Notes under the pieces: generated by a model
Told to the model about the DNA's origin: nothing
Database searches by the model: none
What the model saw: only the letters and a program-made list of their open reading frames with translations
NCBI RefSeq assembly: GCF_016756745.1
Contig: NZ_JAESIH010000059.1
Location: forward strand, 66,149 to 130,148
From: Aminivibrio sp.
Lineage (GTDB): Bacteria; Synergistota; Synergistia; Synergistales; Aminobacteriaceae
Length of the DNA: 64,000 nt
Direction of reading: 5' to 3'
Position numbers and translations under genes: made by a program
Shown: piece after piece, positions 1 through 64,000 of the stretch
Layout: the number at the start of each line of letters is the position of its first letter
How positions within the stretch are numbered: position 1 is the first letter of the stretch

Positions 1-138
1 GTGTTCAAAAAGGATGTCCCCGTGGAATGGAAATGCGGCAACTGCGGTTATGTCCACACCGGCAGGGAAGCGCCCGAGCTCTGCCCTGCCTGCGCTCACC
101 CCAAGGCCTACTTCGAGGTGTTCATCGAAACATACTGA
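1..138 (+). CDS. Rubrerythrin, C-terminal rubredoxin-like domain (partial)
   Basis: The window opens inside this gene; frame 1 runs to a TGA at 136-138. The 45 visible residues form a rubredoxin-type iron site, with a CGNCGY knuckle and a second CPAC knuckle followed by HPKAYFEVF. This is the standard C-terminus of rubrerythrin, a non-haem di-iron peroxidase that protects anaerobes from peroxide. The N-terminal four-helix di-iron domain lies outside the window. The GTG at position 1 is internal and is not a start. Confidence 0.9.
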   Translation: MFKKDVPVEWKCGNCGYVHTGREAPELCPACAHPKAYFEVFIETY

Positions 139-151
139 AGAACATGTACTC

Positions 152-203
152 GTTCCCGGATTTCAGTCTCCGCCTCAGGTAGCGGGGACTGAAATCCGGG
201 AAC
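152..203 (+). terminator. Long hairpin after rubrerythrin
   Basis: A perfect 17-bp inverted repeat (152-168 and 187-203) extends inward through a wobble pair to about 22 bp around a short loop. It starts 13 nt after the rubrerythrin stop codon. There is no T-run after it, so it may act as a transcript-stabilising or processing hairpin rather than a Rho-independent terminator. Confidence 0.55.
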
Positions 204-232
204 AAAGCCCTCGGGGGAAGGATGGTGGATGG

Positions 233-1000
233 ATGATGCCGCTGTCCGCTTCGACGAAGAAAAAATACCTGTACGTGGCCGCTGCTGTCCTTCCGGCAGC
301 CGTCGCCGCGTTTTTCGCCTTTTCCTCCGGCGACGCGGGGCTTCGGCGGCTGTTTTTGAAATTCCTCGACGCGGTGGAGCACTCGGGTCCCTTTGGTCCT
401 CTTGTGTTCCTGGCGCTTTTTAACGGCGCATGCGTCTTCCTGCTGCCTACGTTTTATCTCACCATCGGCGCCGGAGTGCTCTTCGGCCTCCGGGCGGGCT
501 TTCTCATCGCCACCCTGTCGGTGGCCTCCGGAGCGTCGGCGGCCTTCCTCTTCGCGCGATACATGGTCCGCAGGCGCATTCTTGAAGCGTGGGGAAGCAA
601 TACGTCTTTTCTCGCCCTGGACGAGGCAGTGGCAGAGGACGGATGGAAGATCGTCTTCCTCAGCAGGCTCTCCCCCGCCTTCCCCTTCAATGTACTGAAC
701 TACGCCTTCGGCCTTACGGCGATACCGTTCTCCGTCTATTTCGCGGCTTCCTGGGCGGGGAGCATTCCCTGGACGTTCATGTACGTGTATTTCGGGTCAC
801 TGGCCGCCGAAATCGCCGGACTTCACCCGGAAATGGCCCAGGGCTCGAAGCTTCAGTGGGCCCTGTCCTTCCTCGGACTGGCTGCCACCGCTGCGGCCGC
901 CATAACAGCGTCCCGGACCGCGGGCGCGGCCCTGAAAAAGCGCCTCCGCCTCGAGGAAGAGAAGGAAGAGGGCCGTCGCGGTTCCGCTAGCCGGCAATGA
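233..1000 (+). CDS. TVP38/TMEM64 family (VTT domain) membrane protein
   Basis: A 255-residue integral membrane protein. An N-terminal transmembrane helix (about residues 11-28) is followed by the VTT/SNARE-associated core. That core has the re-entrant FLLPTFYLTIGAGVLFG segment and the FLSRLSPAFPFNVLNYAFGLT motif typical of the YdjX/TVP38 branch of the DedA superfamily. Members are probably lipid or small-solute transporters; the substrate is unknown here. The start is the first of two tandem ATGs at 233, preceded by GGGGAAGGA. The open frame continues upstream to position 14, but that part overlaps rubrerythrin and the hairpin. The 3' end overlaps the convergent DUF6868 gene by 14 nt. Confidence 0.85.
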   Translation: MMPLSASTKKKYLYVAAAVLPAAVAAFFAFSSGDAGLRRLFLKFLDAVEHSGPFGPLVFLALFNGACVFLLPTFYLTIGAGVLFGLRAGFLIATLSVASGASAAFLFARYMVRRRILEAWGSNTSFLALDEAVAEDGWKIVFLSRLSPAFPFNVLNYAFGLTAIPFSVYFAASWAGSIPWTFMYVYFGSLAAEIAGLHPEMAQGSKLQWALSFLGLAATAAAAITASRTAGAALKKRLRLEEEKEEGRRGSASRQ

Positions 1001-1229
1001 GAAGGGCGATCCAGGGCACGAGGCAGAAGACAAACACGAACAGCTTGTAAAAGCCGAGAAAGAAATACATGGCCACGTCGAAAACGTCCCTGTCCAGGGC
1101 AAACCATCTCCGGTGAAGAGCGTATATCCTGTCCCCGGCAAAAATGAAGACGGCGGCCATTCCTCCCAGCGCAAGGTAATTCAGCAGGGTACACCAGAAA
1201 AAGAACCAGCGCAGCGTACTCACGTCCAT
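987..1229 (-). CDS. DUF6868-type small membrane protein
   Basis: An 80-residue protein with two predicted transmembrane helices (about residues 8-30 and 48-78) joined by a basic loop (DRIYALHRRWF). The opening MDVSTLRWFFFWCTLLNY resembles the DUF6868 family of short two-helix proteins, whose function is unknown. A GGGAGGGG ribosome site lies just upstream of the ATG. It is convergent with, and overlaps by 14 nt, the TVP38-like gene. Confidence 0.7.
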   Translation of the reverse strand: MDVSTLRWFFFWCTLLNYLALGGMAAVFIFAGDRIYALHRRWFALDRDVFDVAMYFFLGFYKLFVFVFCLVPWIALLIAG

Positions 1230-1350
1230 GAAATCCCCTCCCCCCCGTTTTCAACCGAAAAAACCCGGCGTTCTACTACTGTCCCTCCCGGTCGCGATAG
1301 TAACCTACTAAACGGACCGGAAGAGCAAGGAACCCCGGGAAACGCCCTCC

Positions 1351-1797
1351 TCAGGAGAACCGTTCCGCTGTTTTTTTATTCAGAAACCGCTGGATTTCAA
1401 ATTCATAACCACCCGGCCCTTTGAAGAAAAAACACTCCACGGGAAAGCTTTCGGGCCGCTGAACCGGCGTTTCCATCCGGACTCCCCTGGATACAAGGTA
1501 GTCGTACCACTCCTGAACATTATCAGCTACAAGCGTGATAAGAACCGCATTTTTCTCCTGGACCCTGCAGTGCCCTTCCTTTTCATCTACTATTCCGATA
1601 AAGGCATTGCCGGAGAGACGGTAAATTTTCGCCGCCTTCTGGTCATCTACCAGTTCAAGACTCAGAATGTCCTCAAAAAAATGAGCAGCTTCCGCAAGTC
1701 CCCGGAAATACAAAAAGGTGATATGTGAAACCCCTCGCCGAAGGGAGCACAATTCCGTCCCCCCTCTCTTCTCTTGCGGGGACCGAATTTTCGTCAC
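1351..1797 (-). CDS. VOC (glyoxalase/dioxygenase) superfamily protein
   Basis: A 148-residue single VOC module. The first beta strand is SHITFLYF (about residue 23) and the last strand, with its probable metal-ligand Glu, is GGYEFEIQRF. Partners in the superfamily range from lactoylglutathione lyases to fosfomycin-resistance enzymes, and the substrate cannot be read from sequence. The GTG start overlaps the stop of the upstream deacylase gene as GTGA, which suggests translational coupling as the last gene of the hydantoin/amide cluster. About 20 residues precede the domain; a TTG at 1752 behind a purine-rich stretch is an alternative start. Confidence 0.75.
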   Translation of the reverse strand: MTKIRSPQEKRGGTELCSLRRGVSHITFLYFRGLAEAAHFFEDILSLELVDDQKAAKIYRLSGNAFIGIVDEKEGHCRVQEKNAVLITLVADNVQEWYDYLVSRGVRMETPVQRPESFPVECFFFKGPGGYEFEIQRFLNKKTAERFS

Positions 1798-3386
1798 TTT
1801 CTGTGCCTCAGGACCTTCCCGGGGGAGCAGGGGACAGTTTTCCCCTCTTCCACCACGGCCGTCCCGTTTACGAAAACATAGGGAATGCCCTCCGGGTAGG
1901 CTTCGGGGATGTCGTAGGTGGACCTGTCCGCTATTTTCTCAGGGTCGAAGATCACCAGGTCGGCCCAGCAGCCTTCCTCGATCCTTCCCCGGTCGGGGAT
2001 GCCGAGAATCGAGGCGGGGAAGGACGTCACCTTGCGGACCGCCTCCTCGAGCGTAAAGAGAGGCTTCTCTCGCACGAACCGCCGGAAGAAGCAGGGGTAT
2101 GCCCCGTAGAGTCTGGGATGGGGCTTCCCTCCGAAGATGCCGTCGCTTCCCACTGTTCCCCGGGGATGGCCGAGCACCTTCTCGAGCACCGTGTCGGACC
2201 CGTAAAAGCTGATCATGGTCACCGCGAGCTTTTCCTCGGCCAGCAGGTCCATGACCATGTCGATGGGGTCCTTCCCCAGCCGGTCAGCTATGGCTCGGCA
2301 GCTCAGGCCTTCCATCCACTTGTTCTCCTCGAGCTGGACCGCCGTCACGACGATGTTCTCCCACCCCACGGAAATCCGGCGGTTGTGCCATACCTCAAGA
2401 CCTTTCCTGAAGTCCGCATGCACCCGTGCCCTGAACTCAGGCTCCCTGAGGTTGCGAACCAGGGCGGTCGTTCCCTCGTTGAAGGTCCAGTTCGGCAAGA
2501 CCGCCGTAAGGACTGTGCACCCGGCAAGGTAGGGATACCTGTCCCACGAAATGCTGCCTCCTTTTTCCATCATCCTCTCCGCCTTTTCAAGGACTTCGTC
2601 CATGAGCGGCCAGTTCACCCTGCCGTAGGCCTGCAGGTGGGAAATTTCTAGATGGGCACCGGATTCAAGGGAAATCCTGGAAACCTCGTCGAAGGAACGG
2701 GAGAGGTAATACCCCTCGTCCCGCTGGTGGACGACAAAAATGCCGTCTTTCGCTCCCACTTCTCTGTTCAGCTCGATAAGCTCCTCCGTATCCCCGTAGG
2801 AGCAGGGAGGATAAATCAGCCCGGTGGAAAGGCCAAAGGCTCCCTCCTCCATGGACTCCCGGACAAGAGCCTTCATGTTCCTGAGCTCCGCAGAGGTGGG
2901 CGCCCGCTCCTCCATGCCAAGGGCCGCAATCCGCACAGGTCCGTGGCACAGCAGCACGGCGGCGTTGTTGTTCAGCCCCCTGCGCTCAAGGGCACCGAGG
3001 TATTCAGGGAAGGTTGTCCATGACCATTTTTCATCCGGAATGATGCCGTCAAGACCCGCCAGGAGATCTTTCACGATCTGCAGGTTCTCCCCGCCGACGG
3101 GAGCCGGCCCAAGACCGTCCTGTCCAAGCAGTTCCGTGGTGACGCCCTGGCGTATTTTCGCGTCCGAGGGCTTCTCCCTGAAATACTCGAGATCCGTGTG
3201 GCTGTGCATGTCGATAAAGCCGGGCGCAAGAGCAAGCCCCGCCGCATCGGTCACCTTCGCGGCTTCCTGGTCGATTGTTCCCACCAGGGCAATTTTTCCG
3301 TCCCGTACTCCCACGTCCGCCGGAAAGGGCTTCCGTTCCCCCGTTCCGTCAATCACGAGGGCGTTTTTGATCACAAGATCGAGCAT
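1794..3386 (-). CDS. N-acyl-D-amino-acid deacylase family amidohydrolase
   Basis: A 530-residue amidohydrolase. The N-terminal beta-sandwich (LVIKNALVIDGTG) leads into the TIM barrel with the HSHTD metal motif after APGFID. GVTTELLGQDGLGPAP, HLQAYGR and the late SDGIFGGKPHPR segment are characteristic of D-aminoacylase and N-acyl-D-Glu/Asp deacylases. These enzymes hydrolyse N-acyl (or N-carbamoyl-like) D-amino acids to the free D-amino acid. It lies about 30 nt downstream of the hydantoin racemase on the same strand. This suggests ring opening, racemisation and deacylation in one pathway (inference). The exact substrate is unknown. Confidence 0.87.
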   Translation of the reverse strand: MLDLVIKNALVIDGTGERKPFPADVGVRDGKIALVGTIDQEAAKVTDAAGLALAPGFIDMHSHTDLEYFREKPSDAKIRQGVTTELLGQDGLGPAPVGGENLQIVKDLLAGLDGIIPDEKWSWTTFPEYLGALERRGLNNNAAVLLCHGPVRIAALGMEERAPTSAELRNMKALVRESMEEGAFGLSTGLIYPPCSYGDTEELIELNREVGAKDGIFVVHQRDEGYYLSRSFDEVSRISLESGAHLEISHLQAYGRVNWPLMDEVLEKAERMMEKGGSISWDRYPYLAGCTVLTAVLPNWTFNEGTTALVRNLREPEFRARVHADFRKGLEVWHNRRISVGWENIVVTAVQLEENKWMEGLSCRAIADRLGKDPIDMVMDLLAEEKLAVTMISFYGSDTVLEKVLGHPRGTVGSDGIFGGKPHPRLYGAYPCFFRRFVREKPLFTLEEAVRKVTSFPASILGIPDRGRIEEGCWADLVIFDPEKIADRSTYDIPEAYPEGIPYVFVNGTAVVEEGKTVPCSPGKVLRHRK

Positions 3387-3415
3387 CGGTTCCGCCTCCT
3401 CAAAAATTCCTCCGC

Positions 3416-4087
3416 CTATGCGTCAGGGCCGTATAGTCCCTTCTTGCTCGTCTTCCCTCCGAAGGCGGCCAGCGCTTCAGCGAACCTGACACCGTACAGC
3501 ACGCCGTCGATCACCGGGACTCCGACGGCCCGGGAAGTTCGTTCATCCAGCCCGGCAAGCCCGGCGCATCCCAGGGTGAGAACTTCGGCGCCGTCCTCTT
3601 CCACCGCTTTCCGGGCGGCGGCGATAACCCTGTCCGCCATGTCCCCGGGACCTGCAGGATCGATGGAACGGACCGAAGCACACCGGGAATCGAAGCCGAG
3701 CTTCCTGACAAACCGCTCCTTCATGGGAATTCCTCTCGGCCCCATCTGGATGACCGAGAACTTCCCGCCGAGCATCATGGCCGCCATCATGGAGGATTCC
3801 CCGATGCCCGCCACCGGCTTTTCCGTCATCTCCCGGAGGATGTCGATGTTCACGTCGCAGGTGCAGGCCACTATGAAGGCGTCGAAGGACGCTTCGTTCT
3901 CCCTCATGATCTTCACCATGCCGGGGCCGCAGGCTATTTCGTCAATGTAGTTGTCGATCAGCGGGGGCGCCCCGGGCGTACTCACGCAGGTGATTTCGGT
4001 GCCCGGAGAGGCCGCGCCTTCAGCGCATTCCCTGATGAGCCTCGTGAACTCGTCGTTCGAATTGGGGTTTATGATCAGCAGTTTCAC
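3416..4087 (-). CDS. Hydantoin racemase / Asp-Glu racemase family protein
   Basis: A 223-residue protein of the HyuE branch of the Asp/Glu racemase superfamily. It has the N-terminal INPNSN motif, a first catalytic-region Cys in VACTCDVN (about residue 75) and a second in LGCAGL (about residue 177). Family members interconvert D- and L-5-substituted hydantoins by two-base Cys chemistry. The start ATG overlaps the stop of the hydantoinase-like gene (ATGA, 4084-4087), a sign of tight operon coupling. Confidence 0.88.
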   Translation of the reverse strand: MKLLIINPNSNDEFTRLIRECAEGAASPGTEITCVSTPGAPPLIDNYIDEIACGPGMVKIMRENEASFDAFIVACTCDVNIDILREMTEKPVAGIGESSMMAAMMLGGKFSVIQMGPRGIPMKERFVRKLGFDSRCASVRSIDPAGPGDMADRVIAAARKAVEEDGAEVLTLGCAGLAGLDERTSRAVGVPVIDGVLYGVRFAEALAAFGGKTSKKGLYGPDA

Positions 4088-5466
4088 GGCTGCCCATTCC
4101 TCCCTTTCATGTCCATGGGGTAGAAGGTGCCGTATCCCTCTTCAGCGCAGATTTTCCCGCCTTCGAAGACCGTTCCGCCCCTTACAACGGTCTTCACCAC
4201 TTTTCCTCTGAAGGTCTTCCCCGTGTAGGGACTCCATCGGTTGCGGTAGAAAAGATCCTCATCCTTCAGCACCCATTCGGCCTCGGGATCCACAAGAGCG
4301 AAATCCGCGTCCAGGCCCGGCGCGATGTTCCCTTTCCGGCCGGAAAGACCGAAAAGCTCCGCAGGGCGGGTGCAGCACAACTCCACGAGCCTCTTCCACG
4401 AGAGTCCCCGCTTCCTCCCCTCCGTCAGCACTACGGGAAGGAGCGTCTGGACTCCCGTGCACCCCTCGGATACCGTCCAGAAATTTCCTCCTGCCGGCGT
4501 CTTTTTCTCGAAGGAATGAGGAGAATGGTCCGAGGCGATCATGTCCACCGTGCCGTCCAGCACGTATTTCCAGAGTTCTTCTACCGTCTCCCTGGTTCTA
4601 ACGGGAGGGTCGCATTTCGTGAAGGCCCCCCCTTCGACCAGGTCATCCTCGTCGAGCGCGAGGTACTGGGGGCACGTCTCAATGGAGAGATTGTTCATCC
4701 CCCTGCCTCTGGCCTCACGGACAGCCTTTACCCCGTCGGCGATGCTGAGGTGGCAGATGTGGGCCCTGCATTCGGGAGCGAGTCCCGCGAGGAATATGAA
4801 CCTGTTGACCGCCTCCAGTTCGGTATATTCCGGATGGGAGTCGAGGAATGCCCTTGCGTCGTTTCTGCCGGCAGCCTGAAGGTCGTCTACCAGCTCCTGG
4901 ATAAGGGTGTCGTTCTCAGCGTGGGCACAGACCATTCCTCCGAGCCGTCCCACCGTTCTCATCCCCTTGAGCAGGGCGCCATCATAGGTCATGGGATAGT
5001 TCGAGCACCGGCAGGTGAAAACCTTGTACGCCTGGGCCCCTGCCAAGAAGGTGGACTCGATGTCCTCCAGGTGACCGGGGATGATTCCGCTGTAGAGAGC
5101 GTAATCCACCACGGACTGCTTTCCGGCGGAGGCCATCTTGCTCTCCAGGGCCTCCGCCGTCACGGTGATGGGCTCAGAAAGGGGCATGTCCACTATGAGC
5201 GTTGTCCCGCCCGCCGCCGCCGCCCTGCTCACGCAGGCGAAATCCTCCCGTTCCGGAGTTCCGTGGCCGCAGTGCACGTGAGCATCCACGAGCCCGGGCA
5301 GGACCATCAGGCCCCGGGCATCGATGACTTCCTTCGCTTCAACGGGGACATCACCTGCGAGCAGCGCGACGATTTTCCCGTCGCTTACAGCAACTTTTCC
5401 CTCAAATGCTCCCTGTGAATTCACTACGGTACCGTTCACGATCACCAGGTCAAACACCGACATCAC
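4084..5466 (-). CDS. Hydantoinase/allantoinase/dihydroorotase-type cyclic amidohydrolase
   Basis: A 460-residue cyclic amidohydrolase. Visible features are the N-terminal LVIVNGTVVNSQGA strand pair, the DAHVHCG metal motif, the probable carboxylated Lys in AQAYKVFTC, His ligands in CAHAEN and CHLSIA, and the catalytic Asp in IASDHSPH. The pattern is closest to AllB-like allantoinases and hydantoinases, which open cyclic ureides. It heads a leftward cluster with the racemase and deacylase. The truncated TRAP dctM lies 53 nt upstream on the same strand and probably once supplied uptake. Confidence 0.88.
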   Translation of the reverse strand: MMSVFDLVIVNGTVVNSQGAFEGKVAVSDGKIVALLAGDVPVEAKEVIDARGLMVLPGLVDAHVHCGHGTPEREDFACVSRAAAAGGTTLIVDMPLSEPITVTAEALESKMASAGKQSVVDYALYSGIIPGHLEDIESTFLAGAQAYKVFTCRCSNYPMTYDGALLKGMRTVGRLGGMVCAHAENDTLIQELVDDLQAAGRNDARAFLDSHPEYTELEAVNRFIFLAGLAPECRAHICHLSIADGVKAVREARGRGMNNLSIETCPQYLALDEDDLVEGGAFTKCDPPVRTRETVEELWKYVLDGTVDMIASDHSPHSFEKKTPAGGNFWTVSEGCTGVQTLLPVVLTEGRKRGLSWKRLVELCCTRPAELFGLSGRKGNIAPGLDADFALVDPEAEWVLKDEDLFYRNRWSPYTGKTFRGKVVKTVVRGGTVFEGGKICAEEGYGTFYPMDMKGRNGQP

Positions 5467-5519
5467 CTCGGATACTCTTCGTCAATTGCATCTTTCCGGC
5501 TTCACGTCCCGGAGCACCG

Positions 5520-6098
5520 CTAGTTTCCCATGAGAAGGTCAGGAAGCCAGAGGGACAGCTGGGGGAAGAGAATAAGCACAATAAGGACTATTATGTCACA
5601 AAGGCAGAAGGGCCAAATGCCCCTGAAAATCTCCTCGAGGGAAACATTTTTCCCGGCGACGGCCTTGGCCATGTACACGTTCAGTCCCACCGGAGGCGTT
5701 ATCGCCGCGATTTCGCTCAATTTCAGGACGACGACACCGAACCAGATCGGGTCATACCCCAGGGAGATAATGATGGGCATGAAAATCGGGAGGGTAAGGG
5801 CATAGATTCCTATCTCCACCATGATCATGCCGAGGAGGAAATAGACGACAAGGATGCCGAAGAGAATGACCCATCTCGGAACGTCCCATCCCTGGACAAG
5901 CATCGCCAGTTCCGTCGGGATGTCCGTCAGCGCGAAAAACCGGGAAAAGAAAAGAGCCCCCACATTGATGATGAAGAGCATTGCCGTCGTATTGGCCGAT
6001 TCCCGGAGCGGTTCACGAAGATCGCTGAATTTTTTAATGGCTCCCTGGAACCACCCCACGATAAGAGTTATCAGGCACCCTGCAGCCGCCGCGGCCGC
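5520..6098 (-). pseudogene. TRAP transporter large permease (DctM), C-terminal fragment
   Basis: On the minus strand, codons from about 6098 down to the stop at 5520 encode roughly 190 residues of a DctM C-terminal half. The segment runs from an Ala run (position of the usual TPTEAAA motif) through LRESANTTAML and ITPPVGLNVYMAKAVAG to a hydrophobic C-terminus. A complete DctM is about 430 residues. Upstream of 6098 the open frame continues to 6497, but that part is antisense of tctA and shows no DctM character. The fragment is therefore 5'-truncated at the rearrangement joint. DctQ and DctP partners are not adjacent. It sits immediately upstream of the hydantoin/amide genes. Confidence 0.8.
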
Positions 6099-7356
6099 CA
6101 CCGTGGAAGACGGATATACCGCGAAGCTGAAGGGACACCCCAAGCAGGCCATGCTGACAGCCCTGTATTCCTCGGTCACCGGAGACCTGATCAGCACGCT
6201 CCTGCTCGTCTTCGTGGCCGTGCCGATGGCGAAAGTGGCGCTGCACTTCGGCCCAGTGGAATTTTTCGCGCTGTATGTTTTCGCTCTTATGATGATCTCT
6301 CTCCTCGTGGTGGGCGAAATGAAGAAAGGCATCGCCGCTGCAGCAATCGGCCTTTTTATCGGAACCATAGGCATGGACCCGATGATGGGTTCCGTCAGGC
6401 TTACCTTCGGCATTTCCAGCCTGCGGGGAGGCATTCCCCTGATCCCCCTTCTGGTGGGCGTATTTGCTGTTTCGGAGCTCATGATCCAGTTCGGCAAGGA
6501 ATGCGCGTCCCGTTCGGCGAAAAAAATGGCAGAAGACGCCCAAAAAGCGGAAGCCTTTGGAGTCTACGATCCCGCCAAGGACAGGATGAGCCTGAAGATC
6601 TACCGGTCCACCTTCAAAGCCACCCTCATCGGGTCGGGAATGGGGACCTTCATTGGAGCCCTTCCCGGGGCGGGTTCATCCCTCGCGGCCTTCATGAGCT
6701 ACGGCCTGGCCCGGAAAATGTCCCGGAATCCCGATGAGTTCGGCAAGGGAACCCTCGAAGGAGTCGCCGCGCCGGAAGCGGGAAACAGCGCCACGGCGGG
6801 ATCATCCCTCATTCCCCTTTTCGCCTTCGGCATTCCCGGCAGCGCCACGGCGGCCCTCTTCGGAGCGGCGCTCATCATGCAGGGCATCAACCCCGGCCCC
6901 ATGATGATCGAGGAAAACAAGGTCATCATCTACACCCTGTTCGTTATCATCATCTACGCCACGTTCATCAACCTGGTCCTCTCCTACGGTCTCATACCCA
7001 TGTACGCCAAACTGGCCCAGGTCAAGGCGTGCTACCTCGTCCCCACAGTCTTCGCCCTGGCCCTGCTCGGAACCTTCGCCTCCAGGAACTCACTCTTCGA
7101 CGTCTGGGTCCTGCTGGCCGCAGGAGTGCTGGGGATTTACCTGAGAAAGAACGCCTTTCCCCTCGGGCCGCTCGTCCTGGGCTTCATCGTCGGCCCGGGA
7201 GCGGAAAAAGCGCTGCGCCAGGCTCTTCTCATGGGCCGGGGAGAATGGATGTTCCTGTTGAAAAGCCCCATAGCTCTCGGATTCTATGCCCTGTGCATCA
7301 TTTCCCTGCTGCTCATTCATTTTTCCGTGAAGAAAAAACTCGTGGAGGAGGACTGA
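6082..7356 (+). pseudogene. Tripartite tricarboxylate transporter permease (TctA), 5'-truncated
   Basis: From about 6082 the plus strand encodes roughly 424 residues of TctA. It starts at the Ala-rich stretch before TVEDGY and continues through KFGPVEFFAL-like and IGTIGMDPM segments, GALPGAGSSLAAFMSY, APEAGNSATAGSSLIP and many transmembrane helices. Intact TctA proteins are about 500 residues, so about the first 75-80 are missing. The open frame extends back to an ATG at 5854, but that part is antisense of dctM. TctB follows 5 nt downstream. The family moves carboxylates with a periplasmic TctC protein, which is absent here. As it stands the gene is probably not functional unless the joint is an assembly artefact. 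Confidence 0.8.
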
Positions 7357-7361
7357 GGCTC

Positions 7362-7847
7362 ATGGACACGGCAAAAACCACCGAACGGAAGACGGGGCCG
7401 CTGCTCCGAAATCCATCCAAGGTCTCCGGCCTGCTGCTCATGGCCGCCGCCGCCTTCTTTTTCTCCTTCACCGTGACCGGAAAATGGAGTTCCGGGGCAG
7501 GCATCGGCGCCCGGCTTTTTCCCCAGCTCTCCCTGGCCGCCATGCTCCTCTCGGGAGCGGCCATTTTTTGCCGGGGCGAAGAGGGGGAGAGAAGCAAGCA
7601 CGGAGAAGTGACCCCCGCCCGGATTGCCGCGTTTATGGGACTTGCGGTGCTGTATGTCCTCGGCGTGCTCAAAATCGGCCTTGCCGTGAGTACGTTCCTC
7701 TACCTGATCTCAATCTTCTTCCACTTCGAGAAAGACGGGGGCATAATCAGGTACGTGCTGCTTCCAGCCGCCGGGATCACGCTGTTCATCTGGGCACTGT
7801 TCACCTATTTCGCCCAGATCGTACTGCCTCCTGCCCTTCTTTTCTGA
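7362..7847 (+). CDS. Tripartite tricarboxylate transporter small permease TctB
   Basis: A 161-residue TctB-family protein with four hydrophobic segments (about residues 20-38, 47-62, 83-117 and 130-155). The GIGARLFPQL motif follows the first helix. It pairs with TctA in the membrane part of a three-component carboxylate transporter. The start ATG follows the tctA stop by 5 nt, with GGAGGAG inside the tctA end. The open frame upstream of this ATG is a shadow of tctA. With tctA truncated, the subunit may be orphaned. Confidence 0.85.
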   Translation: MDTAKTTERKTGPLLRNPSKVSGLLLMAAAAFFFSFTVTGKWSSGAGIGARLFPQLSLAAMLLSGAAIFCRGEEGERSKHGEVTPARIAAFMGLAVLYVLGVLKIGLAVSTFLYLISIFFHFEKDGGIIRYVLLPAAGITLFIWALFTYFAQIVLPPALLF

Positions 7848-7897
7848 CGGGAAGGGACGCCGGCAGCATTCACTTTGAAATCAGGGAGGATAAAACC

Positions 7898-8368
7898 ATG
7901 AAAAAAATCAGGATCACATTTCCGGACGAAAACGTTGAGGCCCTGGCCGTCCTGCTGGAGAATAAGGCTCCCTCCACCTGCGGGTGCCTCTGGAACGCCC
8001 TGGAAAAACCGGTGGAAGGCCTGTGCATCCACGCCATGTGGACCGGGAGGGAGATATCCTTCCCCTTCCCCGGAACGGCCTTTCCAGAAGATGAAGGGCT
8101 TCACCTTCCGCCGGAAAACCAGATCACTATACCTCTTCCCGGGGACATCGTCTGGAATGCCTACGCCCCCTACCAGTGGCAGGGAAACCCGAACACCGTC
8201 TACGATTTCGGCGTCTTCTACGGCCGGGACAGCCGGCTCCTCCTTCCCATGGGGTGGAAGCCCAGCACACTCTTTGCCCGGATCGAGGAGACCCTTGAAC
8301 CCTTCGCCACAGTCTGCGCCCGATGCCAGGGCGAGGGAAGGAAAAAACTCAGGATCGAGAGGGCATAA
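7898..8368 (+). CDS. DUF3830 family protein
   Basis: A 156-residue soluble protein. KKIRITFPDENVEALAVLLEN, then KAPSTCGCLWNAL, HAMWTGREI, and a GDIVWNAY loop match the DUF3830 family, a cyclophilin-like fold often encoded beside carboxylate transporters and amidohydrolases. The biochemical role is unknown. It lies 50 nt after tctB with AGGGAGGA before its ATG, so it is probably the last gene of the tct transcript. A CxxC pair near the C-terminus (CARC) is present but no metal role is established. Confidence 0.7.
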   Translation: MKKIRITFPDENVEALAVLLENKAPSTCGCLWNALEKPVEGLCIHAMWTGREISFPFPGTAFPEDEGLHLPPENQITIPLPGDIVWNAYAPYQWQGNPNTVYDFGVFYGRDSRLLLPMGWKPSTLFARIEETLEPFATVCARCQGEGRKKLRIERA

Positions 8369-8382
8369 CAGAAAACGGAATA

Positions 8383-8408
8383 GGGCGGCAGGTAAAATTC
8401 TCCCGCCC
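8383..8408 (+). terminator. Weak hairpin after the DUF3830 gene
   Basis: GGGCGG (8383-8388) can pair with CCGCCC (8403-8408) around a 14-nt loop. It sits 15 nt after the stop codon but lacks a T-run. It may be a weak end-of-operon structure. Confidence 0.3.
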
Positions 8409-8531
8409 CCGGAATCCCGGAAAAACGTGCGCACCGGGTGAAATTCAGCTATCATTACATTGTCCGCGGGTATTCCATCAAAACGGGATGACTTCGGCAC
8501 AGCCTAATCGACAAAGGATGGTATCACTTCC

Positions 8532-9251
8532 GTGGCCAAGAACGCGAAACCAATGTTTCAGTCCGTGTCGGACCAGGTCTTCTTTTACCTCAAGGAGAAG
8601 ATAATCAACAACGAACTTGTTCCGGGCAGCGTCCTCTCCATCGATAGGCTCTCCTCCGAGTTCGGCATAAGCAACACCCCGGTGCGGGAAGCCGTCGTCA
8701 GGCTGGAGAGCCTCGACCTTGTTACGGTGAACAGGAACAGGAACATCACCGTAAGCGCCATGAGCAGGGATAAAATACTCGACATACTGGAAATGAGGCG
8801 CCTTCTCGAAACCTACGGATCCAGGACGGCCGCACTGAACATCACCGACGGCGAGATCGAATCTCTTGAAAAAGTGCTGGACGGCGTCCTGGCAAATCCC
8901 GCCGATTTCGAGCGGTATAAGCGTTCGGACCTGGAGCTTCACGACGCCATCACCAGGCACATACAAAACCGGGAAATACAGGCCTCGCTCAAAAACCTCA
9001 GCGTCTCCTCCCTGAGGATTCGCTACTATGCCAGGTACTACGGCGAGGAAAATCCCAACCTGGAGGACTCCGTAGTGAAGATCACGGCGGAGCATCGCGT
9101 CATCCTGGCTGCCCTGAAAAGCCATGACCCCGACAGGGCGGAACAGGCGGTCATGACCCACCTGCTGAACGCCGAGGAACGGACACTCAGAGCCCTCGAC
9201 AGACTTGAAAACGCAACAGCCCGGGGAAAGCAGGAAGAATCGGCCGGCTGA
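8532..9251 (+). CDS. GntR family transcriptional regulator, FCD (FadR-type) domain
   Basis: A 239-residue regulator. The N-terminal winged helix-turn-helix has LSIDRLSSEFGISNTPVREAVVRLE (residues about 38-62). A C-terminal all-helical FCD ligand domain follows, with metal-ligand-like residues in the D-LHDAITRH and AEHRVIL segments. FCD regulators bind small organic acids. The GTG start has only a distant AAAGGA upstream, so the start is moderately certain. It follows the truncated tct locus on the same strand and may have regulated it (inference). Confidence 0.88.
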   Translation: MAKNAKPMFQSVSDQVFFYLKEKIINNELVPGSVLSIDRLSSEFGISNTPVREAVVRLESLDLVTVNRNRNITVSAMSRDKILDILEMRRLLETYGSRTAALNITDGEIESLEKVLDGVLANPADFERYKRSDLELHDAITRHIQNREIQASLKNLSVSSLRIRYYARYYGEENPNLEDSVVKITAEHRVILAALKSHDPDRAEQAVMTHLLNAEERTLRALDRLENATARGKQEESAG

Positions 9252-9376
9252 GAAGCCCTGATACCTCCCCTCCTCCCGACTTCTGGACGTTCTTTCCCCA
9301 AGGCGTCGCTTTTTTCTTTCCCGGTCCGGCAGTTCATTCCTCTCGTCCTGACATAAGCCGCCGATTTACCCCCCCG

Positions 9377-9724
9377 TCATGGGGCAGGGACCCTCCCGGC
9401 CAGCCGGAACGCAGCGCCGGCGGCCAGGATGAAAAGAAGAAGGAAAGGCCAGTACCGGGAGGGAATACCGTTCCCGACAAAAGTCTCTTTCCATCCTGAC
9501 CCGACCGCATCGCCCCTTGACCATGCCCTCGCGGCAAGCAGCGAAAGAGTTCCCAGGACGATAACGGAGAAAGCGAGCAGGTACAAGGACCATCCGGAGA
9601 ACAGCAGCCCCTCGCCGGGTACCTTCAGGGAGGAGAGAAAAAGGGAATCCCTGTAGAGCAGGGCCCCGGCGGACCAGTACAGGAGAATGGACAGAATCAG
9701 GTTGACGATAATTTTTTTGTTCAT
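9377..9724 (-). CDS. Hypothetical small membrane protein
   Basis: A 115-residue protein with about three predicted helices (residues 4-21, 43-64 and 93-112) and no family I recognise. The ATG at 9724 is supported by a GGAGGT site 7 nt upstream and by a TATAAT-like -10 at 9743-9748 on the same strand. The longer open frame starting at 9772 reads through that promoter and is rejected. It is transcribed divergently from the alkaline phosphatase gene. Confidence 0.6.
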   Translation of the reverse strand: MNKKIIVNLILSILLYWSAGALLYRDSLFLSSLKVPGEGLLFSGWSLYLLAFSVIVLGTLSLLAARAWSRGDAVGSGWKETFVGNGIPSRYWPFLLLFILAAGAAFRLAGRVPAP

Positions 9725-9742
9725 ACCGGCACCTCCGAAGAC

Positions 9743-9748
9743 ATTATA
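9743..9748 (-). promoter_or_regulatory. -10 element for the small membrane protein
   Basis: TATAAT on the minus strand, about 19 nt upstream of the start at 9724. A poor -35 (TTGTCC, 9767-9772) lies 18 nt upstream. Confidence 0.45.
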
Positions 9749-9819
9749 CCGGCGGATCCGCTCACGGGACAACGGTTCGAGGCACCGGCCGGGAAGGAGA
9801 AAAAGAATGCGGAGTCGGG

Positions 9820-9825
9820 TATAAT
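9820..9825 (+). promoter_or_regulatory. -10 element for the alkaline phosphatase gene
   Basis: A perfect TATAAT, 36 nt upstream of the phosphatase ATG. No convincing -35 is visible at the expected distance, so an activator may be needed (inference). Confidence 0.45.
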
Positions 9826-9861
9826 AGTCACGCTACGCCTCCATGGCCTTCCTGAGAGGGG

Positions 9862-11280
9862 ATGACCGTCCTGAATATCGCACGCCTGTTCCGGCGTTTC
9901 CTCGCAAACACCGTTTTTCCGTCCATGATCGCGTTTTTCTTCGCCGTCGGGGCCTCTGGTGCCGACGGCACGGAGAGCGCAAAGTACATTTTTCTTTTCA
10001 TCGGCGACGGCATGGGAGAGGCCCAGGTTCAGGCTGCGGAACTGTTCGGTCTCGGCTCCGGCGCCGGAAAAATATCCTTCAGCTCCCTGCCCGTCCGGGG
10101 AAAACTGTCCACGGCTGCGGCAAACGGTGCCGTGACGGATTCGGCGGCGGCGGGCACGGCCCTCGCCTCCGGCTACAGGACGAACAACGGCATCCTCAAC
10201 ATGGACCCGTCCCGGACGAAACGGTTTATAACCGTGGCCATGCTTGCCCAAAACAAGGGTATGAAGGTCGGTATCGTGACCTCATCCTTCCTGAACGACG
10301 CCACGCCGGCGGCCTTCTATGCCTCCAGCCCCTCCAGAACAGACTATTACGAAATCGGCAAACAACTCATCACCAGCGGCTTTGACTACTTTGCCGGCGG
10401 AGGGGTCACCCGGCGCAGGGGGCGCAGCGGAGATCTCAGGGATATTTACGAGCTCGCCCGGGAGAAAGGATACCGGGTGCTCCGGACACGGGAGGAACTG
10501 GAGGCAGCGAAGCCAGGCGCCGGGATCATTGCGCCCGGCGCGGCGGGAGCCCTGCCCTACGAGATGGACCGCCCGAAGGAGGATCTTTCCCTGGCGGACT
10601 TCACCAGGAAAGGTATCGAGCTGCTCGACAACCAGAAGGGCTTTTTTCTTCTTGTCGAGGGGGGAACCATCGACTGGGCCTGCCACCGGAACGACGCCGC
10701 CGCCCTGGTTCACGACATGTACGCCTTCGACGCCGCCGTCAGGGAGGCCCTCGCCTTCGCCGGGAAACGCCCGGAGGAGACTCTTATCGTCGTCCTTGCC
10801 GACCACGAGACCGGCGGCATGGTAATAGACGGCCGGAAGGCCGCTGAAAACATATTCGCCGTGCTCTCGGCCCAGAAAGAATCCTCCGAGTCCTTCGACG
10901 GGAAGATTGCCGCGTTCCGAAAAGGCAGCCGCCGGACCTTTGAAAACCTTCTGCCGCAGATCACAGAAACCTTCGGCCTCCATACCCTTTCCGATGTCGA
11001 GCGTGAGGAGCTTCGGGCAGCCTTTGCCCGAAGCATGAAGCCGAAAGGCCGGCGAAAAAGGGACAGGGAGTCCCTGCGCCGCTACGGTCCCTACGAACCC
11101 CTCTCAGTGACGGCCACCCGCATTCTCGGGAGGAGGGCGGGCATCGCCTGGTCGTCCTTCGGCCATTCGGGAGCCGGTGTCCCCGTCTTCGCCCAGGGAG
11201 CGGGCTCGGCCTACTTCGCCGGAGAGTACGACAACACGGATATCGCCCGGAATCTCATGGACCTCATTTCGTCCAGGTAG
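9862..11280 (+). CDS. Alkaline phosphatase
   Basis: A 472-residue secreted or membrane-anchored phosphatase of the PhoA superfamily. A basic N-terminus and hydrophobic segment (residues about 16-33) act as export signal. The metal site starts at FIGDGMG (Asp about 49). The nucleophile is the Ser in TDSAAAGTA (about residue 94). Later metal ligands include WACHRND, ADHETGG and the FGHSGAGVP region. It hydrolyses phosphomonoesters outside the cytoplasm. The C-terminal part contains an unusually basic linker (KPKGRRKRDRES, about residue 393). It stands alone between a small membrane protein and kynureninase. Confidence 0.88.
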   Translation: MTVLNIARLFRRFLANTVFPSMIAFFFAVGASGADGTESAKYIFLFIGDGMGEAQVQAAELFGLGSGAGKISFSSLPVRGKLSTAAANGAVTDSAAAGTALASGYRTNNGILNMDPSRTKRFITVAMLAQNKGMKVGIVTSSFLNDATPAAFYASSPSRTDYYEIGKQLITSGFDYFAGGGVTRRRGRSGDLRDIYELAREKGYRVLRTREELEAAKPGAGIIAPGAAGALPYEMDRPKEDLSLADFTRKGIELLDNQKGFFLLVEGGTIDWACHRNDAAALVHDMYAFDAAVREALAFAGKRPEETLIVVLADHETGGMVIDGRKAAENIFAVLSAQKESSESFDGKIAAFRKGSRRTFENLLPQITETFGLHTLSDVEREELRAAFARSMKPKGRRKRDRESLRRYGPYEPLSVTATRILGRRAGIAWSSFGHSGAGVPVFAQGAGSAYFAGEYDNTDIARNLMDLISSR

Positions 11281-11387
11281 CGGAAAGCCGGGATTTCTCT
11301 GCGGCACACTCCCGGGAGAACTGCTCCTGTTTCCGGGGCAATGTGCTATTCTGGAAAATACGATTTGAAAGAAAGGATGGCGGACTT

Positions 11388-12677
11388 ATGGACGAATTAT
11401 TCGCGGCATACCGGTCAAAGGCCGGTGAGATGGACAGGTGGGATTCCCTGAAATCCTTCCGGGAGCTTTTCCACATTCCTCCGGGAACGGTCTTCATGGA
11501 CGGTAACTCCCTGGGCCTGCCCCCAAAGGCCGCCGGGGACGCCCTAGCGAAAACCTTCGGCGAATGGCGGGACCTTGCCGTAGGCGGCTGGCTCGAGGCA
11601 ACCCCTCCCTGGTTCTATCTGGCGGAGGAAGCAGGGCGGAAGATGGCTCCCCTCATGGGCGCCTCCCCCGACGAAGTGGTCATGTCCGGCTCCACCACCG
11701 TGAACCTCCACGCCTTGGTGAGCACCTTCTACCAGCCCTCGGGAACACGGACAAAGATCGTGGCTGACGAGCTGAACTTCCCTTCGGATATTTACGCCCT
11801 GGCAAGCCAGGTGAGGCTGAAGGGCCTCGACCCGAAGGAACATCTCGTCTTGGTGCGCTCCAGGGACGGACGCACCCTCGACGAGGACGACATCATCGCC
11901 GCCTTCGACGACCGGACGGCCCTGGCCCTCCTGCCCGGGGTGCTCTACAGAAGCGGCCAGCTCCTGGACATGGAGCGGCTCGTGAAGGAAGCCCACAATC
12001 GGGGCATTCTCATCGGCTTCGACTGTGCCCATTCCGCCGGAGCGGTCCCCCACCGGCTTTCCGACTGGGATGCCGATTTCGCCTTCTGGTGCAGCTACAA
12101 ATACCTGAACGGAGGTCCAGGAAGCCCTGCGTTCCTGTACATCAACAGGAAGCATTTCGACCGCGAGCCGGGCCTCGCCGGCTGGTTCGGCTTCGACAAG
12201 AGCCGCCAGTTCGACATGGACCTGGAGTTCAGCCATTCCCGCTCCGCCGGAGGATGGCAGATCGGCACGCCCCCCGTGCTTTCCGCCTCCACTTTGCTGC
12301 CGTCCCTGGACATATTCTCCAGGGCGGGAATGGAACGCCTTCGGCATAAGTCCCTGGCCCTCACCGGCTTTCTCGTTGAAATTCTCGACACGGCTTTCTC
12401 TTCCGCCTCTTGCGGCTATTCCGTGGGCACCCCGAGAGAGGAGCACCGCCGGGGCGGTCATCTGGCCGTGGAGCACCCGGAAGCATGGAGGATCTGCCAG
12501 GCCCTGAAAAAAAGAAAGATCATCCCGGATTTTCGCCCCCCCAGGATCATCCGACTTGCCCCCGCCCCTCTCTACAGTTCCTTCGCGGACGTCCTCGCCG
12601 TTGCGGAAGCCCTGAAAGAGATCGTGGACAGCCGGGAGTACGAGAACTTCTCTCCCGAAAGGGACGCGGTCTCCTAG
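11388..12677 (+). CDS. kynU: Kynureninase
   Basis: A 429-residue fold-type I PLP enzyme. The family signatures are MDGNSLGLPPKAA near the N-terminus, the phosphate-site STTVNLH, FDCAHSAGAVPH with the PLP-binding Asp, and the Schiff-base Lys in CSYKYLNGGPG (about residue 238). GGWQIGTPPVLSAS is also conserved. Kynureninase cleaves L-kynurenine to anthranilate and alanine in tryptophan degradation. The ATG at 11388 (MDELFAAY) is preceded by AAAGGATGG; an in-frame ATG at 11343 would add 15 unlikely residues. No other kynurenine-pathway gene is in the window, so it may be scavenging (inference). Confidence 0.9.
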   Translation: MDELFAAYRSKAGEMDRWDSLKSFRELFHIPPGTVFMDGNSLGLPPKAAGDALAKTFGEWRDLAVGGWLEATPPWFYLAEEAGRKMAPLMGASPDEVVMSGSTTVNLHALVSTFYQPSGTRTKIVADELNFPSDIYALASQVRLKGLDPKEHLVLVRSRDGRTLDEDDIIAAFDDRTALALLPGVLYRSGQLLDMERLVKEAHNRGILIGFDCAHSAGAVPHRLSDWDADFAFWCSYKYLNGGPGSPAFLYINRKHFDREPGLAGWFGFDKSRQFDMDLEFSHSRSAGGWQIGTPPVLSASTLLPSLDIFSRAGMERLRHKSLALTGFLVEILDTAFSSASCGYSVGTPREEHRRGGHLAVEHPEAWRICQALKKRKIIPDFRPPRIIRLAPAPLYSSFADVLAVAEALKEIVDSREYENFSPERDAVS

Positions 12678-12735
12678 AAGAGCGTCTGGGAGGTCCCCGG
12701 AAGAGGATCCCGTTTTTTCAGGACCGGAGGCACAG

Positions 12736-12900
12736 CCTAAATCCGCAGGTTTTTCAGGCAGAGGGAGTGTCGCCGGGCACAGCGCCCGGGCCGAGAAACC
12801 GACACGGATGTCGGTTTCAGGTGCAGTTGTCAAGGACGACAATCTGCACCCCCCGCCCAAGCGAGCACTGGTGACACTCCCCGCTGCCTGCGGATTTAGG
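12736..12900 (-). repeat. Dispersed TIR-bounded repeat, copy A (165 bp)
   Basis: Bounded by CCTAAATCCGCA and its exact complement TGCGGATTTAGG. The interior matches copy F in the same orientation (opposite to copies G and H) but lacks the block with the GGTGAATTCGCCCTC segment. It therefore looks like an internally deleted form. It fills most of the 317-nt gap between kynU and the M20 gene; the rest holds only the M20 upstream region. Confidence 0.85.
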
Positions 12901-12994
12901 ACAGTAAACCGTCTGTACAAAATCTGCCCTGTGAACTACTATTGCACTGTGCAGCGTGTATTATCGGAAGATTGCAAAAGGAGGAGATCGGATA

Positions 12995-14197
12995 ATGGAT
13001 TTTCGGGCTGAAGCGAAGAAAATGCACCAGACCATCGTAAAGTGGAGAAGAGATCTGCACAGGATACCCGAGACAGGCGTGAACACCCCCCAGACGGAGG
13101 CCTACGTCTGCGCCGAGCTGGACAAAATGGGGATCCCCTACCGGAAGGGGCTCGGGGGACACGGCGTGGCTGCCCTCCTCGAAGGCAAACGCAAAAAGCC
13201 CGTTTTCGCCATCCGGGCCGACATGGACGGCCTGCCCATAAAGGAGGAGACCGGTCTTCCCTTCGCCTCGACCAACGGCTGCATGCACGCCTGCGGCCAC
13301 GACGCCCATGCCGCCATGGGGCTTGCTACGGCGAAGATCCTTCTCGAGGCGAAAAACGAACTCGAGGGCTCCGTTCTCTTCATCTTCCAGCCGGGCGAGG
13401 AAGGCTGCCCCGACGGCCCCGGAGGAGCGAAAAGAATGCTCGACGACGGCGCCTTCGACAATCCCGCCCCGGACGCCATGGCGGGATTTCATACAGGCTC
13501 CATCTGGAAGGACTTCGTCCCGGGAGAGATCGGCTACCGGCCGGGCGGCATCATGGCCTGCATGGACCGTTTCGAGATCCTCGTCAAGGGAGTAGGCTCC
13601 CACGGAGCCTACCCTCACGGCTCGGTGGACACTATCTCCATCGCCGGACAGATCATCACGGAGCTCCAGACCATCGTGAGCAGGGAAGTGGACCCCCTCG
13701 AGCCGACGGTAGTCAGCCTCGGCGAAATTCACGCCGGAACGGCCTTCAACATCATCCCGGGAGAATGCCGCATCTCAGGCACAGTGAGAGCCCTTAATCA
13801 GGCGACCCGGGAATTCCTGGCCCGCCGCATCGAGGAGGTCGCCTCGGGTGTCGCCTCGAGCATGCGGGGAAGCATCGAATTCAAATACGGATGGGAAGGC
13901 CCAGCCCCCGTGGTGAACGACCCCGTCATGACAGAAGAACTCAGGCTTGCCGCAGAGAAGATCGTGGGGGCCGAAAAGGTCAGGGAAATCTCCCGCCCAT
14001 CCATGGGAGGAGAGGACATCGCCTTCTTCCTGGAGAAAGCCCCGGGGACTTTCTTCTTTCTGCCCGGGTGCAACGAGGCAAAAGGGCAGACCTGGCCCCA
14101 CCATAACAGCAGGTTCGACATAGACGAGGACATCCTCTGGATCGGACCGGCCGTACTGGCCACCATGGCCTTCGACTGGCTGAAAAAACAGGCATGA
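12995..14197 (+). CDS. M20 family amidohydrolase/aminoacylase
   Basis: A 400-residue zinc hydrolase of the M20D (IAL/HipO-like) branch. The metal site appears as CMHACGHDAHAA, followed by the FQPGEEG Glu pair, the dimer/lid-domain GSHGAYPHGSVD segment and the last ligand region SMGGEDIAFF. Such enzymes remove acyl groups from amino acids or cleave aminoacyl conjugates. The ATG at 12995 has a strong AAAGGAGGAG site; the extra codons back to 12956 overlap repeat flank. An M42 peptidase gene follows 58 nt later, probably in one transcript. Confidence 0.9.
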   Translation: MDFRAEAKKMHQTIVKWRRDLHRIPETGVNTPQTEAYVCAELDKMGIPYRKGLGGHGVAALLEGKRKKPVFAIRADMDGLPIKEETGLPFASTNGCMHACGHDAHAAMGLATAKILLEAKNELEGSVLFIFQPGEEGCPDGPGGAKRMLDDGAFDNPAPDAMAGFHTGSIWKDFVPGEIGYRPGGIMACMDRFEILVKGVGSHGAYPHGSVDTISIAGQIITELQTIVSREVDPLEPTVVSLGEIHAGTAFNIIPGECRISGTVRALNQATREFLARRIEEVASGVASSMRGSIEFKYGWEGPAPVVNDPVMTEELRLAAEKIVGAEKVREISRPSMGGEDIAFFLEKAPGTFFFLPGCNEAKGQTWPHHNSRFDIDEDILWIGPAVLATMAFDWLKKQA

Positions 14198-14202
14198 TCG
14201 CT

Positions 14203-14228
14203 GCGGGGAGCCCCTCGGGGGTCCCCGC
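14203..14228 (+). terminator. Intergenic hairpin between the M20 and M42 genes
   Basis: GCGGGGA pairs with TCCCCGC around an inner CCCC/GGGG stem. The following sequence is T/C-rich (TGTCTTTCTC) without a clean T-run. It may partly attenuate or process the two-gene transcript. Confidence 0.35.
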
Positions 14229-14255
14229 TGTCTTTCTCTGAAAGGAGAAAATTCC

Positions 14256-15347
14256 ATGCTGAAGGAGAGACTCAGGGGTTTGCTCAGGGAACTCACGGCC
14301 ATTCCCGGCGTGTCCGGCGAAGAGCAGAAAGTCATCGCCGCGATGGCGGACAAACTCCGCCCTCTGGCGGATGAGCTTTCGGTGGACAGGTGGGGAAACA
14401 TCGTGGCCGTGAGAAAAGGAGGCCTTCCTGGGCCGAAGGTGATGGTGGCGGCCCATGCAGATGAAATCGGCCTGTGCGTAAAGAACATCCTTCCGAACGG
14501 TTTCCTCCTCATAAGCCGCATCGGCGTGGTGAGCGACCTCCTTCTCCAGGGACGGAGAGTGAGGATCAACGGCACAATCCCCGGCATCCTGGGGATCAAG
14601 GCCGGTCACCTCATGAGCGCCGAGGAACGTACTAAGGTCAAACCCATGAACGAATGCTACATCGACGTCGGAGCCTTCTCCCGGGACGAAGTCCTGACCA
14701 TGGGCATCCGGGTAGGAGACCGCATCGCCTTCGAAGGAGACTTCATGGAGATGGCAAACCCTGACCTCATCTGCTCCAAAGCCGTCGATGACCGGGTAGG
14801 ATGCTCCATCCTCACCGCTCTTTTCGAGGAGCTGCGGGGAATATCCTTCCCCGGCACCCTGTGCGGCGTCGTCACCGTCCAGGAAGAGATAGGGCTCCGG
14901 GGAGCAGCCATGGTCAGCGGCAGGGTGGCTCCCGATTACGCCGTAGCTCTCGACACCATTCCAAGCGGGGACACCCCGGACGTGAGCTTTGACCGCCGGC
15001 TTCCTGTGAGACTCGGCGGCGGGCCTGCCGTCGCCCTTCTGGACGGCTACGACTCCGCCTTCATCGCCGACGTGGTCCATCCGAAAGTGCGGAAAATGCT
15101 CGAGGAAGCGGCGGAACGGGCCGGCATTCCCCTCCAGATGGTCACCCTCGGAGGGGAGGTTTATACCACCGATGCCGCGAACATCTCCCTTGAAGCCAAC
15201 GGCATTCCGGTAGGCCTTCTTCTGACGCCCCGGAGGTATTCTCACTCCCCCGTGGAGCTGGTGAACGTCAACGACGCCGTCAGTGCCGTCCTGGTACTGA
15301 CGGAGATGATCAGGGAAAACGGTTCCGTCTCCCTCGATTTTATCTGA
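14256..15347 (+). CDS. M42 family aminopeptidase (glutamyl aminopeptidase/endoglucanase family)
   Basis: A 363-residue M42 metallopeptidase. The co-catalytic zinc ligands are visible in AAHADEIG, KAVDDRVGC, VQEEIGLRGA (with the catalytic Glu pair) and ALDTIPSGDTPD. The final His lies in YSHSPVE. M42 enzymes form dodecameric cages that trim peptides from the N-terminus. The start has AAAGGAG 10 nt upstream. Beside an M20 deacylase it fits peptide and amino-acid scavenging. Confidence 0.9.
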   Translation: MLKERLRGLLRELTAIPGVSGEEQKVIAAMADKLRPLADELSVDRWGNIVAVRKGGLPGPKVMVAAHADEIGLCVKNILPNGFLLISRIGVVSDLLLQGRRVRINGTIPGILGIKAGHLMSAEERTKVKPMNECYIDVGAFSRDEVLTMGIRVGDRIAFEGDFMEMANPDLICSKAVDDRVGCSILTALFEELRGISFPGTLCGVVTVQEEIGLRGAAMVSGRVAPDYAVALDTIPSGDTPDVSFDRRLPVRLGGGPAVALLDGYDSAFIADVVHPKVRKMLEEAAERAGIPLQMVTLGGEVYTTDAANISLEANGIPVGLLLTPRRYSHSPVELVNVNDAVSAVLVLTEMIRENGSVSLDFI

Positions 15348-15397
15348 GTTCCCCGGCGAAAAACCGCCTGTGTGATATTGTGTCCACGATAACCAGG

Positions 15398-15514
15398 CCT
15401 AAATCCGCGCCCCCCGCAAAGAGCGCGGAGCGGGATCTCTTCGTCCCCGGAGAGGGCGAATTTACCGTATGCCCGGCGGATACTCCCTCTGCCTCAAAAG
15501 CCTGCGGATTTAGG
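15398..15514 (+). repeat. Dispersed TIR-bounded repeat, copy B (117 bp)
   Basis: Bounded by CCTAAATCCGCG and TGCGGATTTAGG. The interior (GCAAAGAGCGCGGAGCGGGATCT and following) matches the right half of copies G and H in the same orientation. The left half, with the GAAACCGACAT hairpin, is missing. Confidence 0.85.
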
Positions 15515-15532
15515 GTAATTTTACCTACTTTA

Positions 15533-15704
15533 CAAAGGGCTCTTTCGGTGATAGCATAATGAATACAGTATATTGGATATCGATATTGCGCGTTTTCTCT
15601 CTTTTTTCCCTGAAGAAAGAGAGTTTCAGCCCGGCTTTCGGGCAGAAGCATTCATTCCCTGAACATCGGGGCCGGTTTCCTCAGCCGGCCCCGCCTCCTT
15701 TTTT
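15533..15704 (+). ncRNA. Candidate small structured RNA (speculative)
   Basis: The gap between the M42 gene and nitrilase (15348-15798) has no convincing ORF. It does contain a TTTACA -35-like box with TAGCAT 17 nt downstream. Two hairpins follow: CTCTCTTT/AAAGAGAG and GCCCG/CGGGC. They are followed by a textbook Rho-independent terminator (CGGGGCCGG/CCGGCCCCG, 15667-15693, then a T-run near 15699-15704). A terminated transcript of about 140 nt with no gene in it suggests a small RNA. A short ORF from 15559 has no ribosome site and is not supported. Confidence 0.3.
15667..15704 (+). terminator. Rho-independent terminator
   Basis: A 9-bp GC stem (15667-15675 with 15685-15693) is followed by CCTCCTTTTTT. 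It would end plus-strand transcripts from the M42 operon or from the putative small RNA. Confidence 0.7.
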
Positions 15705-15798
15705 ACCCCGAGATCGGCGCATCCGTATAACCGTAATTCCCGCCTCGTTTATAACTGCCGCGTAAATCAAACTCGCAAAGCCTGTTGATACGAAGCAA

Positions 15799-16779
15799 TC
15801 AAATTGACCTAAATCCGCACCCCGGCGGGAAGGGGTCCCCGGAATAGTCGATTCCCCGCAGGGGCTCGCCGTTCACCAGGAGGGTGAACACGTCGGGCCG
15901 GGCGTAGTGGCCTGTGACATCGAAGTCGTAGCGGGCTTCCACCACCGCAGAGAGGACCAGATCGGCGCAGAGGATTTCCTCCCGGTCCCAGGAGGGCCCC
16001 GCAAGGTAGTTCCCGAGGGGGTCGATGATGGCGCTGCCGCCCCGGCACATGATGTCCGGCTGGGATTCGAGGTCCCCGTAGCACTGGAGATCCCTGGGGT
16101 ACATGTCCTTCGTGACGAACTGGTTGCAGGACAGGACGAAGCACCGCCCCTCGAGGGCGATGTGGCGCATGGAGCACTGCCACCCCTCCCGCTGGTCGGC
16201 CGTCGGGGCCAGGTAGATGGAGGGGTTCCGGCCGTAAATGGCGGCCCGGGCGAGGGGCATGTAGTTTTCCCAGCATATGAGGCCGCTCATGACGCCGTAG
16301 GGCGTGTTCACCGCCGCAAGGGTGCTGCCGTCCCCCTCACCCCAGATGAGCCGTTCACTTCCCGTGGGCTTGAGTTTCCTGTGTTTCGCGAGGAGGGAAC
16401 CGTCGGGGCCGAAATACAGCAGGGTGCAGAAGAGGGTCCCTCCGTCCCGTTCCATCACGCCGATGGAAAGATAGGCCCCGCTCTCCGCCGCCATTTTTCC
16501 GAGCTCTTCGGTCTCCGGGCCGGGTACGTCGATGGAGTTTTCGTAATACCGGGCCCAGTCTTTCCTTCCCCCCATGGAGCGGTTTCCCACCACCGAGCCG
16601 AAGGAGAGACCCCTCGGGTAGCAGGGGATAAAGGCCTCGGGGAAGAGGATGATCCTCGCCCCCTGCTCAGCCGCACCTTCCACGAGCTTCCTGATCCGTT
16701 CCATGGTTCCCCGCCTGTCCATGATCACCGGTGCGGCCTGGACCACTGCCGCCCGGACAATCCCACTCTTCAGACTCAT
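15799..16779 (-). CDS. Nitrilase (carbon-nitrogen hydrolase family)
   Basis: A 326-residue nitrilase. The catalytic triad is visible as Glu48 in LFPEAF, Lys135 in KHRKLKPTG and Cys169 in GLICWENYMP. HYARPDVFTLLVN near the end is typical of true nitrilases, which hydrolyse nitriles to acids plus ammonia. The ATG has GGAGGG 7 nt upstream. Unusually, the last residues (CGFRSI) are encoded by a solo end of the dispersed repeat, so the native C-terminus has been replaced or extended. A terminator separates it from fprA upstream. Confidence 0.88.
   Translation of the reverse strand: MSLKSGIVRAAVVQAAPVIMDRRGTMERIRKLVEGAAEQGARIILFPEAFIPCYPRGLSFGSVVGNRSMGGRKDWARYYENSIDVPGPETEELGKMAAESGAYLSIGVMERDGGTLFCTLLYFGPDGSLLAKHRKLKPTGSERLIWGEGDGSTLAAVNTPYGVMSGLICWENYMPLARAAIYGRNPSIYLAPTADQREGWQCSMRHIALEGRCFVLSCNQFVTKDMYPRDLQCYGDLESQPDIMCRGGSAIIDPLGNYLAGPSWDREEILCADLVLSAVVEARYDFDVTGHYARPDVFTLLVNGEPLRGIDYSGDPFPPGCGFRSI
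15808..15820. repeat. Solo repeat end (copy C)
   Basis: CCTAAATCCGCAC, identical to the terminal inverted repeat of the dispersed element, with no matching partner end nearby. It lies inside the 3' end of the nitrilase gene and supplies its last sense codons. Confidence 0.6.
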
Positions 16780-16804
16780 GTTGTTTCCCTCCCCGGGGAA
16801 AATA

Positions 16805-16834
16805 TAAAAAAGGGGAGAAGATTCACTTCTCCCC
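16805..16834 (-). terminator. Rho-independent terminator of fprA
   Basis: On the minus strand GGGGAGAAG pairs with CTTCTCCCC around a 5-nt loop, followed by TTTTTT (16806-16811). It starts 13 nt after the fprA stop. Confidence 0.85.
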
Positions 16835-16846
16835 CGCAGTACAATC

Positions 16847-18016
16847 TTACAGTGCCCTGTGCTTCTCCGCTATGGCGTCGGCCAGCGCGTCCAGGGCGGC
16901 GAGGTCCTCTGCCCGGGGCTTGCCCTTGCACAGGACTGTGCCGAGAACATCAACCTTCAGGTTGGGGATCAGGCCGGAAATCTGCTCCACCGCCTTGGTT
17001 CCCCATCCGTAGGAGCCGATGATGGCGGCGTACTTCAGCTTCGGCCGGAGGGCGTTCGCCAGGTGGGTTGCGGAGAAGACCGCCGGGTGGGGGCCGAAGT
17101 GTACGGTGGGCGTGCCGATGACTATGGTGGCGGCATCCACCAGGTCGATGGCCAGCTTGCCTATGTCGGTGCCGGTGAGTTCGTACTTCTTGACCTTCAC
17201 TCCCCGCTCCACCAGGGCGTCGAGCAGGTGGTTCACCATGATCTCGGTGCTTCCGTGCATGGAGATGTAGGGGATGGCCACGAAATTGGACACCCTGTCG
17301 GAGATCCAGTCGCGGTATGCGTCCAGGATGAATTCAGGCTTGTCGTAGACGGGGCCGTGGCTCGGGGCGATCATGTCGAATTCGTAGTCCTCGAGTTTCT
17401 TCATGTTGTTCCGGATAATGGACCGGAAGGGCATCATGATCTCGGCGTAGTACCGTTTGGCCCCCTCGTAGATGGCCGGGCTCTCGCCGGCGAACATGTC
17501 GGACGTGGCCAGGTGGGAGCCGAAGAAATCGCAGGAGAACAGGATCTTCTCCTCCTGGAGGTAGGCGCACATGGTCTCCGGCCAGTGGACCCAGGGGGTG
17601 TGGATGAACTTGAAGGTACGGTTCCCCAGGGAGAGGGTTTGACCGTCCTCCATGGCGTCGATGACGCTGTCGTCGATGTGGAGGTGGTCCTGGAGCATTT
17701 CCTTGGCCTTCGTGGAGCAGACAACCCTCGCTTCCGGGTATTTCTCGAGCAGCGTGGGGATGGCCCCGGAATGATCCTGCTCGGTATGGAGCGAAATGAT
17801 GTAGTCGATCTTCTTCACGTCCTCCAGCTGGGCCAGCAGAACGTGTTCCAGTGCCGGGTCGGCGGTGTCGATGAGGGCCGTTTTCTCCGAGCCCTCCACC
17901 AGGTAGGCGTTGTAGCTGGTACCCTCCGGCAGGGGGATAAGAGAGTCGAAAAGATGGCGGTTCCAGTCCACGGCGCCCATGAGGAAGACGCCGCCGCGCA
18001 TGGCTCTTTTCTTCAT
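16847..18016 (-). CDS. FprA family A-type flavodiiron protein
   Basis: A 389-residue flavodiiron protein. The metallo-beta-lactamase-like N-terminal domain carries the di-iron ligands HTEQDH, an SCDFFGSH segment and the late APSHGPVY His. The flavodoxin domain starts around residue 245 (VAIPYISMHGSTE) with IIGSYGWGTKAVEQI. These soluble enzymes reduce O2 to water or NO to N2O, protecting anaerobes. ATG 18016 (MKKRAM) is chosen because AAAGGAGAG lies about 10 nt upstream; that site is only 1 nt from the in-frame ATG at 18025. It is divergent from the methyltransferase gene. Confidence 0.92.
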   Translation of the reverse strand: MKKRAMRGGVFLMGAVDWNRHLFDSLIPLPEGTSYNAYLVEGSEKTALIDTADPALEHVLLAQLEDVKKIDYIISLHTEQDHSGAIPTLLEKYPEARVVCSTKAKEMLQDHLHIDDSVIDAMEDGQTLSLGNRTFKFIHTPWVHWPETMCAYLQEEKILFSCDFFGSHLATSDMFAGESPAIYEGAKRYYAEIMMPFRSIIRNNMKKLEDYEFDMIAPSHGPVYDKPEFILDAYRDWISDRVSNFVAIPYISMHGSTEIMVNHLLDALVERGVKVKKYELTGTDIGKLAIDLVDAATIVIGTPTVHFGPHPAVFSATHLANALRPKLKYAAIIGSYGWGTKAVEQISGLIPNLKVDVLGTVLCKGKPRAEDLAALDALADAIAEKHRAL

Positions 18017-18116
18017 TTGTGTCATCTCTCCTTTCAAAAATATGCACCTTTGCCCCGCTGAACAGGATACGCGAGGCCGGTATCGAATATTCCGCTGAAA
18101 TTATAGCCATCCTGCA

Positions 18117-19406
18117 ATGCCGGGGCAAGGGTCCCCTTTGCGGCAGGCCGGATTCTGGGGTATTCTTTCAGTGAACGGCCAAGGAAAGGAAGGATGCTCC
18201 ACGAACCGGGAAGACCATTATACCCTGCCTCCGGGATGCGCCCCTGCATGCGGCGCCTGCCCCGACGGGCCCTTTCCCCTCCGGGAGTCGCAGGCGAGGA
18301 AGAAGGCCCGGGCCGAGCGGGCCCTGGCGCCCTGGAAGGATCGACTTGAAGACGTCCTTTCAGTTCCTGCGGAAGATCGCCTGGGCTACCGGGACAGGAC
18401 CGCCCTGGCAGCCCGGTGGGACGGGCGGAAAGGATGGCTCTTCGGCATGGAGGGTGTACGGCAGGGAGTGCCCTACCCGTTGCGCTTCCAACGGCCCCGG
18501 CCCTTCGTCTCTCTGGCGGACTGCCCCGTTCACACCCCTCGCGTCAGGGGTATCTTGAAGGCCCTGGCGTCCGGGCTTCCCCCCGACGAGCCCCAGGGGA
18601 GCTTTCCCTTGGCCTTTGTAGCCCTTTCCGGTGCTCAGTGCACTCTCATCTTCAAGTCGAAGCGGGACCCCGGCGACGGATGGCTCTCCTCCGCCGGAGG
18701 GGACGCTCCGGCCTCCCTGCTCGTAAGGGCCGGTCTCGAGGGCTTGTGGGTCCACCTGCACCCGTCCGCTGGTGTGCGGCTCTTCGCCAAAGGAGGATGG
18801 AGACTTTCCCTGGGCGTCCCCCGGTCGCGGGACTCAAGGGGGCTGCTCTATGGCCCGGGATCCTTCTCACAACTTCTGGACGGCCTCCACGACCGCTCCC
18901 TTGCCGAAGCCCGGGAGTTTCTCCGCCCCGGCCCCGGCAAAGCCGTCCTGGACCTGTACTGCGGCACGGGGGCAAGCATGGTCCTGTGGCAGGCTTCAGG
19001 AGCCGCCGTTCTCGGAGTGGAGGCTGGGGGGGAATCGGTGGAGTGCGCACGGCTCAACGTTCCGGGAGCGGAAATCCTGAGGGGGACCTGTGCGGAACGG
19101 CTTCCCCAGGCGGAGTTTTTTTTGGGCCGGTTCAGGCCGGAAGAGCGGCTCGTGTACGCCAACCCTCCCCGGACAGGGCTCGAGCCCACCGTGGCGGGAG
19201 CCCTCACGGGGCGGCTCCGCCCCGCAAGGCTCGCCTATCTTTCCTGCAGCCCCGGCACTCTCTCCCGGGACCTGTTGTTTCTCGAAGAAGGCGGTTATCA
19301 GGTGCGCCGCCTTCTCCCCTTCGACTTCTTTCCCCGGACCGCCGCCGTGGAGGTGCTCGCCCTTCTGGACGGTCCGGGGAGAGGGGGGGAGGCTATCTCC
19401 GGATGA
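18117..19406 (+). CDS. Class I SAM-dependent RNA methyltransferase, TrmA/RlmCD (uracil-C5) family
   Basis: The C-terminal half is a clear TrmA/RumA-type domain. It has the SAM motif LDLYCGTGASM (about residue 285), VEAGGESVECA, NPPRTGL and the catalytic Cys in YLSCSPGTLSRDL. The N-terminal part has Cys residues (CAPACGAC) at the place where RumA enzymes hold an Fe-S cluster, but no TRAM domain is obvious. It probably methylates a uridine in rRNA or tRNA. The start is uncertain: 18117 is the first ATG, and a GTG at 18171 is an alternative. Its 3' end overlaps the convergent symporter gene by 14 nt. Confidence 0.82.
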   Translation: MPGQGSPLRQAGFWGILSVNGQGKEGCSTNREDHYTLPPGCAPACGACPDGPFPLRESQARKKARAERALAPWKDRLEDVLSVPAEDRLGYRDRTALAARWDGRKGWLFGMEGVRQGVPYPLRFQRPRPFVSLADCPVHTPRVRGILKALASGLPPDEPQGSFPLAFVALSGAQCTLIFKSKRDPGDGWLSSAGGDAPASLLVRAGLEGLWVHLHPSAGVRLFAKGGWRLSLGVPRSRDSRGLLYGPGSFSQLLDGLHDRSLAEAREFLRPGPGKAVLDLYCGTGASMVLWQASGAAVLGVEAGGESVECARLNVPGAEILRGTCAERLPQAEFFLGRFRPEERLVYANPPRTGLEPTVAGALTGRLRPARLAYLSCSPGTLSRDLLFLEEGGYQVRRLLPFDFFPRTAAVEVLALLDGPGRGGEAISG

Positions 19407-20799
19407 TGCTGTCCGCCGGTTCAGTGCCGAAGCGGTACGCCAGGGCGAAGACCGCCAGGCAGACGGGCCATTCGAGGTAGACCACGTGGGGAACGATCCG
19501 CATCTGGGGGAAGAGGGTCCAGGCGAGCCAGACCAACACCGACGCGAGGACCGTCCAGAAGCCTGCCTCCTTTTTGCAGTACTTCGGCCAGAAGATGTTG
19601 GCCACGATGAGCAGGGTGAAGGACGCCGTGATGGCCAGGGCCGTGGTGATGGTCTTGAGGATCCCCACCGACGTGAGGGCCAGGAAGTAGGTGACCGCAC
19701 TGAAGCCCAGCACCGTGAGCCTGGAGAGGAACACCTCGTTTTTGTCCGTGACAGTGTTCGGGAAGAATCGCTTCCACACGTCCTGCATCACCAGGGTGGA
19801 GCTTCCCAGGAGCAGGCCCACAGCCGTGGAGATGCCCGCCGCCCACAGGGCCGCGAGGAAGATGCCCCCCACCACCGGCGAGATGTTGGTCATGATGGTG
19901 GGCAGGGCGAGGGCGGCATTCTCGAGGTTGGGGAACTTCGCCGCCGCGATGATGCCGAAAAGGGCGCAGAGGAAGCCTGCGGGAAGAATCACCAGTCCCC
20001 CGAGAATGTAGCCGTGACGGGCTGCCCGGCCGTCCTTCGCGGCGAAGGCGATCTGGGAGATGGCCTGGACCGAGAAGCCCTGGGTGATCATGACTACCAT
20101 CCATGAGGTGATCATGGCGATGCCCGTTCCGGAGAAGAAATCGAACCAGGGGCCCCCCGCGGGAAGGCTCGCCGCGATGGACTCCATGCCGCCGAAGACC
20201 TCGGAGGAGCTCCGGAGGGCCGCCAGGATGCCGCCGTAGATCACCACGACGTTCACCACGTTGGTGAGACCGGCGCCCCAGTAGCCGCCGATGTAGGTGA
20301 TTCCCACGAAGAGAACGGCGGTCACCAGCATTCCCATCTGGAAGGTGAATACCGAGGGCATGAGAGCCGTGAGCACCGCACCGCCCGCCACGTACTGGAG
20401 CGAGGTGATGACCATCATGATGAGGAGCTGGGCGAGGACGCTGACCATCCGGGCCTGTTTTCCGTACATCCGCTCCATCATCTCGGGGATGGTGTTCACT
20501 TCCATGCGGCGGAAGTAGTCCGCCACGAAGATGCCGACGATGATGCCCGCCGCCCCCCACGCGGCGTTGTACCACCCGGCGGAGAGCCCCACCTTGTAGG
20601 CGTGTTCGGCCACGCCTACCGTGGAAGCTCCCCCGATGGCAAGTCCGGCGAGCATGGCGGCCACCACCACTGTGGGGAGATTCCGCCCCGCGAGGAGGTA
20701 CTGAACGGCGCCTCCCTTGCCCTGTTGGATAAGCTTCGAAGCATACCAGGAGATTCCGTAGAGGACAAGGATGTACGTCACCAGAATGAACAGATGCAT
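19393..20799 (-). CDS. Sodium:solute symporter family (SSS) transporter
   Basis: A 468-residue polytopic membrane protein with about 13 helices. The SSS family pattern is visible: YLLAGRNLPTVVVAAMLAGLAIGGASTVG after helix 1, then YVAGGAVLTALMP, and WAAGISTAVGLLLGSSTLVMQDVW in the later core. It couples Na+ entry to uptake of an organic solute, not identifiable here. The ATG at 20799 follows GGGGGGAG; an in-frame codon at 20814 is less well placed. Confidence 0.85.
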   Translation of the reverse strand: MHLFILVTYILVLYGISWYASKLIQQGKGGAVQYLLAGRNLPTVVVAAMLAGLAIGGASTVGVAEHAYKVGLSAGWYNAAWGAAGIIVGIFVADYFRRMEVNTIPEMMERMYGKQARMVSVLAQLLIMMVITSLQYVAGGAVLTALMPSVFTFQMGMLVTAVLFVGITYIGGYWGAGLTNVVNVVVIYGGILAALRSSSEVFGGMESIAASLPAGGPWFDFFSGTGIAMITSWMVVMITQGFSVQAISQIAFAAKDGRAARHGYILGGLVILPAGFLCALFGIIAAAKFPNLENAALALPTIMTNISPVVGGIFLAALWAAGISTAVGLLLGSSTLVMQDVWKRFFPNTVTDKNEVFLSRLTVLGFSAVTYFLALTSVGILKTITTALAITASFTLLIVANIFWPKYCKKEAGFWTVLASVLVWLAWTLFPQMRIVPHVVYLEWPVCLAVFALAYRFGTEPADSIIRR

Positions 20800-20875
20800 T
20801 GATACTCCCCCCAAAATAAATTTTCCCAGTAGTATAACATCTTCCGGGGAAAAAAAAGAGCCGGATTTCTCTCCC

Positions 20876-21092
20876 TCAATCCGCAGGCATCGGGAGCGTC
20901 ACCGGTGCTCCCATCGGTTGCCGGCGCACATTGCCATCCCCGACAACCGCCCAGGCGTGTCCCGCGGGCTTCCTGCGTTCGCCGGTTGCCTGCCTGTGAA
21001 ACCGACATCCCTGTCCTTTTCGCGCCCCCGGCGGAGCAAATTCACCTTATGCCCGGCGACATTCCTTCTGTCTTGGATACCTGCGGATTTGA
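20876..21092 (+). repeat. Dispersed TIR repeat, copy D (degenerate)
   Basis: About 217 bp related to copies G and H in the same orientation. It keeps GGGAGCGTCACCGG, GCGTTCGCCGG.TGCCTGCCTGTG, AAACCGACATCC and AAATTCACCTTATGCCC, but both ends are decayed (TCAATCCGCA and TGCGGATTTGAT). It occupies most of the 326-nt gap between the symporter and uxuA. I see nothing else there. Confidence 0.75.
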
Positions 21093-21125
21093 TAGATCCG
21101 GCTCTTCATATTCTCTTCGGTTGCT

Positions 21126-22211
21126 TTAATCCCTGTAGTCCTTTTCCACCCTCTGCATCATTGCCTTTATGTACCCCAGGGCGTAGGCCATGCCCACGTG
21201 CCACGGGGCCGGGCTCGATACCAGGGGTGAGTGGTCGGGGATGACCGCGCCCCGGAAATCGTTCCGCCGGAGGATCTTCAGCACCCTGTAGATGTCGATG
21301 TCCCCATCGTCGATGAAGGTCTCCCGGTACCGGGGCACCTGCCCCTCCACGTTCCTCAGGTGGATATAGGCGATGGCGTTCTGTTTCGCGTAGGTTTCGA
21401 TGGCATCGTAGAAATTGCAGCCGTTCATTTCCGCAAGGGTGCCGACGCAGAGCTCCAGGGTGTTGCTGTGGCTCTTCTTCAGGTCCAGGAGACGCTGGTA
21501 GAGCTCAGGCCGCCAGACGAGCCGGGGCGTTCCCCGGAGGGAGGCAAAGGGGGGATCGTCGGGGTGGGCCGCCAATTTCACGCCGGACTCCTCCGCCACG
21601 GGCAGCAGCTCCTCGAGGAACCAGGCGAACCGCTTCCAGAGCTCCTCGGACGTGATCTGCGTGTCAGTGTTCACTTCCTTCGGCGCTTCGGGGTCATAAA
21701 ACATGTTCCAGACCATCCCGCGAGGAAGGGGAAGACTGTCGCAGCCGTCGACGCCCACCGATTCGGCGCCGCCCCTCGCGAAGGGGCCGCTGATCCTGGA
21801 GGCCACCCCGGCCAGGCTGAAATTGTAGCCCATGATGGGGATGCCCGCCCTGCCGATGTTCCGGATGAGCTGCTTGAGTCCCTCCATCTGTTCTACCTTT
21901 TTCGGCCCGTCGAGGAGGACGTCGTACCAGAATCCGGGGTCGAAGTTCTCTATGGCCTCGAGGACCAGCCCCTCGTCCTCGATGGACTTCCTGATGTTAC
22001 GAAGCTCCTCGTAGCTCCACACGTCCCTGTTGCGGGTCACTCCCCAGCCGTCGGCATCGCCCACGGGCTGGTTGTTTCCCGTCACGGGGTCCTTTTCACG
22101 GTTGAAATAGTCCACCAGGTGAATCACCAGGTGAGTGCAGCCGAGCTGCTTTGCGTAAAGGAAATTCTCCCTGGTGAGATGATGCCTGTAGAACACCATT
22201 GCCGGTTTCAT
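21126..22211 (-). CDS. uxuA: Mannonate dehydratase
   Basis: A 361-residue UxuA-family enzyme with a TIM-barrel core. Recognisable segments are the EAIENFDP segment, the MGYNFSLAG segment, the HPDDPP metal-site motif, LCVGTLAEM, YIHLRNVEG and a final PDHSP. It converts D-mannonate to 2-keto-3-deoxygluconate (KDG), which is phosphorylated by the kinase at 30884 and cleaved by the aldolase at 29844. It lies 85 nt downstream of a GntR regulator on the same strand. The two genes share the promoter at 23114-23155. Confidence 0.88.
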   Translation of the reverse strand: MKPAMVFYRHHLTRENFLYAKQLGCTHLVIHLVDYFNREKDPVTGNNQPVGDADGWGVTRNRDVWSYEELRNIRKSIEDEGLVLEAIENFDPGFWYDVLLDGPKKVEQMEGLKQLIRNIGRAGIPIMGYNFSLAGVASRISGPFARGGAESVGVDGCDSLPLPRGMVWNMFYDPEAPKEVNTDTQITSEELWKRFAWFLEELLPVAEESGVKLAAHPDDPPFASLRGTPRLVWRPELYQRLLDLKKSHSNTLELCVGTLAEMNGCNFYDAIETYAKQNAIAYIHLRNVEGQVPRYRETFIDDGDIDIYRVLKILRRNDFRGAVIPDHSPLVSSPAPWHVGMAYALGYIKAMMQRVEKDYRD

Positions 22212-22296
22212 AGGTCCGATCTCCTTGTCTCCATGTCAGATGAGAGCAATCATACCAGATTCATCCCCCGTACGGGATTGCCGTCTGTTGATCCCG

Positions 22297-23046
22297 TCAC
22301 GCTTCTTCAGGAGCCGGTATGGTGGTGCCGACTGCCGTGGAGTCCTGGGAGACTCCGTTTTTCAGAAAGTAGGCCGGGAATTTTTCCCGGAGGTGCTCCG
22401 ACTCGCTCAGGATTTTGTTCAGGTGCCCGGAGAGCCGCCGGAGGGCGTCGTCGCTGTCCCGGCGCCTGCACGCCGAGAGGATGCCCCTGTGTTCCGCGAG
22501 CACGTTGCCGAAATCGAGGTAGTTCTGGAGGCTGAGATACCGCAGGCGCTTGTACTGGGCGCTGAAGTGGTCGATGAAGCTCCAGGCCCGGGCCTTGCCG
22601 CAGGCGAGGAACAGCTCCCTGTGGAAGGCGTCGTCGGAGTCCACGAAACCGTCCACGTCCCGTTCGGCGATGGTCTGCTCCTGGGCGTCGAGGATCGCGT
22701 CCATGGCGGAAAGTATTTTTTCGTCCGGGGGGGAGGCGATGAAAAGGGAAAGGACGGTGCTTTCGACGCAGAACCGGGTGAACCGGACTTCCTCGATTTG
22801 CTCCATGTCCATGAGGGAGACGAAGGTACCCCTCTGGGGGCGGATTTCGAGGAGCCCCTCTTCCTGAAGTTTGATGAATGCTTCGCGGACGGGGGTCTTG
22901 CTTATGTTCATCCGGCCGGCGATATCCTTCTCGCTGAGCCGCTTCCCGGGGAGGAGGCGCCAGTTCAGTATGTCCCTCCGCAGGGTCAGGTACACCTGCC
23001 GCGTCACTCCGTCCTTGATCTCGCTCATATCGCAATAGGAGAGCAT
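22297..23046 (-). CDS. GntR/FCD regulator of hexuronate genes (probable UxuR-like)
   Basis: A 249-residue FadR-type regulator. The winged helix (LPGKRLSEKDIAGRMNIS, then KTPVREAF) spans residues about 31-60. The helical FCD domain follows, with ligand-site residues around DDAFHRELF and AEHRGIL. It probably binds a hexuronate-pathway intermediate. It is co-directional with uxuA. Its promoter carries a 19-nt downstream element also found in front of the hexuronate TRAP operon, which suggests autoregulation and control of that operon (inference). ATG 23046 is chosen for its AAAGGGA site; 23028 is an alternative. Confidence 0.88.
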   Translation of the reverse strand: MLSYCDMSEIKDGVTRQVYLTLRRDILNWRLLPGKRLSEKDIAGRMNISKTPVREAFIKLQEEGLLEIRPQRGTFVSLMDMEQIEEVRFTRFCVESTVLSLFIASPPDEKILSAMDAILDAQEQTIAERDVDGFVDSDDAFHRELFLACGKARAWSFIDHFSAQYKRLRYLSLQNYLDFGNVLAEHRGILSACRRRDSDDALRRLSGHLNKILSESEHLREKFPAYFLKNGVSQDSTAVGTTIPAPEEA

Positions 23047-23113
23047 TGGCAACGTCCCTTTCCCGGAGGTTATCCGGCGGAAAATGCGCGCGACTGACGC
23101 AAGCGCGTAAAGA

Positions 23114-23155
23114 CTGATATGTTAGTATCTTAGAAGTGTCCCGTTCTTTTGTCAA
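23114..23155 (-). promoter_or_regulatory. Promoter and putative operator of gntR-uxuA
   Basis: On the minus strand: TTGACA (23150-23155), a 17-nt spacer, then TAAGAT (23127-23132). ACTAACATATCAG follows directly and would overlap the transcription start. The block CTGATATGTTAGTATCTTA (plus-strand reading, 23114-23132) contains GATA/TATC half-sites. It is identical to the block at 39122-39140. Confidence 0.75.
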
Positions 23156-23248
23156 GATAAGTCCGCTCTTTTGCCGTGGCGGAAGCAGGGAAAATTTGCT
23201 ATGATCCGCGCCGTTGCACAGACGGAATCGGGAGCTGGGAAAAGAAAA

Positions 23249-23905
23249 ATGAAGAGAAACATTGTCCTCTGGGCGTTGCTGGCCTGCCTGGCCTCCGGGG
23301 CGGCCGCAGCTTCAGCCCTGCCGCCTCTTGAAAAAGGGAAGGGCCGGACTGTAGCCATTACTTTCGACGACGGGCCCCGGCCGGGGTACGTGGAACCCCT
23401 GCTGGACATACTGAGGGAAAAGGGCGTGAGGGCCACCTTCTTCGTGGTGGGCCGATACGCGACGGAATACCCCCACCTGGTCCGGGCCATGGCGGGCGGC
23501 GGCCACGTGGTGGGGGACCACACCTACTACCACAACAACCTCACCACCCTTCCCCCGGAGAATGTGTACCGGGAATGGCGGCTCTGCAGCGAGGCAATCG
23601 AATCGATCCTCGGGAAAAAACCACGGTCGGCCCGACCTCCCGGAGGGCAGCTCAACTCCTTCGTCGTGGAACAGGCCGCCGGAGAGGGGCTGCGGATCGT
23701 GCTGTGGACCAACAATCCCGGGGACTACACAGGCAGCCTCACCGCCCAGGAGCTTACCCGGAAAGTGCTGGCGAAGGCCGCTCCCGGCGACATCCTGCTG
23801 CTTCATGTGGGAGTGCGCCCCACCATAGAAGCCCTTCCCGGGATCATCGACGGCTACAGGAAAAAGGGCTTTTCCTTCGTCACCGTGGAGGACATCACCC
23901 GGTAG
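23249..23905 (+). CDS. Polysaccharide deacetylase (NodB domain), exported
   Basis: A 218-residue protein with a signal peptide (MKRNIVLWALLACLASGAAA) and a NodB/CE4 domain. TFDDGPRPGY carries the catalytic and metal Asp pair, GDHTYYHNN holds the His ligands, ARPPGG is motif 3, and LLLHVG is the late catalytic His motif. These zinc enzymes deacetylate peptidoglycan, chitin oligomers or other N-acetyl glycans outside the cytoplasm. The start at 23249 begins the signal peptide; the upstream open frame lacks support. Confidence 0.88.
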   Translation: MKRNIVLWALLACLASGAAAASALPPLEKGKGRTVAITFDDGPRPGYVEPLLDILREKGVRATFFVVGRYATEYPHLVRAMAGGGHVVGDHTYYHNNLTTLPPENVYREWRLCSEAIESILGKKPRSARPPGGQLNSFVVEQAAGEGLRIVLWTNNPGDYTGSLTAQELTRKVLAKAAPGDILLLHVGVRPTIEALPGIIDGYRKKGFSFVTVEDITR

Positions 23906-23979
23906 GAGCACCTATTTTTTCTCCTTGAGCGTCTCCTCCAAAGCCTTCAGGGCTTCTTCCCGGGACGCTCCCCGTTCTG

Positions 23980-24537
23980 TCAGCGCTCTTTTTCCACAGG
24001 CCGGGGCAGGATGAGCTCCTGGAAGGGAGATCCATCCCTGGGAAGCAGGGGGAGTTTCAGTTCCTTCGCCGCCTCGGCGAGCTTTTCCGGGGCCGCGAAG
24101 AGGGAGCCCCCTTCCCAGGTGCCCCAGACCCAGTTCCCCGGGGTTCCTGAGAGGCGCTCCGGACCTTCGTACCACCCCTTTTCAAGCTGCTCTTCCGCCA
24201 CCGCTGAGGGCGATTCGGGCACGACCAGCTCCCCGGCAAGGACGTATCCGTCGTCTCCCCAGTGATTCTGTCTCGAGATAAACTCGAAAGGGAAGTCCTT
24301 GTATTTCAGACGGGAAAACACGTCAGGCACGAGGAATCCCTCGATCTCGATGTAATGATGCCGGGCCTCGGACCGGGATCCCCTGGCGCTGTATGCGGTG
24401 ATGAAGGTAATTCCTTCAGGGGTCTCCTCCCTTTCCATATCGGGGACGGGACCCCCAGGGAGGCCGGCATCCGCCCCTGCCGGGACGATGCAGAGCAGGA
24501 CAGCCAGTACGATCAGGACTGCAAACGTGTTCTTCAT
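23980..24537 (-). CDS. Hypothetical exported protein, possible C-terminal frameshift
   Basis: A 185-residue protein with a signal sequence (MKNTFAVLIVLAVLLCIVPA) and no recognised domain. AAGGAGG precedes the ATG, which overlaps the stop of the upstream GAF-like gene (24534-24537). The frame ends at VEKER just after an A5 run. The -1 frame carries on with RALTERGASREEALKALEET and a Lys-rich end, stopping at 23912, and looks like a natural helical C-terminus. A one-base loss, sequencing error or programmed slip is therefore possible. Confidence 0.65.
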   Translation of the reverse strand: MKNTFAVLIVLAVLLCIVPAGADAGLPGGPVPDMEREETPEGITFITAYSARGSRSEARHHYIEIEGFLVPDVFSRLKYKDFPFEFISRQNHWGDDGYVLAGELVVPESPSAVAEEQLEKGWYEGPERLSGTPGNWVWGTWEGGSLFAAPEKLAEAAKELKLPLLPRDGSPFQELILPRPVEKER

Positions 24538-26201
24538 GATATTTCCTCCTTCTCCATGGTCCACCCTTCCGACGGGGAGAACAGGATTTCAAGGTCCGCG
24601 GCTCCGGATTCCGATATGCAGCGGGTGAAGCATTCCGAACGGATCACCAGGCGGCACAGCCGCTCCTGCCCGGAAGAAACGTCAATTCCCGCAGGGCCGT
24701 TCAGGACCACGGGAATCCCTCCTTCTGCCCTGATCTCGTCCCGGGCCCTGGCGGTCTCCCAGTCGGCGAGGGCGGCAATGTTCAGGTATTTTCCCGCGGC
24801 CAGGTGGGCGGAGTCCCATTCGCTCTTCCGCAGGGCCACCGACGCCGTGCGGGCGAGGTTCTCCAGGGTCGGCAGGTCCATGATGGCCGTTCCGGCGAGG
24901 GGGGCGGACACCGCCACGAAGGCGATCATCCTGTCCCCGTCCAGGAGGGGGAAGATCCGGTCCATGCCGTCAAGGCCTTCCACCGACGAGAGGGCAGGCA
25001 CCTTCATGAAGGTGAAGAGCCGTTTCGACTCTTCCAGGGAGAAGGATCCCTGCCGTTCTCCTTCGAGAAGCCCCACGGGAAAACCGGCGAAGGTGCCTTT
25101 TTTCTCCAGGAGGCCCTCCTTCATTGAGGCGAAGTGGACATATCCCCCGGCGGCGGGCTGCCATGCTACGAGAAGGGACCGGGGAGCCTGGGCCATCTCG
25201 GTGAAGATGTCCAGTATCTGGAGCAGGAGGTCCTCCTTGGAGGTCTGTTCCATAAAATTCAGCGCTGCCTCGTGGAGGGCGTTGAGAAGGAAGGCCCGGC
25301 GGGTAAGCTCCGAGATGTTCCGTTCCCGTTCTTCCCTGAGGCTTCCGAGGGAGAGGGCCTTGGAGGCCACGTTCCCGAGAAGTTCCATGAAGTTGAAGGC
25401 TTCTTCGCCGGGGATCTTCTCCCATTTGAGGAAGCAGAAGAGACGGAAAGCCCCTCCGGGGATGGGGAGAACGGCGGACCAGTCGCCGGCCAGGGAGTCG
25501 AAAACGCTGTCTCCCAGGAATTCCCGCTGCTGGGGCTCCACCCTCACCGGGACGGGAGAGAGAATGTTCCTGGAGAAAATTCCCTTCCTCGGAGGCAGGG
25601 GCATCTCATCCCCTTCGAGGAGCGACAGGGTTTCTCCGTCGTCGAGCAGCAGGGAAAACCGGGAAGGGAAGAGGCTTTCCTGTACCACGTCGTGGAGGAA
25701 GGCGCCGAAGTAGTTGACACCCATGGGTTCGAATATGGAGGCGAGGGTGTTCTTTGTGGCCAGGACCATGTAGGCCAGCCGGGAGAGCCGCTCCTCCACG
25801 CCGGCGGTCTTCTGGTGGAGCTGCCACAGGTTGATGAGGCCGGCGAAGGAGGGCATCTCCTCCATAATGTGCGGTGCCGGCTCCTCCCCCAGGAGGATGT
25901 AAAAGCACCACCCCATTCCCCTGAGCCGGAGGGCCCAGGGCCATTCCCCCGAAAGGGGCGCGGAGAGAACCTCGAAGGATGTCCGGAGGGGAGAGGACGG
26001 GAAGGCTGAGCCGAGGGAGTCCGCCGCTCCCTGGAGGAACAGGCTGTTCATGGGCGCGCCGAAAGCGTCGAGCACCTCCAGGTCATTCCCTTCCGGACGG
26101 GTTATCAATCCCCGGGAGGTGTGTCCGGCAAGATATTCCGAAAGAAGCACCAGAACTCCGCCGTCCAGGATAAAATTCATTTTTTCGAAAAGTTGTTTCA
26201 T
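24534..26201 (-). CDS. GAF-like multidomain protein of unknown function
   Basis: A 555-residue soluble protein without catalytic motifs. The middle and C-terminal parts (about residues 170-290 and 315-470) have the strand/helix pattern of GAF sensory modules. Examples are the LNALHEAALNFMEQTSKEDLL lead helix, then FPLLDGDRMIAFVAVSAP and LENLARTASVALRKSEW as the closing helix. No kinase, cyclase or HD domain follows, so it may be a stand-alone sensor or scaffold. It is transcribed away from the chemoreceptor gene. The closing ATGA couples it to the exported protein downstream. Confidence 0.6.
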   Translation of the reverse strand: MKQLFEKMNFILDGGVLVLLSEYLAGHTSRGLITRPEGNDLEVLDAFGAPMNSLFLQGAADSLGSAFPSSPLRTSFEVLSAPLSGEWPWALRLRGMGWCFYILLGEEPAPHIMEEMPSFAGLINLWQLHQKTAGVEERLSRLAYMVLATKNTLASIFEPMGVNYFGAFLHDVVQESLFPSRFSLLLDDGETLSLLEGDEMPLPPRKGIFSRNILSPVPVRVEPQQREFLGDSVFDSLAGDWSAVLPIPGGAFRLFCFLKWEKIPGEEAFNFMELLGNVASKALSLGSLREERERNISELTRRAFLLNALHEAALNFMEQTSKEDLLLQILDIFTEMAQAPRSLLVAWQPAAGGYVHFASMKEGLLEKKGTFAGFPVGLLEGERQGSFSLEESKRLFTFMKVPALSSVEGLDGMDRIFPLLDGDRMIAFVAVSAPLAGTAIMDLPTLENLARTASVALRKSEWDSAHLAAGKYLNIAALADWETARARDEIRAEGGIPVVLNGPAGIDVSSGQERLCRLVIRSECFTRCISESGAADLEILFSPSEGWTMEKEEIS

Positions 26202-26312
26202 AAATTGTCAACTTCCCTTCATAAAGGGCAGGAATGAGTCTTTCCGTTCCCTATAGCGGAAAAACTGCTTCAATGGTATCGTAAAGAAAGAAATAGCGCC
26301 ACTACAAATTGA

Positions 26313-26369
26313 GGCCCTAAATCCGCACCCCAGCGGTGACGTTCCCGGCTGAGGTGCGGATTTAGGGCC
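26313..26369. repeat. Dispersed TIR repeat, copy E (57 bp, minimal)
   Basis: A perfect 17-bp inverted repeat (26313-26329 with 26353-26369) containing the family ends CCTAAATCCGCA and TGCGGATTTAGG. Only about 23 nt lie between the arms. Both arms continue like the CTCAGCGG end of copies G and H, so it looks like an element reduced to its tips. It sits between divergent genes, just before the chemoreceptor leader. Confidence 0.85.
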
Positions 26370-26447
26370 TTGTTCCCCGGTAGAAGAAAGGGTACAATTC
26401 TCGGAGAAACGTTTTTTTACAATAATCCTAGTAAAGGGGATGGAGCT

Positions 26448-28577
26448 GTGAAACTGAACCGACTTGGCGCCCGCATTCTTCTCGTTGTGCTCTCCCTTCT
26501 GGTTCTTTCGGTGGGAGGCATCGGGTTTTACGCTATAAACGCCGGGAGCGGCGGCTTAAACGCCGTGGTGGATGATTACGAGAAGTCCATGGCCCACGGG
26601 CTCGCCCACGAACTGGACGCCACATTCAACCGCTTCCAGGGCATGCTCCAGGCGCTGTCGGCCCTCGTCACTACCCGCTTCACCCCCCAAATGCTCAACC
26701 CTGACGTAGGCGAGGTGGTGGTCCGCCAGTTCGGCGCCCAGAACGGGAAGTTCATCAACGACCTGGGCGTGCAGTCTCCCCACGCCAGAAGCCTGTTTAT
26801 CGTCTTCAACCCGGAACATTTCGGCACAAAGAACGTATTCGTGGTGGGGTTCCGGAGAGCCGACGAAAAATCCCTCTTTGTTTACATGGACTCCGTGGGG
26901 TTGGGGGCTGCGGACCTCATCGACAGGAAAAACCCGGCCGCTGCCTGGTTCTGGAGCCCTCTCGACACGGGGCAGGAATATTGGGGAGACATCAGGAAGT
27001 CGGAAGAAGGCTTCGACGAGGTGTTCTACACCATGCCGGTGAAGATGGGAGACCAGACGGCAGCCGTGGTGGGAATTTCCTTCGATTTCAGCTTTGTCAG
27101 GGAAACGCTGAAAGACGTCAGGATCTACAATACGGGGTATCCCATCCTCATGAACCGGGAGCTCCGGTTCCTCTACCACCCCACCCAGAAATTTGACGGT
27201 CCCACCATCCGGGAGGTGTCGGGGGGATCCATTGCCCCCTTCGCCGACCAGTTCCTGACGCAGGAGAACGGCCGTTTCTCCTATGTCTACGAGGGCGAGG
27301 AGAAGAGCATGGCCTTCCAGCGCCTCAACAACGGGTACATCGCCGCCGCCACAGCGACCACGGCGGAATCCCTCTCCGCCGAAAGAGCCATGCGCCGGGC
27401 GGTCTACATCGGCATAGTGGGTGTCCTCGTGGTGGCCTCCATCGTGGTCATTCTTTTCTCCCGGAGCCTCGCCCGGCCCCTCCAGGCGGTGGCCGAGCGG
27501 GCCCGGTACGTGGCCGAGACCGGCGACCTCACCGCCTCCATAGAGGCGGACACGTCAATCGAAGAGATCCGGAACGTAGCCGACGCGGTGAACCGGATGA
27601 TCTCCGGGACCGCCGAGACGGTCAGGAAAATCCTCGAAAGCGCCTCCAGGGTGCTCTCCCGGGCTGAGGACATGAGCGCAGCGTCAGAGCAGAGCAGCGC
27701 CTCGGTGCAGGAAGTGATCGGCCTTGTGGGCAAGGTGGCGAAGAACACCCACGACACTGCGAGCGCCATCGAGGAGGCCAACGCCGGAGTGGAGGAAGTG
27801 GCGAGCGCGTCTCAGGCTGGGGCGAAGGCCGCCGCCGAATCGGGGGAACAGGCCCAGGAAATCTCCATGGCGGCGGAGAAGGGGGGCAAGGCCCTGGACG
27901 AAATGGCCTCCCTGATAGAGGACGTCTCCGGTGCGGGCAGCCAGGTCAGCGCGGCGGTGACGGAGCTTGCGAAGTCGGTGTCGGGCATCACGGGATTCGT
28001 GAACACCATCACCCAGATAGCCGACCAGACGAACCTTCTTGCGCTGAATGCGGCCATCGAGGCAGCCCGAGCCGGAGAGGCGGGACGGGGCTTCGCGGTG
28101 GTGGCGGAGGAAGTGCGGAAGCTCGCGGAAGAGTCGAACCGAGCGGCGACCCAGGTGGGCAAGGTCATCGGGGAGATTTCGGGCAAGACGGACAAGGCCC
28201 TGGCGGACCAGAAGGGAAGCGCGGAGAAGATCCGGGAGCTCGTAGCCCGCGCCGGAGAGACGAAGGCCGTCATCGACGGTGTGATCGCCCGTGTGGGGTC
28301 CATCACGGAGAACGTGCAGTCCATAGCGGCGACCATGGAAGAGCAGTCAGCGAGCGCCGAGGAGATGACGGCGGGCATGGATCACGTGGCCCGTGCGACA
28401 GCGGACATCAGCGAGCAGATGGAGAACATCAACCGGTCCATGGAAGAGCAGGGGCGGGTGACGGAGTCCATCGCGAAGGCCGCCGAAGAGCTTGTGAGCC
28501 TGTCGGAAGAGATGCAGAAGTCCGCCGCCCGGTTCAGGGTCGAGGAAGAGGAAAAAGGGCTTGCACCGGCGGAATGA
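26448..28577 (+). CDS. Methyl-accepting chemotaxis protein
   Basis: A 709-residue chemoreceptor. TM1 is at about residues 9-28, a large periplasmic Cache-like sensor domain at about 30-310, TM2 at about 317-337 and a HAMP domain at about 340-392. A long signalling coiled coil follows, with the conserved hairpin tip ([18 protein letters not shown], about residues 520-545). It binds CheW/CheA at the tip. The CheW gene follows 58 nt downstream. The GTG start at 26448 has GGAG nearby and begins the basic N-terminus; earlier codons lie in the leader region. Confidence 0.92.
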
Positions 28578-28635
28578 CGGTTCTTTTCCCGGAATTTGCC
28601 GGCGGCTGACCGGGAGATAAAAAGGAGGAACAGGT

Positions 28636-29100
28636 ATGGCGGAGCAGCAGCTTGTGGTCTTCAGGCTCGGCAAGGAAGAGTTCGGCATTGACATATCACG
28701 GGTGAGGGAGATCGTCCGGCTTCAGAACATCACCGCGATTCCCCGGACTATGGATTTTGTGGAGGGTATCGTGAACCTCAGGGGGCGGATCGTTCCCATC
28801 GTGGACCTGTGCAAACGGTTCAGGGTGGCAAACTCCAGTTCCGTTGAAGAATCGGCCAGGCGCATCATCGTTGTGAACATGGCGGAGCAGAACATCGGCG
28901 TTCTGGTTGACGGCGTGTCGGAAATTCTTCGCATTCCCGATGAATCCATCGAGCCCACGCCTCCCATCGTGGCGGGAGACGTGTCCGCCGATTTCATCCG
29001 GGGTATCGCAAAGGTGGAGAACCGCCTGATCATCGTCCTCGACCTGGACAGGATCTTCTCCGTGGAAGAGAAGGCCGTTCTCGCCCAGGCTGTGGAATAG
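28636..29100 (+). CDS. cheW: Chemotaxis coupling protein CheW
   Basis: A 154-residue protein with a single CheW domain. QLVVFRLGKEEFGIDISRVREIVR opens it, and GIVNLRGRIVPIVDL is the hallmark motif of the receptor/CheA-binding surface. It couples chemoreceptors to the CheA kinase. AAAGGAGGAA precedes the ATG. It is probably co-transcribed with the receptor and ended by the hairpin at 29124-29160. No CheA, CheY, CheR or CheB is in the window. Confidence 0.95.
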   Translation: MAEQQLVVFRLGKEEFGIDISRVREIVRLQNITAIPRTMDFVEGIVNLRGRIVPIVDLCKRFRVANSSSVEESARRIIVVNMAEQNIGVLVDGVSEILRIPDESIEPTPPIVAGDVSADFIRGIAKVENRLIIVLDLDRIFSVEEKAVLAQAVE

Positions 29101-29123
29101 GCCGGGAAAGAAACCCGCAGTTC

Positions 29124-29160
29124 AAAAAAACGGGGGCCGGTAGAATCCGGCCCCCGTTTT
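29124..29160. terminator. Bidirectional terminator between cheW and the cupin gene
   Basis: CGGGGGCCGG and CCGGCCCCCG pair around a 6-nt loop, with AAAAAAA on the left and TTTT on the right. It serves both converging genes. Confidence 0.85.
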
Positions 29161-29609
29161 CAGTCCTTTCTGTCGGGGTAGTAGGCCAGGATACACAAGG
29201 TCGCCATCCCCCCTCCGGAGTTATGGAAGGAATGGGGCCTGTCCGCCCTGTGGCGGAGGGAGTCCCCGGAGGATAGACAGTATTCCTCCTGCCCCGTCTT
29301 CACGGTGATCAGACCTTCGAACACATGGATGTACTCCACCGTGCCCGGGTCGTGGGATTCCGAAAAGGAAAAGGCGCCCCGCTCCATTTCCACGGCAAAC
29401 ATGTCGAATGGGACGCTGCCGTCGGAGGGAAAGAGAGGGTACACCCGAAAAAGCCCGTTGTCCCCCACCAGAGGAGCAATCTGTTCCCTGGAAACCACCG
29501 CCGTCACGGCAGGATCGTCCGGAACGGCGGTCCGGAGAAACTCCGGAAATTCACGGAATACTCCCATGGCTGAAAACCAGGCGTTCCGCCCGATCATGCC
29601 GACCATCAC
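29160..29609 (-). CDS. Cupin-domain protein, like the sensor half of an XRE-cupin regulator
   Basis: A 149-residue protein. The second half is a cupin barrel (GTVEYIHVFEGLITVKTG, then SGDSLRHRADRPHSFHN). The first half resembles the linker of XRE-family regulators with a C-terminal cupin sensor. The N-terminal helix-turn-helix is absent, and no good ribosome site precedes the start, so it may be a truncated regulator. ATG 29606 or the GTG at 29609 are possible starts. It is divergent from the KDPG aldolase gene. Confidence 0.6.
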   Translation of the reverse strand: MMVGMIGRNAWFSAMGVFREFPEFLRTAVPDDPAVTAVVSREQIAPLVGDNGLFRVYPLFPSDGSVPFDMFAVEMERGAFSFSESHDPGTVEYIHVFEGLITVKTGQEEYCLSSGDSLRHRADRPHSFHNSGGGMATLCILAYYPDRKD

Positions 29610-29743
29610 ATATCACCCCCGGTGGGGACGCGGCAAAAAACGTGCTTCTCCGTATCCTCGAGGAGTCATTGCCTTGCCTCTGCGGTTCTTTGGGAAACAC
29701 TGTATCACTCCGGGGAATATCGGTCAATCAAAGCTTTTCTTAC

Positions 29744-29757
29744 GAAACATTGTTTTA
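29744..29757 (+). promoter_or_regulatory. Candidate operator upstream of the KDPG aldolase
   Basis: GAAACATTGTTTTA, a near-palindrome (GAAACA..TGTTTt) placed just upstream of the -35. It resembles IclR/KdgR-type boxes of pectin and hexuronate genes in proteobacteria. The resemblance is by eye only. Confidence 0.35.
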
Positions 29758-29774
29758 TTCAGCGAAAAGAGCCC

Positions 29775-29804
29775 TTGACGGGAGGAAGCCCTATTGTCTA
29801 TCCT
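29775..29804 (+). promoter_or_regulatory. Promoter of the KDPG aldolase gene
   Basis: TTGACG (29775-29780), an 18-nt spacer and TATCCT (29799-29804), about 40 nt before the start codon. Confidence 0.5.
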
Positions 29805-29843
29805 TGGTGGGGATTTCCATTACGGAAAGGAGACAATCATCTC

Positions 29844-30806
29844 ATGGATAACAACATACTGCAGCGCATAGGCGAACTGGGCATCGTTCCCGTGGTGAAG
29901 CTCGACAGGGCGGAGGACGCCGTTCCTCTGGGCAGGGCCCTTCTGGAAGGAGACCTCCCCATAGCGGAGGTGACCTTCCGTACCGACGCCGCCGAAGAGT
30001 CCATCGGGACTCTTTCGAAGGAGCTTCCGGAGCTCCTGGTCGGTGCCGGGACGGTTCTCACGAAGGAACAGGTCAGGCGGGCGGTGGACGCAGGAGCGAA
30101 GTTCATCGTCACCCCGGGGTTCAACCCCTCCGTGGTGGACTACTGCGTGGAAAACCACATCCCCATCACTCCGGGGATAAACAGCCCCTCCCAGATCGAG
30201 ATGGCCCTCGAGCGGGGCCTCAAGGTGGTAAAGTTCTTCCCTGCCGAGCAGTCCGGCGGCCTTCCCATGCTCAAGGCCATGAGCGCCCCCTACGGCTCCG
30301 TGAAGTTCATTCCCACCGGCGGCATCGACACGAAGAACATGCTTTCCTACCTTTCCTTCAACAAAATCCTCGCGGTGGGAGGAAGCTGGATGGTGAAGCC
30401 GGAAATGGTGGCGGCGGGGCGGTTCGACGAGATCACCCGGATTACCCGGGAGGCGGTTTATACCATGCATGGTTTCGAGCTCGCCCATCTCGGAGTGAAT
30501 TGCCCGGACGGCGAAGAGGCCGCCGCCGGCGCCGCAAAGATAGCCTCCCTTTTCGGCATGGCCGTGAAGGACGGCAACAGCTCCGTCTTCGCCGGAAAGG
30601 CCTTCGAGTTCATGAAGTCGCCTTACCTCGGCGAGAAGGGGCACGCGGCCGTTTCCTGCAACGACGTGGCCCGGGCCCTCGCCTTCCTGAAGTCAAAGGG
30701 CATAGGATCCCTTCCCGAGACGGAGAAGAAAAAGGACGGCAGAACTGCGGCAATCTACCTGGACCTGCACGTGGGCGGGTTTATCTTCCACCTGCTGCAG
30801 AAGTAG
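29844..30806 (+). CDS. KDPG/KHG aldolase with C-terminal VOC-like domain
   Basis: A 320-residue two-part protein. Residues 1-210 are an Eda-type class I aldolase, with the base in AEVTFRT, GAGTVLT, a PGFNP segment, the Schiff-base Lys in KVVKFFPAE (about 130) and the GGSWM phosphate loop. Residues about 215-320 (GFELAHLGVNC through IYLDLHVGGFIFHLLQK) look like a VOC-type module, an architecture known for clostridial-type Eda proteins. It cleaves 2-keto-3-deoxy-6-phosphogluconate to pyruvate and glyceraldehyde-3-phosphate, after UxuA and KDG kinase. GGAAAGGAG supports ATG 29844. Confidence 0.88.
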   Translation: MDNNILQRIGELGIVPVVKLDRAEDAVPLGRALLEGDLPIAEVTFRTDAAEESIGTLSKELPELLVGAGTVLTKEQVRRAVDAGAKFIVTPGFNPSVVDYCVENHIPITPGINSPSQIEMALERGLKVVKFFPAEQSGGLPMLKAMSAPYGSVKFIPTGGIDTKNMLSYLSFNKILAVGGSWMVKPEMVAAGRFDEITRITREAVYTMHGFELAHLGVNCPDGEEAAAGAAKIASLFGMAVKDGNSSVFAGKAFEFMKSPYLGEKGHAAVSCNDVARALAFLKSKGIGSLPETEKKKDGRTAAIYLDLHVGGFIFHLLQK

Positions 30807-30824
30807 CCTTTCGCGGAAACGACA

Positions 30825-30853
30825 CGGGGGAGGCCCTTGAAGGGCCTCCCCCG
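30825..30853. terminator. Bidirectional hairpin between the aldolase and KDG kinase genes
   Basis: CGGGGGAGGCCCTT pairs with AAGGGCCTCCCCCG almost perfectly around a minimal loop, midway between the two converging stop codons. T-runs are weak on both sides. Confidence 0.65.
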
Positions 30854-30883
30854 CTCTTACATTCCGAACCCGTTTTCTTTTCT

Positions 30884-31915
30884 TTACCGCTGGACCCTTC
30901 CCGAGGCATCACCGCCCGCCAGGTTGAGCACATCCTCCTTCGAGACCCTGTTGAAGTCGCCGTAGATGGTGTGCTTGAGGGCCGAAGCCGCCACGGCGAA
31001 CTCAAGGGCCTCCTGGGGGGTCTTCAGGTTGTTCAGCCCCCAGATGAGCCCTGAGCCGAAGGAGTCTCCGCCGCCGATGCGGTCTACGATATCCCGGATC
31101 TCGTACTTCTTGCTGGTGAAGAAATTCCCCTTGTTGTCGGCCAGAACCGCGGACCAGCCGTTCCAGTCGGCGCTCACGCTCTCCCGTAGGCTCACGGCGA
31201 GGTACTTCATGTTGGGGTAGGAGGCCATGACCTTTTCGGCGAGGACCCTGTACTTGGACACGTCAAGCTCACCGGAGGCGACGTCAACGTCGATTTCGAT
31301 GCCGAGGCACTTCTGGCAGTCCTCCTCGTTGGCGATGGTGACGTCCACGTATTTGGCGAACTCGGTCATGACTTCTTTCGCAGTCTTGCCCCACTTCCAG
31401 AGCTTTTTGCGGTAGTTGAGGTCGCAGGACACGGTGATGCCCTTCGCCTTACATGCTTTCACGGCCTCGAGGGCCACTGCCGCCGTCCCCTCGGCCAGGG
31501 AGGGGGTGATGCCGGTGGTGTGGAACCAGGTGGCTCCGTCCAGGATTCTGTCCCAATCGAAGTCGCCGGGTTTCACTTCGGCGATGGATGACCCGGAGCG
31601 GTCGTAGAGCACCTTCGAGGGGCGCATGGACGAACCGGTCTCGGTGAAATAGATGCCGAGCCGCTCTCCCTTGCGGGCGATGAAGCTGGTATCGATGCCG
31701 AAGGAGCGCATCTCCTTCACCATGGCGTCGCCCACGGGGTTCGAAGGGGCGGCGGTGACGTAGGAGACGTTCTCGCCGTAGTTGGCCAGGGAGACAGCCA
31801 CGTTGGCCTCGGCTCCGCCGAAGGTGGCCACCAGGTTGTTGGTCTGGAAGAGGATCTCGTGATCGGGAGGAGTAAGCCGAAGCATGATTTCTCCGAATGT
31901 GACAAAACGGGACAT
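30884..31915 (-). CDS. kdgK: 2-keto-3-deoxygluconate kinase (PfkB family)
   Basis: A 343-residue sugar kinase. The N-terminal [10 protein letters not shown] and [15 protein letters not shown] segments are typical of KDG kinases. [12 protein letters not shown] is the KDG-kinase substrate region, and [15 protein letters not shown] is the PfkB signature with the catalytic Asp. It phosphorylates KDG to KDPG for the convergent aldolase gene. ATG 31915 is set by AAGGAGGT 10 nt upstream; an in-frame ATG at 31936 lies before that site. Its promoter and a perfect palindrome are at 31932-32013. Confidence 0.88.
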
Positions 31916-31931
31916 TGTATCGACCTCCTTG

Positions 31932-31944
31932 AACAATAATTGTT
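31932..31944 (-). promoter_or_regulatory. Palindrome in the kdgK leader
   Basis: AACAATAATTGTT, a perfect 6-bp inverted repeat with a one-base centre, extending to CGAAACAATTATTGTTC on the minus strand. It lies between the kdgK promoter and the ribosome site and shares the CGAAACA..TTGTT character of the box at 29744. Confidence 0.4.
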
Positions 31945-31984
31945 TCGTTTGTTAAAACACCGGTTCTGTGAATGGATCAAAAAT

Positions 31985-32013
31985 ACACTATCGCCTTTTC
32001 GGTCCCTTGTCAA
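31985..32013 (-). promoter_or_regulatory. Promoter of kdgK
   Basis: On the minus strand TTGACA (32008-32013), a 17-nt spacer and TAGTGT (31985-31990). Confidence 0.5.
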
Positions 32014-32027
32014 TAAAGAAAAGGGCC

Positions 32028-32286
32028 CCTAAATCCGCTCATTTTTCAGGCAGAGGGAGTGTCGCCGGGCATAAGGTGAATTCGCCCTCCCCAGGGGCGA
32101 AGAGATTATCCCCTGGGGGAGGGCGCCTGAGGTGAGAGAAACCGACACGGATGTCGGTTTCACAAGCAGGCAACCGGCGAACGCAGGGAGCCGTGGGACT
32201 CGCTTGGGCAGTTGTCAAGGACGACAATCTGCACCCCCCGCCCAAGCGTTCCCCGGTGACACTCCCCGCTGAGGTGCGGATTTAGG
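32028..32286 (-). repeat. Dispersed TIR repeat, copy F (259 bp, full-length type)
   Basis: Bounded by CCTAAATCCGCT and TGCGGATTTAGG. Its interior is the reverse complement of copies G and H, with the same CGACACGGATGTCGG hairpin, GCGAACGCAGGGAGC block and CCCTCCCCAGGGGCGAAGAG block. It fills the intergenic space between kdgK and the MOSC-FdhD gene together with the kdgK promoter. No ORF is supported in it. Confidence 0.9.
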
Positions 32287-32308
32287 GGGCCCCTGCAGGG
32301 GCCCCATG

Positions 32309-33544
32309 TCAGGCGTCCGGTACCACCCTGTCGGGCCGGGTGTAGACGTTCATACCCCCGTTCCGGATGAATCCAACGAGAGTGATTCCTCCCCGTTCCG
32401 CCGCTTCGGCACCCTCGGCGATGGCGGCGGAGACGCTGCCGAGGACGTGTATTCCCGCCCCCACCGCCTTGTGGACCATGTCCTCGGGCAGGCGTCCGGA
32501 AACTACCAGGGCGGTCTCCCCAAGGGGAACGGCATGGAGCACGGCCCACCCCACGGCCTTGTCCACGGCATTGTGCCGCCCGATATCCTCGGTGAGGAAG
32601 AGCCGGTTTCCCGTCCGGTGAATGAGGGCTGCCGCATGGGTACCTCCCGCGGCACGGAAGACAGGGGCCTCCCCAAGCCAGTCCGCCCCGTCCTGCAGGA
32701 CGGAGGCCGGGATGGACCAGTCCGCGGATTCCACGGACCCCAGACCCTGGCCCGTTCTTTCCTCCGGGATGGCCGAGGGGGAGGACGAGAGGATACGCTG
32801 CAGGAGGGGAAGCCCGGCGGTCATCTTCTTCCGGGCCACCCGGACCTCCCCCGGGAGGATTTCAAGGCTGGCGATGTCCTCCCGGCCGTCGATGAGCCTC
32901 CGGCACTTCAGGTGCCCCACCGCCCAGTACCGCTCTTCCCCGGGGGAGCAGAGGGCGGTCACCTGCTTCTCTCCGTCGAGTACCAGGGTGACCCTGGCCT
33001 CCCTGAGCATGCTGTCCGTCACCGTTTCCCCCTTCCCGCCGGCGATGCGGGTGATTTCTCGGCGGACGAGGCGTTCGGGCAGTTCCTCGGGGACAAATTC
33101 CACGGTGTCCCCCACCCTGACCGGTCCCTCGGTCAGAACCTCGCAGAAGATGCCCAGCCTGGGCATGATGCAGTCACCGGCGGCCTCGTAGATGGCGCAC
33201 CGAGAGTGGCACTCCTTTCCGATCTGGGTCACCCTGAGGAGGGCCGTTCCGATCCTGAGAAGATCGCCGAGGACCAGGGACTTGAGGTCGATGCCTTCCG
33301 TGACCAGGTTTTCGGCGAAGGCGCCGTGGAAGAGGGTGGGGATGGACTGTTTCATGATCTTGATATCGCCTTCGTCCAGCAGGCTCACCTGCCGGTGGGC
33401 GAATCCGAAGTGGCCGTCCCCTTCCAGTCCCTTTCCGGGGACCAGCCGTCCCTCTCCCCGGTCTTTCTTCTGCATTCCCTTTGCCGGGGCCGTGCAGACG
33501 GCCCTGATAACGCCCCGGAGGGGAGGAACACTAGAAAACGGCAT
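32309..33544 (-). CDS. MOSC domain-FdhD fusion protein
   Basis: A 411-residue fusion. Residues about 10-150 are a MOSC domain (KGLEGDGHFG, HGAFAENLVTEG, IGKECHSRC, GIFCEVL). Residues about 155-411 match FdhD, with ALCSPGEE, FRAAGGTHAAAL, EDIGRHNAVDKAVG, VSGRLPEDMVHKA and GITLVGFIRNGGMNVYT. FdhD is the sulfurtransferase that activates molybdenum/tungsten formate dehydrogenases. The catalytic CxxC loop of FdhD is not visible; that region reads SSSPSAIPEERTGQG. The protein may therefore handle the cofactor without sulfur transfer (inference). It overlaps the M20 gene upstream by 14 nt. Confidence 0.82.
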   Translation of the reverse strand: MPFSSVPPLRGVIRAVCTAPAKGMQKKDRGEGRLVPGKGLEGDGHFGFAHRQVSLLDEGDIKIMKQSIPTLFHGAFAENLVTEGIDLKSLVLGDLLRIGTALLRVTQIGKECHSRCAIYEAAGDCIMPRLGIFCEVLTEGPVRVGDTVEFVPEELPERLVRREITRIAGGKGETVTDSMLREARVTLVLDGEKQVTALCSPGEERYWAVGHLKCRRLIDGREDIASLEILPGEVRVARKKMTAGLPLLQRILSSSPSAIPEERTGQGLGSVESADWSIPASVLQDGADWLGEAPVFRAAGGTHAAALIHRTGNRLFLTEDIGRHNAVDKAVGWAVLHAVPLGETALVVSGRLPEDMVHKAVGAGIHVLGSVSAAIAEGAEAAERGGITLVGFIRNGGMNVYTRPDRVVPDA

Positions 33545-34661
33545 TCGGAACCCTCTCCAGGATGCCCAGAAGGAGGGCGAAACGGGAGGGGATCTCCCCG
33601 ATTTCCACGTACTCCGTCACGGCATGGGAACCGCCGCCCACGGGCCCGAGCCCGTCCACAGTAGGGACGTCCAGGGCGGCGGTGAAGTTGCCGTCCGAAC
33701 CGCCGCCGGTGCTCTGCCAGCGGACATCCACCCCTGCCTCCCGGCCCGCCTCTTCCACCAGGGCGCAGAGCTTCATGGTCTTGGGCGACGGGTTCATGGG
33801 CGGCCGGGTGAGGAAGAAGTCGGCCTCCACGTTGATGCCCGCAGTAGCCGGGTGAGCCTTCAGTTCGGCGATTTTCGCCTCGATGCGGTTCTTTTCCTCC
33901 GGAACCTTGATCCGGACGTCCACGGTCATGGATGCCTTCTCGGGCACCACGTTGGGGGCCGTGCCGCCGGAGACCACCCCGGCGTTGAGGGTGGTGCCCT
34001 TCTCGAAATCGGTGAGGCCGTGGAGGCCGATAATCCAGTGGGCCATCTCGTTCACGGCACTCACGCCCTTTTCCGGTTCCACTCCCGCATGAGCGGCTTT
34101 CCCGCGGAAGGCGACGTCAATCCGGCCAAGGCCCTTCCGTTGGTTCACCAGGTCGCCGTTGGGGCGGGCGGGCTCCAGGATCACCGCCGTGCGGCTTTCG
34201 CGGGCCAGTTCCTCGATCCAGGGGCGGGCCCTGCGGGAACCGATCTCCTCCTCGCTGTTGTAGACGATACAAAAGGAGCCGGGCGCTCCCGCCTCGGCGA
34301 TGGCCCGGGCGGCGTAGAGGCCGAAGAGAAGCCCTCCCTTCATGTCGTTCACGCCGGGGCCGTAGGCCCGCTTTTCATCCCTGGAAAAGGGGCGCTCCCC
34401 TGCTGTTCCCTTCGGGAAGACCGTGTCGAGGTGCCCGAGAAGCAGGGCATCGTAGGGGGCTTCGCCGTTGCTTATTTTGAGGCTTGGTCCCACCTCGGGG
34501 CCGAGATCTTTCTTCTCCACCTTCCAGCCGATGTCGGCGAAGGCTTTTTCAAAGAACGCGGCCACTGCGGCCACGCCCTCGGTGTCCCTGGACTGGCTGT
34601 CGATGTTCACCAGGTATTCGAGGTCCTTCAAAAACTGTTCAAGGTTGAAAGAAATCTTCAT
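33531..34661 (-). CDS. M20 family peptidase (carboxypeptidase G2-like)
   Basis: A 376-residue zinc hydrolase. Zinc ligands and catalytic residues lie in LLLGHLDTVFP, GPGVNDMKGG, NSEEEIGS and the late GGGSHAVTEY. The dimerisation domain includes GKAAHAGVEPEKGVSAV. This is the CPG2/ArgE-like branch, which cleaves C-terminal Glu or acyl-amino-acid bonds. GGAGGAAC precedes the ATG. It is translationally overlapped with the MOSC-FdhD gene downstream, although no functional link between the two is known to me. Confidence 0.88.
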   Translation of the reverse strand: MKISFNLEQFLKDLEYLVNIDSQSRDTEGVAAVAAFFEKAFADIGWKVEKKDLGPEVGPSLKISNGEAPYDALLLGHLDTVFPKGTAGERPFSRDEKRAYGPGVNDMKGGLLFGLYAARAIAEAGAPGSFCIVYNSEEEIGSRRARPWIEELARESRTAVILEPARPNGDLVNQRKGLGRIDVAFRGKAAHAGVEPEKGVSAVNEMAHWIIGLHGLTDFEKGTTLNAGVVSGGTAPNVVPEKASMTVDVRIKVPEEKNRIEAKIAELKAHPATAGINVEADFFLTRPPMNPSPKTMKLCALVEEAGREAGVDVRWQSTGGGSDGNFTAALDVPTVDGLGPVGGGSHAVTEYVEIGEIPSRFALLLGILERVPNAVF

Positions 34662-34680
34662 GGGGCTGTTCCTCCTTTGG

Positions 34681-34898
34681 TCAGATAAAAAGCAGCAGGC
34701 TGACGGCCATGATCATCATGCCGACGATGAGCCCGCGGAGGGAGACGTGATGTTCCCCGTATTTCCGCGCCGAGGGAGAAGGCGGGAAAGCGGGTGTCGG
34801 TTTTCTTCGTGAAGAAGGCCGGGGCGCTCACCACCCCCGCGGGCAGCCCCGGCGAAGAAGGTCGGCTCGAAAGCGAACAGAACATTTTCCATTTCCAT
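34681..34898 (-). pseudogene. Frameshifted small membrane protein
   Basis: An AGGAGG site precedes ATG 34898. The first frame gives MEMENVLFAFEPTFFAG. A second frame continues with LPAGVVSAPAFFTKKTDTRF. A third ends as KYGEHHVSLRGLIVGMMIMA plus SLLLFI and a stop at 34681. Removing two single bases, one in each of two G/C-rich stretches, would give one 71-residue protein with a C-terminal transmembrane helix. I do not recognise the family. It is either a decayed gene or two indel errors. Apart from this the 308-nt gap between the M20 and znuA genes holds no gene. Confidence 0.5.
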
Positions 34899-34969
34899 CG
34901 TATTCCTCCTGAAGTGTGCGCTTGCACAGGAAAAACCATACCGAAAGGAAGCTCCGGGGTCAAGACGAA

Positions 34970-35851
34970 TTACCGCGCCGACTCCGCGATGGCCCGGGCC
35001 GCCGCCCGGATGTTTTCCTCCCATTCCTCCGACAGGGGGTTCACCGTTTCTACCGTCGCGCCGATGCTCCGGGCGATGATCTCCGCGCTTCTTCCCGAGA
35101 ACTGGGGCGAAACGAAGACGACCTTCACTCCCCGCTGCTTCGCCTCAGTGATCACCGCGGCCATGTCCGCGGCCTTGGGTTCCTTGCCGTCCGTTTCGAT
35201 GGCCACCTCTTCAAGGCCGTACTCCCTGGCCAGGTACCCCCAGGCAGGGTGGAAGACGAGAAAGGCCGCCCCCTCCCTGCCCCTGAAGAGCTCCCGGAAC
35301 TCCGCATCCAGGGCGTCCAGCCGTTCAAGGAAATTCCCGAGATTGCGGCGATAGTGGTCCGATCCCTCCGGGTCGAGCTCCGCCAGGGCGGCGCAGGTGT
35401 TTTTCGCTATTGTCCGAGCCTCTCGGACCCCATTCCACACGTGGGGGTCGCTCCCGCCGTGATCGTGTTCATGGCCGTGTTCATCGGTACGGCCATGGTG
35501 CTCTTCGTCCTTTCCCCTGATCCTCTCTATGCCCCTGTCCGCCGCGAAAACCCTGAGGGACGGGTTGAGCTGCCGGATCCTGGGCAGCAGGGATTCTTCG
35601 AAGGGCAGGCCGATGGAGAGATACCCGTCTGCCCGGGATAGGGCGGCCATCTGGGCCGGAAGGGGCTCGAAAGTGTGGGGATCCCGGTTTTTTCCCACGA
35701 GGACGGAAACCTCCACCCGTTCCCCGCCCACCTGTTCCGCAAAGAATTTCTGGGGAAGCACGGAGACGAACACGGCGGTCTTCGCCGCCGCCGGAAACGC
35801 TCCCGCGACAATGACCATGGCCGCGAGGACGGCCTGAAGCTTTTTTTTCAT
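34970..35851 (-). CDS. znuA: Zinc ABC transporter substrate-binding protein (ZnuA-like)
   Basis: A 293-residue cluster A-I metal-binding protein. It has a signal peptide (MKKKLQAVLAAMVIVAGAFP) and His ligands in GKNRDPHTFEP, DPHVWNG and VFHPAWGYLA. A His/Asp-rich loop (DEEHHGRTDEHGHEHDHGG, about residues 127-145) is typical of zinc-specific members. It delivers Zn(II) to an ABC permease, but neither permease nor ATPase gene is adjacent. GGGAGGAC lies just upstream of ATG 35851, and a TATACT -10 is at 35922-35927. The upstream open frame to 36106 is spurious. Confidence 0.88.
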   Translation of the reverse strand: MKKKLQAVLAAMVIVAGAFPAAAKTAVFVSVLPQKFFAEQVGGERVEVSVLVGKNRDPHTFEPLPAQMAALSRADGYLSIGLPFEESLLPRIRQLNPSLRVFAADRGIERIRGKDEEHHGRTDEHGHEHDHGGSDPHVWNGVREARTIAKNTCAALAELDPEGSDHYRRNLGNFLERLDALDAEFRELFRGREGAAFLVFHPAWGYLAREYGLEEVAIETDGKEPKAADMAAVITEAKQRGVKVVFVSPQFSGRSAEIIARSIGATVETVNPLSEEWEENIRAAARAIAESAR

Positions 35852-35985
35852 GATGTCCTCCCTGGGGCGGCCGTCGGCCGTACCCGCCGTTTTTCTTCCT
35901 CCCCTCGCGGGGAATGAGAATAGTATAACCTCAGGAAGGAAAAAAACGGAAGGCGTTCGGGGATGGAACCTTTGAGAGGATCCTA

Positions 35986-36013
35986 AAAACAGGGAGGCCC
36001 GGAGGAGCCTCCC
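35986..36013 (-). terminator. Rho-independent terminator of the hexuronate TRAP operon
   Basis: On the minus strand GGGAGGC pairs with GCCTCCC, followed by TGTTTTT. It lies 35 nt after the dctM stop. Confidence 0.75.
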
Positions 36014-36047
36014 TTCGATTCTGAAAAACCGCGCCCGATCCGCCTGT

Positions 36048-37331
36048 CTATCCGAAGACGAGATTGGGCAGGAAGAGCACGATTCCTGGGAAGAGAACCA
36101 GGACAATCACCAGGGCCAGGAGAGTGAGGTAAAAGGGAATGGCCTCCCTGGCGGTCTCCTGGGGCGTGCACCCCATGATCTCCGACGTGGAGTACAGGGC
36201 CACGCCCACGGGAGGCGTCATGATCCCCGCAGTCAGGGTGGTCATCATGATGACCCCGAAATGGACGGGGTCGATGCCGAGCCTCGAGATCACCGGAATG
36301 AACACTGGCGTCAGGAGCATGGCGCAAACTGTTGTCTCCACGAACATTCCGGCCATGATCAGCAGCAGAATGATCAGGAAGAAGAGAAGATAGCTGTTCG
36401 ACGTGATGCCGATCAGGAATTCAGCAATGGTCTGGGGAACCCTACCGTAGACAATGGCATACCCGAAGGTCCCGGACAGCCCGAGGATGAGCATGAGGAC
36501 GCCGATGTCCACGGCGCTCTGTTCCACCGCCTCCAGGAAGCTCTTCCAGGTCATCTCCCCGTAAATGAAGGCCCCGACGAAGATGGCGTACCCGGCGGCG
36601 AAGGCTCCCGCCTCGGAGGGCGTGAAGAGGCCGAACCGGATCCCCACGATGAGGATGATGGGGAAGATCAGTGCGAAGATGTTCTCCCACAGGGCGGACA
36701 CGATTTCCCGGGCGTTCGGCTTCCGAACGTCCTTCGGGGCAACGTAGCCCCGCCGCTTGGCAGTGAAGTTCACGGTGAGCATCATCATGGCCATCAGGAG
36801 CAGTCCGGGGATGATTCCTCCAACGAAAAGGCGCCCGATAGACACCTCCCCCACGGAACCGTAGATGATGAAGCCCATGCTCGGCGGGATGGTGCAGGTG
36901 ATCATCGCGGTCAGGCCGTTCACCGCAGCGCCGTAGCCCCTGGAATAGCCCTGTTTTATCATCTCGGGACCGAGAATCCTGCACTCCATGACGGCATCGG
37001 CGTTGGCCGAACCCGACACGCCGCCCATGAGGGTGCTCAGGATGACGCTCACCTGGGCGAGGCTGCCCGGCAGGTGTCCCACGAGCACCCGGGACAGCTT
37101 CACCAGCCGCGCGGTTATCCCCGTGGCGTTCATGAGGTTTCCGGCGAAGATGAAAAGGGGGATGGCCAACAGGGTGAAGCTCTGTGTCTGGGCCACGATG
37201 CGCTGCACCGAGATGGAAATGGGGATGTTTGGCGTGGCCAGCATGAAGGCGAAACCCGCCAGGCCGATGGCGAAGGCCACGGGCATGCCGAGGAAGAGGA
37301 GTACAAGGAAAACGCCGACGAGAAGAAGCAT
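36048..37331 (-). CDS. TRAP transporter large permease DctM
   Basis: A 427-residue membrane protein with about 12 helices. DctM hallmarks are MPVAFAIGLAG near the N-terminus, GGVSGSANADA, TIPPSMGFIIYG, FTPSEAGAFAAGYA and MTPPVGVALYSTSEI. It is the Na+-driven translocating subunit of a tripartite ATP-independent periplasmic transporter. DctQ lies 16 nt upstream and DctP beyond it. The shared operator with gntR-uxuA suggests a hexuronate or related sugar acid as substrate (inference). Confidence 0.92.
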   Translation of the reverse strand: MLLLVGVFLVLLFLGMPVAFAIGLAGFAFMLATPNIPISISVQRIVAQTQSFTLLAIPLFIFAGNLMNATGITARLVKLSRVLVGHLPGSLAQVSVILSTLMGGVSGSANADAVMECRILGPEMIKQGYSRGYGAAVNGLTAMITCTIPPSMGFIIYGSVGEVSIGRLFVGGIIPGLLLMAMMMLTVNFTAKRRGYVAPKDVRKPNAREIVSALWENIFALIFPIILIVGIRFGLFTPSEAGAFAAGYAIFVGAFIYGEMTWKSFLEAVEQSAVDIGVLMLILGLSGTFGYAIVYGRVPQTIAEFLIGITSNSYLLFFLIILLLIMAGMFVETTVCAMLLTPVFIPVISRLGIDPVHFGVIMMTTLTAGIMTPPVGVALYSTSEIMGCTPQETAREAIPFYLTLLALVIVLVLFPGIVLFLPNLVFG

Positions 37332-37347
37332 ACCGTCTTCCTCCTTC

Positions 37348-37857
37348 CTACGCCACGTCCCGCCCGCCGCCCCGGAGGGTGGACGGGAAGTCGGTGATTT
37401 GCAGATGAAGCCTGATGCCCGTGGAGATGATCATCAGGAAGGCGCTCACGGGAAGGGATGCGGTGACGAAAGAGTAGCTCAGGGTGATATTCTGGAACTG
37501 CCGTTTGAAGTTGGAGATGCAGAGGGGAATTCCGTAGGCGATGAGCACCGCCAGGAAGAGGATGATGATCACGGACCACGCGACGGCGATGGTCTTCTGC
37601 GTCTTCAGAGGCAGCCGCGACGTCAGGAAGTCGACGTTGATCACCCTGTTTTTCCGGATTCCCACGTCCGCCCCGAGAAAGGCCCCCCAGGCGAAGAGGA
37701 GGAGGGAAATGTCCACCGCCCAGTTGATGGGGCGGCCGACGAATCTGCCTATGGCGGAAACGAAGATCAGGACGGTGATGGCGCAAAGGGTGAAAGAAAT
37801 AAACCGCTCCTCGATCGTGCAGACGCAGCGGTAGGTTTTTTTCAGAACTCCAAGCAT
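37348..37857 (-). CDS. TRAP transporter small permease DctQ
   Basis: A 169-residue four-helix membrane protein of the DctQ family. ISFTLCAITVLIFVSAIGRF is helix 1, WAVDISLLLFAWGAFLGADVG holds the conserved E/D-L motif region, and NRVINVDFL follows. It stabilises DctM and docks DctP. The gene lies between dctP and dctM on the same strand. Confidence 0.9.
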   Translation of the reverse strand: MLGVLKKTYRCVCTIEERFISFTLCAITVLIFVSAIGRFVGRPINWAVDISLLLFAWGAFLGADVGIRKNRVINVDFLTSRLPLKTQKTIAVAWSVIIILFLAVLIAYGIPLCISNFKRQFQNITLSYSFVTASLPVSAFLMIISTGIRLHLQITDFPSTLRGGGRDVA

Positions 37858-37969
37858 GTCCGTGTGCAGCCTCCTTCCGGCGCCGGGAAAAAGGGAAAGG
37901 CAACCGCCCCGGAAAGGCGGCGGCTGGCGGGTGAATCAACCGTACGGCCCAGGATAAACCGGCCGGAAA

Positions 37970-38965
37970 TTATTCCTTGCCGATTTCCTTGTAGATGGCC
38001 TTCCGCTGCTCGGCGAAGCCCAATTCCTCGTAGGCCGCCTCGGAAGCCTTCTTGAAGGCCGGCAGGTCCACTTCGATAACCTCCATGCCTTCCTTGACCA
38101 TCATGGCTTCGAAGACGTCGGACTTCTCGATGACTTCAGCGGCTGTTATCTTGCCCTGTTTCTCGAACTCCTCGCGAAGAAGGGCCTGGTAGGATGCGGG
38201 AAGGGTGCTGAACCACTTCTCGCCGACAATGAGCCCGTTGAGCAGCTGGAAATGAGCAGTCTTGTTGATGTACTTCAGCACTTCGTACAGGCGCATTCCG
38301 TAGCTGGCGGAATGCTGGGCCTCGCAGCCGTCGATGGCCTTCTGCTGCACGGCGTTGTATACGTCGGTCCAGCCCATGGTAACGGGGGTGGCGCCGAGGG
38401 CGGCCACGGACCGGGACCATGCGGGAGCGCCGGGGGTGCGGATCCGGACGCCCTTGAGATCTTCGGGCTTCCTGACGGGCTTGTTGGTGAGGAAGTGGCG
38501 TGCGCCGTCGAACCAGTTGAAGGAGAGGACCCGGATGCCGTTCTCTTCCGCAAGCTTTTTGACGTTCTCTTTCCAGAAGTTCGTCCGCTGGACCTTCATG
38601 ATCTCGTCGTAGTTGTCGGCGAAATAGGCCATGCCCACGATACCGATGTCCTTCACGTAGTTGGCCATACGTCCCGCGTCGGTGACCACCGCCACGTTCA
38701 CTCCCTGGATCGCCTGCTCGATGACGTCTTCGTCGCTGCCGAGCTGGGCGCTGGGGAAAACCTTCACGGTCAGCTTGCCGCCGGTTCTTTCACTCACCCT
38801 CTTCGCGAGGTCGTAGAAACCCCGGCAGAAAGGATGGGAATCGGCGAGCTGGGTGGACACCATGAGCTCGTAGGATTTTCCGTCCCCCTCCACCTCTGCG
38901 GCCAGGACCGGGGCGCCGGAAGCGAGGATCACAAGACATACGAGCAGCAACAGTGCTTTCTTCAT
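37970..38965 (-). CDS. TRAP transporter substrate-binding protein DctP
   Basis: A 331-residue periplasmic protein with a signal peptide (KKALLLLVCLVILASGAPVL, then AAE). The DctP fold is shown by ERTGGKLTVKVFPSAQLGSDEDVIEQ, GVRIRTPGAPAWSRSVAALGATPV (with the substrate-carboxylate Arg) and YNAVQQKAIDGCE. It is the first gene of the operon dctP-dctQ-dctM, behind the promoter at 39122-39163. Related binding proteins capture hexuronates or other sugar acids; the regulatory link with uxuA supports that. Confidence 0.92.
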   Translation of the reverse strand: MKKALLLLVCLVILASGAPVLAAEVEGDGKSYELMVSTQLADSHPFCRGFYDLAKRVSERTGGKLTVKVFPSAQLGSDEDVIEQAIQGVNVAVVTDAGRMANYVKDIGIVGMAYFADNYDEIMKVQRTNFWKENVKKLAEENGIRVLSFNWFDGARHFLTNKPVRKPEDLKGVRIRTPGAPAWSRSVAALGATPVTMGWTDVYNAVQQKAIDGCEAQHSASYGMRLYEVLKYINKTAHFQLLNGLIVGEKWFSTLPASYQALLREEFEKQGKITAAEVIEKSDVFEAMMVKEGMEVIEVDLPAFKKASEAAYEELGFAEQRKAIYKEIGKE

Positions 38966-39121
38966 GTTTCATTCCTCCCTGAGTGTATTAATTACGGGCC
39001 GAGGGCCGGTAATCCTGTGGGGCCGCTTCTCCGGAGCGAAAGGCCTTCCCGGAAGAACGCTCTACGGCAAAAAGCCGCTCCGGAAATAATCACCCAATTC
39101 ACACTAGACCGAATGGATGGC

Positions 39122-39163
39122 CTGATATGTTAGTATCTTAGAGATCGGGCGGAATTTTGTCAA
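39122..39163 (-). promoter_or_regulatory. Promoter and putative operator of the hexuronate TRAP operon
   Basis: On the minus strand: TTGACA (39158-39163), a 17-nt spacer and TAAGAT (39135-39140), followed at once by ACTAACATATCAG. The 19-nt block at 39122-39140 is identical to 23114-23132, and the spacing is identical too. A leader of about 160 nt follows before dctP. Confidence 0.78.
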
Positions 39164-39177
39164 GATATGGGCGGATT

Positions 39178-39458
39178 CCTAAATCCGCACCTCAGCGGGG
39201 AGTGTCACCGGAACTCGCTTGGGCGGGGGTGCGGATTGTCGTTCGTGACAACTGCCCGGGCGAGTCCCGCGGCTCCCTGCGTTCGCCGGCTGCCTGCCTG
39301 TGAAACCGACATCCCTGCCGGTTTCTCTCACCTCAGGCGCCCTCCCCCAGGGGCCTCTCCGCAAAGAGCGCGGAGCGAGATCTCTTCGCCCCTGGGGAGG
39401 GCGAATTCACCTTATACCCGGCGACACTCCCTCTGCCTGAAAAATGTGCGGATTTAGG
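39178..39458 (+). repeat. Dispersed TIR repeat, copy G (281 bp, full-length)
   Basis: Ends CCTAAATCCGCA and TGCGGATTTAGG. Internal inverted repeats form several hairpins, among them ACTCGCTTGGGCGGG/CTGCCCGGGCGAGT, GAAACCGACATCCCTGCCGGTTTC and the CCCTCCCCCAGGGG/CCCCTGGGGAGGG pair. It lies between the divergent TRAP promoter and the serA promoter, which starts 15 nt after its right end. There is no ORF with a ribosome site. Confidence 0.92.
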
Positions 39459-39472
39459 TTCAGAAAAAGCTA

Positions 39473-39501
39473 TTGACATTGATAGGTTGTGCTGATATAA
39501 A
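39473..39501 (+). promoter_or_regulatory. Strong sigma-70-type promoter of the serA operon
   Basis: TTGACA (39473-39478), a 17-nt spacer and TATAAA (39496-39501). Transcription would start near 39508, about 25 nt before the leader-peptide ATG. Confidence 0.8.
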
Positions 39502-39532
39502 GTGAACAACTTTTTTCGGGGAGCTGCCGCTT

Positions 39533-39655
39533 ATGGATAATGCACGTCTTTTCACAGGCATGGGTACCGGGTCATCTTCCTCCTCTTCCGGCTGGTCCGG
39601 AAGGGCTGGTCTTCCCGTGCCGGCGGGGAAGAGACCGCAGCCCGAGACAGAATAG
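39533..39655 (+). CDS. Serine-rich leader peptide of the serA attenuator
   Basis: A 40-codon ORF, ATG 39533 to TAG 39653-39655, with GGGGAG about 9 nt upstream. After MDNARLFTGMGTG come six consecutive Ser codons (TCA TCT TCC TCC TCT TCC, 39572-39589), then Gly-Trp and a seventh Ser codon. It lies between a strong promoter and a terminator just before the serine-biosynthesis gene serA. That is the arrangement of classical ribosome-mediated attenuators (his, trp, leu), with the run matching the pathway product. Ribosome stalling at low Ser-tRNA would favour read-through (inference). Confidence 0.82.
   Translation: MDNARLFTGMGTGSSSSSSGWSGRAGLPVPAGKRPQPETE
39585..39603 (+). promoter_or_regulatory. 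Leader hairpin overlapping the serine codons
   Basis: CTTCCGG (39585-39591) pairs with CCGGAAG (39597-39603) around a 5-nt loop. Its right arm, CCGGAAGG, is also fully complementary to CCTTCCGG (39708-39715) in the terminator. This offers an alternative antiterminator pairing when the left arm is covered by a ribosome stalled in the Ser run. Confidence 0.6.
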
Positions 39656-39688
39656 AGCGGAAAAACAGCGGGAAATTTCGCAACCATA

Positions 39689-39731
39689 GGGGCCGGAGGG
39701 GAACATGCCTTCCGGTCCCTTTTTCTTTTTC
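39689..39731 (+). terminator. Attenuator terminator before serA
   Basis: GGGGCCGGAGGG (39689-39700) pairs with CCTTCCGGTCCC (39708-39719) around a 7-nt loop, followed at once by TTTTTCTTTTT. It lies 34 nt after the leader-peptide stop and about 70 nt before serA. Confidence 0.85.
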
Positions 39732-39801
39732 CGGGAGGATTGCGATCCCGCAGTCCCCACGGGGCGTTCCGGAACAGGTGAAAAAGGAAGGAGAATGAAA
39801 A

Positions 39802-41445
39802 ATGAAAGTGCTCGTGACGGATACCGTATCGGAAGCGGGGCTTGGGCTGCTCCGGAAGGAAAAGGACCTCCTGGTGGAGGTCAGAACCGGCCTCACCAGG
39901 GAAGAGCTGCTTGAGGCGGTGGCCGATGCCGACGGCATGATGACCCGCAGCGGCACTCCCCTGGACGCCGAAGTCCTCGGGGCGGCAAAGAAGCTCCGGG
40001 CAGTGGCCAGGGCCGGTGTGGGCGTGGACAACATCGACCTCGCTGCTGCAAGCCGCCGGGGAATAGTGGTGATCAACGCCCCCACGGGGAACACCCTCGC
40101 AGCCACGGAGCACACTCTGGCCATGATGCTCTCCCTTGTCCGGAAGGTTCCCCAGGCGTGGAATTCAGTTGCGTCGGGCGAATGGAAGCGGAGCCGGTTC
40201 ATGGGCATGCAGCTCTCGGGGAAACGGCTATTGGTCATTGGGCTGGGACGGATCGGGACCCAGGTGGCCCTCCGGTGCCGGGCCTTCGGCATGGAGGTGT
40301 CCGCCTACGACCCCTACATATCGAAGGAGAAAGCGGACCGCGCCGGGGCACAGCTCCTGGACGACCTCGCCGGGGCCCTCTCCCTCGCCGACGTGGTCAC
40401 CCTCCATGTGCCCCTCACCGCAGAGACCAGGAAGCTGCTCGACGCTTCTGTGCTTCGGGCCTGCAAACGGGGGGCTTTTCTGGTGAATTGCGCTCGGGGC
40501 GGCCTGGTGGACGAGGATGCCGTGGCCGCAGGGGTGCGCTCCGGCCTTCTTTCAGGCGCAGCCTTCGACGTGTTCGACGGCGAACCCGTGCGGGCTGACC
40601 ATCCTCTCCTCGCCCCGGACCTCCGGGAGAAAGTCATCCTGACTCCCCACATCGGGGCCAACACGGAAGAGGCCCAGTCCGCCGTGGCGGTGATCGCCGC
40701 CTCCAACCTCGCCGCCGCCCTCCTGGGGAGGCCCTATGAGCACGCGGTGAATCTTCCCTTCTCGGAACAGCTTCTCAGCGACGGGCGGAGGACCTATCTC
40801 TCCCTCGCCCGCAAAATGGGGTATCTCGCCGCCCACCTCCTTCGGGAGCCGGTGAAGGGGATCCGGGTCACCCTCCGGGGCCCGCTCTTCCCGGGAGGGG
40901 ACGATCCCATCTGTTTCGAGGTGCCCTACCACTACTCCCCCTTTACCGTGGCGGGACTCAAGGGCATGCTCGAGGTTTCCCACGGCCCGGAGGTGAACTA
41001 CATGTCCGCTCCCCTCCTGGCTTCCGACAGGGGAATCGCTGTGGAGGAGATCCGGGCGGAGGGAGGCACCTATAAAAACCTCCTGGAAGTGACCATCGGG
41101 GCCGCCGGCTCCCGGGAAGAAGTAACGGTGGCAGGGACCGTCACCGAGGAAGGCAGGCAGCGGGTGGTGAACCTGAACGGCTACTGGATCGAGTTCGTCC
41201 CCGAGGGAACGGTGCTCCTGTTCAGCAACCACGACCGCCCCGGGGTCATCGGGAAGGTGGGGACCATCCTCGGCGAGGCGGGATCCAACATAGCCAACTT
41301 CGCCCTGGGGCGGAAAAACGGCAGCGGCCTCGCCGTGGGAGCCCTCCAGATTGACAGCGACATCCCGCCGAAGGTTATCGAGACCTTCAAGGCCGACGCG
41401 GACCTTCTCTGGGCCGTGAAGGTGAACTTCTCGGAGGCCCTGTGA
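39802..41445 (+). CDS. serA: D-3-phosphoglycerate dehydrogenase
   Basis: A 547-residue type I PGDH. The N-terminal catalytic domain flanks an NAD-binding Rossmann fold with VIGLGRIGTQ (about residue 147). NCARGG carries the catalytic Arg and TPHIGANTEEAQ the catalytic His. An ASB-type domain (about residues 315-460) and a C-terminal ACT domain (LLFSNHDRPGVIGKVGTIL) follow; ACT domains mediate serine feedback. It oxidises 3-phosphoglycerate to 3-phosphohydroxypyruvate in serine synthesis. GGAAGGAG precedes the ATG. The stop overlaps the next start (ATGATG region, 41442-41445). Confidence 0.95.
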   Translation: MKVLVTDTVSEAGLGLLRKEKDLLVEVRTGLTREELLEAVADADGMMTRSGTPLDAEVLGAAKKLRAVARAGVGVDNIDLAAASRRGIVVINAPTGNTLAATEHTLAMMLSLVRKVPQAWNSVASGEWKRSRFMGMQLSGKRLLVIGLGRIGTQVALRCRAFGMEVSAYDPYISKEKADRAGAQLLDDLAGALSLADVVTLHVPLTAETRKLLDASVLRACKRGAFLVNCARGGLVDEDAVAAGVRSGLLSGAAFDVFDGEPVRADHPLLAPDLREKVILTPHIGANTEEAQSAVAVIAASNLAAALLGRPYEHAVNLPFSEQLLSDGRRTYLSLARKMGYLAAHLLREPVKGIRVTLRGPLFPGGDDPICFEVPYHYSPFTVAGLKGMLEVSHGPEVNYMSAPLLASDRGIAVEEIRAEGGTYKNLLEVTIGAAGSREEVTVAGTVTEEGRQRVVNLNGYWIEFVPEGTVLLFSNHDRPGVIGKVGTILGEAGSNIANFALGRKNGSGLAVGALQIDSDIPPKVIETFKADADLLWAVKVNFSEAL

Positions 41446-42080
41446 TGAAGCGTATCTTTCTTGTGCGGCACGGGGAAACGGACTGGAACAGGGAAGGACG
41501 GTTCCAGGGGCAGATGGACATCCCGCTGAACCGGACGGGCCTGGGCCAGGCCCAGGCTGTCGCTGAGGCGCTGAAGGACGTTCCCCTGGACAGGATCGTG
41601 GCGAGCCCTCTTTCCAGAACCAGGGAGACCGCCCGCCCCCTGGCGGAGCTGACGGGCCTGCCGGTGGAGATGAACGATGGGCTCGTCGAAATAGGACACG
41701 GCCTGTGGGAAGGGCGCACCGCCGGTGAAGTGGAGGCGGAATGGCCGGGAATGCTCGCGGCCTGGCACGGACATCCCGAGCTATTGACCATGCCCGGCGG
41801 GGAGAACCTGGCGGACGTGCGGGACCGCGCCTGGCCGGCCTTCCTGCGGACGGTCGAGGGAGAGGGAGACTCAGTGGTGATCGTCTCTCATGACGCAGTG
41901 CTCAAGGTTCTCCTCTGCCGGATCTTCGACAGCCCTCTCTCCAGCTTCTGGCGGTTCCAGCTCGCCAACGGCAGCATTACCATTCTCGAACTGGGCCGCC
42001 ACGGGTGGAGGGTTCCCCTGATGGGAGAGGCCGGACATCTGGGCAGCGTCTTCCGCCGGGTGGAGCAGACGGCATTGTAA
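41442..42080 (+). CDS. Histidine phosphatase family protein, probable metal-independent phosphoserine phosphatase
   Basis: A 212-residue dPGM-like phosphatase. The phospho-acceptor His is in FLVRHGETDWN (residues about 5-15), followed by SPLSRTRETA, the EIGHGLWEG Glu and the late VSHDAVLKVLL His. Members range from phosphoglycerate mutase to phosphatases. Here it overlaps serA by 4 nt behind a serine-coded attenuator. That strongly suggests a phosphoserine phosphatase of the PspA/iPSP type, completing the last step of serine synthesis (inference from context). The middle step (SerC) is not evident nearby. Confidence 0.85.
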   Translation: MMKRIFLVRHGETDWNREGRFQGQMDIPLNRTGLGQAQAVAEALKDVPLDRIVASPLSRTRETARPLAELTGLPVEMNDGLVEIGHGLWEGRTAGEVEAEWPGMLAAWHGHPELLTMPGGENLADVRDRAWPAFLRTVEGEGDSVVIVSHDAVLKVLLCRIFDSPLSSFWRFQLANGSITILELGRHGWRVPLMGEAGHLGSVFRRVEQTAL

Positions 42081-42081
42081 A

Positions 42082-42114
42082 GAAACAGCCCCCCGGCAGG
42101 CGGGAGGCTGTTTC
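42082..42114. terminator. Hairpin between convergent operons
   Basis: GAAACAGCC (42082-42090) pairs with GGCTGTTTC (42106-42114), with an inner CCC/GGG stem. It starts 1 nt after the phosphatase stop. A clean T-run is lacking. Confidence 0.6.
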
Positions 42115-42153
42115 GTGAACGGAGTTTTGCCGCGTATTCCGCGAGGGCGGAAG

Positions 42154-43518
42154 TTACCAGCCCTTGACCGTTTCGAAGACGCTGTCGGGGATGTCCCCGG
42201 CGAAAAAGTCCTCAAAGGATTCTTCTATGATGTCCATTGCGCTGTCTGCCTGTTCCTTCGTGATCACCAGGGGAGGCTGGATTCTCAGGACGCTTCCGCT
42301 GAAGAAGGAGAGGAGGAGTCCCCTTTCCCATGCACGGTAGCAAATCTTCGCAGCCGCTTCCCCGTGGCGTTCTTTCGTATCGCGGTTCTTGACGAGGTCT
42401 ACGCCGATGGAGAGGCCGACGCCCCTTACGTCGCCGATGATTTCGTATTTTTTCTGCATTTCGAAGAAGCGGTTCTTGATGCGTGCCCCCACTTCCACTG
42501 CGTTCTGAAGAAGGTTTTCCTCCCGGATGACGGAGATGGTGGCCAAGGCTGCCGCACAGCAGACGGGGCTGCCTGCCGCAGTGAAAAGGTGCGCGGGAGC
42601 CTGCCATTTTTCCATCAGGTCCGCCCTCGCAACCACAGCTCCAAGGGGCAGCCCGGACGCGATAGCCTTTCCCATGACGACGGCGTCGGGGACCACGTCG
42701 AAGTTTTCGATGCCGAACCATTTGCCCGTGCGGCCGAAACCCTGCTGCACTTCCTCTGAAACGAGGAGAATTCCGTATTCGTCACAGAGCTTCCGAAGGG
42801 ACTGCATGTACTTCTTCGGCGGAACCACAAGGCCGGAATCACCCTGGATCGGCTCGATTACTATCGCGGCCGTCTCGTCGGGGGGGATGTTCGTGGAAAA
42901 GGCGATCCGTATCTGTTCGATGGCGAAGTCTGCAACCTCATCCTCGGTCATTCCGGGGAAAGGCGTACGGTAGGGGTCAGGGTAAGGGACATGGTAAATG
43001 TCGGGAAGCAGCGGTCCGAGTCCCCTGTGCATGGGCAGGCTCACGGCGCTCATGGAAAGGGCTCCGTAGGTACTGCCGTGATAGGCCCTGAGATAGGCAA
43101 GGATTTTTGGGCGGCCTGTGGCGATCCGGGCCAGTTTTATGATCCCGTCGTTGGCGTCGGACCCCGCCAGGCCGTAATAGGCCCTCTTGCGGAAAGTTCC
43201 CGGGGTGATGGAGAGAAGCTCTTTCGTCAGTTCAATAATCGGTTCATGGTACATGTAGACGTGGGTATACAGGATGAGGTCCTCCGTCTGTTTCCGGATA
43301 GCCTCCACAACTTTCGGATGGCAGTGTCCCGTGTTCACCGCTCCGGCGCTTGAAAGAAAATCGATGTACATGTTTCCGTCCACATCTTCAATGGTGGCGC
43401 CCCTTCCTCTTTTGACGACGAGAGGATAATAGGGCAGTTTTGCGGCAGGGGACGTAATGGCCCTGTCTTCCTCGACCAGGCGGAGGCAGCGGCTGATATC
43501 TCTTTTTCCGGTAAACAT
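42154..43518 (-). CDS. Class III aminotransferase (GabT/amino-acid racemase-like)
   Basis: A 454-residue fold-type I PLP enzyme of class III. Landmarks are the FLSSAGAVNTGHCHP segment, the phosphate-site AGSDANDGIIK, RAYHGSTYGALSMSAVS, the VSEEVQQGFGRTGKWFG stretch (Glu where Asp is usual before EVQ) and the Schiff-base Lys in VMGKAIASGLPLGAV. Relatives include 4-aminobutyrate transaminase and isoleucine 2-epimerase. It is the last gene behind ortA-ortB-TRAP, so its substrate is likely an amino acid of that pathway, possibly D-alanine or 2-amino-4-oxopentanoate (inference). AAGGAGATG supports the start. Confidence 0.85.
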   Translation of the reverse strand: MFTGKRDISRCLRLVEEDRAITSPAAKLPYYPLVVKRGRGATIEDVDGNMYIDFLSSAGAVNTGHCHPKVVEAIRKQTEDLILYTHVYMYHEPIIELTKELLSITPGTFRKRAYYGLAGSDANDGIIKLARIATGRPKILAYLRAYHGSTYGALSMSAVSLPMHRGLGPLLPDIYHVPYPDPYRTPFPGMTEDEVADFAIEQIRIAFSTNIPPDETAAIVIEPIQGDSGLVVPPKKYMQSLRKLCDEYGILLVSEEVQQGFGRTGKWFGIENFDVVPDAVVMGKAIASGLPLGAVVARADLMEKWQAPAHLFTAAGSPVCCAAALATISVIREENLLQNAVEVGARIKNRFFEMQKKYEIIGDVRGVGLSIGVDLVKNRDTKERHGEAAAKICYRAWERGLLLSFFSGSVLRIQPPLVITKEQADSAMDIIEESFEDFFAGDIPDSVFETVKGW

Positions 43519-43580
43519 TTCAGGTTCATCTCCTTGCAGTTGGTTTCGGGCGCGGCGATTCCCTCACGACACCGACAAAG

Positions 43581-43621
43581 AGGCGGGAGGCATGCCGGGC
43601 CAAACCCGATGCCTCCCGCCT
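43581..43621 (-). terminator. Strong hairpin between TRAP dctP and the aminotransferase gene
   Basis: AGGCGGGAGGCAT (43581-43593) pairs perfectly with ATGCCTCCCGCCT (43609-43621). On the minus strand it is followed by CTTTGTCG, a poor T-run, so read-through to the aminotransferase at reduced level is plausible. Confidence 0.65.
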
Positions 43622-43638
43622 CTCCAGGGAGCAAAGGA

Positions 43639-44670
43639 TCAGCGGGCTATGCCCGACTCCTTGTAGACCCGGTCCATAAGATCTTTTCCGACGATCTCTT
43701 CCATCTTCGGCCATACGACCTTCCGGACATGAGCTGCCAACGTGTCAAGCTGCTCCTGGGTGAGCATAACGATCTCCCACCCGTATTCCTTGGCGAGCTT
43801 CTGGCGGTACTCCTCATCGGCCTCTTCCGCACGGGCCCACTGGATTTCCGACTCTTCCTGGGCCGCCTTCAGCATGACTTCCTGGTCTTCCTTGGAAATC
43901 TTGTTCCAGAGGTCCATGTTGATGGCAAACCACCAGGACTCGAAGTAATCGTTGTACTGAATCCAGACCTTGTTCACGTCCTTGAACTGCCATGCCTGGA
44001 AGGGAGGTCCTCCCATCTGGCCGTCGGCAATTCCGGTCTGGATTGCGCTGTAGGCTTCAGCATAGGGTATGGGGGTGGCGATATAGCCGAGAGCCTCGTA
44101 GGTCCACTCGCACGGCTTGATGGGCATGACGCGGACCTTCAGGCCATGGCTCGCTCCCGGTTCGGCGAACTTCTCGGGAACCTTGTTGAGGGAGACTCCC
44201 GACATGCCGATGGGAACCACTGCAAGGGCCTTGATGTTGTGCTTCGCCCACAGGTCCTGGATGATCTTGTAAGCCCAGCCGCCAGGGCCGTAGACATTCT
44301 GGGCCTCTTTGGCGTTCGTGACGATGTAGGGGAAGTAATAGGCGAGGTTCAGCTGGGGGTCGAAGTTGGCATTGGCCTGGGCCATGCTCATTTCGATGGT
44401 TCCCCTCTGGACCATTTCGAATATCTCGGTCCAGTCTCCCAGAACTCCTCCCGAGAAGACGTCGATCTGGATTCTTCCGTCGGTTCCCTCAAAGACCTTC
44501 TTCGCGAATGATTTCGCCCTCAGGTCATAGTCGCTGTCAACGGGGTGGACCTGGGCAAGCCGCATCTTGAACTGGGGCTCTGCCGCCGATGCCATTCCGA
44601 AGAAGGCGGCGAGAAACGAAAGAGCAACAAGACAAACCAGGAGTTTTTTTGTTCTGCCGGTAAACTTCAT
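43639..44670 (-). CDS. TRAP transporter substrate-binding protein DctP
   Basis: A 343-residue exported protein with a signal peptide (KKLLVCLVALSFLAAFFGMA, then SA). DctP features are FEGTDGRIQIDVFSGGVLGDWTEIFEMV, HGLKVRVMPIKPCEWTYEALGYIATPI with the ligand-binding Arg region, and YSAIQTGIADGQMG. It is the capture component for the DctQM pair encoded just upstream in the same operon with ortAB. The ligand is probably an amino-acid-derived carboxylate (inference). AAAGGAGGG precedes the ATG. Confidence 0.92.
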   Translation of the reverse strand: MKFTGRTKKLLVCLVALSFLAAFFGMASAAEPQFKMRLAQVHPVDSDYDLRAKSFAKKVFEGTDGRIQIDVFSGGVLGDWTEIFEMVQRGTIEMSMAQANANFDPQLNLAYYFPYIVTNAKEAQNVYGPGGWAYKIIQDLWAKHNIKALAVVPIGMSGVSLNKVPEKFAEPGASHGLKVRVMPIKPCEWTYEALGYIATPIPYAEAYSAIQTGIADGQMGGPPFQAWQFKDVNKVWIQYNDYFESWWFAINMDLWNKISKEDQEVMLKAAQEESEIQWARAEEADEEYRQKLAKEYGWEIVMLTQEQLDTLAAHVRKVVWPKMEEIVGKDLMDRVYKESGIAR

Positions 44671-44792
44671 GCTTTCCCTCCTTTTCTTGATCCGTAAAAA
44701 GTTGCTTCCGATTGTTGCCCGACAGGGGCTGAACGCTGTTCGAGACGTTTTTCCTTCTACCCCCTCCTTTGTCTCACCGGATGACGGTCCGA

Positions 44793-46097
44793 CTACTTGA
44801 TTCCCATGATCAGCCTGGGAAGGAAAAGCGAAAGGTCAGGCACATAGGTGGTCAGGATAATGACGGGCAGAAACCCGAAGAACATGTAGATGAGGGCCGG
44901 CTTCAGGTACTCGTCTATCTGGACGTTGCCGACCCTGCCTCCGAGATAGAGAATGGGCGCCGTGGGAGGGGTCACGTTGCCGAGGCCCAGGTTCGTCCCG
45001 AGAATGGCTGCGAAATGAATGGGGTGCACGCCTATCCTCAGCATGAGAGGCATGAGGAGCGGAGCGGCGAGCATGGTTCCGCTCAGGTCGTCCATGAGCA
45101 TGCCGATGATGATCAGGAATATGTTCACCATGATGAGGATGACGTACTTGTTGTCTGAAGTTCCAAGCAGGAAGTTGGCAATTTTCATGGGGACCTGCTG
45201 CATGGTGTACAGGCGGCCGAGGATGGTGACGAAGAAAAGCATGAGCACGATGACACCGCTCGTCGTGGCAGCAGACTTCAGGGAGCGGAAAAACACCGTC
45301 ATGGTCAGCTCCTTGTGAACGAAAAAGCCGATGACAATGGCGTAGAATACGGCGACGGCGGCGGCTTCCGTGGGCGTGGTGACTCCGCCGTAGATGCCCC
45401 CGAGGATGATCACGGGCATGAGAAGGCTCCAGAAGCCTTTCTTCCCGGCCTTCCAGACAAGCCTGTTTCTCTCCTTCGGCGGAAGAGGATCGTCCACCTT
45501 GATGCCGGGGAATCTGCCCACCATGAAGTAGTTGATGATGCAGAAAAGAGTGGTGGTGATAATTCCGGGAACCACCGTGGAGAGGAAGCATGCAGCGACT
45601 GACTGCTGGGTCACCCACCCGTAGAGGATCATGGGGACGCTCGGCGGAATGAGCTGGCCCAAGACCGATGCGCAGCTGAGCATTCCCGTGGAGTAGCCTC
45701 TCGGGTAACCCAGTTTTTCCAGGCGCGGGATCATGATGCCGCCGATGCATGCCACCGCGGAGGAGGCGGTGCCGGAGATTGCCCCGAAAATGGCGCAGGC
45801 GACGATGCTTGCCGCCCCCATTCCTCCCCGGAGGCGTCCCAGCATGGAGTTGGCGAAATTCGTCAGCCTTTCGGCGATGCCGGCGGAGCTCATGAGGGCT
45901 CCCGCGATGATGAAGAACGGGATGGAGAGGATGGTCAGGGAGTTCAACCCCCGGAAGCCGATGGTCATGAGGAAGGAGAAGTCGGGGAAATAAATGACCC
46001 CCATGTAAATGGCCGCCAGCATGAAACAGAACGGAACCGGAATCCCGATGACGATGCTGGAAATCAAAACCAAAAGATCGATGACTATATGATCCAT
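44793..46097 (-). CDS. TRAP transporter large permease DctM
   Basis: A 434-residue polytopic protein. DctM motifs are GIPVPFCFMLAAIYMGV, FGAISGTASSAVACIGGIMIPRL, IPPSVPMILYGWVT, TTPTEAAAVAVFYA and NVTPPTAPILYLGG. It transports the DctP-bound solute with Na+. The gene order dctQ-dctM-dctP differs from the dctP-dctQ-dctM order of the hexuronate system at 36-39 kb, so the two are separate acquisitions. Confidence 0.92.
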   Translation of the reverse strand: MDHIVIDLLVLISSIVIGIPVPFCFMLAAIYMGVIYFPDFSFLMTIGFRGLNSLTILSIPFFIIAGALMSSAGIAERLTNFANSMLGRLRGGMGAASIVACAIFGAISGTASSAVACIGGIMIPRLEKLGYPRGYSTGMLSCASVLGQLIPPSVPMILYGWVTQQSVAACFLSTVVPGIITTTLFCIINYFMVGRFPGIKVDDPLPPKERNRLVWKAGKKGFWSLLMPVIILGGIYGGVTTPTEAAAVAVFYAIVIGFFVHKELTMTVFFRSLKSAATTSGVIVLMLFFVTILGRLYTMQQVPMKIANFLLGTSDNKYVILIMVNIFLIIIGMLMDDLSGTMLAAPLLMPLMLRIGVHPIHFAAILGTNLGLGNVTPPTAPILYLGGRVGNVQIDEYLKPALIYMFFGFLPVIILTTYVPDLSLFLPRLIMGIK

Positions 46098-46118
46098 GAT
46101 GTTCCTCCTTCCCCGCCG

Positions 46119-46649
46119 CTATTCATCGTAGGGCGCCCTGGGCAGCACAAGGCCGGGTTTCCCTGCGGCCTGGCGGAAATTGTCGAGCAGTTCAATGAAG
46201 AAATAGAACGCCATGAGCGCTGCGGAAGCAAGAAGGCTCATCTGGGAGTACACCATGGGGATCATCAGGGCCGGAGAGCGTTCCCACGACTTGATGGACC
46301 ATAAGATGTAGTTCCAGCACCAGTTCGTCATCACGCAGGCAAGGATGAACGTGATGAGGGTAACGAATGTCTGGATCTTCCGGTATGTCTTCTCGTTTTT
46401 CATCACCGAGCGGATGAGGTCCGCCCTGATGTGGTTCCGCTCCCTTGCGCCGGAGGCGGATCCCATCATGTACATCCAGAAGCCGGTCATGGTTGCGAGT
46501 TCCTCCACCCCCATGAGGGGCATCTTGAAGATGTAGCGGAGGGCGACCTGCGTCAGCACGAGGGTGACCAGGATAATCGTGCTGGTGATCATTATGAAGT
46601 TTTCGATTTTTCTGAGCAAAACCCATATCATGTCAAAAAGTTTTTTCAT
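46119..46649 (-). CDS. TRAP transporter small permease DctQ
   Basis: A 176-residue four-helix protein. MITSTIILVTLVLTQVALRYIF forms the first membrane segment, GVEELATMTGFWMYMMGSA the conserved EE-containing helix, and RNHIRADLIR the following loop. ATG 46649 is chosen because GGAGGAGG lies about 10 nt upstream; an earlier in-frame ATG at 46667 would place that ribosome site inside the gene. It lies 30 nt after ortB. Confidence 0.9.
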   Translation of the reverse strand: MKKLFDMIWVLLRKIENFIMITSTIILVTLVLTQVALRYIFKMPLMGVEELATMTGFWMYMMGSASGARERNHIRADLIRSVMKNEKTYRKIQTFVTLITFILACVMTNWCWNYILWSIKSWERSPALMIPMVYSQMSLLASAALMAFYFFIELLDNFRQAAGKPGLVLPRAPYDE

Positions 46650-46679
46650 TCCGTCAGCCTCCTCCATGGTTCCCGCCGG

Positions 46680-48086
46680 TCAGAGAGAGTTCAGGATGCC
46701 GGAGACGAAAGCGGCGTCCCGGCTCACTTCCTCGGCCAGGAAATCCAGATCGGCCTTTGAAAGGTCGGAGGGGCGGACGCCCCTGTTTCTGAGCGCATTC
46801 CTGACCAGGGAAGCCCTCAGGGGATCAAGGTCCACCTCGCGGGCGCGAATCTGGTCGGGATGGGAAGGAAAGACAATGTTCCTCCCCGGTTTCTCTGTTG
46901 CCGGATCCCCCGTTTCGATGCGGATGCCGTTCTCCTTTGCGAAGGCGAGCTGGGCGTAATGGTGTTTTCCCGCCCCCGTATACTCCGTCTCCTGCACGAC
47001 GATGAACTGGTCCTCGTCGAACTCCCGGGCGAGGGCGAAGGCGGCGGTGAGAGCGGTGTTGCCGGCGGGGCCCCGTTCAAGTCCTTCCAGTACGGCCAGG
47101 GCCTCGGTAATGTAGAAAACCTCTCCCTGGTTGACGGTGACATACCGTTCGAGGTAGCGGAGGGGCCGTGCGGCGTTGCGCGGAACATCAGACCGGTCGG
47201 GCCACGTGGCGAAAGGCACGCCGAAGCCCGTATGCCCGGTGGTGAAGGATTTCAGGTTGAAATCTCTGTCGCTGGCCATGTGAAGTCCTTCAAGGTTGAC
47301 GCTGGCGCCGATGATCTTCACATCCTCCGCTCCGGCCTTGCGGAGTCCTCTGGCGGTCCCGGTGACGTTGCCCCCTCCCGCGTGGGTAATGACGACCGCG
47401 GCAGGGAGTCCCCCGTGAAGATTCCTGCACTGCTCGGCGATTTCCCAACCTATGGTCTCGATGCCTGCGATGCTCAGGGGCGTATAGAGCGAGGCATTGA
47501 AAAATCCTGTTTCTTCGAGAACCAGCAGGAGGTAATAAAAAAGTTCGGGACCGACGCTCGTCTGGATCACCTCGGCGCCCAGGGCTTCACACTTTCTCGT
47601 CTTTTCGACGATCTCCGGCTGGCCTCTCCCGAGGCTGTCGAAGACCTCCTGGACGATGATGGTCTTCAGGTTGCGGATATTCGCCTGGGACACCAGGGCA
47701 GCGCCGTAGTTTCCGCTCGTGGCGGCCGCCACGCCCGGAAAGCCCTTTGCCTGGGCGAAACGGCACGATACGGAGGCTCTCCTGTCCTTGAAACTGCCGG
47801 AAGGATTGGCGGCCTCGTCCTTGATCATGATGCGCGCGCCTTTTCCCTTCGGAGAGAGAGCCCGGACCGTACGCGTAAGGTTGTGGAGCTCGATGAGGGG
47901 TGTATCGCCGACATGGGCCTCCCTCTGGATCCTTCGTATTTCCTCCAGGGAATAGCCGTACTGGTTCATCATTCCCTCGTAGTCGAAGGAAAGCTTTCCC
48001 TGCTCGAACTGGTCGAAATCCATGAGAAGGGACTTTTTCATGATTTCGTTTTTGCGGGCCATGACGCTTTCATAGGAATTATTCAT
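46680..48086 (-). CDS. ortB: 2-amino-4-oxopentanoate thiolase, beta subunit
   Basis: A 468-residue fold-type II PLP protein resembling threonine synthase. The PLP Lys is K100 in NPSGSFKDRR; SGNYGAALVSQA and GGGNVTGTARGL complete the PLP pocket. The size, the long N-terminal extension and the adjoining short ortA-like gene identify OrtB rather than threonine synthase. With OrtA it cleaves 2-amino-4-oxopentanoate with CoA to acetyl-CoA and alanine in anaerobic ornithine oxidation. The start overlaps the ortA end by 8 nt. The other ornithine genes (OraS/E, Ord) are not in the window. Confidence 0.87.
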   Translation of the reverse strand: MNNSYESVMARKNEIMKKSLLMDFDQFEQGKLSFDYEGMMNQYGYSLEEIRRIQREAHVGDTPLIELHNLTRTVRALSPKGKGARIMIKDEAANPSGSFKDRRASVSCRFAQAKGFPGVAAATSGNYGAALVSQANIRNLKTIIVQEVFDSLGRGQPEIVEKTRKCEALGAEVIQTSVGPELFYYLLLVLEETGFFNASLYTPLSIAGIETIGWEIAEQCRNLHGGLPAAVVITHAGGGNVTGTARGLRKAGAEDVKIIGASVNLEGLHMASDRDFNLKSFTTGHTGFGVPFATWPDRSDVPRNAARPLRYLERYVTVNQGEVFYITEALAVLEGLERGPAGNTALTAAFALAREFDEDQFIVVQETEYTGAGKHHYAQLAFAKENGIRIETGDPATEKPGRNIVFPSHPDQIRAREVDLDPLRASLVRNALRNRGVRPSDLSKADLDFLAEEVSRDAAFVSGILNSL

Positions 48087-48384
48087 CGGTGGTCCTCCAT
48101 AGCGAGCGCAAATAATCCCCGAGTCCTATCAACTCGGTGACCTGGGGTCCGAATGAATGGGTGAAGGGAGGATTTTCCGCCACAAGGGTGCCGGTCAGGG
48201 TACGACCGCAGGTGGAAAGCACAGAAACAGAATCGCCGACGGAAGCCTCCTCCTGAAGGAGCCCTTTCGCTCTCATACGCAGCGGTACCCGGCGGGTTTC
48301 GGGGGGGAGATGTTCCGGTCGTTCCGATGGTTCCAGGAGCGTCCATTCGATCTGAACCCAGCTGCCTTTCCTGATTTTCTCCAC
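48079..48384 (-). CDS. ortA: 2-amino-4-oxopentanoate thiolase, alpha subunit
   Basis: A 101-residue protein matching the small OrtA subunit. It has KGSWVQIEWTLLEPSERPEHLP near the start, the RRVPLRMRAKGLL segment with acidic residues after it, TCGRTLTGTLVAENPPFTHSFGPQV, and a C-terminal LGDYLRSLW helix. It partners OrtB. The GTG start has AAAGGAGAC about 9 nt upstream. It is the first gene of the leftward operon. An AT-rich promoter region and a perfect palindrome (48543-48557) lie upstream, followed by repeat copy H. Confidence 0.87.
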   Translation of the reverse strand: MEKIRKGSWVQIEWTLLEPSERPEHLPPETRRVPLRMRAKGLLQEEASVGDSVSVLSTCGRTLTGTLVAENPPFTHSFGPQVTELIGLGDYLRSLWRTTDE

Positions 48385-48542
48385 AGCGCCAGTCTCCTTT
48401 CGGGAATCACCCGTGCATCAAGGGGTGGTGTAAGCAAGCGGGAAAGTTCCACTGCAAAGGGAAGTCCCAGCCCGGTTCAGGCTTGCCGGTTAAGAATACA
48501 ACAGACCTTCCTTTTTTTCAATTCAGGCTCATGTAAAAGTTC

Positions 48543-48557
48543 TTATTGTTACAATAA
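48543..48557 (-). promoter_or_regulatory. Operator-like palindrome upstream of ortA
   Basis: TTATTGT-T-ACAATAA, a perfect 7-bp inverted repeat. It directly follows a minus-strand TTGACA (48558-48563 region) in an AT-rich island. A -10 is not clear. It could be the regulator site of the ort operon. Confidence 0.45.
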
Positions 48558-48619
48558 TGTCAAATATATATAAATACGTTGGTAAAATGTCGTTTATTCA
48601 GATATGAGTAGTCTGCATA

Positions 48620-48903
48620 CCTAAATCCGCGCATCCCCGCGGGGAGCGTCACCGGAACTCGCTTGGGCGGGGGTGCGGATTGTCGCCCCTGACAACTGCC
48701 CAAGCGAGTTCCGCGGCTCCCTTCGTCCGCCGGCTGCCTGCCTGAGAAACCGACATCCGTGCCGGTTTCACTCCCCTCGGGTACCCTCCCCCAGGGGATT
48801 TTTCCGTAAAGAGCGCGGAGCGGGATCTCTTCGCCCCCGGGGAGGGCGAATTCACCTTTTGTCCGGCGACACTCCCTCCGCCTGAAAAATTTGCGGATCC
48901 AGG
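48620..48903 (+). repeat. Dispersed TIR repeat, copy H (284 bp, full-length)
   Basis: Ends CCTAAATCCGCG and TGCGGATCCAGG (right end with one change). It is closely similar to copy G throughout, including the ACTCGCTTGGGCGG, GAAACCGACATCC, CCCTCCCCCAGGGG and AAAGAGCGCGGAGCG blocks. With the ort promoter it fills the 536-nt gap between ortA and the GarR-like gene. Confidence 0.92.
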
Positions 48904-48920
48904 GGATTGCCGCTAGTGTT

Positions 48921-49823
48921 TCAGGAATCCCTCGTCACCAGCGAGACGCCGTTAAGCTTCTCGAAATATTTTGCCACGCCGCCGTGGTCGGTTTCCGGGC
49001 CCCAGTCCCGTACGACATCTTCCATCATCGCCAGAACGCTTTCGGTCAGCGGCATGGCGACGTCGAACTCCCGACACGCGGCCATCACGTTTTTCAGGTC
49101 CTTGACGTGGAGCCACATTTTTCCGCCGGGGGTGTAGTCCCCGCTGAACATGCGCGGCGCTTTGTCCGTCATGCACTGACTTCCTGCAAGGCCTCCGCGT
49201 ATGGCCTCGAAGATCTTTCGCGGGTCCACCCCTGCCTTTTTTCCAAGACACATGGCCTCGCCGACTATCGCCATGTTGACGGCGACGATGCACTGGTTCA
49301 CGAGCTTGGCGATCTGCCCGGCCCCGGGGCCGCCCACCAGGACGACGTCCCTTCCCATGGATTTCAGAATGCCGAGGCAGCGCTCGAAAACCGGTTCGTC
49401 TCCTCCGACCATGATCGACAGCGTGCCGGATTCCGCCTTTTCCTGGCCTCCGCTGACCGGTGCGTCGAGCATGGCGGCACCTTTTTTCCGGAGTTCGGAG
49501 GCTATCCGTACCGCCGTGACAGGATCGATCGAACTGGTGTCGATGCAGACGCTCCCCACTCGGACGGCCGGGATGATACCGTGTTCGCCGAGGAAGACCT
49601 CCTCCACCTCGGGCGCCCCCGGCAGCATGGTGATAATCACGTCGCTTTCGGCCGCCACCTCAGAGGGTGTCCCCACCACCCTGACGCCCCTGGCGGCAAA
49701 CTCCTTCCGGGTTTCTTCGTTCCCGCTGCGGATGGTCATGGAATACCCCGCCTTGAGCAGGTTCAGCGCCATCCGCTTCCCCATGATCCCCAGGCCGATG
49801 AATCCGATCCGTTCTTTCGTCAT
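48921..49823 (-). CDS. NAD(P)-dependent beta-hydroxyacid dehydrogenase (GarR/3-hydroxyisobutyrate dehydrogenase family)
   Basis: A 300-residue enzyme. The N-terminal Rossmann motif GFIGLGIMGKRMA is followed by DAPVSGGQEKAESGTL, the substrate-binding signature, and the catalytic Lys in GAGQIAKLVNQ. The C-terminal all-helical domain includes DLKNVMAACREF. The sequence is most like 2-hydroxy-3-oxopropionate (tartronate semialdehyde) reductases, but family members differ in substrate. AAGGGA precedes the ATG. It stands alone between repeat copy H and a gene remnant. Confidence 0.87.
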   Translation of the reverse strand: MTKERIGFIGLGIMGKRMALNLLKAGYSMTIRSGNEETRKEFAARGVRVVGTPSEVAAESDVIITMLPGAPEVEEVFLGEHGIIPAVRVGSVCIDTSSIDPVTAVRIASELRKKGAAMLDAPVSGGQEKAESGTLSIMVGGDEPVFERCLGILKSMGRDVVLVGGPGAGQIAKLVNQCIVAVNMAIVGEAMCLGKKAGVDPRKIFEAIRGGLAGSQCMTDKAPRMFSGDYTPGGKMWLHVKDLKNVMAACREFDVAMPLTESVLAMMEDVVRDWGPETDHGGVAKYFEKLNGVSLVTRDS

Positions 49824-49932
49824 GCCGTACCGTCCCTTCTGATGAAGTGAGCTCTCAGCACCGTCATTGTATCATCCGCGAAAGAACGGCGAGATGTGTT
49901 CTCCGGCGAAAGGCCGGGAAGAACATCGCCGC

Positions 49933-50125
49933 GACCGTTGGATATCCGTGCGTTCGAACTGCCGGCATCGGCTATGGCCCCGCCGCCCCATTCGGCGATG
50001 TTCCCCCGGAAGGAACAGTCGCGGACGACTGCCTTGCTGCCCGGGTTGTGCATATCTCCGCCCTGCCGCTTCGCCCCGCCGGTGATGGTGAAGCCGTCCG
50101 GTATCCCCGTGTCGGGGGGCCGCAC
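49933..50125 (-). pseudogene. Remnant of a right-handed beta-helix repeat protein
   Basis: On the minus strand the frame reads DGFTITGGAKRQGG, then VVRDCSFRGNIAEWGGGAIADAGSSNARISN. That is the repeat pattern (GFTITGG, GNxAxxGGG) of large secreted parallel beta-helix proteins. Only one to two coils remain, with no signal peptide, ribosome site or continuation. The rest of the 410-nt gap between the GarR-like gene and the amidohydrolase holds only a terminator. Confidence 0.5.
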
Positions 50126-50185
50126 CGAGGGAACTCACCTCGTTGGTTCTTTAGGCTCAATCCGTACCGGCCGGCAGACGGGAAA

Positions 50186-50216
50186 AGCCCCGGAACCGCT
50201 CGGCAGCTCCGGGGCT
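50186..50216 (-). terminator. Terminator of the YtcJ-like amidohydrolase gene
   Basis: On the minus strand AGCCCCGG pairs with CCGGGGCT, followed by TTTTCCC, 18 nt after the stop. Confidence 0.7.
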
Positions 50217-50233
50217 TCCGGTTCTATCCGCAG

Positions 50234-51793
50234 TCAACGGGAAAAACGGGAAACGCCGTCCAGTTCCCCCTTCGACAGAATCCCTCCGGCGAGAACGAAA
50301 AGAGGTGAGACCTCCCCTGCGGTCCTGCCGTCCGCCCCCGAAATATCCCGGTCGAGGACGATGACGTCGGCGGCGTATCCCGGCGCGAGCCTGCCGGAAA
50401 AGGTTCCCCTTCCGATTGCCCGCCAGGGGTTCGAGGTGAAGAGAGGCAGCGCCTCCTCCAGGGAAAGCCGTTCCTCCGGGCGGAAGACAGATCCTCCGCC
50501 GCTGCCCCCACGGTCCAGGAGGTGCCGGACGGAGAGCCAGGGGTTCACCGACTCCACAGGGGCGTCGCTGGACGCCGAAATGACAAGGCCCTCGTTCAGC
50601 AGGGACCGCCAGCCGTAGGCCCAGGCGAGCCGTTCCCTGCCCAGGCGGTTTTCGGCCATGTTCATGTCGCTGGGAACGAAGGCGGGCTGAATGTCGCAGA
50701 AGAGCCCCAGGGCGGCGAGTCTCCGGCGCTGATCAGACCGGCAGACCATCACGTGGTTGATCCTGTCCCGGAGAGCCGGAACACCAAATTCTCCGTCCAC
50801 GGCCTCGATGCACCGGAGTCCCTGGTCGAGGGCCCGGTCGCCGATGGCGTGGAGCATGGTCTGGACGCCCCGTCTCCTGGCCTCCCGGAGCAGTTCCAGC
50901 ACGTCGTCGTCGGTCCAGTTGAGCCTTCCCTCTTCCCACACGTCGTCGGAATAGGGGGCCGAGAGAGCCGCCGTCCTTCCACCGAGGCTTCCGTCGAGGT
51001 AGATCTTCAACCCCTGGTAATGGACCCGGCCGTCCCCCAGGCCTGAGGGCATAACAGGGTAGGAGTGCCTGTCGTGGTAGGTGAAGATCCTGAGAGGCAG
51101 GGCTCCTTCGTCCCGGAGCTCCCCGTAGAGGGACAGGTCCTCCTCCATGCCGTAGTCGTCCGCGCCGCAGGGATGGGCGCAGGTGATCCCGTGGGAGGCC
51201 AGCTCGAAGAGGGCGTTCTTCAGGGCTTCCTTTACGGCGGGGCGGGAGAACACGTTCCGCTCCATGGCCCTGAGGGCGGGGATGGCATCCCGTTCGGGCA
51301 GAACGCCGTCGGCGCTTTCCAGCCCCGAGAGGGCCAGGGCCTTGCTGTCCGCCACGTTCAGGTGGGTACACACTCTCTGGAGAAGCACGGGGTTCGGAAT
51401 GCCGAGCCCGTCGAGATCATCTTTTGTCACGGAGCGGCCTTCCGGCCAGCGGCTGTCGTTGTAGCCCCATCCCCGCACCCACCGGTCGGGAGGGAGTTTT
51501 TCCGACTCCGCCCTTACCATGGCCAGAGCTTCCGCCGGGGATCGGGCGGAGGAAAGGTCCAGCAGGGCCTTCTGTTTCGCCCATGTAGTGAGATGGATGT
51601 GGCCGTCGGTGAAGCCGGGCAGGACAGACTCTCCCGACAGCCGGAGGACGATGCAGGAGGCAGGGGCCGCCGCCCGGACGGCATCCTCGGGCCCCGCAGC
51701 GGCAATGACGCCTTCGGTGAGAAGGAGCGCCTCCCCCCGGGTGAATTCTTTTCCGTTCCAGAGAGTTCCTCCGGCAATGAGCAGACTGTTCAT
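50234..51793 (-). CDS. Amidohydrolase family 3 protein (YtcJ-like)
   Basis: A 519-residue metal-dependent hydrolase. The N-terminal beta-sandwich (LIAGGTLWNGKEF) leads to the GFTDGHIHLTTWA metal motif. DLSSARSPAEAL follows, and then ERNVFSRPAVKEAL. HAIGDRALDQG and INHVMVCR carry His ligands, and SASSDAPVESVNPW the catalytic Asp. The YtcJ/Exoenzyme-regulatory branch hydrolyses amides or carbamates of unknown identity. GGGAGGA just before ATG 51793 decides the start over 51820. It is monocistronic. Confidence 0.85.
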   Translation of the reverse strand: MNSLLIAGGTLWNGKEFTRGEALLLTEGVIAAAGPEDAVRAAAPASCIVLRLSGESVLPGFTDGHIHLTTWAKQKALLDLSSARSPAEALAMVRAESEKLPPDRWVRGWGYNDSRWPEGRSVTKDDLDGLGIPNPVLLQRVCTHLNVADSKALALSGLESADGVLPERDAIPALRAMERNVFSRPAVKEALKNALFELASHGITCAHPCGADDYGMEEDLSLYGELRDEGALPLRIFTYHDRHSYPVMPSGLGDGRVHYQGLKIYLDGSLGGRTAALSAPYSDDVWEEGRLNWTDDDVLELLREARRRGVQTMLHAIGDRALDQGLRCIEAVDGEFGVPALRDRINHVMVCRSDQRRRLAALGLFCDIQPAFVPSDMNMAENRLGRERLAWAYGWRSLLNEGLVISASSDAPVESVNPWLSVRHLLDRGGSGGGSVFRPEERLSLEEALPLFTSNPWRAIGRGTFSGRLAPGYAADVIVLDRDISGADGRTAGEVSPLFVLAGGILSKGELDGVSRFSR

Positions 51794-51960
51794 GAAAATC
51801 CTCCCGGCATGAATGATCAACTTCAGTTCAGATCATTATAGAGCCCGCTGGCGAAAAAAGCCTCCTTATTGAAGTTTTTACACTTCTTCCCGGCAAGTTC
51901 TATTGCAGGCCCGGGAAAAGACCTAAGGAACCTCTGATTTAAGGAAAGTCCGGAATCCGG

Positions 51961-52150
51961 TTTACTTTTCCCGACACGCGGCAGCTCGCCGACTCCAAAC
52001 TCGGAACCATGTTCGTCTCCCCGAAGGGCGACATGGCCGCCTTCTTCGGCGAAGGGGGCGCCCCAGAGAACAACGCTGTCGATACGCAGGCTCTCTTTGG
52101 GTTCCCTGACGGCCGTAAAGTAGTGTATCCATACCTGATTGAAAGGGAAG
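51961..52150 (+). pseudogene. 3' remnant of an unidentified gene
   Basis: Plus-strand codons from 51961 (FTFPDTRQLADSKLGTMFVS, then PKGDMAAFFGEGGAPENN) show strong third-position G/C like real genes here. There is no start or ribosome site, a stop lies just upstream, and the frame decays near 52130. A Rho-independent terminator with its T-run on this strand follows at 52143. It looks like the 3' end of a gene whose 5' part was deleted. I do not recognise the family. The preceding stretch, 51794-51960, shows nothing else. Confidence 0.45.
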
Positions 52151-52176
52151 GAGCGGACATCCGCTCCTTCCCTTTT
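52143..52176. terminator. Shared terminator after the remnant and umuC
   Basis: AAGGGAAGGAGCGG pairs perfectly with CCGCTCCTTCCCTT around ACAT, followed by TTTT on the plus strand. It abuts the umuC stop on the minus strand. Confidence 0.85.
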
Positions 52177-53490
52177 TTATTTTTCCCCCGGAATCACGGG
52201 AAGCTTCTCCAGGTCCTCGAGTTCCACGCCCGAGTGTCTGTCCTTCCGGGGACGCCACTCCTTCTCCCCGAGCAGGGCTGCGGGCAAAAGGAGCTTGCGG
52301 CCCGCTTCGCCGTTGAGCCGGTCCGCCGCCCGGGAGAGAGCCGCCCCCCGGTCTTCCTTTTTTCCGAAGAGACGGAGCTGTACCGTCCCGGCGGAAGAGA
52401 GCCTCCCCAGGCAGACCTCGGCCTTCTCGTAATCGCGACCCTCCCGGAAAATGGATGAGAGAACCCTCGCCGCAGCCCGCACGAGAGTGATATCGCTGTC
52501 GGTGGGCGTTTCGAGAATCACTTCCGCCCGGGCCCCGAAAAAGGGCCCCCGAAAGCGGCTGGTGGAGATGCTCACCGAAAGGCTCCCCGCAAGGGAGTTC
52601 TGGGAGCGGAGGCGCCGTCCCGCCGCAAGGGTGAACTCCGTCACCGCCTCGGCAAGAGATTCGCCGTCCCGGACCGGCACGGCGAAGGACCGGGAGGACT
52701 GGATGGATTTCTGGGGCTTTACCCGCTCCTCTATGGGAAAACACCGTATCCCCCTGAGTTCCCACGCTGTCCTGAGCCCCCGGATCCCGAGGCGCTTCTC
52801 CAGCCTGTCGTCGGGGGCGTCCCGCAGGCGGAGAGCCGTGGAGATGCCCCGCCTGCGGAGAAAATCGCTCGAGCGCCGGCCGATCCCCCACACGTCCTCC
52901 ACGGGAACCTCCCCGAGAAGATTGTCCCACCGCTCGCCGGGCAAGAGGGCGAACCCGCCCCCTGTTTCGGGGCGCTTCTTGGCTCGTTCGGCCGCCAGCT
53001 TCGCCGCCGTCTTCGTCGGGGCCACCCCCACGGAGACGGGGATGCCCGTTTCCCTCAGGACAGCCGCCCGGACATCCCGGGCCCATTCCTCCGGCTTCTT
53101 TTTCCCCTCGGGGGGAACTTCAAGGAAGGCCTCGTCAACAGAGTAGACTTCCATGGACGGGGCAAATGTCCGGAGGCACGCCATAACCCGGGCGGACACT
53201 TCCTCATAGAGCCGGAAATTGCTGGAGAACACGGCGGCGCCGTGACGTTCCAGAAAGGACCGAACCTTGAAGTAGGGCTCCCCCATCTTCACCCCGAGGG
53301 CCTTGACCTCGTTGGACCGGGCTATGACCACACCGTCGTTGCCGGAGAGCACCACCACGGGACGCCCCTCCAGGTCGGGGCGGAAAAGCCGTTCGCAGGA
53401 AACGAAGAAGTTGTTGCAGTCGCAGAGGGCCAGCAGGTCGGTGCAAGCCTTCAGGACGGCTCCCGGATGACCCACGTCACCACCCCCCAT
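52177..53490 (-). CDS. umuC: Y-family DNA polymerase (UmuC/DinB-like)
   Basis: About 437 residues. The polymerase palm is seen in LALCDCNNFFVSCE (first metal Asp), the VIARSNEVKALGVKMG finger segment and YSVDEAFLEV (second acidic pair). The thumb follows, with VSVGVAPTKTAAKLA, then VWGIGRRSSDFL, and a little-finger domain with KPQKSIQSSRSF. It performs error-prone translesion synthesis. The open frame reaches 53802, but homology begins near 53460. The ATG at 53490 or the GTG at 53475 are the best starts, both overlapping the umuD-like gene. It forms an operon with that gene behind an SOS-like box. Confidence 0.85.
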   Translation of the reverse strand: MGGGDVGHPGAVLKACTDLLALCDCNNFFVSCERLFRPDLEGRPVVVLSGNDGVVIARSNEVKALGVKMGEPYFKVRSFLERHGAAVFSSNFRLYEEVSARVMACLRTFAPSMEVYSVDEAFLEVPPEGKKKPEEWARDVRAAVLRETGIPVSVGVAPTKTAAKLAAERAKKRPETGGGFALLPGERWDNLLGEVPVEDVWGIGRRSSDFLRRRGISTALRLRDAPDDRLEKRLGIRGLRTAWELRGIRCFPIEERVKPQKSIQSSRSFAVPVRDGESLAEAVTEFTLAAGRRLRSQNSLAGSLSVSISTSRFRGPFFGARAEVILETPTDSDITLVRAAARVLSSIFREGRDYEKAEVCLGRLSSAGTVQLRLFGKKEDRGAALSRAADRLNGEAGRKLLLPAALLGEKEWRPRKDRHSGVELEDLEKLPVIPGEK

Positions 53491-53726
53491 ACCCTGGACG
53501 AATCGAACCTGGAGTCCAGGGTGGCGAGCCGGAGTCCCCTTTCCGTCGAAAGGACGGCCTTCCGTCCCTCTGTGGGAGGAACGGCCCGGTCCACCACGAG
53601 GATGGACCCGGGTGCGTCGGCGGACCGGAGAAGAAAGGTGGAAGACGGTCTGGGAAGAAGCATGTCCAGAAGGCGCCCGGCGGCGCTGCCCTGAATCTCG
53701 TTGCTTCGCGTCATGTGGACGGCCAT
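53451..53726 (-). CDS. UmuD/LexA-like S24 protein lacking the nucleophile region
   Basis: A 91-residue protein resembling the C-terminal peptidase fold of UmuD: LLDMLLPRPSSTFLLRS, then GSILVVDRAVPPTEGRKAVL. In UmuD a GDSM motif with the catalytic Ser lies between the FxxR strand and the GSILVVD strand. Here that segment is missing (RSADAPGSILVVDR), so self-cleavage is unlikely. The Lys in EGRKAVL is not at a clearly conserved position. AAGGAGAG supports ATG 53726. It may act as a non-cleavable UmuC partner (inference). Confidence 0.65.
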   Translation of the reverse strand: MAVHMTRSNEIQGSAAGRLLDMLLPRPSSTFLLRSADAPGSILVVDRAVPPTEGRKAVLSTERGLRLATLDSRFDSSRVWGVVTWVIREPS

Positions 53727-53760
53727 GAAATACACTCTCCTTCAGGATATTTTGGTGTAT

Positions 53761-53779
53761 AATACTTACTGAAAGTATT
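53761..53779 (-). promoter_or_regulatory. SOS-box-like palindrome upstream of the umuD-like gene
   Basis: AATACTT-ACTGA-AAGTATT, a perfect 7-bp inverted repeat, 35 nt upstream of the umuD-like start. It touches a minus-strand TATTAT/TATAC -10 region. Its position before a umuDC-type operon suggests a LexA-family operator. Beyond it, 53780-54028 is AT-rich and holds no gene I can support. Confidence 0.5.
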
Positions 53780-54028
53780 CTTACGCCAGTATAAATGCAC
53801 ACATATAGAAAGTCAATACATAAAAATACATTCTCAATGTAATCTTTTTTTCTCTCATTCCTGCCCTTTTATTCAGCAAAGAGTAAAAATACAGGGAATC
53901 GACAGATAAAATGAGTCTCAGGTCTTATAGAGAAGATGGCCTCCGGTCCATGAGATATGGTATCTTTACTCGGTCGGCCCATGACAGAATAAAGCGTCCC
54001 ATACCGATACGCCGGGAGGAAGAAAGGC

Positions 54029-56416
54029 ATGAACGGACTGCCCCACACAAACGGCGGAGGTCCCGCCGTTTCATCGGAGGCCGAATTCGCTTCCTCGCCT
54101 CCGTGGCTCCTTCTCTCCTCCGGGTCTCCCTTCTTTGAAGAGGGAGACTCCCTTCTGGATCGCATCATCCCTGAAGACAGGCAGCGCATCCTCGAGGAGG
54201 GGAAGAGGGCTGCCGTCGGCAACGGCCGGGTGATCCTGGAATATTCCATGGACATTCCTTCCCTCGGGACAATTCCCGTCCAAGAGTTCAGATCCTGCTT
54301 CCCGGGCGGGTTCAGGAGTCTCTTCGTGGCGACGGAAGGATTCCGCCGGTGCGAGAATTTTCCCTGCAGGAACATGTGCGCCCAGAACCTTGTTGCCGTC
54401 TTCCGTGCGGACCGGCAGTTCGAGCAAATTTTGGACTGCAATCCGTCCTTCGCCGGTCTTTTCGGCTTTGAAAAACCGGAAGACTTCCTCGCCTCCATCT
54501 GCGCCCGGAACCCCTTCTTTTCCCATGCGGCCCGCGAAATGGTCCTTGCCCGGTTCGACGGAGGCTTCCTCGACCGCTTCGAGGTGATGTTCCGCCGGAG
54601 GGACGGCTCTTCTTTCTGGGGGGAGCTCACCGCGGTGATTTCCCCCGGAGGGGATTCCGCCGGGGGAACGCTGTCGGACGTCACCGAGCGCAGAAGGGAG
54701 GACCTGCTCCTCCAGGAGCGGAACTCCGCCCTCTCCATGCTCGGGGAGATCTCAGCGGACCTTATGGAGGACCTGGAGATGGACGTCCTTCTCCAGAAAA
54801 TCCTCGACTACGCCGCCACCTACATGAACACCGAGCACGGGGCCATCTCCTTCACCGATCACCCCAGGGGCGAACGGTATGTCCGGTGGGCCCGTGGTCC
54901 CCTCCTCACCCGGTGGATCGGGAAGCGGATTCCCTTCTCCATGGGGCTCGGCGCCCGGGTCCTGGCCTCGGGAAAAACCATCATCGTCCCCGACTACAAG
55001 CTTTACGAAAACCGGCTCCCCAACAGGGACTTCGACATCCTTACCACTACGGTGGGGATTCCCCTCCGGTGGAAGGAGCAGACTTTCGGTTATCTTTCCG
55101 TCTATTTCGAGGGGCCTCCCAGGGACATCTGCGGAGCGAAGGTGGAGTATCTCGAACGGTTCGCCTTCCTGGCCTCCATGGCCCTCCGGAATGCCGGGCT
55201 CTACGAGGACACCCGCCGGGAACTCGAGGAGCGGCGGAGACTGGAAAAAGAACTCGTGAAAGCACGGGAGGCAGCGGAACAGGCAAACGCCGCGAAAGGG
55301 GAGTTCCTCGCCAGGATAAGCCACGAGATCCGCACCCCCCTGAACGTGCTGGCAGGCATCTCCGACCTCCTTCCGGAAACCTGCCGGGACCAGGAAACCG
55401 CGGAAGGCATCCGTCTGATAAGGAAGGCGAAGGACCATATCCTCCAGGTTCTGAACGATATCCTGGACCTCTCGAAGATCGAAGCCGGGAGGATGGACGT
55501 CACGGCGATTCCCTTTTCCCCGGGAGAACTCGCCGGGGAGTGCGCGGCCCTCTTCTCCCCCCAGGCGGAACTGAAGGGACTGACGTTCAGCACGTCGGTG
55601 GGACCCGGCGTTCCGGAGAAAGCCGTCGGAGACCCTCTCCGCATCCGGCAGATCCTGTTCAACCTCCTGGGCAACGCCCTAAAGTTCACCTCCCGGGGCG
55701 GCCTTTCCCTTTCCGTGGGGGCAGGACCGGACCTTCACGGTCAATCCCGGCTGCTCTACTCCGTCTCGGACACGGGACCCGGAATCGACCCGGAACGGAT
55801 GGGAAACATCTTCGAGCCTTACATCCAGGGAAGGCGCCTCTCTTCCGACGACCCGGGAGGAACGGGGCTTGGCCTTCCCATAAGCAGGCGCATCGCCCGG
55901 CTCCTGGGTGGTGAGCTGACCGCTGACAGCATCCCCGGAAAGGGCGCGGTATTCACCCTGTCGCTCCCCCTCCTCACCGGCGCATCCGGCGGGAAGGACG
56001 TCCAAAAAGGGGAGGAAGAGACTCCGTCCCTGCCGGAACGGCTCACCGTCCTCGCCGCGGACGACCACCCGGTGAACCGGACCCTCCTGTCAAAAATGCT
56101 CTCCCGCCCGGGCTGGCAGGTCATCATTGCGTCGGACGGCCGGGAAGCCCTGGACCTGGCGGAAAAACATTCGCCCGACGTGATTCTCCTCGATTTGGAA
56201 ATGCCCGTTCTGGACGGACTGGACGCCGCCCGGGCCCTCAGGGAGCTGACTTCGGGGAATCCGGCACGGCCCCTCATCCTCGGCCTCACGGGCCACGATC
56301 CTGACAGAGTTCTTCCTCTCTGCCGCGAGGCCGGCATGAACGGCTGCCTCACCAAGCCTTTTTCCGCCGGGAACATCCTCGGCGAGATCGCCAGGAGGTT
56401 CGGAAAAGACGGGTGA
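54029..56416 (+). CDS. Hybrid sensor histidine kinase/response regulator (PAS-GAF-HisKA-HATPase-REC)
   Basis: A 795-residue soluble signalling protein with no transmembrane segment visible. Domains in order: a N-terminal region with a Cys cluster (RRCENFPCRNMC, about residues 107-118), PAS (about 120-230, ending SDVTERRRED), GAF (about 245-400), and HisKA with the phospho-His in ARISHEIRTPLN (about 432). HATPase follows, with N box LLGNALKFTSRGG and G boxes DTGPGID and GGTGLGL. The REC domain has the phospho-Asp in VILLDLEMPVLDG (about 720) and Lys in LTKPF. The input may be cytoplasmic redox or a ligand (inference). GGGAGGAAG precedes the ATG. Confidence 0.9.
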   Translation: MNGLPHTNGGGPAVSSEAEFASSPPWLLLSSGSPFFEEGDSLLDRIIPEDRQRILEEGKRAAVGNGRVILEYSMDIPSLGTIPVQEFRSCFPGGFRSLFVATEGFRRCENFPCRNMCAQNLVAVFRADRQFEQILDCNPSFAGLFGFEKPEDFLASICARNPFFSHAAREMVLARFDGGFLDRFEVMFRRRDGSSFWGELTAVISPGGDSAGGTLSDVTERRREDLLLQERNSALSMLGEISADLMEDLEMDVLLQKILDYAATYMNTEHGAISFTDHPRGERYVRWARGPLLTRWIGKRIPFSMGLGARVLASGKTIIVPDYKLYENRLPNRDFDILTTTVGIPLRWKEQTFGYLSVYFEGPPRDICGAKVEYLERFAFLASMALRNAGLYEDTRRELEERRRLEKELVKAREAAEQANAAKGEFLARISHEIRTPLNVLAGISDLLPETCRDQETAEGIRLIRKAKDHILQVLNDILDLSKIEAGRMDVTAIPFSPGELAGECAALFSPQAELKGLTFSTSVGPGVPEKAVGDPLRIRQILFNLLGNALKFTSRGGLSLSVGAGPDLHGQSRLLYSVSDTGPGIDPERMGNIFEPYIQGRRLSSDDPGGTGLGLPISRRIARLLGGELTADSIPGKGAVFTLSLPLLTGASGGKDVQKGEEETPSLPERLTVLAADDHPVNRTLLSKMLSRPGWQVIIASDGREALDLAEKHSPDVILLDLEMPVLDGLDAARALRELTSGNPARPLILGLTGHDPDRVLPLCREAGMNGCLTKPFSAGNILGEIARRFGKDG

Positions 56417-56465
56417 CCGGCATTTCCGAACCTTCCCTTTTCTGTGTTTTTCCTCTCCTCCCCCC

Positions 56466-56489
56466 ACGTACGCCGTCACGTACGCCGTC
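56466..56489. repeat. Tandem 12-bp repeat upstream of the V-ATPase promoter
   Basis: ACGTACGCCGTC occurs twice without a gap, ending 13 nt before the -35 box. It may be a protein-binding site or a chance duplication. Confidence 0.6.
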
Positions 56490-56502
56490 ACCTCCGCCGC
56501 AT

Positions 56503-56531
56503 TTGACATTTTCCGGAAACAGATTTATTCT
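56503..56531 (+). promoter_or_regulatory. Promoter of the V-type ATPase operon
   Basis: TTGACA (56503-56508), a 17-nt spacer and TATTCT (56526-56531). GGAGGA follows about 10 nt before the first start codon at 56555. Confidence 0.78.
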
Positions 56532-56554
56532 CCCCACAACGGAGGAATAGGATC

Positions 56555-57190
56555 ATGAGCCCGAAAATAGCCCCCACCAGGGGAAATATGGTGAAATTCG
56601 CAGCATCGCTGAAACTGGCCGAGAAGGGGCACGACCTTCTCGAGCAGAAACGGACCATCCTCCTTGTGGAGTTGATGGGAAAAATCCGGGAGGCCAAAGA
56701 GCTCCAACGCTCGCTGGAGGACATCTTCTCCAAGGCCTACTTCAGCCTCCAGATGGCCGGCCTTTCCCTCGGCATCGAGAACGTGGAGGAACTCTCCTAC
56801 TCTATCCCCGAAACGGATGACTTCACCGTGAGGCTCCACTCCGTCATGGGCGTGGAGATTCCGAAGGTGGACCCTGTGAACAGGCCGCCCGAACTGTGCT
56901 ACTCCTTTCTCGGCACGTCGGGGGTAGTGGACCGCGCCTACCTTCACGCCACGGAAGTGCTCTCCCTCATCGCCCGGCTGGCCGAGGTGGAGACTTCCGT
57001 CTACCGGCTGGCGGTACAGATCCGGAGGACCTTCCGGCGGGTGAACGCCCTGGAGAAAGTGGTCATCCCCTCCCAGCGGCGGATGCGCGCCTGGATCGCC
57101 AACGTGCTGGAGGAGAACGACCGGGAGGATTTTACCCGGATGAAGATGGCCCGCGAGGGAATGGTGAATGAAGGAGGAGGAATCCTATGA
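56555..57190 (+). CDS. atpD: V-type ATP synthase subunit D
   Basis: A 211-residue coiled-coil protein, the central rotor shaft of V/A-type ATPases. The start, IAPTRGNMVKFAASLKLAEKGHDLLEQKRTIL, is the family signature. The C-terminal RRVNALEKVVIPSQRRMRAWIANVLEENDREDF helix is also characteristic. It is the first gene of the operon, whereas D usually follows A and B. The GTG/ATG-dense junction with the next gene overlaps by 4 nt. Confidence 0.93.
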   Translation: MSPKIAPTRGNMVKFAASLKLAEKGHDLLEQKRTILLVELMGKIREAKELQRSLEDIFSKAYFSLQMAGLSLGIENVEELSYSIPETDDFTVRLHSVMGVEIPKVDPVNRPPELCYSFLGTSGVVDRAYLHATEVLSLIARLAEVETSVYRLAVQIRRTFRRVNALEKVVIPSQRRMRAWIANVLEENDREDFTRMKMAREGMVNEGGGIL

Positions 57191-57525
57191 ACCTGAGCGA
57201 AGTGCTGACCACTCTTCTGGCCGCCGAGGACGAAGCGGCGGATTCCGTGGAGGACGCCCGGCGGAAGGCTGCTGACATCCTCCGGGAAAACAGGGAAAAA
57301 TTCGCCGCCGAACAGGAGGCCCGGCTGGGCGCTGCCAGGGCCCAGGCGAAGGCCATCGTGGAATCAGCCCGCCACTCCGCCGAAATGGAAGCCGCCCAGA
57401 TCGCCGATATGGGAATGCGGGCCCGGCAGAAGATGAAGGACCAGTTTGCGGAAAAGGCCCCCCAGGTGGTGTCGCAGTTCGCCAAGGAGATCGCCGAGCG
57501 GTACGAAAAAAAAGGAGGGGCCTAG
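57187..57525 (+). CDS. V-type ATPase subunit H/G (peripheral stalk)
   Basis: A 112-residue, almost wholly helical protein rich in Ala, Glu and Arg (ARRKAADILRENREKFAAEQ and following), as expected for the AhaH/NtpF-type stalk subunit. It pairs with subunit E as a heterodimeric stator. GGAGGAGGAA lies in the end of the D gene. Its stop abuts the GTG start of subunit C. Confidence 0.82.
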   Translation: MNLSEVLTTLLAAEDEAADSVEDARRKAADILRENREKFAAEQEARLGAARAQAKAIVESARHSAEMEAAQIADMGMRARQKMKDQFAEKAPQVVSQFAKEIAERYEKKGGA

Positions 57526-58650
57526 GTGTCCTTTCTCGCCGCGGGGGAACGGGCCGCGGTGACATCGAAGGCCCGGGTCTACAGGGGAAGGCTTCTCGCA
57601 CCTTCCGATTACATCCGTCTTCTCGAACTGGAGACAGTGGGTGAGATCGCCGCCTACCTCAAGAAGACGGAGGCCTACAGTCGGTACATCACCGAACCGT
57701 CGCCGGAGACCATGCACCGGGGGCACCTGGAGGCGGAGATCACCTCCGTTCCCCTCCTGGAGGAGATCCCCTTCTGCCGCTACCTCGGTCCTGAACGAAG
57801 CGCCCTGCTCCGGGCATGGGGCGAGCGGTTCGACGTGGACGTGATCAAGCGTGTGCTCCGGATGATCACCACGGGGGTAGGGAACAGGGAGTCCCTCCGG
57901 CGGATGGTGGCTTCCGTCCCCATTACCGTGGCGGACGGAGAGAAGCTCCTGGCGGCCAAAAGCTTGAGGGACGTGCTGGAGTCCCTTCGGGGGTACCCTC
58001 TGTACGACATCCTCGCCGAGCCGCTGAAACGGGCGGAGAAGGAGGGAGGCACCCTCTTCCGGCCCAAGATGGCCATGGATGTCTTCTTTCTCACCCGAAT
58101 ACTATCGAAGGGGAAAAAGCTCCCCGGGAGCGAAGGACGGGGCGTCCGGCAGATTTTCGGCACACGGGCGGACCTGATCAACATGTACTGGATCTACCGG
58201 AGCCGACGGTTCTTCTCCCTCACGCCGGAGGAGGCCCTCGGCCTGACGCTGCCGGTGCGCTACAAGCTGAATTTCGATACGCTGACCTCCTTCGCCTTCG
58301 CTCCCGAAGTACCGTCCATGGTGAAGCTGCTCCGGGAGAGTCCCTACGGCGAGGCCTTCCGCACCTCCGGCGGAGACGAGGTTCCGGAGGTGGGAGAGAT
58401 GGCTCTGGAGCACAACCTGTACCGGATCCTCTGGAGAACGGCGTCGGCCATCTTCCGGTCCGGTTCCGCGGGGGTCCATGTGGTGCTCGCGTACCTGACA
58501 CTGAGAGAACTGGAGGTGAAGGACCTGTTCACCATTATTGAAGACGTCCGGTACCATTACGACAGGAAAAAGGCCCGGGAATTCCTCATCCATCCCACCG
58601 CAGCAGCCTTCGCCGGAAAGGAAAGGGAGGTCGAACCGTCGTGGCTGTAG
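57526..58650 (+). CDS. V-type ATPase subunit C (d-type socket)
   Basis: A 374-residue protein of the V0 d/AtpC family, which links the rotor shaft to the membrane ring. Segments such as ARVYRGRLLAPSDYIRLLELETVGEIAAYLKKT, FDVDVIKRVLRM, DLINMYWIYRSRRFF and LYRILWRTASAI followed by F are typical of the three-lobed helical fold. It starts with GTG directly after the previous stop. Its last 10 nt overlap the subunit I gene. Confidence 0.88.
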   Translation: MSFLAAGERAAVTSKARVYRGRLLAPSDYIRLLELETVGEIAAYLKKTEAYSRYITEPSPETMHRGHLEAEITSVPLLEEIPFCRYLGPERSALLRAWGERFDVDVIKRVLRMITTGVGNRESLRRMVASVPITVADGEKLLAAKSLRDVLESLRGYPLYDILAEPLKRAEKEGGTLFRPKMAMDVFFLTRILSKGKKLPGSEGRGVRQIFGTRADLINMYWIYRSRRFFSLTPEEALGLTLPVRYKLNFDTLTSFAFAPEVPSMVKLLRESPYGEAFRTSGGDEVPEVGEMALEHNLYRILWRTASAIFRSGSAGVHVVLAYLTLRELEVKDLFTIIEDVRYHYDRKKAREFLIHPTAAAFAGKEREVEPSWL

Positions 58651-60590
58651 TGGAAATGATGGGAATGTCCCTTATCGGCCCCCGGCAGGAGATTGAGGCC
58701 TTGGCGGCGGAGCTCCTCACTTTGGGAAACTTCGAGCCCGTTCCTCTGGAATTCGCCCTGGAACGGCGCCCCGCATCCCTCTCTTCGGGAGGGGCGCGGA
58801 TTTCCACCTTCCAGAAGAACCCCTACGACGAGCTCCTGGAGAAGCTGAACTACGTCTGGAGGGAAGCGGGAGCGGAATTTCCCGCCGAACAGGCCTGCAG
58901 CCGGGACGTTCCGTCCCTTTCCTGGGAGGAGTGTTCCCAACAGGTGCTCGACGTGGCCAAAAAAATCGACATCTGGAAGAAACGAGCCGAAGACCTGGAG
59001 GAAGAGCGGGAAAAACTCATGGCAGCGGGGGCCTTCCTCGACGCCCTGGCCTCGGCGGACCGGGACGTGGAGGAGACACTGAAGACCCGGTATCTTTCCA
59101 TCACCTTCGGGCGCCTGAACGTGGAAAACTATAAAAAACTCGAGGAGATGTCCGCCGTCATGCCCCTGCTGGTCTTTCCCGTGGTGGCCGAAAAAGGGTA
59201 TGTGCTCGTCATCATCTTCTGCTCCCGGGACTACCTGGAGGAAGCGGAGAAAATTTTCCGCACGGTCTATCTGAAGGAATACAGGCTCGGCGACCTCTTC
59301 GAGGGTGCGGGGGCAAACCTCAGGGAACGGCTTCGGGAGCGGCAGTTCGACTCGGAGAGGGCCATCCGGGCCCTGCAGGAGGCTCCCCGGAATTACCTGG
59401 GACGCCGAAGGAAGGAACTGGAGCGGCTCTACTGCACCGTCTACTCCCTCCAGCGGGTCTATGCCCTCTGTCAGAAGCGGGGGGAGATGAGCGACATCTT
59501 CGTCCTGTCGGGGGTCATCCCCGCCCCGACGCTGGACAGGGTGGCGGAGCAGGTGGAACGGCTGGGCCCCAACACCCTGCTGCTCACGGAAAAGGGAACG
59601 GAGCTGGAAAAGAGGGGCAGACAGCTCCCCACCTTGCTGAAGAACAACTTCCTCGTCCGCACCTTCCAGGAGATCGTGGCCCTCTACAGCCTCCCCTCCT
59701 ACGGGGAAACGGACCCGACCCTCATAGTGGCGCTGAGCTTCTGCCTCTTTTTCGGCTTCATGTTCGGCGACGTGGGGCACGGCTTTCTTCTCGCCGCAGG
59801 GGCATGGTGGCTGGCCCGGAAGGGGATACTCAAAAAAACCTTCGCATCGGTGATCCAGATCGCAGGGGTGTACGCCATGGCCTTCGGCTTTCTCTACGGG
59901 AGCGTCTTCGGCTCCGAGGAGATTCTGCCCTCCCTGTGGACATCCCCCATGCACGGCATCTCCGACCTGATACAGACCTCCCTCTTCGTGGGAGTGGTCT
60001 TCCTGAGCATGGGGATCATCATCAACATTCTGGCCCTGAAGCGGGAAGGACGGACGGGAAAGATGCTCTTCGACAGCGAGGGAGTGGCCGGCCTGCTTTT
60101 CTACTGGACCGCCGCCGTAACGGCCGTCATCGCCTTTACGTCAGACCGGGGGGCCCCGAAACCGCTTCTGATAGTCCTCGGGCTGCTTTTCCTGGTGATT
60201 CTCTTCAGCTCGATACTGGAGCGGCTCTTTTTCGGCCCCCAGGAGAAGGACGAGGGCGGTGTGGTCCACACCTTCACGGTGTTTCACGACCTGCTCTCCT
60301 TCCTGAGCAACACAGCCTCCTTCGTGCGGCTGGCAGCCTTCGCCCTGAACCACGCGGGACTGTCGGCGGCGGTGTTCATGCTCAGCGACATGGTCCACAG
60401 CCTCCCCGGGGGAGCACTCTTCCGGGCGGCGATCCTGGTGCTGGGCAACATTGTCATCGTGGGGCTCGAGGGACTTATCGTCTTCATCCAGACCCTGAGG
60501 CTCGAGTATTACGAGTTCTTCAGCAAGTTCTACCACGGCGGCGGCCGTCCCTTCGCCCCCGTGACCTGGAATGAGAAAAAACAAGATTAG
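58641..60590 (+). CDS. V-type ATPase subunit I (a-type)
   Basis: A 649-residue protein. A soluble N-terminal arm of about 350 residues contains a coiled coil (VAKKIDIWKKRAEDLEEERE). The C-terminal half has about eight transmembrane helices, starting at FGFMFGDVGHGFLLAAGAWW (the family signature). FVRLAAFALNHAGLSAAVFM carries the Arg that faces the rotor ring. It forms the stator ion half-channels. The GTG start overlaps subunit C. Confidence 0.92.
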   Translation: MAVVEMMGMSLIGPRQEIEALAAELLTLGNFEPVPLEFALERRPASLSSGGARISTFQKNPYDELLEKLNYVWREAGAEFPAEQACSRDVPSLSWEECSQQVLDVAKKIDIWKKRAEDLEEEREKLMAAGAFLDALASADRDVEETLKTRYLSITFGRLNVENYKKLEEMSAVMPLLVFPVVAEKGYVLVIIFCSRDYLEEAEKIFRTVYLKEYRLGDLFEGAGANLRERLRERQFDSERAIRALQEAPRNYLGRRRKELERLYCTVYSLQRVYALCQKRGEMSDIFVLSGVIPAPTLDRVAEQVERLGPNTLLLTEKGTELEKRGRQLPTLLKNNFLVRTFQEIVALYSLPSYGETDPTLIVALSFCLFFGFMFGDVGHGFLLAAGAWWLARKGILKKTFASVIQIAGVYAMAFGFLYGSVFGSEEILPSLWTSPMHGISDLIQTSLFVGVVFLSMGIIINILALKREGRTGKMLFDSEGVAGLLFYWTAAVTAVIAFTSDRGAPKPLLIVLGLLFLVILFSSILERLFFGPQEKDEGGVVHTFTVFHDLLSFLSNTASFVRLAAFALNHAGLSAAVFMLSDMVHSLPGGALFRAAILVLGNIVIVGLEGLIVFIQTLRLEYYEFFSKFYHGGGRPFAPVTWNEKKQD

Positions 60591-60612
60591 ACTATCGAGG
60601 AGGTACTATTTC

Positions 60613-61026
60613 ATGAGCGGACTTGCACTTATTGCAGGAGGAGCGGCGTTCACCTGCGCTGCCGGATTTTACCTTCGGGGGCGGACGGTGCGCTCTCCCC
60701 GGGCTGTCCTTGGAGGGGTCCTTGCCCTCCTGACGATTCTTCTCGCGGCGGGACTCATGATGACCCTGCTATCCTCGCCCTCGGCTGCGGCGGAGACAAA
60801 CGCCGCTTCCGCCGCATCGGGGCTTGGGTTCCTCGGCGCCAGCCTCGCCACCGGACTGGCCTGCCTGGGTGCGGGCATCGCCGTGGCCGTAGTGGGCGCC
60901 GCCGCCCTGGGCGTTGTGGGAGAAAAACCCTCCATGCTTGGAACGACCCTCATCTACCTGGGTCTTGCGGAGGGCATCGCCATCTATGGAGTCATCGTCT
61001 CCCTGCTGATCCTGGGCAAGCTGTAG
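60613..61026 (+). CDS. V-type ATPase proteolipid subunit K, with N-terminal extension
   Basis: A 137-residue protein. The last 75 residues (SGLGFLGASLATGLACLGAG onward to IYLGLAEGIAIYG and VIVSLL) are the proteolipid hairpin with the ion-binding Glu in LAEGIAIYG. Before it lie two more hydrophobic segments (about residues 2-18 and 29-52) not found in the two-helix c-ring type. The result is an apparent four-helix protein whose first hairpin lacks the Glu. Whether it pumps Na+ or H+ cannot be settled by eye. AGGAGG supports ATG 60613. Confidence 0.87.
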   Translation: MSGLALIAGGAAFTCAAGFYLRGRTVRSPRAVLGGVLALLTILLAAGLMMTLLSSPSAAAETNAASAASGLGFLGASLATGLACLGAGIAVAVVGAAALGVVGEKPSMLGTTLIYLGLAEGIAIYGVIVSLLILGKL

Positions 61027-61045
61027 CCCGGAGGCTCCCTGGGAC

Positions 61046-61360
61046 ATGAAGGGATTCCTCATCAGCGACAACCACGACTCCCTGGTGCTGCTCCGCCTGG
61101 CGGGCATTCCGGGCGTGGAGGTCCACGGGCCGGAGGAGACCGCCGCAGCCCTGGAAGACGTGCTGGCGAACAGGCCGGACGTGGGAGTCCTGGTCATCAC
61201 CGAGAAGGCCGCCGCCCAGGTTCCCGCCATGGTAAAGACCCTCCGGGAAAAGGGAGAAACCCCTCTCCTGGTGGAGATACCAGACCGCCACGGCAGCATG
61301 CGGCAGGGCGATTTTCTGATGCGGTACATCCGCGACGCGATTGGAGTGAAGATAGAATGA
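61046..61360 (+). CDS. V-type ATPase subunit F
   Basis: A 104-residue Rossmann-like protein. GFLISDNHDSLVLLRLAGIPG, DVGVLVITEKAA and PLLVEIPDRHG match the rotor-associated F subunit. It binds subunit D at the base of the shaft. Its stop overlaps the subunit E start. Confidence 0.9.
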   Translation: MKGFLISDNHDSLVLLRLAGIPGVEVHGPEETAAALEDVLANRPDVGVLVITEKAAAQVPAMVKTLREKGETPLLVEIPDRHGSMRQGDFLMRYIRDAIGVKIE

Positions 61361-62004
61361 CCGGTTCCATAGCCGGAGACGGCAGGAATTATGAGGTCCG
61401 CAACCCCGAAAAGCTGGTCTCCCTTAAAAATCTGATTCTCAAGAAGGCCGACGACGAGCGGGAAGCTCTCCTGGAATCCGCAAGGCAGGAAGCGGCCTCA
61501 TGGCTGGCGGAGCAGAGCGCTGCCCTGGACCACATGGTGGAGCAGATCCACACAGAGGCGATGAAGCGGGCGGAGGAGATTTCCAAGCGGCAAATTTCCG
61601 GCGCCGAGACGGCCCTGACCAAGGAACGGCTCCGCCTCCAGAACTCCCTCCTCGAAGAGGCGGTAGGGATGCTCCAGAAGGAGCTCACGGCCCTCAGGAT
61701 TCATCCGTCCTACCCTGCGGTCCTCGCGGGTCTGGCCCTCGAGGCGGCGGAAAAGCTCCCCGCCGGTACGGAGGTCAAAATCCAGCTCGCCTCAGAGGAC
61801 GAAGCCCTGGGGGAGCCCCTGGCCGCCCGCCTCCGGGAGAAGCGTCCCGATCTCTCCTTCTCCTTCGACCCCAACCCGGCCCCCATCCTGGGCGGGGTCT
61901 GGCTCTCCGCACCGGACGGATCGTGGCGTTCCCCCGCCGACTGGCGGGAGGTCATCGCCGAAGTGAAGGATTCTCTCGCCGAGCGAATCCTTTCCATCCT
62001 ATGA
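61357..62004 (+). CDS. V-type ATPase subunit E (peripheral stalk)
   Basis: A 215-residue protein. A long N-terminal helix (LILKKADDEREALLESARQE and following) pairs with the H/G subunit. The globular C-terminal domain ends with the family pattern GGVWLSAPDGSW and the closing helix AERILSIL. About ten extra residues precede the usual start. ATGA overlap with subunit F. Confidence 0.88.
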   Translation: MTGSIAGDGRNYEVRNPEKLVSLKNLILKKADDEREALLESARQEAASWLAEQSAALDHMVEQIHTEAMKRAEEISKRQISGAETALTKERLRLQNSLLEEAVGMLQKELTALRIHPSYPAVLAGLALEAAEKLPAGTEVKIQLASEDEALGEPLAARLREKRPDLSFSFDPNPAPILGGVWLSAPDGSWRSPADWREVIAEVKDSLAERILSIL

Positions 62005-62014
62005 GGAGGCGGCC

Positions 62015-63790
62015 ATGAACTCAGGAAAGATCATCACGGTGAACGGCCCCGTGATCAGGGCGACGGGCATGCGGGACTTCACCATGCGGGAGATGGTCAC
62101 CGTAGGGCGCCTTTCCCTGCTGGGGGAGATCATCCGCCTCGAAGGAGAGGACGCCCTCGTCCAGGTCTACGAGGATACGGCGGGCCTCACCGTGGGCGAA
62201 CCGGTGACGGGGTCGGGAAGCCCCCTCTCCATGGCCCTGGGTCCAGGCCTCATGGGCTCCATTTTCGACGGCATCGGCAGGCCCCTGGCCCGCCTTATGG
62301 AGAAGGAAGGAGCCTTCGTGACCCGGGGCGTCTCCGTGCCCCAGATCGACCCCGACCGGACCTGGGAGGTCACCCCCCTGGCCAAGGTGGGGGACATCGT
62401 CACCCCCGGGGCGGTCCTGGCGTCAGTCAAGGAAACACCCCTGGTGGAACATCGTATTCTCGTGCCCGCGGGGCTGGAGGGGGAAATCCTCTCCCTCCTT
62501 CCCGCAGGGTTCCACAGGGCATCGTCGGTGGTGGCGAAGATCCGGGATTCCCGGGGGAAAGAACGGCCCGTTCCCATGATCTCCCGGTGGCCCGTGCGGA
62601 CTCCCCGTCCCGCAGGCGAGCGTCTTCTTCCCGACGAGCCCCTGCTCACCGGCCAGCGGGTCATCGACGGCCTTTTCCCCCTCTCCAAGGGCGGCGTGGC
62701 GGCCATCCCCGGAGGCTTCGGCACGGGAAAGACGGTGACCCAGCACCAGCTCGCCAAGTGGAGCGACGCCCGGATCGTGGTCTATATCGGCTGCGGCGAG
62801 CGGGGCAACGAGATGACCCAGGTGCTCGAGGAATTTCCCGTCCTGGAGGATCCCCGCTCGGGACGCCCCCTCATGGAACGCACCATCCTCATCGCCAACA
62901 CGTCCAACATGCCCGTGGCGGCGCGGGAGGCCTCCATCTACACGGGAATCACCCTGGCGGAGTACTACCGGGACATGGGCTACGACGTGGCCCTTATGGC
63001 AGATTCAACATCCCGGTGGGCGGAGGCCCTGAGGGAGATTTCCGGCCGCCTTGGAGAGATTCCCGCCGAGGAGGGATTTCCCGCCTACCTCCCCACCCGG
63101 ATCGCCGAATTCTACGAGCGGGCGGGAAAGTTCATCACCCTGGGAGGAACCCGGGGCAGCATCTCCATCATCGGCGCCGTCTCCCCTCCGGGCGGCGATT
63201 TCACCGAACCGGTGACCCGGCACACCAAGCGGTTCATCCGGTGCTTCTGGGCCCTGGACCAGCAGCTCGCCCGGTCCCGCCACTTCCCCGCCATCAGCTG
63301 GATCGATTCCTACAGCGAATACGGCGACGAGGTGAAGGACTGGTACGCCGCCAACGTGGACCCTGCGTGGGCGTCCCTGAGGGAGCGGACCCGGGAGATC
63401 CTGGCGGAGGACGACAAGATCCAGCAGATCATCCGCCTCGTGGGCGAGGACGTCCTCCCCGACGACCAGAAGCTTACCGCCCTGACGGCGTCGCTGCTGA
63501 AGAACGGCTACCTGCAGCAGGGGGCCTTCGGTCCTGATTCCTACTGCCCGCCGGAGAAGGGGCTGGCCATTCTCGACCTGTTCCTCGGTTTCCATGAGAA
63601 GGCGGCCGGTCTGTTGAAGCGGGGATGTCCCCTCTCGCTCCTCAAGGGAATGAAGGAACTGGTGGAGCTGACTCACCTGAGGGAGATCCCTGCGGACAGA
63701 AAGGAAGCCTTCGCCGATCTGAAAAAGCGTCTCTTCGAACGGATGGAGACGGTGGACCGGGAGCGCATTGCCCCCGGGAGGGAGGGGTAA
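62015..63790 (+). CDS. atpA: V-type ATP synthase catalytic subunit A
   Basis: A 591-residue catalytic subunit. The P-loop is GGFGTGKTVTQHQLAKW (about residue 231). IGCGERGNEMTQVL holds the arginine-region Glu, and LMADSTSRWAEALREISGRLGEIPAEEGFPAYL is the family signature. A large non-homologous insert typical of V-type A lies around residues 115-195. It hydrolyses or makes ATP with subunit B in the A3B3 head. GAGGAGGCGGCC precedes the ATG. Confidence 0.96.
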   Translation: MNSGKIITVNGPVIRATGMRDFTMREMVTVGRLSLLGEIIRLEGEDALVQVYEDTAGLTVGEPVTGSGSPLSMALGPGLMGSIFDGIGRPLARLMEKEGAFVTRGVSVPQIDPDRTWEVTPLAKVGDIVTPGAVLASVKETPLVEHRILVPAGLEGEILSLLPAGFHRASSVVAKIRDSRGKERPVPMISRWPVRTPRPAGERLLPDEPLLTGQRVIDGLFPLSKGGVAAIPGGFGTGKTVTQHQLAKWSDARIVVYIGCGERGNEMTQVLEEFPVLEDPRSGRPLMERTILIANTSNMPVAAREASIYTGITLAEYYRDMGYDVALMADSTSRWAEALREISGRLGEIPAEEGFPAYLPTRIAEFYERAGKFITLGGTRGSISIIGAVSPPGGDFTEPVTRHTKRFIRCFWALDQQLARSRHFPAISWIDSYSEYGDEVKDWYAANVDPAWASLRERTREILAEDDKIQQIIRLVGEDVLPDDQKLTALTASLLKNGYLQQGAFGPDSYCPPEKGLAILDLFLGFHEKAAGLLKRGCPLSLLKGMKELVELTHLREIPADRKEAFADLKKRLFERMETVDRERIAPGREG

Positions 63791-63792
63791 CC

Positions 63793-64000
63793 ATGGCAAT
63801 TACTGAATACGTAGGCGTGGAGAGGATCTCAGGCCCCTTCCTGCTCCTGTCGGGCATACCCGGCGTGGGCTACGACGAGATCGCGGACGTGCTCTCCCCG
63901 GACGGTGTCGTCCGGAAGGGACGGGTGGTCCTCGTGGACCGGAATTCCACCCTGGTGCAGGTCTTCTCCGGCACGGAGGGTCTGGCCCCTTCCTCCACCG
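63793..64000 (+). CDS. atpB: V-type ATP synthase subunit B (partial)
   Basis: The first 69 codons run off the window edge. The opening ITEYVGVERISGPFLLLSGIPGVGYDEIADVL with the beta-barrel strands that follow is the N-terminal domain of the non-catalytic B subunit. GGGAGGGG precedes the ATG, 2 nt after the subunit A stop. Confidence 0.93.
   Translation, partial: MAITEYVGVERISGPFLLLSGIPGVGYDEIADVLSPDGVVRKGRVVLVDRNSTLVQVFSGTEGLAPSST

Follow-up and report, generated by a model that had tools for sequence, protein, structure and literature searches.

The window, as we call the whole stretch of 64,000 nucleotides analysed here, carries a gene for phosphoglycerate dehydrogenase, serA, preceded by a promoter, a short serine-rich open reading frame (ORF), hairpins and an intrinsic terminator (Table 1). 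An earlier note on this DNA, made from its letters alone, had described a promoter, a 40-codon ORF with a ribosome site, a run of Ser codons, a hairpin, a terminator with a T-run and serA, and each of these elements was found where that note had placed it. The Ser density of the leader region was equalled in none of 100 dinucleotide shuffles. The genome is one of Synergistaceae, the family label carried by two close relatives (L013 and L014).

Table 1. Elements of the serA leader and the adjoining genes in the window
Feature	Positions	Strand	Evidence and remarks
Sigma-70-type promoter, TTGACA-17-TATAAA	39473-39501	+	Sequence, 11 of 12 consensus matches; conserved in relatives; TTGACA at 39473-39478, TATAAA at 39496-39501, spacer 17 nt
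GGGGAG, probable ribosome-binding site of the leader ORF	39518-39523	+	Sequence; kept in two same-genus leaders; 9 nt to the leader ATG (39533)
Leader peptide ORF, 40 codons	39533-39655	+	Encodes MDNARLFTGMGTGSSSSSSGWSGRAGLPVPAGKRPQPETE; relatives keep the Ser and Gly codons, with synonymous changes
Six consecutive Ser codons (TCA TCT TCC TCC TCT TCC), predicted stall site	39572-39589	+	Sequence; seventh Ser codon at 39596-39598
Hairpin CTTCCGG / CCGGAAG, loop CTGGT, beginning inside the Ser run	39585-39603	+	Folds; alignment of group A leaders; left arm doubles as predicted antiterminator arm
Predicted antiterminator arm CUUCCGGCU	39585-39593	+	Partner GGCCGGAGG at 39691-39699, predicted for a ribosome on the first Ser codon and a transcript that still lacks the 3' arm of the terminator; fold of 39585-39704
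Stable hairpin in the 3' part of the leader ORF	39603-39643	+	Folds
Intrinsic terminator, 13 pairs	39688-39720	+	Arms 39688-39700 (5') and 39708-39720 (3'); followed by TTTTCTTTT (T-run), reaching 39729
serA, phosphoglycerate dehydrogenase, regulated gene	39802-41445	+	TIGR01327, 559.8 bits against a cut-off of 454
Histidine-phosphatase-superfamily gene	41442-42080	+	Overlaps the serA stop codon

The histidine-phosphatase-superfamily gene that follows serA is probably cotranscribed with it. The best matches of this gene are alpha-ribazole phosphatase and phosphoserine phosphatase PspA, both under the cut-off; its product is possibly a phosphoserine phosphatase and may catalyse the final step in making serine.

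On the other side of the leader, between divergent TRAP-transporter genes and the promoter region, lies a palindromic element of about 93 bp (CGCCCTCCCCCAGGGGC...GCCCCTGGGGAGGGCG, positions 39318-39411). This element is one of about 40 copies in the genome that are 81-100% identical, and belongs to an interspersed REP- or MITE-like repeat.

Recurrence of the leader across Synergistales

Regions 5' of serA were sampled from Synergistota genomes, in which serA was present in 88 of the 188 searched, and the comparison set consisted of 78 regions from 39 genera, located 5' of serA or of an aminotransferase-serA operon. Of these 78 leader regions, 51 contain a small ORF with five or more Ser in ten residues, as opposed to 39 of 303 control tiles (13%) from the same loci. 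The enrichment of Ser reached a shuffle p of at most 0.05 in 25 of the 39 genera and fell short of this level in the remaining 14. Across the small ORFs of all 39 genera, Ser stands well ahead of every other amino acid in enrichment (4.76 per 10 residues observed, 2.73 after shuffling, t 6.2), followed by Cys (t 3.3), Pro (2.9) and Gly (2.6). The surrounding elements recur as well: a terminator-like hairpin of -13 kcal/mol or better precedes the first gene in 65 of the 78 regions, and most of the related leaders contain a promoter, called by matches to the consensus, of the form TTGAC(N)-17/18-TATAA(A/G), about 40-125 nt 5' of the Ser ORF. The shuffles, and the reappearance of the leader arrangement 5' of the same operon in many Synergistales genera, show that it is more than chance.

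Comparison of window positions 39656-39801 with positions 2374-2463 of a related locus (L117) exposed the absence of an aminotransferase gene from the window. In most relatives, serA is preceded by a class-V aminotransferase gene and the leader sits 5' of the latter; the order in a genome of the same genus (G002) is leader, terminator, aminotransferase, serA, and that in the window's genome and in G001 is leader, terminator, serA. No close copy of the aminotransferase was found in the window's genome or in G001, where the best paralogs are about 30% identical. The earlier note had named serA as the target of regulation, which fits the window; in most relatives, the predicted controlled unit is the class-V aminotransferase-serA operon, not serA alone.

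The Ser leader is missing in several genera (for example, g12, g19, g34, g38, g39, g46 and g49), and none was found in the other order of the phylum (g60-g62; four loci, L189-L192). Among 72 serA loci outside Synergistota, mainly from Firmicutes and archaea, Ser-rich frames are scattered at varying positions and were judged by eye to be noise. One Synergistota locus (L168) has kept the promoter and the terminator 350 nt before the aminotransferase gene and is missing the Ser-rich ORF, and a second locus from the same genus (L185) has neither terminator nor Ser ORF. This pattern is consistent with loss of the proposed attenuator in that genus, L168 being a possible case of decay. A leader that keeps the terminator after the Ser-rich ORF is gone is the kind of counter-evidence envisaged in the earlier note, and it was noticed in one genome only, the one that contains L168. 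At another locus (L120), short units repeated in tandem (TTTAGGCCTCTTATTTAATTCAGATAGGCC...) take the usual place of the leader, about 300 nt before the aminotransferase gene.

Alternative pairing and selection on leader codons

A leader segment and the 5' arm of the terminator pair more strongly than they do in shuffled leaders (mean z -1.43 across 27 genera), and more so when the 12 nt before the arm are included (mean z -1.65, t -8.0, 24 of the 27 genera negative); t for the 5'-arm pairing ranges from -6.6 to -8. The calculated cost of freeing the 5' arm is 10.6 kcal/mol with a ribosome on the first Ser codon, which is above that in shuffles (t 6.8), and 3.5 kcal/mol with a ribosome at the stop codon. 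In many genera, the end of the antiterminator segment is close to the ORF stop codon, and a ribosome terminating there would cover the segment. The earlier note had proposed a different antiterminator, formed by CCGGAAGG and the 3' arm of the terminator (CCTTCCGG); this pairing shows no excess across genera (mean z +0.43), and it is the 5' arm to which the data point.

In seven genera (g35, g36, g37, g47, g48, g51 and g52), the helix extends up to 14 bp and joins CCGGUCCC-GAAACG with CGUUUC-(A)-GGGACCGG. One column pair is compensatory: seven sequences have CG and seven have UA, with a matching change in the terminator. The pairing is retained through changes on both sides, and this covariation, seen outside the window's own group, comes from few positions and from related sequences that are not independent. 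In the comparison of related leaders that the earlier note had called for, a Ser-rich ORF recurs across Synergistales and the stems show compensatory changes. Taken across the family, these comparisons support a mutually exclusive antiterminator that would employ the 5' arm.

The leaders of the window's own group behave differently in several respects. Here the antiterminator arm coincides with the 3' end of the Ser run and is nearly invariant, so that no covariation comes from this group, and the ORF stop codon lies farther from the arm than in other groups. Within the group, the antiterminator is significantly stronger than shuffles in the same-genus leader L117 (p 0.02), comes near to this in L194 (p 0.06) and is no stronger than shuffles in the window (p 0.19). 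Folding the leader, as the earlier note had suggested, gave a divided answer: the full-length minimum free energy fold of the window leader keeps the terminator at every ribosome position; because of this, transcripts ending before the 3' arm were folded instead, and the antiterminator does form in the fold from 39585 to 39704. Given the full-length fold and the p of 0.19, the antiterminator model for the window relies on co-transcriptional kinetics.

At the level of the peptide, the synonymous share of codon changes is 48% for Ser and 45% for Gly, compared with 16-29% for Ala, Pro, Leu, Val and Thr, a large contrast in pairwise comparisons that are not independent. Such synonymous change at Ser and Gly codons indicates that the peptide sequence is under selection. 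TCN makes up 86% of the Ser codons in the leaders, compared with 76% in the adjacent aminotransferase genes (p 0.002), and the TCN runs of the Synergistales leaders also serve RNA pairing. In Bacillus subtilis, the Ser codons that are sensitive to starvation are TCN, according to one report (PMC3862929).

Predicted mechanism and competing readings

The earlier note had interpreted the locus as a serine-specific, ribosome-mediated attenuator acting on serA, and this reading gains from the enrichment of Ser, the synonymous change at Ser codons, the conservation of terminator and promoter, and the compensated antiterminator. The pathway of the serA product makes the very amino acid that would be sensed, which also counts for a serine attenuator. 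We consider it highly probable that the leader controls serine biosynthesis by ribosome-mediated transcription attenuation, and we infer leader translation, stalling, termination in the cell and a response to serine as follows. RNA polymerase would start at about 39508, with a ribosome trailing it along the leader ORF. Given ample charged Ser-tRNA, this ribosome would pass the Ser codons and mask or disrupt the downstream leader segment, so that the terminator would form and transcription would end before serA. When charged Ser-tRNA is scarce, the ribosome would wait at the first Ser codons, the downstream segment would pair with the 5' arm of the terminator before the 3' arm exists, and the polymerase, with the 5' arm captured, would continue into serA and the next gene.

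Serine may not be the only amino acid to which such a leader responds. Cys, Gly and Trp all derive from serine, and the thr and ilv leaders of Escherichia coli each read several amino acids. The Synergistales leaders could likewise sense how well the cell is supplied with the members of the serine family, namely Ser, Gly, Cys and perhaps Trp, and a ribosome stalled on a Gly or Cys codon next to the Ser run would then relieve termination as well; this would extend the serine attenuator without contradicting it, and we regard it as possible rather than probable. Near the Ser cluster, in 27 genera, Gly rises to 25.9% from 8.8% in shuffles (t 7.8), Cys to 8.9% from 2.8% (t 5.8) and, weakly, Trp to 4.1% from 1.8% (t 2.7); motifs such as GIGCGSSCSSSGSS, GCGSCSLGSSSSW and CGSCGGSCSRSWSSS recur, and synonymous change is as frequent at Gly codons as at Ser codons. 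However, the GGN, TGY and TGG codons could be held in place by RNA pairing through the CCGG-rich arms, synonymous change at Cys codons is weak (16%), the leader in the window has no Cys, and Ala is mildly enriched too (t 2.7). An attenuator throughout Synergistales that combines the charging signals of several tRNAs (those for Ser, Gly, Cys and perhaps Trp), and controls the first steps of serine synthesis, is offered as a tentative proposal.

The promoter, the ribosome site and the conservation at the amino acid level would also suit a Ser-rich ORF that encodes a functional small protein, with a terminator that merely tunes basal expression. We find this very improbable: between groups, the N-termini, C-termini and lengths of the ORFs vary freely and the Ser/Gly cluster alone persists, the ORF is linked to the serine operon, and the mutually exclusive antiterminator is conserved.

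Likewise very improbable is control of serA by a Ser T-box or another metabolite-binding riboswitch, with the Ser ORF as an incidental feature, although serA of Firmicutes is under Ser T-boxes (RF00230; PMC8002221) and a T-box precedes serA in a Clostridia relative (L026). The T-box resembles the serine attenuator in its target, in the Ser-tRNA charging signal and in being based on termination; it differs in binding the tRNA directly, without translation. The T-box search came up empty in the window and in four Synergistales leaders (L117, L128, L144 and L164), no Rfam family reached the gathering score in the window, nothing credible appeared at a relaxed threshold, and the leader codons are under selection. 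A chance Ser run beside an ordinary terminator, without any regulation, is the least likely reading of all: the six-TCN pattern does occur elsewhere in the genome (26 overlapping matches versus 12 for a reversed control pattern), but many genera show the arrangement in front of the same operon, together with the alternative antiterminator.

Relation to known regulatory systems

Classical leader-peptide attenuators control the his, trp, leu, ilv, phe and thr operons, a short list of amino acids, and in these the 5' arm of the terminator has its alternative partner in a leader segment. The serine attenuator proposed here shares with them a promoter, a short ORF in which codons for the pathway product abound, an intrinsic terminator, a biosynthetic operon as the target and a predicted stall-dependent antiterminator that employs the 5' arm. 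It departs from them in that serine would be sensed, the target is serA or aminotransferase-serA, and the hosts are Synergistales; similarity in sequence is not expected.

Cysteine leader peptides, namely uORFC-8-2 before cysS (PMC8632094) and those of the cys operons of Actinobacteria (PMC1262725), likewise consist of a short ORF with regulatory codons, and uORFC-8-2 comes with a terminator, as the serA leader does. They differ from the serine leaders in that their regulatory codons are Cys codons and in preceding other genes in other phyla, and the mycobacterial ones have no terminator hairpin. The alpha-proteobacterial serC element (RF00517; PMC1273637) is similar in being a leader element before a serC-serA operon; in contrast, it comprises two short stems that are thought to block translation initiation, with no peptide or terminator described, and this family had no Rfam match in the window.

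The earlier note had surmised that a serine attenuator is not a textbook case, and we found no serine leader-peptide attenuator in Rfam or in the main texts of the open literature searched. Serine goes unmentioned in the main text of three attenuator surveys (PMC2965389, PMC1262725 and PMC8632094) and in that of Stav et al. 2019 (PMC6429828), who screened the Synergistota genome of Thermovirga lienii. Priority for a serine attenuator cannot be claimed with certainty.

A serine version of the leader-peptide attenuator, conserved across an order in which little is known of regulation, would lengthen the list of amino acids that are sensed in this manner. The same gene, serA, would then be controlled by tRNA-binding T-boxes in Firmicutes and by ribosome stalling in Synergistales. 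The demand for serine feeds the supply of glycine, cysteine, tryptophan and one-carbon units, and if the Gly and Cys codons matter too, a single leader peptide would report the demand for the whole serine family.
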